From the NCBI GenBank assembly GCA_030612835.1, contig JAUWND010000008.1, positions 1-34,025 of the forward strand: 34,025 bases of DNA. Direction: 5' to 3'. The notes under the pieces were generated by a model that searched no databases, was not told the origin of the DNA, and was given only the letters and a program-made list of their open reading frames with translations. Made by a program: the position numbers and the translations under genes. This DNA is from Candidatus Methanophagales archaeon. Lineage in GTDB: Archaea; Halobacteriota; Syntropharchaeia; Alkanophagales; Methanospirareceae. Positions 1 through 34,025 of the stretch are shown piece after piece (positions within the stretch are counted from its first letter, which is position 1; each line of letters opens with the position of its first letter).

Positions 1-51
1 GTCGAGCGTTTTTGCATTTAACCTCTCAGATGCAGTTTTATTTCCTTTCAT
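1..51 (-). CDS. N-terminus of a CDS running off the left edge (MKGNKTASERLNAKTLD...)
   Basis: Reverse-strand ATG at 51 (cat 49-51), 17 open codons to the edge, preceded by a purine-rich GAGAGGAGG Shine-Dalgarno-like sequence. Confidence 0.4.
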   Translation of the reverse strand, partial: MKGNKTASERLNAKTLD

Positions 52-238
52 TCTTTTCGCCTCCTCTCAATCCGGAATGCTTTTTATGTCGTATGTCTAT
101 AGGACTTATGCAGAGGAGGTCATATGGCCTAATAGCAAATAGGTAGAGGTTATAGCTATCTCAGATTTAAATATTTCCCGATGTGAACTATAGGTTATAG
201 TAGCTACATTCATATGATCAAGAGGAAATTAGAGCACC

Positions 239-763
239 ATGATTATAGAGACCATCATTGCTGCAATATGGCTGATGCTGCCGGCGTACATAACGAATTC
301 AAGTGCCGCGTTCTTTGGCGGTAAAACGCCCATAGACCGGGGTATTTATTGGGGTAAAAACAGGTTGCTAGGTGATGGTAAGACATACGAAGGCTTCTTA
401 AAGGGGTTCTTCTGCGGGTTCATCGTCGGCATCATACAGCAACTGTTTTCTGACTCTTTTGGTAGTTTTCCATACTTTATCGTCACTCTATTTTGCTTAT
501 CTGCGGGTGCAATGCTTGGCGACTTGCTTGGAAGTTTAATAAAGCGGAAAATAGGGCTAAAACGTGGTGCTCCCCTACCTTTAGTAGACCAACTGGACTT
601 CGTAGCCGGAGCCTGGCTGCTCCTGCTCATATTTGCCCGAGATTGGTTCTTTGAAGCTTTTACCTTAGATGTAATCATTGCAGTTCTTATTATTACGCCT
701 CTGTTGCATCTGTCTGCAAATTACATCGCCTTTAAGATGGGGAAGAAGAATGTACCCTGGTAA
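239..763 (+). CDS. carS: CDP-archaeol synthase (CarS, DUF46 family)
   Basis: LPAYITNSSAAFFGGKTPIDRG...GKNRLLGDGKTYEGFLKG...GDLLGSLIKRKIGLKRGAPLPLVDQLDF matches the CarS family pattern. Confidence 0.93.
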   Translation: MIIETIIAAIWLMLPAYITNSSAAFFGGKTPIDRGIYWGKNRLLGDGKTYEGFLKGFFCGFIVGIIQQLFSDSFGSFPYFIVTLFCLSAGAMLGDLLGSLIKRKIGLKRGAPLPLVDQLDFVAGAWLLLLIFARDWFFEAFTLDVIIAVLIITPLLHLSANYIAFKMGKKNVPW

Positions 764-797
764 AATCACTCTGCTGAGTGGGTAAAACTTTTGGGGA

Positions 798-1019
798 TCA
801 TTCAATTTCACAGATTCGTCTAATCTCCTCTATTGCCCTTGGGTTTAGGGATACTTCTAAGCCATAGGACGTTGGCTTTGAAATAATGTATCCTTCTTTG
901 ATTAGTAATTTCAATGCCTTCTTTATATCTCCCCGTACATGTTTTGGAAAGCCATTTATTACATTGTCCTCTGAGGTATGTCGCCTTCCCACGTGCCTAT
1001 TTTTATAAAGTTTTTCCAA
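798..1019 (-). CDS. small winged-helix-like conserved archaeal protein
   Basis: 73 aa; DIKKALKLLIKEGYIISKPTSYGLEVSLNPRAIEEIRRI is typical of a wHTH C-terminal half. Confidence 0.6.
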   Translation of the reverse strand: MEKLYKNRHVGRRHTSEDNVINGFPKHVRGDIKKALKLLIKEGYIISKPTSYGLEVSLNPRAIEEIRRICEIE

Positions 1020-1084
1020 TATTGCCTTTTTATATTCATACCAGATTATAGCAAAACTTATATTCTTATTGATACAAGTTAATT

Positions 1085-1468
1085 ATGGGAGATTTAAATT
1101 TAAAGATGGAAGTATCAGAAGAAAGCCCTTTACAAGCTATATTTGGAACTCACCCGCAGGTAAAAATTGTAGAAACTTTGGTCCTACATCCCGATTTTGA
1201 CTACAGTCTCATCGAATTAGCAGAGAATGCAGAAGTATCCAAGGCCATGGTATTCGCACTGAAAGACAAGTTTTTGCATTATAAGATTATGAAACCCACA
1301 AGGAAAGTGGAGCGCCTCCAACGATATAAATTCAATGAGAACAGCCCTGTGGGTAAGTTGTTGAATTCTCTCTCCTTCAAATTGGCTGATATATATATAG
1401 AGTTGCTACTCAAAGGAGAAGAGGCTATAAAAGAAGTAAAAAAGCAGGTAGAAGTTGTAATTAGGTAA
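1085..1468 (+). CDS. winged-helix transcriptional regulator-like protein
   Basis: HPQVKIVETLVLHPDFDYSLIELAENAEVSKAMVFALKDKFLHYKIMKPTRKVERLQRYKFNENSPVGKLL, an HTH plus wing pattern. Confidence 0.7.
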   Translation: MGDLNLKMEVSEESPLQAIFGTHPQVKIVETLVLHPDFDYSLIELAENAEVSKAMVFALKDKFLHYKIMKPTRKVERLQRYKFNENSPVGKLLNSLSFKLADIYIELLLKGEEAIKEVKKQVEVVIR

Positions 1469-1595
1469 TACTATTTTTCATCTTTGTTAGCACTCTCACT
1501 TATGCCTTCACCTTGAAGAAATTTCTCCTCGAATGAAATACCTGATTCACATCTGATAGTATCCCAGATTGTAGCAAGGGAAGCAAAAATATTCC

Positions 1596-1769
1596 TCATT
1601 CTCTGCCACCGCCCGACTTTTCATTACGTTCTCGCCACAAATCGAACAGCATATATGCTTCAGGATACACATCCCTACGACGATCCTCAAAATCGGGATC
1701 GATGTAATTGCTTAATGCTTTTTGTACGACCAAATTTTTAGTGGAGTCTCTCTTTCCCAGACTAATCAT
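1596..1769 (-). CDS. small hypothetical protein (57 aa; track ORF shortened to internal ATG)
   Basis: MISLGKRDSTKNLVVQKALSNYIDPDFEDRRRDVYPEAYMLFDLWRERNEKSGGGRE; a TATA-like TTTATATATATT lies ~20 nt upstream of ATG 1769, favouring this start over 1811. Confidence 0.4.
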   Translation of the reverse strand: MISLGKRDSTKNLVVQKALSNYIDPDFEDRRRDVYPEAYMLFDLWRERNEKSGGGRE

Positions 1770-1905
1770 CGGATAAAAACGAAAAATATATATAAACCGC
1801 CACATATGCACTGCATATACTAGTGGGTAGGATGTCAGAAAGAAGGGGGCACCTGAGACAGATGCTCAGAGATAAAGAGGAAGGTATGAAGGAGGGTGAT
1901 GAACT

Positions 1906-3450
1906 TTGGTTTTAGCTGAACATTTTCCGGTGCTTGTCATTGTAATATCGATGCTTGCAGCCTTTACTATTCTGCTCGCCGGAAAGGTGAACAAGAAGGC
2001 AGCATTCCCTATCGCCTTAGTAACCATATTCATACAACTGTTGTTGTCCTTGTCTATCTTGAAGCGTGTTCTGACAGAAGGGACCATACATTACTGGCTG
2101 GGCGGCTGGTCGCCACCATGGGGTATCGAATACGTAATAGATGCGCTAAATGCGTTTGTATTGGTTGTAGTTCTGTTCATGAGTTTTATGTGTGTTATAT
2201 ATTCAAAGCGAAGCATAGAGAAAGAGCAACCGCGTAATATTGTCCTGTTCTATGTAGTCTTTCAGCTTCTCATTACGGGTTTATGCGGTATTACCGTTAC
2301 AGGGGATATATTCAATCTGTACGTTTTCCTGGAGATATCCGCCTTAGCGGCATATGCATTAATAGCCGTTGCCGGTGGAAGGGCGCTGAAGGCGAGCTAT
2401 AACTATGTGATAATGGGTTCCCTGGGTGCCTGCTTCTTCCTGTTGGGCGCTGGTTTCCTGTACGCCGTTACGGGCACGCTAAATATGGAGGACCTTTCTA
2501 GGCTGTTACCACCGCTATATGAGAATAGGGCAGTGCAAGCGGCATTTGTATTCTTCGCAGTCGGATTGAGCATAAAGGTCGCGCTATTTCCGCTGCACGT
2601 ATGGCAGCCGGATGCATATACGTACGCACCTTCTGTCGTGAGCGTGATAATCGCAACTGCGATGGCAAAAGTATCTGTGTATGCGCTTATAAGGGTTATC
2701 TTCTCCGTCTTCACGATCGAGTTCATCGAGAGTTATGTAGGTATAGACGTTGCTCTTTGCTGGATAGCTGCGATAGGAATAATCGCTGGGTCGGTACTTG
2801 CGATTATGCAGACAAATTTGAAGCGGATGCTGGCTTATTCCAGCGTTGCGCAGATAGGATATATAGTACTGGGAATAGGACTAGCACCAATGTCTGCATG
2901 GGGGCTCGTCGGTGCGGTCGCACACATATTAAACCATGCGCTAATGAAAGGCTGCCTGTTTTGTGCTGCGGGCGCATTCATATATAAGTTAGGGCTTTGG
3001 GACATACGAGATTTCGAAGGTTTGGGGAAGAAGATGCCGTATGCTAGTTTCGCATTCACGATAGCTGCGATTTCTATGATTGGGGTACCGCCGTGCACGG
3101 GCTTTGCATCGAAACTGTTTTTAATCTTAGCATCGTTACAGGCTACGGAAACTTTACCTTTTTCCGGCTACTTCTTCGTGGCTGTGCTCCTGACCAGTAC
3201 ACTTTTAAACCTCGCTTATTTCTGGCGTGTAATAGACCGCATTTATTTCGTTAAGTCAGAAGAGGGGCATGAAGAAGTAGGAGGACAAGAAATAAAGAAG
3301 GCAGATGTTCCTTTTAGCATGGTTGTTCCGATGTTAATCCTTGCGGTTCTTTGTATTGTCGTTGGTATTTTATGGCTTACAAACCTACCTTTACCTTTTA
3401 TTGAACAGGTGTTGGCTGATTTAGGAGTGGGGGTGTTGCCGCAATGGTAG
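1906..3450 (+). CDS. proton-conducting membrane transporter (MrpD/NuoN-like antiporter subunit)
   Basis: 514 aa, polytopic; GDIFNLYVFLEISALAAYALIA, KVALFPLHVWQPDAYTYAPS, LKRMLAYSSVAQIGYIVLGIGL; TTG start. Confidence 0.85.
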   Translation: MVLAEHFPVLVIVISMLAAFTILLAGKVNKKAAFPIALVTIFIQLLLSLSILKRVLTEGTIHYWLGGWSPPWGIEYVIDALNAFVLVVVLFMSFMCVIYSKRSIEKEQPRNIVLFYVVFQLLITGLCGITVTGDIFNLYVFLEISALAAYALIAVAGGRALKASYNYVIMGSLGACFFLLGAGFLYAVTGTLNMEDLSRLLPPLYENRAVQAAFVFFAVGLSIKVALFPLHVWQPDAYTYAPSVVSVIIATAMAKVSVYALIRVIFSVFTIEFIESYVGIDVALCWIAAIGIIAGSVLAIMQTNLKRMLAYSSVAQIGYIVLGIGLAPMSAWGLVGAVAHILNHALMKGCLFCAAGAFIYKLGLWDIRDFEGLGKKMPYASFAFTIAAISMIGVPPCTGFASKLFLILASLQATETLPFSGYFFVAVLLTSTLLNLAYFWRVIDRIYFVKSEEGHEEVGGQEIKKADVPFSMVVPMLILAVLCIVVGILWLTNLPLPFIEQVLADLGVGVLPQW

Positions 3451-4991
3451 AGATGCTGACGCCGCTGTTTGTTATTTTATGCCCACTAATTGCAGCGCCA
3501 TTGATATTGCTACTGGGTAAATGGCCGAATATAAGGGATGGCGTGGCGATCGCCGCAGGCATAGCGACGTTCTCGCTCGTTCTCTCCATGATAAACCCGA
3601 TTTTAGAAGGAGATGTTATCCGCATCTCGTTTCAGACGTTATTGCCTGGTGTGGCAGTTGGCTTTAAAGTGGATGCTTTCGGTATGCTTTTCGCTCTCAC
3701 TTCGTCTTCCCTCTGGATATTAGTCACTATCTATTCCATAGGCTATATGCGGTCCCTGAAGGAGCATGCGCAGACACGTTTCTTCTTTAGCTTCGCTCTT
3801 GCTATATTCGGCGCCTTAGGCATTGCGATGTCCGCGAATTTAGTCACGATGTTCATCTTTTACGAGATATTAACTGTCTCGACATATCCGCTGGTCATTC
3901 ACGATCAAACCGCAGAGGCGTTGAGTGCAGGCCATAAATATTTCGCGTATCTGCTCACTTCAGGCTGTTTCTTCCTCTTTGGTTTGATGCTGGTTTACTA
4001 TCTTACGGGCACCACGGATTTTACGAATGGCGGGATAGCAGCACTTGGAGCACTTAATCCGGCGCATAAATGGACACTGATAATTTTATTCTTCTGTTTC
4101 CTGTTAGGGTTTTTGAAGGCGGCGTGGATGCCATTTCACTCATGGCTACCCTCTGCTATGGTAGCGCCTACACCGGTAAGTGCGTTATTACATGCAGTGG
4201 CAGTGGTGAAGGCGGGCGTATTCGGGATCGTCAGGATTGTATGTTATATATATGGTGTTGATTTAATGACCTCGCTCGGACTTGGCCTGGCGCTTGCATG
4301 CATAGCCGGCTTTACAATGATCGTTGCCAATCTGTTTGCCATTGCACAAGATAACCTGAAGCGAAGACTTGCTTATTCCACCATAAACCAGTTGTCATAT
4401 ATTCTGCTGGGTGCGGCGTTGTTAACTCCGGATGGCGTAAAAGGTGCAATGATGCACATTCCTTTCCACGGCTACATGAAGATAACGCTCTTTCTCTGTG
4501 CTGGTGCGATAATGGTGGCTACGGGAAAGAAGAACATAAGTGAGATGGCAGGCATAGGAAAGACAATGCCGGTAACGATGCTAGCATTCACCGTAGGTGC
4601 ACTTGGTATGTGTGGCATTCCACCTGCGGTTGGCTTCATAAGCAAATGGTTCTTATGCGCAGGGTCCGTGGAAGCAGCCGAAACAATTTCACCGGTAATG
4701 ATTATGTTCCTGTTCGTTCTTCTGATAGCTTCTTTGCTGGATGTCGTTTATTTCTTCCCCATAATACATACCGCATTCTTTAAGGATCCGGAAGGTGTGG
4801 CGGGAGAGCCAAAGGTAAAAGAAGCACCTCCGTCTGTGGTCATTCCGTTAGCTATAACTGCGACATTCTCGATTATATTCTTTTTAGCGTTCATTCTGAG
4901 ACCGGTAGATGTGCTTGCCCCATATGTAGATATGCTCTCAATGCACATCTATGACCTTGTGGATATAGCAGTTGGAAATGTGTTTACGTAA
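3444..4991 (+). CDS. proton-conducting membrane transporter (MrpA/D/NuoL-like antiporter subunit)
   Basis: 515 aa; ANLVTMFIFYEILTVSTYPLV, KAAWMPFHSWLPSAMVAPTPVSALLHAVAVVKAGVFGI, NLKRRLAYSTINQLSYILLG; overlaps the upstream gene by 7 nt. Confidence 0.88.
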   Translation: MVEMLTPLFVILCPLIAAPLILLLGKWPNIRDGVAIAAGIATFSLVLSMINPILEGDVIRISFQTLLPGVAVGFKVDAFGMLFALTSSSLWILVTIYSIGYMRSLKEHAQTRFFFSFALAIFGALGIAMSANLVTMFIFYEILTVSTYPLVIHDQTAEALSAGHKYFAYLLTSGCFFLFGLMLVYYLTGTTDFTNGGIAALGALNPAHKWTLIILFFCFLLGFLKAAWMPFHSWLPSAMVAPTPVSALLHAVAVVKAGVFGIVRIVCYIYGVDLMTSLGLGLALACIAGFTMIVANLFAIAQDNLKRRLAYSTINQLSYILLGAALLTPDGVKGAMMHIPFHGYMKITLFLCAGAIMVATGKKNISEMAGIGKTMPVTMLAFTVGALGMCGIPPAVGFISKWFLCAGSVEAAETISPVMIMFLFVLLIASLLDVVYFFPIIHTAFFKDPEGVAGEPKVKEAPPSVVIPLAITATFSIIFFLAFILRPVDVLAPYVDMLSMHIYDLVDIAVGNVFT

Positions 4992-5149
4992 TAATTTATT
5001 TAACTAAAACCGTGCATGTATCTTATTGTATACAAAGGATATTATTTCTTTTGTAATGAATGCTTTCTTTAAACCCTTTAGAAAAGTGTTTACGGTAAAA
5101 GCTTCGCGGAAAGAAAGGGTTTTAAAAAACAGTGTAGAAGGCGAGCAAG

Positions 5150-6391
5150 GTGGAAGAGAGAGAAGAAAAGATAAGAATAGCGCAGGTTTCTTGTGGTACC
5201 ATCTATGGGCACGTGCAGCATGAGATAGAGCGTGCCGTTGCGGAGATAGGTGCAGAGATATTTGTGCCCGAAGTTGACCTGAATTATGTAGCAGAGAAGG
5301 TGGATGATTTTGGATATGACTTTGGCGCAAGCTGGGGATTAAAAGTAGCGATGGCAAGGGGATATGCAGTGGCTGAAGGACTATATGATGCTGATGCGGT
5401 ATTCATTGCCGGCTGCCATAAATGTCCACGAGGTGCGATTATAAGGACGGAAATAAGACGAATACTACAGAAGCGCACAAAATTACCGCTTGTTATGTAT
5501 CCCTTCTCAGAACGGACGAAAGCAGGCGAATTGCTTACGAGATTGGAAGCGCTGATTACAATAGTGAGACGGCGATGGATACTGGAGCGGACAGTGCAAG
5601 AGGGGCTTACTGCGGGTATTGATTCCGGCTCTACAACGACAAAGGCGGTAATAATGCAAGATGACGAGATATTAGGGGCGACGTGGTCGCCGTCACGAGA
5701 GGTAGTAAAGACGGCGGAGAAGGTTTTTGCCGATGCGTTGAAGATCGCGGGCGTTAAGAGAGAGGATATAGAGGCACTGGGAACAACGGGTTACGGCAGA
5801 CACACATTAGGCAAGCATTTCAAAGCGGATTTGGTGCAGGAAGAGCTAACAGTAAACTCGAAGGCTGCAATGTATCTCGCGGGCATTGAGAAGGGCGAAG
5901 CAATGATCATTGACATCGGGGGGATGGACAACAAGATAATAACGGCAAACGATGGCATACCCGATAATTTCACGATGGGTGGGATATGCGCAGGAGCTTC
6001 TGGCAGGTTCCTGGAGATGATAGCACGTCGGTTGGGTGTAGATGTAGTAGAGATGGGTAAGTTAGCACTTAAAGGCGATTATGATAATGTGAAGACAGAC
6101 AGTTATTGTATTGTTTTTGGTATTCAGGACCTCGTATCCGCGTTATCAAGTGGAGCGAGGCGAGAAGATATTGCGGCTGCTGCTTGTCATTCGGTAGTCG
6201 AGCAGGTGAAGGAGCAGTTGTTACAGGAGATAGATCTCAGACACCCGGCAATAGAAGTAGGTGGCACTGCTTTGGTCGAGGGCGTGCCAGTAGAGATGAA
6301 CAATGTACTAGGATTTGATGTGATCGTGCCGAAATATCCACAGTATATAGGTGCAGTTGGTGGAGCACTGCTCTCTTCATCCTTCCGGTAA
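5150..6391 (+). CDS. methanogenesis marker protein 15 (BcrAD/BadFG-type ASKHA ATPase)
   Basis: TAGIDSGSTTTKAVIM, ALGTTGYGRHTLG, IDIGGMDNKII, GGICAGASGRFLEMIARRLG, VGGTALVEGV. Confidence 0.9.
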   Translation: MEEREEKIRIAQVSCGTIYGHVQHEIERAVAEIGAEIFVPEVDLNYVAEKVDDFGYDFGASWGLKVAMARGYAVAEGLYDADAVFIAGCHKCPRGAIIRTEIRRILQKRTKLPLVMYPFSERTKAGELLTRLEALITIVRRRWILERTVQEGLTAGIDSGSTTTKAVIMQDDEILGATWSPSREVVKTAEKVFADALKIAGVKREDIEALGTTGYGRHTLGKHFKADLVQEELTVNSKAAMYLAGIEKGEAMIIDIGGMDNKIITANDGIPDNFTMGGICAGASGRFLEMIARRLGVDVVEMGKLALKGDYDNVKTDSYCIVFGIQDLVSALSSGARREDIAAAACHSVVEQVKEQLLQEIDLRHPAIEVGGTALVEGVPVEMNNVLGFDVIVPKYPQYIGAVGGALLSSSFR

Positions 6392-6891
6392 TGGACGTTA
6401 AAATAATCCGCAGCCGAAAAAGGAAGAAGACGATAAGTGCGAAAGAAGTGGACGGTGTAATACAGCTATTTCTGCCACTGGGACTCTCACGCGAGGAGGA
6501 ATCCAAATACGTTCTGTGGACGAAGAAGCGGTTCGAGGCACAGCGGCGTAAAAAGGAATTGTGGGCGGATAATGCTGATTCCGTGCTGGAACAACGTGCT
6601 CGTGAACTGAACAAGCGTTATTTCGGCGGTGCGCTCTCGTGGGTACAGATAGGCTATACGACCGAGCAGAATGCACGCACGTTTGGGATTTGTAACACGA
6701 CGAAAAAAACGATTTTGATATCCGATCGCCTGCGAAAAATGCCGAAATTTGTTCATGATTATGTCGTGGTGCATGAACTTGCACATCTGAAGGTGCCAAG
6801 ACACGGACCTGAATTCTGGAAACTTGTGAATAGATTTCCCAAAACTGAGCGAGCACGTGGATATTTGATGGCGATTGGGATGGGCGATTAA
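6391..6891 (+). CDS. YgjP-like (DUF45/M48-like) metal-dependent hydrolase
   Basis: VVVHELAHLKVPRHGPEFWKLVNRFPKTERARGYL zinc-protease motif; overlaps the upstream stop by 1 nt. Confidence 0.88.
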   Translation: MDVKIIRSRKRKKTISAKEVDGVIQLFLPLGLSREEESKYVLWTKKRFEAQRRKKELWADNADSVLEQRARELNKRYFGGALSWVQIGYTTEQNARTFGICNTTKKTILISDRLRKMPKFVHDYVVVHELAHLKVPRHGPEFWKLVNRFPKTERARGYLMAIGMGD

Positions 6892-6898
6892 TGGTGGT

Positions 6899-7075
6899 GT
6901 ATTTGTTTAGCTCCTTTTTATAACCACCCGATTACACAGATTTTCACGAGAAAAAAGAATAATATTGACATAGTTTTAGTACACCACTAACTACTTTATG
7001 CCATAAAAAATAATCCCAAGTTCTTGTGTTAATCTTGTGAAATCTCGTGGTTTTTTTATGTAGCTATACAAAAAC
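6899..7075 (+). mobile_element. MITE-like element copy A (177 bp)
   Basis: GTATTTGTTTAGCT... / ...AGCTATACAAAAAC ends; flanking ATGGTGGT (6891-6898) vs ATAGTGGT (7076-7083), 7/8 TSD. Confidence 0.85.
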
Positions 7076-7215
7076 ATAGTGGTGACTCGTAAGTTACAAT
7101 ATAACCATAAGCAACTCCTTTTAAGGTTTGTGTCTTTTCTCTTCTATATCTTCCGCTTCTATTGGGTACTTCTTTATCCTTATCGGCTCAATAAACCGGT
7201 TTATAACAATTTCTG

Positions 7216-7869
7216 CTATAGCTCTATTACCGCTCCTGCGCCACACCACTCTACCTTCTCGGGGTACATCGCCATTATCTCCTTCTTACGTGCAGTGCAA
7301 TGACAGGGTATTATCTTTTTTATCCCACGTAACAGCTCCAGCTTATCAAACCCATGAAAACCGCCTATCACACAGTATACATCACCGAAATACGTTGCCG
7401 CATCTACAATGTTCTTCAAACCCGGATGCGCACAGCCTGTTAGAACAACTACACCTCCTTCTGTCTCTAGAACCAAGGACTGCTCTTTTGTCATCAGCCC
7501 AAGTTCGCCAGTTGTATGAACTCCCGGAGTAATATCTCCTGGTCCTGATACCTCAATAACCTTCGCGACCTGCTTCGCAATCCTCTTCTTTAATTCGCTT
7601 GAGAATGATCGGGGTAGATACACCTCAACTTCTGGGTGCAATACTGCATCAAGACCACCAACGTGATCCCAGTGCTCGTGCGATAGTGCAATAGCATCTA
7701 TGCTTTCTCTTTTCAGCTCCAACTGCTTCATGTTGTATGATAAAATATCGCCAGATGCACCTGTATCAAATAGTATCTTACTATTATCTGCTTCGATCAG
7801 GCAGGAGAAGCCCCAGTCGCTCTTTAAACTGCCCTTCGCTTCGTTGTCATATACTATTCTCAGTTTCAC
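7216..7869 (-). CDS. MBL-fold metallo-hydrolase
   Basis: LSHEHWDHVGGLDAVLH, VVLTGCAHPGLKNIV, VIGGFHGFDK motifs of the COG1237-type beta-lactamase-fold family. Confidence 0.88.
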   Translation of the reverse strand: MKLRIVYDNEAKGSLKSDWGFSCLIEADNSKILFDTGASGDILSYNMKQLELKRESIDAIALSHEHWDHVGGLDAVLHPEVEVYLPRSFSSELKKRIAKQVAKVIEVSGPGDITPGVHTTGELGLMTKEQSLVLETEGGVVVLTGCAHPGLKNIVDAATYFGDVYCVIGGFHGFDKLELLRGIKKIIPCHCTARKKEIMAMYPEKVEWCGAGAVIEL

Positions 7870-7928
7870 TTTTTTTCACCCTTTATAACTGATAATTTTT
7901 TATTATTTGTTAGTATTAAAAGAAAGAA

Positions 7929-8525
7929 ATGGAACGGAATGTGAAGGTGAATATATATAGAGTATTACAGATGAATAAGCTAGCTATAGCAAAATTCGTT
8001 ATCCCCTTTTGCCTCGCTGGCGCAGCAGGGGTATCCTTCTGGCTATTCACCAAGCCGGAGGTGTATGCAACATATGCGGCAGTGCTTACCACTTATTTCT
8101 TTATGCCGCTCTTCGGCACGGAAGCGGCTATTTTTGCGGCTTTACACCCTAACATTGGCATCTCCCTCCCCCCCGCAGCCGTTATAGCCTTTATGGTTTT
8201 TGTTGACGCTACCCTTTCTTTATTCCTGGTCTGGAACTTAGACTATGCGAAGAAGATACCGTATCTAGGAAAGCTTGTAGAATGGACAGAGGCGAAAGGA
8301 GAAAAAGCATTAAGGAAATATAAATGGGCGAAGAGATTAGGGTTTGTAGGGCTTACTGCTTTTGTCATGATACCGTTTCAGTATACGGGCGCTGCTGTGG
8401 GATCAATAGCAGGCAGGATATTAGGAATGACGTCCTTGATGACCTGGCTTGCAGTGGTTCTTGGCTCTTTTCTTCGATCTGCCCTTATAACACTCGTTTA
8501 TATGGGTGTGCTGTCTTTTTTTTAG
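7929..8525 (+). CDS. small multi-drug export protein-like membrane protein (COG2426 type); start may be 7971
   Basis: YFFMPLFGTEAAIFAALHPNIGISLPPAAVIAFMVFVDATLSLF...KYKWAKRLGFVGLTAFVMIPFQYTGAAVGSIAGRILGM. Confidence 0.65.
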   Translation: MERNVKVNIYRVLQMNKLAIAKFVIPFCLAGAAGVSFWLFTKPEVYATYAAVLTTYFFMPLFGTEAAIFAALHPNIGISLPPAAVIAFMVFVDATLSLFLVWNLDYAKKIPYLGKLVEWTEAKGEKALRKYKWAKRLGFVGLTAFVMIPFQYTGAAVGSIAGRILGMTSLMTWLAVVLGSFLRSALITLVYMGVLSFF

Positions 8526-8557
8526 TAACACAGAAAATTATATATTGTGGGCTCGCG

Positions 8558-9286
8558 ATGACAGAAGCAAGACGGACGAAAAAGGAATTTATCAAAGAAT
8601 GTCGGTTCTACATACTACTAGTCTTACTGGTTCTTGCCCTCTGCCTGAAACAAGCATCAATTCAGGATAAAATCACTATGCGATTTGGCTATTATGATTA
8701 CACCTCACTTATTAGCGCAATTAATCCTGATTTCGCGCTGATACTTCAAAAAGGGATTTACTCGTCACTTACATATTTAATGACATTTACTTATATCATA
8801 ATATATCCCTGTGTTTTGATTTTCACAATCTTGTTATTGATCCATTATAGGGAGACGGTTTTATTCAAACGAGCGACATTGATGTTCTCGCTCGATTATC
8901 TGATAGCATTTCCTTTTTTCATGCTCTTCAATGTTTCCACAACCGGAGCAACTTTACCGGGTATGGAACCACTCATATACGAACAATTTCCACGTATATG
9001 CGCGGCTATTACTACTATTGATCCATTAGACAACTGTTTTCCGAGTTTGCATGTGGCAATGGTATTTAGTGCATTTTTAATTATGTGTGGCACCAATTAC
9101 AGACGTTATAAGACTTTCACATACTTTGCAGTCCCAGCCACGGTCTTTGCCGTATTGTATCTTGGCATACACTGGCTAATAGATGTCTTTGCAGGTATAG
9201 CGTTAGCTCTTTTCACGTATTATCTAGCCAAAACATTTTGCAAGTCTTCGCAGATCAGCTCTTCAGGCGCTTCCGGAGCATTATGA
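8558..9286 (+). CDS. PAP2 / inositolphosphotransferase-like membrane phosphatase
   Basis: DNCFPSLHVAMVFSAFLIM ... LGIHWLIDVFAGIALAL; start at 8558 rather than 8324, because the 8324 start overlaps the upstream gene by ~200 nt. Confidence 0.82.
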   Translation: MTEARRTKKEFIKECRFYILLVLLVLALCLKQASIQDKITMRFGYYDYTSLISAINPDFALILQKGIYSSLTYLMTFTYIIIYPCVLIFTILLLIHYRETVLFKRATLMFSLDYLIAFPFFMLFNVSTTGATLPGMEPLIYEQFPRICAAITTIDPLDNCFPSLHVAMVFSAFLIMCGTNYRRYKTFTYFAVPATVFAVLYLGIHWLIDVFAGIALALFTYYLAKTFCKSSQISSSGASGAL

Positions 9287-9434
9287 ACCACGAGATTACA
9301 CAGATTTCCACGAGAGAACATTAATTCTATTCTGATTTCAGTACCCCCTTGACGAGCATAGTGGATAGTTAATTCCCTCCATATTAACACCCATTTCTTG
9401 TGTTAATCTTGTGGTTTTTATGTTGGTAAACATA
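9286..9434 (+). mobile_element. degenerate MITE-like copy B (left tip missing, right tip decayed)
   Basis: AACCACGAGATTACACAGATTTCCACGAGAG ... ATTTCTTGTGTTAATCTTGTGGTTTTTATGTTGGTAAACAT matches the internal arms of copies A/C-F. Confidence 0.7.
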
Positions 9435-9444
9435 TTACCTTTTT

Positions 9445-10473
9445 ATGTCAGAACGTCGGAAACTACTATTGCTGTCCACATCCATTCTAATAAGTATCAC
9501 GACTATACTTTTCATCCTCTTCTACTCTCCCTACAAAATAACCAGTGAGACTTTGGATTATCTTACAGAAATCAACCCTTATTATCTTGCATTAGCAATT
9601 GGCATGCATGCCGTGTCCTGGATACTATGGGGCTGTCGGTTAAAGATAATGGGTAATTTTATCGGAACTCATGATGGTAGCGGAGAAGTAAAAAGGTTGA
9701 GCCTGCCGAAATCACTAAAGATAATCTTTTCCAGCCTCTTTGCTGCTTGCATAACACCGTCGCAGTTCGGCGGCGAACCTGTGCGGATATACCTGCTGAA
9801 TAAAGACGGGTTTAGCGTTGGTGATGGAACAGCAGTCGTTTTGGGTGAGCGAGTACTGGACTTTGTCGTCATAGCGATTGGTACGGCACTGAGTTTTCTG
9901 CTATTTCGAGCAGTATTAGCTAACAATACAGTCATATACATTATTTTTACGGTCATCGGTGTTTTAATCATCGCATGCGTTGTTTTCATGGCTTATGCAG
10001 TAGCGAAGCCAGAAAAGGCAACAAAAGTCATTAAAGCCTTGCTCGCGAAGATAAAGAGTAGAAGAGTGGAAAAGATAAAGGATAAGATACTTATAGAGAT
10101 AGCCAATTTTTTTAGTGCTATAAATAGGTTCCGATCAGACGGAAAGAGCACTCTTGGACTCGCTTTGCTCCTTACCGCTGCATTTTGGCTGGTTGCATTT
10201 TTGATACCTTCGTTCTTACTGCTTGGCCTCGGCGCAGATCCTGTCTGGCTATATTCAATTGCCGCACAATTTATCCTCACGATAATCGTGGCAGTGCCTA
10301 TAACACCCGGTGGCAGCGGCATAGCGGAAGTCGGTGTCACTGCTCTATATCATAGCCTGGTAGGAACACCCATATTAGGTGTTTTCATGTTCCTATGGCG
10401 ATTGTGCACGTATTATCTGAACCTGATTGCGGGCGGCATAACGAGCGTAAAAATGATCAGCGAGATGCGTTAA
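9445..10473 (+). CDS. lysylphosphatidylglycerol synthase TM-region/UPF0104 family (flippase-like) membrane protein
   Basis: TPSQFGGEPVRIYLLNKDGFSVGDGTAVVLGERVLDF ... VAVPITPGGSGIAEVGVTALY. Confidence 0.87.
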   Translation: MSERRKLLLLSTSILISITTILFILFYSPYKITSETLDYLTEINPYYLALAIGMHAVSWILWGCRLKIMGNFIGTHDGSGEVKRLSLPKSLKIIFSSLFAACITPSQFGGEPVRIYLLNKDGFSVGDGTAVVLGERVLDFVVIAIGTALSFLLFRAVLANNTVIYIIFTVIGVLIIACVVFMAYAVAKPEKATKVIKALLAKIKSRRVEKIKDKILIEIANFFSAINRFRSDGKSTLGLALLLTAAFWLVAFLIPSFLLLGLGADPVWLYSIAAQFILTIIVAVPITPGGSGIAEVGVTALYHSLVGTPILGVFMFLWRLCTYYLNLIAGGITSVKMISEMR

Positions 10474-11582
10474 AGGCCACCATACAACTTAGACACTTGC
10501 TCGGCTACCTTATCCCAGTCATATTTCTCTTCTACAAGCTTCCTTCCTGCTTCGCCCATACGCTTTACCTTTTCATCATCGGAAATTATCGTTATAATGG
10601 AATCCGCCAAGCTATCCACATCTCTTGGATGGAATAATAGCCCATTATCCTTTGTTATGTTCTCCCTTACACCGGGGATGTCAGAAGCTATTACAGGTGT
10701 CCTGCATGCCATTGCTTCTAACAGCACAATACCGAAATTCTCAAGTCTTGTAAATGATGGTAAAACGAAAACAGAAGCTTCTAAATAACTTTTTGCCAGC
10801 TCTTTAAATTTCACGTAGCCCCGGAACTCAACTTTATCTTCTAAAGCCAGATTTCTTACTAGCGCGACCAATTTTTTTTGCTCTTCGCCTTCTCCCACGA
10901 TTACAAGCTTTGCTTCCGGGACCTCTTTCAAGACCGCTGGCATTGCTCTTATTAAATAGCCTATACCCTTTGGCAGAACGAGCCGACCGACGAAGAGCAC
11001 AATTTTCACTCTTCGCACATTTAATGTCCTTATCGCAGCATCAAATTTACTTATATCTATCCCATTCGGGATGACATGACATTTAGAAAGGAAATTATGA
11101 AGAATCGGCGATGTCTCGGCATAGCTCTTACCGGTTACAATGATAGCGTCACAATCGTCTATTACTTTCAAAGCGTAATGCTGTGCATAATACTTTTCTA
11201 CATATTCGCCCAGCAACGTAGGAATTCTAATATTCCCTGCCCTTTTCGGGATTTTGACATCGAAATGATAAGTAATGACATGTGGTTTTTTGTTCGCTTT
11301 ACAGATAGCTTTAGAAAAAAATGGCGGTGGACAGTGGGAGTGGAATATATCTGCGTCCATGTACTTTATTTTAGATAATCCGAAGATGAAAGGCACATAA
11401 TGAGGAAAAATCTCCTTTGCCTTGAACTTAATACAGTCGTTATACACATTCTTCGGAATGTCGGAAGTTAGAACCTGCAAGTCATTATCTTTCCTCATTA
11501 ATGCCTTTGTCAGCTCCATAACGTGATTTTCCACACCGCCAATATGCGGCGGGTAGTAACAAGAAGCCTGAATTATCTTCAT
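10470..11582 (-). CDS. GT4-family glycosyltransferase
   Basis: YYPPHIGGVENHVMELTKAL ... VIPNGIDISKFD ... LFVGRLVLPKGIGYLIRAMP ... VLLEAMACRTPVIASDIPGVRENI. Confidence 0.93.
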   Translation of the reverse strand: MKIIQASCYYPPHIGGVENHVMELTKALMRKDNDLQVLTSDIPKNVYNDCIKFKAKEIFPHYVPFIFGLSKIKYMDADIFHSHCPPPFFSKAICKANKKPHVITYHFDVKIPKRAGNIRIPTLLGEYVEKYYAQHYALKVIDDCDAIIVTGKSYAETSPILHNFLSKCHVIPNGIDISKFDAAIRTLNVRRVKIVLFVGRLVLPKGIGYLIRAMPAVLKEVPEAKLVIVGEGEEQKKLVALVRNLALEDKVEFRGYVKFKELAKSYLEASVFVLPSFTRLENFGIVLLEAMACRTPVIASDIPGVRENITKDNGLLFHPRDVDSLADSIITIISDDEKVKRMGEAGRKLVEEKYDWDKVAEQVSKLYGGL

Positions 11583-11592
11583 GGTAGCAGGT

Positions 11593-12306
11593 TTATTTAT
11601 ATGTTTGTTGCATGTAATTTACCTTTGGACGCTTGCCCCTTTTTGCTGATACTATATTTAGTATCCAGACATATAAAGCTCGCAGGATGCCGAACTTCTC
11701 CATGCGCCGCATAGAGAACCATACGTGAAGATATGGATCATAGATTATCCTGCCCTTGCGTTTTAGCTTCAGTGCGATCCCATAATCATCTCCTGCCGGC
11801 ATATCAGAATAGCCACCCACCTGCAAGAATGCACGTCTTCGGAATGCCGTATTTGACCCGATAGTGAAATAAAATACCCTTAGGATAGCGAATACATGCA
11901 TGAGCTTATTAAACATCCCGATTAAGAACAGGTATTTAAATTTGTCTTCAATAGGTTTTATCGGTCCGTAAGCCACGACAACACCTTCACGTGCGAGATT
12001 TGCACATATACGCGCAAGCCAATCTCCCGGTAGAATTATATCGGCATCGGTCGTCGCGATAAGTTCCGCACTTGCTGCATCCACACCATCGTTTCTCGCA
12101 CCGCCGACACCTTTGCTCTTCTGTTGCATTACTATATCTGCATAGTCCTGTGCTATTTCTACTGTCCTGTCTGTGCTCCCGCCGTCTACAACTATGAGCT
12201 CAAATTCAGCGCGAGACAATGTTTGATTTACAAGGCTCTTCAAGCATCGTTCTACATATCGCTCTTCATTATACGTTGGGATAATGACTGATATTCTCTT
12301 ATTCAT
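11593..12306 (-). CDS. GT2-family glycosyltransferase
   Basis: ISVIIPTYNEERYVERCLKSLVNQ ... VDGGSTDRTVEIA ... ATTDADIILPGDWL. Confidence 0.93.
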   Translation of the reverse strand: MNKRISVIIPTYNEERYVERCLKSLVNQTLSRAEFELIVVDGGSTDRTVEIAQDYADIVMQQKSKGVGGARNDGVDAASAELIATTDADIILPGDWLARICANLAREGVVVAYGPIKPIEDKFKYLFLIGMFNKLMHVFAILRVFYFTIGSNTAFRRRAFLQVGGYSDMPAGDDYGIALKLKRKGRIIYDPYLHVWFSMRRMEKFGILRALYVWILNIVSAKRGKRPKVNYMQQTYK

Positions 12307-12309
12307 TAT

Positions 12310-13599
12310 TTATTCATTCATTCCCTTTGTAAAATCCAGTGCATTTCTTATACATGCATCCATATTAAGATATTTGAATTCCGCAAACCGTCCTACCGGG
12401 CAAATCCCTATATGGTTTAAAAAGCTCATTATCACCCCGATATTCTTCTTATAACTCAAATCATATATGACATATGCAAACTTCGTCCTCTTTGCTTTGC
12501 TGTAGCATACTGTATCCTTATTGATAATCCCTTTTTTATCCAGTTCTCCTATTGTACGAGTTATTATCTCTTTGTCCGATATTTTAGCTATTGAATCACC
12601 GTTATTATAAGTTATCTCAGCGAGAACAGCGCTCTTTCCTTCTGGTGCAACGCTTTCACTGTAATTCGATGGGAAAGCGACTCTATGGGCGAGACAATCA
12701 CCATCGGGTATATACAACCATGAGAAATCGTTTAGATTCTCCACGTTGAGCCCGAGCATTACAGTGATGAGGGAATTGTATTTCAATTCGTGCAGTGCAT
12801 TGTAAATCGCCGGTGGAACATCTGCAATTGCGTGCATAAGATCGAAAATCGGTTGCGTTGCTATAATCTGTTCATATCGCCTTTGTTCTATACCATTAGA
12901 TACGATCCAGTGGTTATTCCCACGAAAGATCGATTTTACATCAAATTTTTTCACTATTTTAGCTCTGGATTCCCGCTCTAAACTGGTGATTAGAGCGTTT
13001 ATACCACCTTCTTTTGGATAATAGAATTCCAATTGGTGCTTGTAGCCCTCTGTCATGATTCCAAGAGAAGACTTAATTATATCCTCTACAGGCGGTCTCG
13101 GCACCCGACCATCAACCCAAAAAGAGCCCATCTTGGATGTGTCATAATTCCAAATCTTCTCATTGTATGGCACCAAATATTTCTCGGCCATACCTTTTCC
13201 AAAAGTGTAGTAGAGCCACTCGTTAAAATTCCCGGGTTTATCATTAACGTTGGTTAAGGTTTCGATGAAGCCCATGAGACACTCGAAATTATCCGTTAAT
13301 GGTAAGTCCGATAGCCCATTTTCAAATGGATACTTTACATAAATGCCGTTATACATTATTTTCGTGTTCCGCCGCCGTTTCACGATGTTAGCACCTAGCT
13401 TTTCGAGCATGAAGTCCAATACCTCGCTGTCTTTCGAGAATATAATATGCGAGCCACAGCAGTCGAAGGTGAAGCCTTCTTCTGTTATTGACCGACATAA
13501 CCCGCCACACTCGCTATCCTTTTCTAATATTTCGCAGTCTGTTATTAGACTCCCGAGTGTTAATCCTGTTAGTCCTGCACCTATGATCCCTATGGTCAT
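12310..13599 (-). CDS. FAD-dependent amine-oxidase/UDP-galactopyranose-mutase-like oxidoreductase
   Basis: IGIIGAGLTGLTLGSLITDCEILEKDSECGGLCRSITEEGFTFDCCGSHIIF. Confidence 0.82.
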   Translation of the reverse strand: MTIGIIGAGLTGLTLGSLITDCEILEKDSECGGLCRSITEEGFTFDCCGSHIIFSKDSEVLDFMLEKLGANIVKRRRNTKIMYNGIYVKYPFENGLSDLPLTDNFECLMGFIETLTNVNDKPGNFNEWLYYTFGKGMAEKYLVPYNEKIWNYDTSKMGSFWVDGRVPRPPVEDIIKSSLGIMTEGYKHQLEFYYPKEGGINALITSLERESRAKIVKKFDVKSIFRGNNHWIVSNGIEQRRYEQIIATQPIFDLMHAIADVPPAIYNALHELKYNSLITVMLGLNVENLNDFSWLYIPDGDCLAHRVAFPSNYSESVAPEGKSAVLAEITYNNGDSIAKISDKEIITRTIGELDKKGIINKDTVCYSKAKRTKFAYVIYDLSYKKNIGVIMSFLNHIGICPVGRFAEFKYLNMDACIRNALDFTKGMNE

Positions 13600-13666
13600 C
13601 TAGTAAACAATAAATAGGCTGTTGTTTTTATAAGGTTTCAAATTTTTATGTGAGCTCATACCATGT

Positions 13667-13965
13667 GTGTTCGGTTAAGTATTTATTTATGGCCCACAAA
13701 ACAAAAAGAAAAGATTATCATACAAAAAGTATTTTATGGACACAGATTAACGCAGATTAACGCAGATGGAAACCACAAACTTTTAATTAATTTTGGTCGC
13801 TCTGCTCTGCTCTGCTCTGCTCTGCTCTGCTCTGCTCTGCTCTGCTCTGTGACGGTAAAACGTCGTATGAAAGACAAAAAAGATAAATCCGTGTCGGAAA
13901 TGTGTTGTTATATTATTTTATTTTTGGGGATCATTATTTATGTTGAGTCGTACTTAACCGAACAC
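13667..13965. mobile_element. non-coding inverted-repeat-bounded element (299 bp), MITE-like
   Basis: Perfect 15-bp TIR GTGTTCGGTTAAGTA (13667-13681) / TACTTAACCGAACAC (13951-13965). Confidence 0.65.
13799..13848. repeat. pentanucleotide microsatellite (GCTCT)x10
   Basis: Ten perfect tandem GCTCT units read directly. Confidence 0.98.
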
Positions 13966-14009
13966 CTATGAAACTCATACACTCTTTTGGGCAGACATCA
14001 GAACATACC

Positions 14010-14246
14010 CTAAAATAGATTTAAAATAATGACAATGACAGCACCGATAACGCCCCCGATCGCACATATCAGGATGTTAAGCCACGAGTATGCGATTTTC
14101 AATCCAAAGAGGGTATTTGCAGCAAAAAGAATGATCAAGCCAATGATCGAGTTAACTATGAGATATTTAGCTGCCTTGAACAGGTAGTACAACACGATTA
14201 CCATTACAATTACCGCAAAAAGTATGACTAGTTCCGCAAACATCAA
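14010..14246 (-). CDS. BofA/pro-sigmaK-processing-regulator-like small membrane protein
   Basis: 78 aa, two TM segments; KYLIVNSIIGLIILFAANTLFG...ICAIGGVIGAVIVIIL. Confidence 0.7.
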   Translation of the reverse strand: MMFAELVILFAVIVMVIVLYYLFKAAKYLIVNSIIGLIILFAANTLFGLKIAYSWLNILICAIGGVIGAVIVIILNLF

Positions 14247-14370
14247 ATCTCACCTCCATCCTGCCTTCTTGTAGTCTTCATATTCATGTACCCATCAGGA
14301 ATTGTTACAATTCACTATCTGAGTTCCCGAGTATAAAAAGCTTTCCGATTTATTCCATTTACCAGTTATT

Positions 14371-14380
14371 TTTTATATAT
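14371..14380 (+). promoter_or_regulatory. archaeal TATA-box-like element upstream of the DUF2124 gene
   Basis: TTTTATATAT ~25 nt upstream of ATG 14405. Confidence 0.45.
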
Positions 14381-14404
14381 ACGGTAATAATAGTAGGTAG
14401 TAAC

Positions 14405-14899
14405 ATGTTACAACTAAAGGAGAAGCGCAAAGGTGTAGAAGGATTATCTCGCCCATTCAAGGAATTGCTCATGGAAGACGAGCTGAAAGATGGAGCACAG
14501 ATTGTCTATTATGGGCGTCCCGCACTATGTGTCCCATATATTATGGTGAAGAGTTATGAGATACGGAATTTACAGGTACAGCAGGTTTTCGTACCGTTAC
14601 TCGATGAATCAAAGGCAAAAGTGATCAAATTTGTTCCTGATGTAGGGATGCAGGTCTCGGAAGAGACAACAGAAGTCCATCCACAGGTAGTTGTACTCAT
14701 GGGCGGTCTTACCATGCCGGATGTTCATATATCGGCGGAGATGGCTTTGGATCATGTTTCCAAGTACGAACCAAAGATAGTCGGGGCATGCTATATGAGC
14801 GAACTTTTCGAAGCGAAATGGCCGGACGTTATCCCTTTTGACCTTTTGGTTGATGGTATCATTGACCCTGTCTATGTCTGGAGAAAACGAGAAGAATAA
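14405..14899 (+). CDS. DUF2124 family protein
   Basis: 164 aa; [35 protein letters not shown] ... [24 protein letters not shown] resembles the archaeal DUF2124 family. Confidence 0.75.
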
Positions 14900-15963
14900 A
14901 AAATTAGCATCAAGTCCACCAGCACCAGAGCAACCATCGCTTCTGCCACGGGCACTATCCGCGGGCATATACATGTGTCATGCCTGCCCGAAATAGATAT
15001 TTCCAGCTCCTGCAGCTTCGCCATATTGACACTTCTTTGCGATTTTGAGATAGAAGGCGTAGGTTTCACCGCCATTTTACATATTATTGGCTCGCCAGTA
15101 GAGATGCCACCTAAAATACCGCCTGCGTGGTTCGTTCTTGTTCTTACACTTCCTTCATTCATATAATATTCATCGTTCATCTCGCTCCCCATCATCCTTG
15201 CAGCATCGAATCCTGCGCCTACTTCCACGCCTTTCACAGCGCCGATACACATCAAAGCCTTTGCAAGCTCGGCATCCAGTTTATCGAAGACCGGCTCGCC
15301 CAAACCTGCTGGAACTCCAAGTGCAATTACTTCTACAATGCCGCCCACACTATCGCCTTCTGCTTTCACTTCCTTTATTCGCGCTTCCATTCTGCTCGCG
15401 GCTTCTAAATCTGCACACCTAACTGCATTTTGCTCTGCATTCTTCTTTATTTCCTCGACTTGCATTTCCCTCGCCCTTATACCGCCCACTTCCAGCACAT
15501 GACCGATAATTTGCATGTTCTGCAAAGCCAGGATCTTCTTTGCTATTGCGCCTGCTGCGACTCTCGCTGCCGTCTCGCGTCCGGAAGCTCTTCCACCACC
15601 CCGATAGTCTCTTATCCCATACTTCATCTGATATGATAAATCCGCTTGACCAGGTCTTGCAATATCTTTTAGTGGTTCATAAGGACTCGAATCGGCATCC
15701 TTATTCCAGATGAGCATAGAGATAGGAGTGCCCAGGGTTTTCCCTTCGAACACGCCCGACAATACTTTCACTGCATCCGCTTCCTTTCTCCCTGTGGTTA
15801 TCTCACTAACGCCCGGTTTTCGCCTGTCCAGTTCGTACTGTATGTCCGCTTCTGACAGCTCAAGCTTTGACGGGCAGCCATCCACAACCACGCCTATCGC
15901 TTCCCCGTGTGACTCGCCCCAGGTAGTCACCTTAAATATTTTTCCAAAAGAATTTCCAGACAT
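14872..15963 (-). CDS. aroC: chorismate synthase
   Basis: [32 protein letters not shown] ... [18 protein letters not shown] ... [23 protein letters not shown]; start placed at 15963 rather than the upstream 16044. Confidence 0.95.
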
Positions 15964-16012
15964 GACAACCAAAGAGTTATAGGTTCTGTAAGAATATAAT
16001 TTATATAGGTAA

Positions 16013-16479
16013 CTTGACAATGTCAGATTAACCGCAGAGTTCACAGAGAGCGCAGAGGATATAGAGAGGAGGTATTTGTTTTGTATAGCTCAGTAAAAAT
16101 TCCAAGCACCAAGCATCAAATTACAAACAAATTCCAAGCACCAAATTCAAATTTATAAACTCATTTGGATTTTTTCAATATCAAACTAAAGATTTCCAGA
16201 TCATACCGTTTTGAATTTTGGTTTTTGGTCATTAGGATTTGTTTGAGATTTGGTGCTTGTAATTTGAGATTTTCGCTCTATACAAATACGAGAGGAGATA
16301 TGTCCTAATAATTTATCTCCTTCACAACCTGAACCAATTTTATTACCCAATGATTACATATGTTGGTAGAAAGTTACCAATACATAACGTTTGGAAATAA
16401 CAATCTGCACATACATGAAATTTTCTCTGCGAACTCAGCGTTCTCTGCGGTAAATGAAATTTAAGGTGACATTGTCAAG
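16013..16479. mobile_element. outer inverted-repeat element hosting a nested MITE
   Basis: 13-bp perfect IR CTTGACAATGTCA (16013-16025) / TGACATTGTCAAG (16467-16479), plus imperfect ACCGCAGAG...CGCAGAG / CTCTGCG...CTCTGCGGT arms. Confidence 0.65.
16072..16289. mobile_element. MITE-like element, second family (218 bp)
   Basis: GTATTTGTTTTGTATAGCT ... CTCTATACAAATAC ends; perfect 8-bp TSD GAGAGGAG at 16064-16071 and 16290-16297. Confidence 0.88.
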
Positions 16480-17568
16480 CTAATATCTATAGAATTGACC
16501 GTTTTGCCCACATAATTTCGCAGGTTTTATTATAACTTTCTTATCGGGGTCTTTAACAACATAGCCAAGTCTAAAAGCATCCACTTTATGCCTGCCCGCG
16601 ATTTCAATAGCCACTTCTGCTTCTTGCTCCGGTAATATTACGCAAAATCCTATACCCATGTTATATACCCTAAACATCTCTTCATCAGTGACATTGCCAC
16701 GTTTTTGTAATAGTGTAAAAATTGGCGGTGTTTCCGGCAGATACTCTATTACAAAACCCACATCTGATTTGACCCTGGTTAGATTTAAGAACCCGTCACC
16801 CGTGATATGCATTAACGCCTTTATATCTAAATTAGAATTTATCATCTCCATAATCTCAGGGACATAGATATGCGTTGGCTCCAACAGTTCCGCTCCGATT
16901 GTTTTTTCTAAGACATCAAAATACTCATCAATAGCACCTGTTTTCAAAAAGATATGACGGGCTAAGCTCAAGCCATTACTATGGATACCACTACTGCTTA
17001 GACCTATGATTACATCTTTCTCCTGGATATTCGCCCCTACGATTACTTTATCAAGAGAAACCGTGCCAACCGCGGTGCCTACTAGATCAAACTCGCGATT
17101 CTTTCGCACTCCCTTCACCATATCTTTTACAATCGCTATTTCACCACCCGGAATAGTTATATTGGCTATTTCTGCACCCTTGAGAAGCCCTTTACCTATT
17201 TCTTCCAGCAATTCCGGATCCGGTTCACAAAGGGCGATATAATCAACCAGAGAGATAGGTTCTGCACCCACACAGAGGATGTCATTAACATTCATCGCAA
17301 TGCAGTCTATTCCGACAGTATCGTATTTATCCATCATTTGAGCGATGAGTATTTTCGTTCCCACACCATCGGTTGCGACTGCTAAACCTGACCCATGTCC
17401 AATATCGATCACATTCGCAAAATACCCTATGCCTAGCTTCACTGAACCTATATCTGTTCTAAAGGTAAGGCTTCGTCCCACATGATCGAGTAGTCGGTTT
17501 AATCCAATGCTCACTTTCGCTGTGTCAACTCCCGCTTTTGTATATGTAACACTCTCTTGCGTTTTCAT
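16480..17568 (-). CDS. purM: phosphoribosylformylglycinamidine cyclo-ligase (AIR synthetase)
   Basis: YTKAGVDTAKVSIGLNRL ... VATDGVGTKILIAQMMDKYDTVGIDCIAMNVNDILCVGAEPISLVDYIA ... GLSSSGIHSNGLSLAR. Confidence 0.93.
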   Translation of the reverse strand: MKTQESVTYTKAGVDTAKVSIGLNRLLDHVGRSLTFRTDIGSVKLGIGYFANVIDIGHGSGLAVATDGVGTKILIAQMMDKYDTVGIDCIAMNVNDILCVGAEPISLVDYIALCEPDPELLEEIGKGLLKGAEIANITIPGGEIAIVKDMVKGVRKNREFDLVGTAVGTVSLDKVIVGANIQEKDVIIGLSSSGIHSNGLSLARHIFLKTGAIDEYFDVLEKTIGAELLEPTHIYVPEIMEMINSNLDIKALMHITGDGFLNLTRVKSDVGFVIEYLPETPPIFTLLQKRGNVTDEEMFRVYNMGIGFCVILPEQEAEVAIEIAGRHKVDAFRLGYVVKDPDKKVIIKPAKLCGQNGQFYRY

Positions 17569-17661
17569 TCTTCACTAACCTAACCTAATATAATCTAATG
17601 CGAAGATAAAGATTATAATGATAAATATATCTATAATTAATGATAGTAGAAATGACAAGAA

Positions 17662-18708
17662 ATGAAAAGCGCTTTATTTGACGATATTGGTAGTTATCCA
17701 CTGCCTGAAGGAAGAACGAAAGAATGGATGAAATCCGCCTTTGCTAATCCGGAACCACACAAAGATGAGCTCTACGAGATAATAATAGGGTCAATGTGGC
17801 AGAAGATAAACGCAGGTGTAGAAGTCCCTAATTATCCGCAGTTTCAGAATATGATTACTCAGTTTAGCGAGTACATCATGGACGATGGACGAACAGAAGC
17901 GCCACTGCTAATAAAAGAAGAAGAGGCGAAGATGGTCGAAATGGATGCCTTAGCCGAACTGGCAGTGGAGTACAAGGAGAAGGAAGGTAAAAAGTTAGGA
18001 GTCCGAATTTGTGTCACAGGTCCGATAGAGCTATATTATAACCTATTCACGCCACCGGTGTATATGGACATGTTATCGCCCCTCGCGGAATCAGTAGGCC
18101 GATTCATAAAACATGCGGTAGAAGGAGCGCAGAACTACGACGTTGTTTGTGTCTCTATAGACGAGCCAAGCATGGGCTTAGATCCGCGTATAGAAGAGGA
18201 AGGTATAATTACCGCACTTGAACTCGCTTCTGAATATGCTTTCCGATCGGGCATTGATACACAAATACACCTCCACTCACCCATTTTTTATGAGACCGTG
18301 TGCCAGGTAGAAGGGATAAACGTGATAGGGATGGAATCAGCAGCGAATCCGTCTCTTTTAGCTCTTATAGATAAAGAGCAACTAGAGAAATACGATAAAT
18401 TCCTGCGCATTGGTGTTTCAAGAACAGATATACTCAGCATGGCTGCGGAATATGATGAACTACATCATACAAATGCATTTAAAGATAAGGGCGTTTTGGA
18501 AACCATAGTTAACGAATATAACAGCCCTGACAATGTGAAGAAGCGGCTGGAGAAAGTTTTTGACATCTTTGGTGACCGAATAAAATATGTGGGTCCCGAC
18601 TGTGGCTTGGGTTCTTTCCCCAATCAGGAACTGGCATATTTGGTCTTGAAAAATACCGCTGCTGGGCTAAAAGCGTTTTATAGCGGTAAGGATAGCGATA
18701 GCGAATGA
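17662..18708 (+). CDS. MetE C-terminal-like archaeal core methionine synthase
   Basis: 348 aa; DDIGSYPLPEGRT ... VCVSIDEPSMGLDPR ... GVSRTDI ... VGPDCGLGSFPNQELAYLVLKN. Confidence 0.82.
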   Translation: MKSALFDDIGSYPLPEGRTKEWMKSAFANPEPHKDELYEIIIGSMWQKINAGVEVPNYPQFQNMITQFSEYIMDDGRTEAPLLIKEEEAKMVEMDALAELAVEYKEKEGKKLGVRICVTGPIELYYNLFTPPVYMDMLSPLAESVGRFIKHAVEGAQNYDVVCVSIDEPSMGLDPRIEEEGIITALELASEYAFRSGIDTQIHLHSPIFYETVCQVEGINVIGMESAANPSLLALIDKEQLEKYDKFLRIGVSRTDILSMAAEYDELHHTNAFKDKGVLETIVNEYNSPDNVKKRLEKVFDIFGDRIKYVGPDCGLGSFPNQELAYLVLKNTAAGLKAFYSGKDSDSE

Positions 18709-19334
18709 AAATAGTAAAACTAGGTGGCAGCTTACAAGAAAAAGGAAGAGAACTCATACGGTTTCTTAGCGATTATGCAGAGACGAAAAACCATACTGTT
18801 ATTATAATCCCAGGCGGCGGTCATTTTGTAAAGCGGATAAAAGAACTCTCAGAGCAAGAGGTTATCTCCGATGATGCTGCGCATTGGATGGCGGTTCTTG
18901 GTATGCACCAATACGGTTTTTACCTCGCAGATGGTAGTGGAACAGAAATAGTTGAGAGCATGGAAGAACTCCGCAATGTGGTGCATATAGGCGTATTATT
19001 GCCATATACTCTTCTGAAGGCGGATGATTCCTTACCGCATACGTGGAATGTCACATCAGATACGATAGCCGCATTTGTCGCAAATAAAGTAGGCGAAAAG
19101 AGCTTCATAAAACTAACCGATGTGGATGGACTAATGGATGATAAGGGGCTTTTGGTAAGACAGATTCATGCAAAGGCGATGATAAAGAACGTGCGTACCG
19201 GCTGTGTAGACGCGGAACTGCCGCTATTTTTAATGCAGAATGAAATGAGTTGCGTGATTGTGAATGGCAACTTCACAGAGCGAATAATAGCGGTAATATC
19301 GGGAAAAGAAACGGACTGCACAAAGATCTTATAA
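18705..19334 (+). CDS. mfnE: amino-acid kinase family protein, likely MfnE-type (methanofuran pathway) kinase
   Basis: MKIVKLGGSLQEKG ... VIIIPGGGHFVKRIKEL ... DDAAHWMAVLGMHQYGFYLAD ... FIKLTDVDGLMDDKG; 4-nt overlap with the upstream gene. Confidence 0.65.
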   Translation: MKIVKLGGSLQEKGRELIRFLSDYAETKNHTVIIIPGGGHFVKRIKELSEQEVISDDAAHWMAVLGMHQYGFYLADGSGTEIVESMEELRNVVHIGVLLPYTLLKADDSLPHTWNVTSDTIAAFVANKVGEKSFIKLTDVDGLMDDKGLLVRQIHAKAMIKNVRTGCVDAELPLFLMQNEMSCVIVNGNFTERIIAVISGKETDCTKIL

Positions 19335-19403
19335 CTCAAAATTCACAAGAAAAAATAAATTGTGGACACAGATTAAAGTACACTAAAACTTTTTAGAAAA
19401 AAG

Positions 19404-19564
19404 GTATTTGTATAGCTAATCTTAAAAACCACGAGATTCCACAAGATTAACACAAGAAATTAAGGCTAATAGGGATGGGATAGCCAATAGTTTATTAAAA
19501 CCCGATTACTATTATTGTTTTCTCGTGAAAATCTGTGTAATCTTGTGGTTTGCTAAACAAATAC
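19404..19564 (-). mobile_element. MITE-like element copy C (161 bp)
   Basis: GTATTTGTATAGCT ... GCTAAACAAATAC ends; flanks GAAAAAAG (19396-19403) / GAAAAAAA (19565-19572), 7/8 TSD; body is the reverse complement of copies E/F. Confidence 0.88.
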
Positions 19565-19712
19565 GAAAAAAAGTTTTATCAAAAGCCAATTTCTTTGGTA
19601 AAGTTTTTAAAACTTTTTTAAAGAAAGGTTTGTGTAAATCTGTGTCTTAAAGAGAAGGAAGTTATACTTTATATACAATAAATAAAAACATAAGATAAAG
19701 GAGGTGATAGTC

Positions 19713-19865
19713 ATGTGTAGTGTTGGCGGTACCGACTTTGAATTTGAGAGAGAGGAGATAGAAGTAGAACGATACAAGTGCAGTGACTGCGGAAATAAAT
19801 TTGATGCAATGGGCGAGAAAGTTGTCTGTCCGTCATGTCGGTCGGAAAATGTAGTGAAAGCGTGA
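19713..19865 (+). CDS. small zinc-ribbon protein (50 aa), absent from the supplied ORF track
   Basis: MCSVGGTDFEFEREEIEVERYKCSDCGNKFDAMGEKVVCPSCRSENVVKA; CxxC-x14-CxxC; AAGGAGGTGAT Shine-Dalgarno upstream. Confidence 0.85.
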   Translation: MCSVGGTDFEFEREEIEVERYKCSDCGNKFDAMGEKVVCPSCRSENVVKA

Positions 19866-19878
19866 AAGAGTAGCTGGC

Positions 19879-20343
19879 ATGATAAGTTTAAGCAGTAATG
19901 AGATGCTGCTGGTGCTTGGTAATAGCGGCACTGTAGCGGTAGTTAAGGTGGGAGTGCAGAGGCAGTTCTTCGTTGATACGCCAGAAAGGGAGATTGTATT
20001 GGCGATGGGGCCGGATGAATTGCTTGTAGCTTCTGGCTTTGGCACTGGCGAAGAGATAGTAAAAGGGTTGAGGTGCGTGCTATACATGATAAGGGAATTG
20101 AACTCGCCATTGATTGTATTGCCAAAGAACCATCCTGCATCTGCGCGCCTTAAAATGGTGTTAGCTGCGGGCAAGCGAATTGTCTTGAGCTGTGATATTA
20201 CCCCGGGTACGCATCCCGAGCAGCATTTACTCTGTGCTATGAATGAGTTCGACGGCGCAGAGATTCTAGGCGTTGAAGGTGGTGTAGAGCTAAAAGGGCT
20301 GGAATGGGCGAAATATGAGAGAAGGGGTTTTTCAGCGTTGTGA
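19879..20343 (+). CDS. conserved hypothetical archaeal protein
   Basis: 154 aa, begins 13 nt after the zinc-ribbon ORF; GFGTGEEIVKGLRCVLYMIRELNSPLIVLPKNHPASARLKMVLAAGKRIVLSCDITPGTHPEQHLLCAM. Confidence 0.75.
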   Translation: MISLSSNEMLLVLGNSGTVAVVKVGVQRQFFVDTPEREIVLAMGPDELLVASGFGTGEEIVKGLRCVLYMIRELNSPLIVLPKNHPASARLKMVLAAGKRIVLSCDITPGTHPEQHLLCAMNEFDGAEILGVEGGVELKGLEWAKYERRGFSAL

Positions 20344-20358
20344 TGTTTTAAATTCTTG

Positions 20359-20530
20359 GTATTTGTATAGCTAACTAAAAAAACCACGAGATTTCACAAG
20401 ATTAACACAAGAACTTGGGATTATCAGGGTATAAAGTAGTTACTAGTGTACAGAAGCCATGTTAGTATTATTCTTTTTCTCGTGGAAATCTGTGCAATCT
20501 TGTGGTTATAAAAAGGAGCTAAACAAATAT
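20359..20530 (-). mobile_element. MITE-like element copy D (172 bp), no recognisable TSD
   Basis: GTATTTGTATAGCTAACT ... AGGAGCTAAACAAATAT ends; internal sequence resembles copy A in reverse complement. Confidence 0.82.
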
Positions 20531-20544
20531 CTTTTTTATCACGT

Positions 20545-21788
20545 TCATGCCTTTCCCCTCTTCTCTCTAATATCCATCGCCTCTTCCCTTAATTTTTTAA
20601 AGTATTCGGTCTCAGTGATCTCAGAAACAGCTTTTTTGTCTTCTCGCGATTTATCGTAATCTCAAGCATCTTTACTTTATTCTCCAAATTCCGGCTGTAT
20701 TTCTCCAATCGCTCAATCTCAAGTTCCTTTATCCTCGTCTCTTTCTCTACAAGTGCTTTCGTATACCCCTTCAAGTCAGATGCCATCTTATTAAACGAAT
20801 TTGCAAGCTCTTCGAGCTCGTCTCCGGTCTTCACTTCGACCCGATAGTCAAGGTCTCCGCCACCTATGACTTCAGAACCCTTTTTGAGTGCCAAGATTGG
20901 CTTCGTGATTAGCCTCGCAAGCAAAGCAGTAATCCCAAAGACCGCGAGAAGTATAATAATGAAGATGACAGTGAAGCTCTTTTGCATATTATTTGTTTGC
21001 CTGTTGATATGTTCACAGGTATCTTGTGTTGCCGAGATTATTTTGCTCTTCGTGGTTAATGCAGGTGCTATTATCTCCTCAACTGGCATCACTATACCCA
21101 CGCTCCAATTTGCACATGTAATGGGTGCGTAAGCGATATCTTTCTCTCCGTCCTCAAAGCTGCATTTGGCGATTCCTGTATTCCCTGTAGTTATATTCTC
21201 TGCTATCGCCGCCAATTCTGTGCTATCGCTGAGAAGTAAATTCTCCGTTTCAAAAGATTCATCCCCGCTTTTATCTTCGCCCGACAATCTCGGGTGGGCA
21301 ACAACCTCGCCCTTATTATCTATCAAAAAAGCATATCCAAGTTCGCCAACCTGCGTGTTGATAATCTGTTGATTAATTGTCTCTGTGGTCACATCGGCTC
21401 CAATCACGCCAATTAAATTATGTTCTGAGTCATAGACAGGTTTTGAGCAGGTGACCATTAATTCACCAGTAAGGACATCAATATAGGGTTCTGACCAGCC
21501 AATATCGCCCGTTTCTTTTGCTCTCTTATACCATACGCGAACTCTGTGGTCAAAGGAATGACTTATCCCAGACGCCCAGGGATACAACAAGAGTATGCCA
21601 GATTCTGTTCCAATATAGATCCATGCCACATTTTGATCGTTAGCATAAATATGTATAAAAATATTGTCTAAGTTACTCGATAGATTCAATTCTTCTCTCA
21701 CTGCATCCACAGCGACATCTGGTGCCAGCACATAAACAGAAGTCGCATACACGTCATCAGGTTCCTCTTCTTGAGAATAAAGATGCAC
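20545..21788 (-). pseudogene. Cache-HAMP transmembrane sensor protein, N-terminally truncated and C-terminally frameshifted
   Basis: dCache-like ...WYKRAKETGDIGWSEPYIDVLTGELMVTCSKPVYDSEHNLIGVIGADVT, TM, HAMP LARLITKPILALKKGSEVIGGGDLDYRVEVKTGDELEELANSFNKMASDLK; no N-terminal TM. The adjacent frame continues KKAVSEITETEYFKKLREEAMDIREKRGKA* to 20545. Confidence 0.78.
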
Positions 21789-21852
21789 AAATTGAGTCCC
21801 AAAGCGCTAAAAGCGTAAAGTTTATATGTTGTTATTGATATAATTATATACC

Positions 21853-22395
21853 TGAAGTCATTAATCGATTTTGCACTTAATGAGGAGTATGAGCGAGTAA
21901 AACAGCTTGGAGACAGGCTAATGGAGATCGAATCAGTAATTGACTGGGAAGCTTTTCGTCTAATTTAGAGTGGGAGAAATGTATGAGAACAGGAGCGAGC
22001 GAGGCGGCAGACCAAACATCGATGAGGTGTTAATGGTCAAGCTGTTAGTGCTTCAGCAGTGGCATGGCCTATCAGATCCAGAACTCGAAAAGCAGGTTAC
22101 TGATAGGATCTCGTTCAGGAAGTTTCTTGTATTTCCAGCAGTTATCCCTGATTTTACCACGGTCTGGTATTTCAGGGAGCGATTAGCGAAAACAGGTAAA
22201 GACCGAGCAATATGGGAGGAACTCCAGAGACAACTCGATTCCATGGGTCTAAAAGTAAAGTGTGGCGTAGTCCAAGATGCGACTTTTATTACTTCTGATC
22301 CTGGACATGCTAAGGCGGATACACCGCGAGGAGACGAAGCAAAGACGAGGAGAAGCAAGGATGGCACATGGGCAAAGAAAGGCAGTAAATCGTGA
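21853..22395 (+). pseudogene. IS5-family transposase 5' fragment (frameshifted)
   Basis: LKSLIDFALNEEYERVKQLGDRLMEIESVIDWEAFRLI* then, after a frame change, MYENRSERGGRPNIDEVLMVKLLVLQQWHGLSDPELEKQVTDRISFRKFL ... VVQDATFITSDPGHAKADTPRGDEAKTRRSKDGTWAKKGSKS. Confidence 0.85.
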
Positions 22396-23547
22396 TGGAC
22401 AGAATATCATATTCAAGAAACTTGCAGATATGAGCAATCAACTTGTTTATGACTTGAGTTCCATGTTCTCACGTTCTATGAGCATAAATCAGGCTGAGAA
22501 GGGATATAATAAGAATAAGATACAGGTACCCCAGATAAATCTCGCTCTACTGTGTAGCGCGGACACAGGCTTGCCTACAATGATTCGCTCTCTCCCTGGC
22601 AGTGTGAAGTGAATGACATAAAAACGCTCTATTACTCGATAAATGAACTCGATATTGAAGGGAAGGTCCTCATACTTGATAGGGGGTTCTTCTCTGACGG
22701 CACAATAAAGTTTTTAGGCGGTAAGAAGGGTAAGAAAATCTCCTACGTGCTCCCGGCAAAGAGGAATAGCCGTTATTATGATAATCGTATCCACTTCACC
22801 GAATACTTTTCCTACCACGGTCGTTTGATAAGGTGTGGAAAACGGAAATACAACGATTTTTACCTCTACCTCTTTGAGGACCAGGATCTTAAACTGGAAG
22901 AACAGAAGACGCTGTACAGGAAATTAGAGGAGCGCAAGATTGACAAGGAAAAATTTGGTATTTGTTTAGCTCCTTTTTATAACCACCCGATTACACAGAT
23001 TTTCACGAGAAAACGATAATAGTAATCAGGTTTTAATAAACTATTGGCTATCTCATCCATATTAACCTTAATTTCTTGTGTTAATCTTGTGGAATCTCGT
23101 GGTTTTTAAGATTAGCTATACAAATACAAAATTTGATGTTGACCAGAAGAGAGCAGGGAAGATCCTTATTGTTTCAGATATGGATGTAGAGAAGCAGGAA
23201 ATTTATCTGCTCCTCAAGAAGCGAGAAGTGGTTGAGAAGATGTTTGACACTTACAAAACGGTGCTTAATGCGGACAAGCTCTATCTGCAGAACGATGAAA
23301 GTGTCTTTGGGCACGTATTCATCGCATTTCTTTCTCTTTATATCCACTGTAAGTTGGAACAGCACTTAAAGAACGCGAAACTCAATCATAAGTTCACTCC
23401 GATTGATCTGCTATACAAATTTAGAACAGCAAGGTCTACCATCTTGAAATACGTGGGCGCGGCATTATCTCTGAGGTTCCAAAGAAGGTGATGGACCGGG
23501 ATGAAGCACTTGGATTGCTTATGTACCCTAAAACGATTCGAAGTTAA
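22396..23547 (+). pseudogene. IS4/IS1634-like DDE transposase 3' portion, broken by two frameshifts and a MITE insertion
   Basis: FKKLADMSNQLVYDLSSMFSRSMSINQAEKGYNKNKIQVPQINLALLCS...GLPTMIRSLPGSV / NDIKTLYYSINELDIEGKVLILDRGFFSDGTIKFL...KLEERKIDKEKF [MITE] DVDQKRAGKILIVSDMDVEKQEIYLLLKKREVVEKMFDTYKTVLNADKLYLQND / IISEVPKKVMDRDEALGLLMYPKTIRS*. Confidence 0.85.
22958..23127 (+). mobile_element. MITE-like element copy E (170 bp) inserted in the transposase gene
   Basis: GTATTTGTTTAGCT ... AGCTATACAAATAC ends; perfect 8-bp TSD AAAATTTG at 22950-22957 and 23128-23135. Confidence 0.95.
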
Positions 23548-23619
23548 GGTTTAAAATGACTGCATCTAGAAGGGCCTTTAGACATATACCCTTATCTCGT
23601 ATGTTTCAATAAAATCAAA

Positions 23620-23785
23620 GTATTTGTTTAGCAAACCACAAGATTACACAGATTTTCACGAGAAAACAATAATAGTACTCATGTTTTAATAAACTATTGG
23701 CTATCCCATCCATACGAGGTTAACCTTAATTTCTTGTGTTAATCTTGTGGAATCTCGTGGTTTTTAAGATTAGCTATACAAATAC
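23620..23785 (+). mobile_element. MITE-like element copy F (166 bp)
   Basis: GTATTTGTTTAGC ... AGCTATACAAATAC ends; perfect 8-bp TSD AAATCAAA at 23612-23619 and 23786-23793. Confidence 0.95.
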
Positions 23786-24003
23786 AAATCAAACTATATA
23801 AGATAGAGGTGTGCAAAATCTCCTCTAAAAATAGGAGGAAAAGACTATGGTGCGTCCTCATCAGTATCCATTACCTCGGCATCACGCAATTCCGATTTGA
23901 TATTTACAAAAGTTTACTTTTAAATCTATTTATTTATGTGCCACTATAAAGCTTATTAAAGAAGAAATTAGTGCGACAGGTGGCAGATAGATAGGGGACA
24001 AGA

Positions 24004-25059
24004 ATGAGACGAATTGGATTTCACAATCGTGAGAAGGAGCTAAAAGAGATCAAGAACCTGCTGGATGCAGAGCCATCCCTGATCACGTTCATCTACGGCC
24101 CGATAAACAGTGGAAAGACAGCACTAATTAACCACCTGATCGAACAACTGCCGGATGATTATCTTGTTTTCTACATAAACCTCAGAACTAAATTGTTAGC
24201 GAGTTATGATGATTTCATCGAATCGCTGTTTGAGATGGAACTGGAGACCGAAGAGAGAAATAGGAAGCGGAAAGAAACACTGAAGGAACTGATTTCTTCT
24301 GTCACGAAGGTTGCTGGCATACCGATAAACAGAGCGTTTCTTGATTACGTCTTCAAGGACAAGAAGCCAAAGAACGCATTTTCGTACATAATAAAACTCT
24401 TTGAGGCAGTGCGAGATTCCGGGAAGCAGCCAGTTTTGGTTTTAGATGAGTTACAGAAGATAGGGGACGTAAAAGTGAATGGCCCGCTCATCTACGAGCT
24501 GTTCAACTTTTTCATAGACCTGACGAAGGAGTTGCATCTGGCGCACGTCTTCGTGATCACTTCTGATTCGCTATTCATCGAACGCGTGTACAGCGAGGCA
24601 ATGCTGGAAGGGCGGTGCAGGTATCTGCTGGTGGATGATTTTGACTATGAAACAACGATGGTGTTTCTGGACAAATATGAATTTAGTGAAAAAGAGAAAG
24701 AAGCGGTATGGGAATACTGTGGCGGCAAGCCGGTGTGTATGGTCGAGTTGACGAATGCGAAAATGTGTGCAAAGGAGATAGAGGGAGAGGCTAAAAGGTT
24801 GCTAAAGATTAGAACAAGTCAAATACAGTCATTATTCGATGAAATAGCACTTGGAAAGGTCGAATATTCGGAAAGGGCGATAACAGACGAGTTTAAGTAT
24901 TTTGAGAAAGATGAGATTGTACGATATGATCGGATAAATAAAGAGAAATTATTCCTGGTTGGAAGAAATGTATTGTTTATTGATCCGACACAGCGGATAT
25001 TAAAGCCGCAATCGCGGCTGAATCTGCTCGCTATACGTGCGGTGGTGAGAAATGGGTGA
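24004..25059 (+). CDS. archaeal STAND/AAA-type ATPase (Arch_ATPase-like)
   Basis: GFHNREKELKEIKNLL ... FIYGPINSGKTALINHLI (P-loop) ... PVLVLDELQKIGD (Walker B) ... AHVFVITSDSLFIERVYS. Confidence 0.87.
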   Translation: MRRIGFHNREKELKEIKNLLDAEPSLITFIYGPINSGKTALINHLIEQLPDDYLVFYINLRTKLLASYDDFIESLFEMELETEERNRKRKETLKELISSVTKVAGIPINRAFLDYVFKDKKPKNAFSYIIKLFEAVRDSGKQPVLVLDELQKIGDVKVNGPLIYELFNFFIDLTKELHLAHVFVITSDSLFIERVYSEAMLEGRCRYLLVDDFDYETTMVFLDKYEFSEKEKEAVWEYCGGKPVCMVELTNAKMCAKEIEGEAKRLLKIRTSQIQSLFDEIALGKVEYSERAITDEFKYFEKDEIVRYDRINKEKLFLVGRNVLFIDPTQRILKPQSRLNLLAIRAVVRNG

Positions 25060-25185
25060 CGTTGCTATAATAATTCCCCAGGGGTGCATTCATCTTCCAT
25101 CTGTGTCAATAATCAATTTTCTTGAAGCAAATGACTGAGTAGTTAGTTTGCACGATTTGTTTTTTTTTCTGCAGTTGGTACGTAT

Positions 25186-25197
25186 TTATATAAAAAA
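25186..25197 (+). promoter_or_regulatory. TATA-box-like element upstream of the giant ORF
   Basis: TTTATATAAAAA ~85 nt upstream of ATG 25276. Confidence 0.3.
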
Positions 25198-25275
25198 GTA
25201 TCTGGAATTACAAAGTGCTTTGCTTTTGGGCGAAGGCGAGAAGAAAGCGAAGCGGAAGGGGAGAAGGAAGTAAAC

Positions 25276-28200
25276 ATGAAAACCGAACTAAAAGCGAAAT
25301 CGGTATCGCTGCTACTCGTAACGATAATGCTCTGCTCGATCTTCGCTGGCGCGGTGACGGCGGATGTGACTAAAAGTGCTGCGAATACCTCCCTCGCCTT
25401 TGGCAATCCAAGATCATGCATAGGCTGCGCAGGCTACGAACCCTGGTATTACTACGCCGCAGGCGGTATTGTAAATACCGCAAATGGCAATTTATACCTC
25501 GCTGAAGCGGACATCTCAATAAAAGCACGTGGCTTCGACATCGAACTCGTCAGGGCATATAACAGCCATAACAGTGGAAAGCATGGTCCCTTCGGTTTCG
25601 GCTGGACTTTCAATTACAATATTTATCTCGTGAAAAATGATGATGGCTCTGTAACTTTCTTCGATGAAGATGGCTCTGCACATACCTTCACACCCGCGGG
25701 AGGAAACAATTATACCGCACCACCTGGAATACACTCGAAATTAGTTAAAAATGCGGATGATTCTTTTACACTCTGCTTTACTGACGTCTCAAAGTACAAC
25801 TTCGGCTCAAATGGTAAGATAAATAATATCACAGACAAAAATGACAATCACTTAAATTTCACATATAATATACTTGGGAGACTCACACGCATATCCGATG
25901 ATTCCGGGCTGTACCTCAATCTTAATTACAACCTGCGTGGTAGAATTAGCAGCGTTGTTGACCCACTGGGAAAGGAGATACGGTATGAATATGATGTCAG
26001 CGACTTGACAAAAGTGACAGATGCGATGGGTCACTCAACGCGTTATGAATATTATGACAATCACAAACTCAAGAGTAAAGTAGATCGTGTTGACAGCATG
26101 CTTATATTTTCCTACTATGACGATGGCAAGGTCAAAGATGTCAAGGTTTCTAAGTATGGAGAGAAGGATGTTATGCCCTTTACTCTTTACAAACTCGAAT
26201 ATGCTTCAAATATCGCCGATGTAACAGACGCATTAGGTCATGAAACAACAATAGAGCACAATTCAAATGGCAATCCAGTAAAAATCACTGACCCCTTAGG
26301 CGGGGTTATAACTACGAACTGGGACGGTGATATGAATATAGTAAGTATTACAGATGCTAATGGACACATCACAAGTTTTAATTATGATGCTTTTGGAAAT
26401 TTAATCAAAGAAACAGATGCTCTCGGCAATTCTGCTCTTTATGCATACGATAATATTGATACAACTGGAAAGTATATTTCTCTGCTTGTAAATACTACAA
26501 ATGCACGAGGATTTACAACGAGTTTTGAGTATGATGCAAAAGGGAATTTAATAAGACTCACTGATGCAACTGGAAATCATTCCTCTATGGGTTATGATAC
26601 TTATGGAAATGAAATAAGTTCAGCGGATTTCAGAGGCTATATCACGCTTTTTGCTTATGATGCCCGTGGATATTTACTTAATTCCACAGATGCCACTGGA
26701 AATGCTACAAGTTACAGTTATGATTCAGGTGGAAGACTGTTAAGTGAAACCGATGCAAATGGATATTCAACAAAATACGAATACGATGCCAATGATAATC
26801 TCATTAAAGAACTAGATGATACTGGAAATGAAACAAAATATGAATACAATGCAGAAGGGAATTTAATAAATACAATTGATGCAAATGGTCATTCTACCGC
26901 CGTTAGTAAGAATATTATTGGTAAAATAGATGGAACCACAGATGCCTCAGGGAATGAAACGTCCTTTGAATATGATAAAAATGGAAATTTGATTGAGATT
27001 ACAGATGCAAATGGTAGAAAAACAAAAACTACTTACGATGCCTTGGGCAGAGTTATTTCTGTAACCGACGCACCTGGAAACACGATAAGGTATACCTATG
27101 ATGCTGCAGGTAGGGTAACAAGCATAACAGACAAAAATGGTCATACTACCCATTACACTTATGATGCAGTCAATAGACTAATACAAGTGAAAGATCCGCT
27201 GGGTCATACAGTTAGTTATTCTTACGATGAAAATAGTAATTTGCTATCTTTGGCAGACGAGAACGGGCACACTACAAGCTATGAATACGATGTTCTGGAT
27301 AGAGAGGTTAAGGTTATTGACGCCTTAAGCAATGAAGATTTGTTTTCGTATGATGCAAATGGAAATCTTTTAAGTTTTACGGATGCATACGGGTATATCG
27401 TTTGTTATAAATACGACCCTTTGAATCGTTTGATAGAGGTTATTGACCCAACTGGAAAAAAAACAATTCAATCATATGATGCAGTAGGAAACCGAGTAAG
27501 CCTAACAGACAGGAATGGACATGTAACTTCTTTTAGATACGATACATTAAATAGATTAATAGAAATAACAGATGCACTTGGAAATGCTGAAAGCTATGAG
27601 TACGATGCGGTAGGAAATATAATAACTTTAAAAGATGCAAAAGGATTTACTGAAAATTACTTTTATGATGAATTGAATAGAGTGACAAAAGTTGTTGATG
27701 CCACTGGTAAGAGCACCTTGTTTAGCTATGATGCAGTTGGAAATTTGGTGAGAACAACGGATGCAAATGGAAATAGTGAATCCTTTACCTATGACTCTTT
27801 GGATCGGCTAATAAACGTTACTAATGCACTCAGTCGCCAGACAAAGTACGAATATGATGCAACGGAAAACGTAGTAAGTATAACAGATGCCAACAATCAT
27901 GTAACTGGATTTCAGTATGATGCTTTAGATAGATTGATTAAAACTAAAGCAAACTATCCATCCCTTAGTGAAATATCCTACGGTTATGACAATATAGGTA
28001 ATATGATTAGCATGACAGACGAAAATGGGCATAGAACAAGATACGAATACAACGACTTAGGTAAATTAACAAAAGTTACTTCCCCCCTCGGCTATACTAC
28101 CCAATTTAGTTACGATGCAATTGGAAACCTTATAAGCAGAACTGATGCCAATGGGGACACCTCTACTTATAGCTATAATGTATTAGGTCGCTTGATATCC

Positions 28201-31200
28201 TCTACTTATCCAGATGGAAGCAATATAACATATAAATATGATGCGGAAGGTAATTTTATTCACGTATCAAGTAATGGAATTGTTACAAATAATTCTTACA
28301 ACGAGCTTAACCAACTTGAATCTACCACAGTGAATTATAGTTCATTCTCCAAAACCGTAGGGTATACCTATGATGCCAACGGTAACCGTGCAACTATGAT
28401 AGACGCTGACGCCGGTATTACAAGTTATGTCTACGATGGAGTTGATAGACTTGTAAGCATTACAGACCCGTCCGGGGAAACGATAGCTTACCAATATGAC
28501 GATACGGGCAGAGTATTAAAAATCAACTATCCAAATGGTGTTTCTTCGAGTTATTCCTATGATGCTGCTGATAGACTAAGTAAGCTTACAAATAAAAAAT
28601 CAAAAGGGGAAATGATTTCGAGTTATTCTTATACTTATGATAATCTTGGCAACCGGGTGAGCATGGCTGAAGCTAATGGGAATATTACTAAGCATAAGTA
28701 TGATGAACGAAATAGACTTATTAATGTAACTTATCCTGATGGAAATATTGCTCGGTATACCTATGATAAAGCAGGCAATCGTGTATCTGAAGCAAATGCT
28801 ACTTCTACAATCACCTATACCTATGATGCAGATAATAGATTGTTAAATACAAACGGAATAAGCTATTCTTATGATAATAATGGAAACCGGATAAGTAAAA
28901 GCGATGGAACGAAATATGAATACGACTACGAGAACAGATTGACTAAGGTCACACTTCCAGATGCAAGCCAGGTTACTTATCAATATACTCCATTTGGAAA
29001 TCGAATAAGTAAAACAGATATCAATGGAACAACGCATTACCTATACGAATTTGAAGATATTCTAATGGAGTTCGATGTAAATGGAGTGCAGAAGTCAAGA
29101 TATACGCATGGAATAGGAATAGATGACCCAATTAGTATGGATAGGAATGGAGCTAAATCATATTACCATATTGATGGCTTGGGTAGTGTAACCTCTTTGA
29201 CTGATGTAAAAGAGAACATAGTGGCAAGTTACAGGTACGATGCATTTGGAAAGATAAAAGAAAAAACTGGAAGTGTGATTAACCCTTATACATTTACCGG
29301 CAGAGAATACGATAGCGATATTGGATTGTATTACTATCGTGCGAGGTATTATGATGCCAAAGTGGGTAGATTCCTGAGTAAAGATTTAATTGTCCCTAAT
29401 TCATACACTTATGTAGATAATAATCCTGTTAATTTAGTAGACCCCTTTGGTTTTGGTCCCTTGAAAGGTCTAAGTTGGGGGGAAGCATGGGACGCTTTCT
29501 CAGAAAGCTGGTCTAAGCAGGGTGAATCTTTCGTAGAAACATGGAGAGGTGTTGCTAAAGGTGATATGCAGCATATAGCTCGCCAATATAAAAACAGCGG
29601 GTTAGGACAAACTCATACACACATGCATTCCTGCCCTTGGGCATATTACGGAACACGAAGTGCACTCACTGTATCTGCTGCCACGGGTAGTATTGCTATT
29701 CTAGTTATCGCATCTGAGTCAGGCGCAGTAAGATATGCATGGCTGGGTGGGAAATGGGTAGTAGTGACGGGAGGTAAATTAGCATGGCGTAGCGGGAAGT
29801 GGCTGCTAGTGAAGGGAGGTAAATTAGTATGGCGTAGCGGGAAGTGGCTGGTAGTGAAGGGAGGTAAATTCGCATGGCGTGTGGGGAAAAAGAGAATCAT
29901 AGATTGCATAGTAGGAGCTTCAGTACGTGCTGGGACGTATTTGGTGGGGCAAGAGTTGTTTGGGAATAAGAAATCAAACTGTGAACACGGTTGTGCTGTG
30001 CTTGCTAATGCACTTACTGGGTGTATTGCAACAGCTATCCTGGGGGGTATGGTTGGTGGGACTATAAAACATCTTTTTCTTAAAGGTGTTAATATTTTCC
30101 CTGGGGCGATAGGGCCTATTTCTCAGATAATGTATCATAGAACTGTATGGGGTGGTAAGGTTCTTACGTCATTACTTGCGGCTGGAACACTTGAGGATTA
30201 TCTTAAAGAAAATTGTATGTCAGCCTGTTACCCTGGAGAAGGCGAATCAACTAACGGTATTAAAGGATTTAAAAAAGATAAAAACAAAAAACCACAAAGA
30301 AGGGGTGGACATCCTGATGACAACTACGATGTTTCCGTTCTCAGTTATTCTTCTCCAACCGCCACTACATCTAATTACAAACCAGAAGAAGTTGCAATTC
30401 TCGCAAATGGATTCTACGATGAGTTCTCGAATCTTTTAACGGAACTCGGTGAATCCGCTACCTTTGTAGATGTTTATACGCCATTAGAAAATTTGAATGA
30501 TTACCCAATTTTAATAATACCAAGCGGTGGCTTCTCCGGCATATCCTCTTTATCTTCTTTCAAATCAAAACTCGAAAACTATGTCAATGACGGAGGCACG
30601 CTAATTGTTTACTCTCAGAACAACGGCTACGAATTCGGTGCTGTCCCCGGCGATCTGAGCGGTTACGGTTGGACCGAAGATCAAGCATGTCATTATCGTT
30701 CGGTTGCTATAAATACATATCACCCACTCCTGTCCGGGCAGAATTCCGTAACTCTTGACGTCGTCGTTGATGGCTATTTCACCTCTTATCCGGAGAATGC
30801 AACTATTTTACTCACGAGAACGAAGAATGGCATGCCTGCGATGCTGATGTATGAATACGGGAATGGAACTGGAACGATAATTGCAACTACTATTTACACT
30901 GATTGGGCTTACGGGCATCATCAGGCGACAGGAGATGGAAAACGTCTGATTAGAGACATGATTTCATGGGCAAAGGAGCGAAAAGAACTGTCTGAATATA
31001 GCGCTGACGACCTCGTGATTATTCCTATAAACGTAACGAGTTATATTGATTTAACCTCAGATAAAGTCAAATTTGAGGTGATTGCAGATAACGAGGTCGT
31101 GGACACCGTGGAAGTTACGACTTCTATTCCGCCTTACGAAAAAAAAACAGTTAATTTCGTTTATAGAGCACCTGCGAATCTCGGTATTCTCTATATTGAC

Positions 31201-34025
31201 TACCTGCTGGTGAACGACAGTTATGGAGAAGTGCAGCGAGTGCATGATGTAGAAAGATTCGTGGTGAGCAAATACGCTGAGAATCCAGGTGGGTTCGTTT
31301 ATCGGGGCAAGGAACTTCAAATATGGGCTACTTCTTCTGATGATTACGTTGCAAAAGGTTCTGAAGTTGTATTTACTAGCTATCTGAAGAATAACGGTGA
31401 TGATGAGTTTAAAGGAAACATCGGTATCTACGGACACGAGGCGGGTGGAGCGTGGTGGGCTTATTACGATAACATCTCGAATATTACCATAGCACCGCAT
31501 TCCGAAGATAGCTTTACGTATGCTCACGAGATGGAACACTCTACGGCGGTCTATTTCGGATTGTTTGACAAGCCTGTGAATCATAAGGCCCTTTCTATAC
31601 GTAGCTTCAACCAAAACGCTATTGCAAAGTGTGAGCGAGGAGTATGGACTTTTTACCCATCCGTTGATATTGAAATAGAAACAGACCAGAAAGAATATGC
31701 AAAAGGTGAAGATGTCTTTGTCTCGCTCAACCTCACGAACAAGCAAAAAGTCCGCCACAATGTTACCGTTGACGTCAGAACGCTTGACCCAGACAACAAG
31801 AAGATTTACGAAGACAGTTTTGACGCGAACCTCAGCGCTTACGAAACCAAAAACAAAACGCTTTCTTTCTCGCTGCCCGCAGATTCCCGCTACGGCACTT
31901 ATATCGTAACGGCAGAAGCATACGAAAGCGGAGATAAAATAGGCTCTAACTCTACTTACTTTGAGCTTCCAAAGATTTACCTCTTAAGGCGGAACTTTGA
32001 TAAGCCAGACAAGGTTTATTGCATCAGACAAAACATGAGCCTTACTCTTAACATCACAAACACCGGCTCGTCTGTCTGGACTTCGTGGATAAACACAACC
32101 ATTCCCTCTCTCGCCTTCTCTGATTCCAAATTCCTCTCTTTGAACCCAAACGAAAACAGAGAAATAGAATACAAGAACATCGGCATTCCCACAGACTTCG
32201 CAGCCGGGAAACACGATGTCCTCGTTAACCTCTCTTACGACAGCAGCACAAAAAAGGACAATTTTTTCATTCCTTGCTCTGACCTGAGGATAGAAGCAGG
32301 CAAGAAATACAAAGCAGGCGAAAACATAAGTTTCAATATCTCCAACGTTGGCGGCGTAGATACCGATTTCAACTGCTCCTTCAAATTCGTTGACTGGAAA
32401 GGCAAGGAGATGTACGAAGATGTGGTAGAAGATACCCTTCTTTCTTTGAAGAACAAAACCATATCCTTTGATATTCACAACCAGTCAGTGAACGGCTCGT
32501 ATTATCTCATCGTGTCGTGCAAAGATAAAGAGACGGGAAGAGAGACGGAATTAGCTGCGCTATGCGAAGTAAGCGGTTTGAAATCGGATTTGACCTCAGA
32601 CACCGAGAGAAAAATATATTTCAAAAACGAGAATGTGTCCATCCTTACAAATATAACGAACAGGGATAGCGAGATTGAGAACGGCACGCTGAACCTCAAA
32701 ATCGTTCGTGTTTCCATGCCTACCTCAGCCGAACGCGCACTTGCTATCGCAACCGCAAAACTGTCGGGGTATAAGTATAAGCTCGAAGAACACGAAATTG
32801 TCATGCATAACAGCTCTCACAACCGTTCGCATAACAGTTCAACCCTGCAATCGCCTTCTCCTCCACCTACTAATTTCTTATCCGGACTGAGTCCATATAA
32901 CATTATTGCTACTGCTCGCGCTGCATCGCCACCTGCAAACTTCACTCCCACACCCACTCCCGAACACGAACCCGAACGCGAACCTGAAAATGAAACAGGG
33001 GAATTACCAATTGAAGAACTATCACCTACACCATCCATTAATGTTACTCCTACGCCTGAGCATGAACCTTTGGCACTTCCGGCAGACGAGCTTAACGAAA
33101 GTTATGATAATGAATCGCGAATAGAAGAGTTTGTGCATTCGCCTTCACCACTACCCGCAAACTTAACTCCCACCCCTGAACCGGGAAATGAAATAGGGGA
33201 ATTCCCAATTGAAGAACCATCACCCTCTCTTCCACCCGTTAACCTAACTTCCATCCCCGAACCAGAACCCGAACCCGAAGAGGAACTTGCTGAAATTTAT
33301 AAGCTGAGTGCAGCGAAATTAAGCGATATTATAATAGGAAACGAAACGGTGTGGAAAGACGAAGTAAAAATCTTAAGTGGCAATTTAATTATCAATTCCT
33401 CCGGGAACCTCACCTTGATTAATACCCAATTAATCATGGATTGCACTTCTGACGGGCAGTACCACATTGAAGTTCAAAACGGTGGCGAGATGCACATCTT
33501 CGATTCCGAAATCACTGCAAAGAACACGAATTATGAATATTACTTCCAGGTGAAATCAGGTGCGAAGTTTGAGATGCACGATTCTGAACTACACGAGTGC
33601 GGTTATACATGGGGAACAAATGGCGACCATGCCGGTTTGTGGATCAATACGAATAACACAATAATTGAGAGTAATTCAATAACAAGTAATTATTGCGGAA
33701 TCGTGTTATATCAATCCAACAACAACACCTTAACAGACAATACCGCTAACTCAAACAACAACCGCGGCATTTATCTGTCTTCTTCGAGTAACAACACACT
33801 TACAAACAACACCGCCAACTCGAACAAATACGACCACGGCATTTACCTATCTTCTTCGAGTAACAACACTTTAACGAACAATACCGCTAACTGGAACGTC
33901 AACCACGGCATTTATCTGTCTTCATCTAATAACAACACTTTAACGAGAAACACCGCTAACGGGAACAGATACGACCATGGCATTTACCTATCTTCTTCGA
34001 GCAACAACACGCTCACGAGAAACAC
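25276..34025 (+). CDS. giant secreted YD/RHS-repeat protein with C-terminal CARDB-like and NosD-like beta-helix regions (3' end beyond window)
   Basis: Frame 1 open from ATG 25276 to the window end, spot-checked at many lines; MKTELKAKSVSLLLVTIMLCSIFAGAVTA signal peptide; NTANGNLYLAEADISIKARGFDIELVRAYNSHN...GPFGFGWTFNYN; dozens of YDAxGN/L...D..G repeats; RHS core YTFTGREYDSDIGLYYYRARYYDAKVGRFLSKDLIVPNSYTYVDNNPVNLVDPFGFGP. Confidence 0.95.
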   Translation, partial: MKTELKAKSVSLLLVTIMLCSIFAGAVTADVTKSAANTSLAFGNPRSCIGCAGYEPWYYYAAGGIVNTANGNLYLAEADISIKARGFDIELVRAYNSHNSGKHGPFGFGWTFNYNIYLVKNDDGSVTFFDEDGSAHTFTPAGGNNYTAPPGIHSKLVKNADDSFTLCFTDVSKYNFGSNGKINNITDKNDNHLNFTYNILGRLTRISDDSGLYLNLNYNLRGRISSVVDPLGKEIRYEYDVSDLTKVTDAMGHSTRYEYYDNHKLKSKVDRVDSMLIFSYYDDGKVKDVKVSKYGEKDVMPFTLYKLEYASNIADVTDALGHETTIEHNSNGNPVKITDPLGGVITTNWDGDMNIVSITDANGHITSFNYDAFGNLIKETDALGNSALYAYDNIDTTGKYISLLVNTTNARGFTTSFEYDAKGNLIRLTDATGNHSSMGYDTYGNEISSADFRGYITLFAYDARGYLLNSTDATGNATSYSYDSGGRLLSETDANGYSTKYEYDANDNLIKELDDTGNETKYEYNAEGNLINTIDANGHSTAVSKNIIGKIDGTTDASGNETSFEYDKNGNLIEITDANGRKTKTTYDALGRVISVTDAPGNTIRYTYDAAGRVTSITDKNGHTTHYTYDAVNRLIQVKDPLGHTVSYSYDENSNLLSLADENGHTTSYEYDVLDREVKVIDALSNEDLFSYDANGNLLSFTDAYGYIVCYKYDPLNRLIEVIDPTGKKTIQSYDAVGNRVSLTDRNGHVTSFRYDTLNRLIEITDALGNAESYEYDAVGNIITLKDAKGFTENYFYDELNRVTKVVDATGKSTLFSYDAVGNLVRTTDANGNSESFTYDSLDRLINVTNALSRQTKYEYDATENVVSITDANNHVTGFQYDALDRLIKTKANYPSLSEISYGYDNIGNMISMTDENGHRTRYEYNDLGKLTKVTSPLGYTTQFSYDAIGNLISRTDANGDTSTYSYNVLGRLISSTYPDGSNITYKYDAEGNFIHVSSNGIVTNNSYNELNQLESTTVNYSSFSKTVGYTYDANGNRATMIDADAGITSYVYDGVDRLVSITDPSGETIAYQYDDTGRVLKINYPNGVSSSYSYDAADRLSKLTNKKSKGEMISSYSYTYDNLGNRVSMAEANGNITKHKYDERNRLINVTYPDGNIARYTYDKAGNRVSEANATSTITYTYDADNRLLNTNGISYSYDNNGNRISKSDGTKYEYDYENRLTKVTLPDASQVTYQYTPFGNRISKTDINGTTHYLYEFEDILMEFDVNGVQKSRYTHGIGIDDPISMDRNGAKSYYHIDGLGSVTSLTDVKENIVASYRYDAFGKIKEKTGSVINPYTFTGREYDSDIGLYYYRARYYDAKVGRFLSKDLIVPNSYTYVDNNPVNLVDPFGFGPLKGLSWGEAWDAFSESWSKQGESFVETWRGVAKGDMQHIARQYKNSGLGQTHTHMHSCPWAYYGTRSALTVSAATGSIAILVIASESGAVRYAWLGGKWVVVTGGKLAWRSGKWLLVKGGKLVWRSGKWLVVKGGKFAWRVGKKRIIDCIVGASVRAGTYLVGQELFGNKKSNCEHGCAVLANALTGCIATAILGGMVGGTIKHLFLKGVNIFPGAIGPISQIMYHRTVWGGKVLTSLLAAGTLEDYLKENCMSACYPGEGESTNGIKGFKKDKNKKPQRRGGHPDDNYDVSVLSYSSPTATTSNYKPEEVAILANGFYDEFSNLLTELGESATFVDVYTPLENLNDYPILIIPSGGFSGISSLSSFKSKLENYVNDGGTLIVYSQNNGYEFGAVPGDLSGYGWTEDQACHYRSVAINTYHPLLSGQNSVTLDVVVDGYFTSYPENATILLTRTKNGMPAMLMYEYGNGTGTIIATTIYTDWAYGHHQATGDGKRLIRDMISWAKERKELSEYSADDLVIIPINVTSYIDLTSDKVKFEVIADNEVVDTVEVTTSIPPYEKKTVNFVYRAPANLGILYIDYLLVNDSYGEVQRVHDVERFVVSKYAENPGGFVYRGKELQIWATSSDDYVAKGSEVVFTSYLKNNGDDEFKGNIGIYGHEAGGAWWAYYDNISNITIAPHSEDSFTYAHEMEHSTAVYFGLFDKPVNHKALSIRSFNQNAIAKCERGVWTFYPSVDIEIETDQKEYAKGEDVFVSLNLTNKQKVRHNVTVDVRTLDPDNKKIYEDSFDANLSAYETKNKTLSFSLPADSRYGTYIVTAEAYESGDKIGSNSTYFELPKIYLLRRNFDKPDKVYCIRQNMSLTLNITNTGSSVWTSWINTTIPSLAFSDSKFLSLNPNENREIEYKNIGIPTDFAAGKHDVLVNLSYDSSTKKDNFFIPCSDLRIEAGKKYKAGENISFNISNVGGVDTDFNCSFKFVDWKGKEMYEDVVEDTLLSLKNKTISFDIHNQSVNGSYYLIVSCKDKETGRETELAALCEVSGLKSDLTSDTERKIYFKNENVSILTNITNRDSEIENGTLNLKIVRVSMPTSAERALAIATAKLSGYKYKLEEHEIVMHNSSHNRSHNSSTLQSPSPPPTNFLSGLSPYNIIATARAASPPANFTPTPTPEHEPEREPENETGELPIEELSPTPSINVTPTPEHEPLALPADELNESYDNESRIEEFVHSPSPLPANLTPTPEPGNEIGEFPIEEPSPSLPPVNLTSIPEPEPEPEEELAEIYKLSAAKLSDIIIGNETVWKDEVKILSGNLIINSSGNLTLINTQLIMDCTSDGQYHIEVQNGGEMHIFDSEITAKNTNYEYYFQVKSGAKFEMHDSELHECGYTWGTNGDHAGLWINTNNTIIESNSITSNYCGIVLYQSNNNTLTDNTANSNNNRGIYLSSSSNNTLTNNTANSNKYDHGIYLSSSSNNTLTNNTANWNVNHGIYLSSSNNNTLTRNTANGNRYDHGIYLSSSSNNTLTRN
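29290..29460 (+). other. RHS repeat-associated core domain
   Basis: TFTGREYDSDIGLYYYRARYYDAKVGRFLSKD...YTYVDNNPVNLVDPFGFGP. Confidence 0.93.
29737..29892 (+). repeat. 45-bp (15-aa) tandem repeat, ~3.4 copies, inside the giant ORF
   Basis: AWLGGKWVVVTGGKL / AWRSGKWLLVKGGKL / VWRSGKWLVVKGGKF / AWRVGKK. Confidence 0.95.
33721..34025 (+). repeat. NosD-like beta-helix repeats, alternating 69/72-bp units, continuing past the window
   Basis: NNTLTDNTANSNNNRGIYLSSSS / NNTLTNNTANSNKYDHGIYLSSSS / NNTLTNNTANWNVNHGIYLSSSN / NNTLTRNTANGNRYDHGIYLSSSS. Confidence 0.95.

What the first reader, a model, noticed from the sequence alone, without database searches (positions are those of the whole stretch)
22950..23135. 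MITE-like element inserted into a transposase ORF with a perfect 8-bp TSD; virtual excision restores the frame
Copy E (22958-23127) is flanked on both sides by AAAATTTG. Removing the element plus one TSD copy (178 bp) joins ...KLEERKIDKEKF to DVDQKRAGKIL in frame. This gives nucleotide-level evidence for the element boundaries, its TSD length and its mobility. Track ORFs 22609-23019 and 23078-23491 end and begin inside the element and are artefacts.
Basis: seen in the sequence. Interest (0 to 1): 0.82.

Follow-up and report, generated by a model that had tools for sequence, protein, structure and literature searches.

The report
IS66-type MITE inside a dead transposase
A 170-bp non-coding jumping element, one of roughly eighty relatives in this methane-cycling (ANME-1-type) archaeal genome, landed in an already decaying transposase gene and left an 8-base duplication; its ends match those of an IS66-family insertion sequence that probably moves it, so it is a new example of a known kind of mobile DNA.

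Summary
A 170-bp element (22958-23127) is flanked by AAAATTTG on both sides. More than 25 homologous transposase genes, some full-length, have the uninterrupted site at protein and DNA level, with one copy of the 8-mer. The element is multicopy: at least 42 matches in its own genome, and about 80 inward-facing ends per strand against 2-3 by chance. Of 53 complete copies, 28 carry an 8-bp duplication with at most one mismatch (shuffled flanks: about 1); no other length stands out. So it is a MITE.

I add its likely mover. The 14-bp end GTATTTGTWTAGCT also bounds 1.53-1.54-kb single-gene IS66-family insertion sequences (ISBst12-like) in sister genomes. One is intact in both ends and gene, with a perfect 8-bp duplication. 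None intact was found in the window's own assembly.

One correction: the host gene was not merely interrupted. It is a 5'-truncated IS1634-type remnant fused to an IS5-type fragment and frameshifted elsewhere, so excision restores the frame only locally.

One extra finding: the same ~125-bp core also occurs between unrelated ends (TAGTCATTCC, flanked by TA) in other ANME-1 genera, so the core has exchanged transposon ends. Overall: a new member of a known kind.

The parts
22958..23127 (+). MITE copy E (170 bp, non-coding)
   Evidence: 98% identical to two other copies (C115, C122), family of at least 42 matches in the genome.
22958..22971 (+). left terminal inverted repeat GTATTTGTTTAGCT
   Evidence: identical to one end of the IS66 elements (L219, L220).
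23114..23127 (-). right terminal inverted repeat (reads GTATTTGTATAGCT on the - strand)
   Evidence: identical to the other end of the same IS66 elements.
22950..22957 (+). target-site duplication, left copy AAAATTTG
   Evidence: a single copy in homologous empty sites.
23128..23135 (+). target-site duplication, right copy AAAATTTG
22981..23104 (.). imperfect palindromic core AACCAC...GTGGTT (approximate limits), shared with other MITEs including some with different ends
   Evidence: The whole element folds far better than shuffles as ssDNA (z -6.3) and RNA (z -7.3); core alignment.
22385..22957 (+). 5' part of the IS1634-type (DDE_Tnp_1) transposase relic, truncated at the 5' side and frameshifted
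   Evidence: DNA homology limits; Pfam PF01609 and NCBIfam IS1634 (23.7 bits, below its cut-off of 100).
23128..23557 (+). 3' part of the same transposase relic
21970..22395 (+). IS5-type transposase fragment (DUF772) abutting the relic
23620..23785 (+). second MITE copy (F), TSD AAATCAAA on both sides
19404..19564 (-). MITE copy, TSD GAAAAAAG/GAAAAAAA (7 of 8)
20359..20530 (-). MITE copy without matching flanks
6899..7075 (+). MITE copy, 8-bp flanks match at 7 of 8
16072..16289 (+). MITE with the same ends but an unrelated core (AAATTCCAAGCACC repeats), TSD GAGAGGAG on both sides
9286..9407 (+). core-like copy without recognisable ends (approximate limits)

Best explanation
Copy E is a miniature inverted-repeat transposable element that inserted by transposition into an IS1634-type transposase gene or relic. 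It duplicated 8 bp of target (AAAATTTG) and truncated both reading frames. It encodes nothing. An IS66-family transposase supplied in trans most likely recognises its 14-bp ends (GTATTTGTTTAGCT / GTATTTGTATAGCT), of the single-ORF ISBst12-like type found with the same ends in sister ANME-1 genomes; that DDE enzyme joins the ends to a staggered target cut, preferring AT-rich sites (roughly ATA-N8-TAT), and host repair produces the 8-bp repeat. Shown: the insert, its boundaries, the TSD, the family and the shared ends. Inferred: which enzyme acts, and that it acted in trans.
For: Boundaries and TSD. Empty site. Copy number. Shared ends: IS66 elements of 1540 bp (L192/L220, G003), 1540 bp (L218, G002), 1543 bp (L219, G022) and 1532 bp (L247, G029) bounded by the same 14-mer with at most one change. 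In L219 and L220 the left/right asymmetry T versus A at position 9 is the same as in the MITE. L247 has a perfect 8-bp TSD GTAATTTA, and the degenerate 1809-bp L241 has GCATGGTC with a MITE nested inside it. The ORF of the G002 and G003 elements is IS66: PF03050 112.8-117.7 bits, PF13005, NF033517 262-265 bits against a cut-off of 180. IS66 elements make 8-bp duplications, and the ISBst12 group has a single ORF: ISDge4 in PMC12898284 (449-aa transposase, 8-bp DR, TIR GTAACTGCTCAGCA) and ISPpa5a/ISPpa7 in PMC3281130. Target preference.
Against: The window's own assembly (86% complete) shows only small IS66 fragments, so a present-day partner is not demonstrated there; multicopy IS elements often drop out of such assemblies. 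MITE and IS66 share little beyond about 14-23 bp of each end, so descent by simple internal deletion is not shown. Three IS66 copies of full length (L218, L219, L235) lack a matching TSD, and in another (L220) one flank is a run of N.
Confidence: 0.88

Rival explanations
1. The interrupted IS1634-type transposase, or its family, is the MITE's own mobiliser and the insertion is a self-insertion.
For: The MITE lies inside it, and this family is common in the same genomes.
Against: No DDE_Tnp_1 locus examined is bounded by the MITE ends; the few 2-3-mismatch hits beside them lie inside the coding sequence (LLYKFR) or are chance. IS66 elements do carry the ends with 8-bp TSDs.
Confidence: 0.03
2. 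The palindromic ~125-bp core is an independent dispersed element (or a selected hairpin) that different transposons pick up; the IS66 ends are only one of its carriers.
For: The core is homologous through its loop between copies with IS66-type ends and copies with TAGTCATTCC ends flanked by TA. On a tree of 87 cores the end type changes only 3 times (shuffled mean 16.7), so the two groups share descent. Different cores also sit between IS66-type ends (16072-16289 here; L196-L199, L207 elsewhere).
Against: No lone core with convincing TSDs at its own borders was found. Recombination or nested insertion between MITEs explains the exchange without an independent core.
Confidence: 0.2
3. The 178-bp block is not an insertion but an ancestral part of this transposase subfamily, or an assembly error.
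For: None found; the assembly is fragmented and many contigs break in this repeat.
Against: More than 25 homologues lack it, including the closest (91% DNA identity, L174), and each has one copy of the 8-mer region. Full copies with 8-bp TSDs lie well inside contigs at many other sites.
Confidence: 0.01

Closest known systems
IS66 family, ISBst12 group (single-ORF tnpC elements such as ISBst12, ISDge4)
   Same: 8-bp target duplication; terminal repeat beginning GTA and with AGC at positions 11-13; partner elements carry one ~457-aa IS66 transposase and no room for tnpA/tnpB.
   Different: The window element has no gene. The ends read GTATTTGTWTAGCT rather than the GTAACTGCTCAGCA of ISDge4.
Archaeal MITEs reported in PMC3852290 (BMC Genomics 2013)
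   Same: Short, multicopy, non-coding, sharing only the terminal <20 nt with the autonomous partner, sometimes with direct repeats.
   Different: That paper's text does not mention IS66; here the host is an ANME-1-type archaeon and the core is shared with a second end type.
IS1634-family transposase (DDE_Tnp_1)
   Same: The interrupted host sequence belongs near it (NCBIfam NF033559 weak match; PF01609).
   Different: It is the victim, not the mobiliser, and here it is a truncated relic.

Membership tests
MITE (prokaryotic) | short (<500 bp), no coding capacity | tested here: met
   170 bp; the only ORFs of at least 90 aa touching it are the flanking relic frames.
MITE (prokaryotic) | terminal inverted repeats | tested here: met
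   GTATTTGTTTAGCT / AGCTATACAAATAC, 13 of 14 complementary, within a longer imperfect palindrome.
MITE (prokaryotic) | multicopy and dispersed | tested here: met
   At least 42 matches in G000; about 80 ends per strand against 2-3 in the control.
MITE (prokaryotic) | target-site duplications | tested here: met
   28 of 53 copies at 8 bp with <=1 mismatch, shuffled about 1.
MITE (prokaryotic) | autonomous partner with the same ends | tested here: met
   IS66 elements in sister genomes; none intact in the own assembly.
MITE (prokaryotic) | actual mobilisation in trans | not testable with these tools
   Needs a transposition assay.
IS66 family (partner elements) | IS66 TnpC with zinc-finger and DDE domain | tested here: met
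   PF03050, PF13005, NF033517 above cut-off for the G002 and G003 elements.
IS66 family (partner elements) | 8-bp target duplication | tested here: met
   L247 GTAATTTA exact and L241 GCATGGTC exact; no match in L218, L219, L235, and one flank unreadable in L220.
IS66 family (partner elements) | TIR of the family (GTAA start recalled from memory of ISfinder) | tested here: inconclusive
   Starts GTAT; GTA..TG...AGC is shared with one end of ISDge4.
IS66 / ISBst12 group (partner elements) | single tnpC ORF, no tnpA/tnpB | tested here: met
   1532-1543-bp elements with one ~457-aa ORF.

The most novel reading that the evidence does not exclude
A conserved ~125-bp palindromic core, found across ANME-1 genera, has changed its transposon ends: in some genera it is bounded by IS66-type ends with 8-bp duplications, in others by unrelated TAGTCATTCC ends with a TA-type target. 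Two different transposase families would thus have spread the same non-coding cargo.
Probability: 0.55. Interest if true: 0.5.

Novelty: new member of a known kind. Interest (0 to 1): 0.36.

Why it matters
The insertion gives an exact, nucleotide-level definition of an abundant repeat family in uncultured ANME-1-type archaea and ties it to a transposase family. That explains a class of repeats at which many of these contigs break. The end exchange around a common core, if confirmed, would show how non-coding cargo can outlive any one transposase by switching mobilisers.

Tried and rejected
A first paired-end pattern search failed because the gap was set too short; one search corrected it. The exact empty-site 25-mer was absent from genome contigs, as expected for diverged homologues; protein and longer DNA queries found the empty site instead. 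DDE_Tnp_1 elements were tested as mobilisers and rejected. Paired ends 400-3500 bp apart within the own-genome loci gave no autonomous element. Rfam and tRNA scans found nothing. Literature searches found no ANME-1 MITE paper and no IS66-derived archaeal MITE in the held library, which does not prove absence.

Full report
What is there. Window 22958-23127 is a 170-bp sequence with ends GTATTTGTTTAGCT and AGCTATACAAATAC, bounded on both sides by AAAATTTG. It is an imperfect palindrome through most of its length and folds far better than shuffled sequence as DNA or RNA. Two non-overlapping ORFs, 22609-23019 and 23078-23491, run into it from either side. Their parts outside the element match the same family, DDE_Tnp_1 PF01609, at successive profile positions 60-128 and 134-198.

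Is it an insertion? Joining the flanks at one AAAATTTG gives KIDKEKF-DVDQKRAGKIL. The joined protein matches homologues over residues 1-212 without a break at that point. The joined DNA aligns without gaps to about 28 loci, some of them duplicate records, with one copy of the 8-mer region. In L171, L169 and L136 the same 8 bases of the homologue align to both flanks, an independent measure of the 8-bp duplication. The named homologues are mostly Methanophagales/ANME-1, Argoarchaeum and ANME-2c genomes. The sister genome G002 is identical over 3 kb to Methanophagales archaeon CONS3730B06UFb1 (QENH01), so the host belongs to that genus of ANME-1-type archaea.

Is it a family with a fixed TSD? 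The assembly holding the window (2.5 Mb, 213 contigs, 86% complete) has 42 listed matches. The 14-bp end at <=1 mismatch occurs 80 and 82 times on the two strands, against 3 and 2 for the reversed control. Of 53 distinct complete copies with flanks, 19 have identical 8-bp flanks and 28 have at most one mismatch; shuffling the right flanks gives 0.5 and 1.0, and no other length from 4 to 12 stands out. Across 33 insertions with TSDs, including two long elements, the target prefers an AT-rich site of the form ATA-N8-TAT. Related copies occur in 33 of 59 relatives, mostly in the same family, and the core is nearly confined to that family across 295 genomes of the phylum.

What moves it? I scanned relatives for pairs of the end facing each other at insertion-sequence distance. 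G003:C53, G009:C223 and further genomes hold 1.53-1.54-kb elements bounded by this end and containing one ~457-aa ORF (intact in G002, G003, G022 and G029, broken in G009). The G002 and G003 ORFs tested are IS66 transposases by Pfam and above NCBIfam's curated cut-off. In L219 and L220 the two ends show the same T/A difference at position 9 as the MITE. The G029 copy (L247) has intact ends, an intact gene and a perfect 8-bp TSD GTAATTTA. A degenerate IS66 copy in G008 (L241) has TSD GCATGGTC and carries a MITE nested inside it with a 7/8 TSD. Published IS66 elements give 8-bp duplications, and the ISBst12 group has a single ORF. Only small IS66 pieces are present in the window's own assembly, so the partner may be lost or simply unassembled. 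Similarity between MITE and IS66 is limited to the ends, as is usual for archaeal MITEs (PMC3852290). The interrupted IS1634-type family does not carry these ends.

State of the interrupted gene. It is not a clean gene apart from the MITE. Homology to intact copies begins at 22385, directly after an IS5-type fragment (21970-22395). Frames change at about 22605-22612, and the frame departs from the homologues near 23425 while DNA similarity goes on to about 23557. Whether these changes came before or after the MITE cannot be told from this sequence. Excision therefore restores the local frame, which is what any TSD-flanked insertion into coding DNA would show, not a functional gene.

An unexpected point. 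In several other ANME-1 genera the same core, aligned through its loop, lies between different ends: TAGTCATTCCRGTAA...CGGAATGACTA, often with TA on both sides. On a tree of 87 cores the end type changes only three times against 16.7 when labels are shuffled, so the exchange is rare and the cores share descent. Conversely, the IS66-type ends enclose other cores (16072-16289 in this window; L196-L199, L207). The second end type looks like an IS630/Tc1-type target, but that is inference; its transposase was not searched for.

Verdict. The element is an IS66-type MITE, a new member of a known kind. The modular exchange of ends is the part most worth following.

Noticed in passing
window 16072-16289: A second MITE type with the same IS66-like ends and perfect 8-bp TSD (GAGAGGAG) but an unrelated core of AAATTCCAAGCACC-type repeats.
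   Followed up: partly
L272-L290, L305-L316 (other ANME-1 genera): The same ~125-bp core bounded by TAGTCATTCC ends with TA flanks instead of IS66-type ends.
   Followed up: partly
L008 and L011 (G000 contigs C49 and C137): Two MITE copies share one flank but not the other, as if recombined or misjoined at the repeat; many contigs of the assembly end in this element.
   Followed up: no
L205 (G002:C111) 1076-1084: An IS66 end and a MITE end lie back to back, only 7 bp apart.
   Followed up: no
window 25792-28900: Long stretch of 63-bp-periodic repeats of the type TATGATGC..GGAAAT, consistent with a YD/RHS-repeat protein; no long closed ORF covers it in the listing (it may run off the window).
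   Followed up: no
window 33721-34002 and 29739-29888: Tandem repeats with 141-bp and 45-bp units.
   Followed up: no
L301 (G083, another family of the phylum): One full-length core with IS66-type ends, 89% identical, outside the ANME-1 family; possibly horizontal transfer or a misbinned contig.
   Followed up: no
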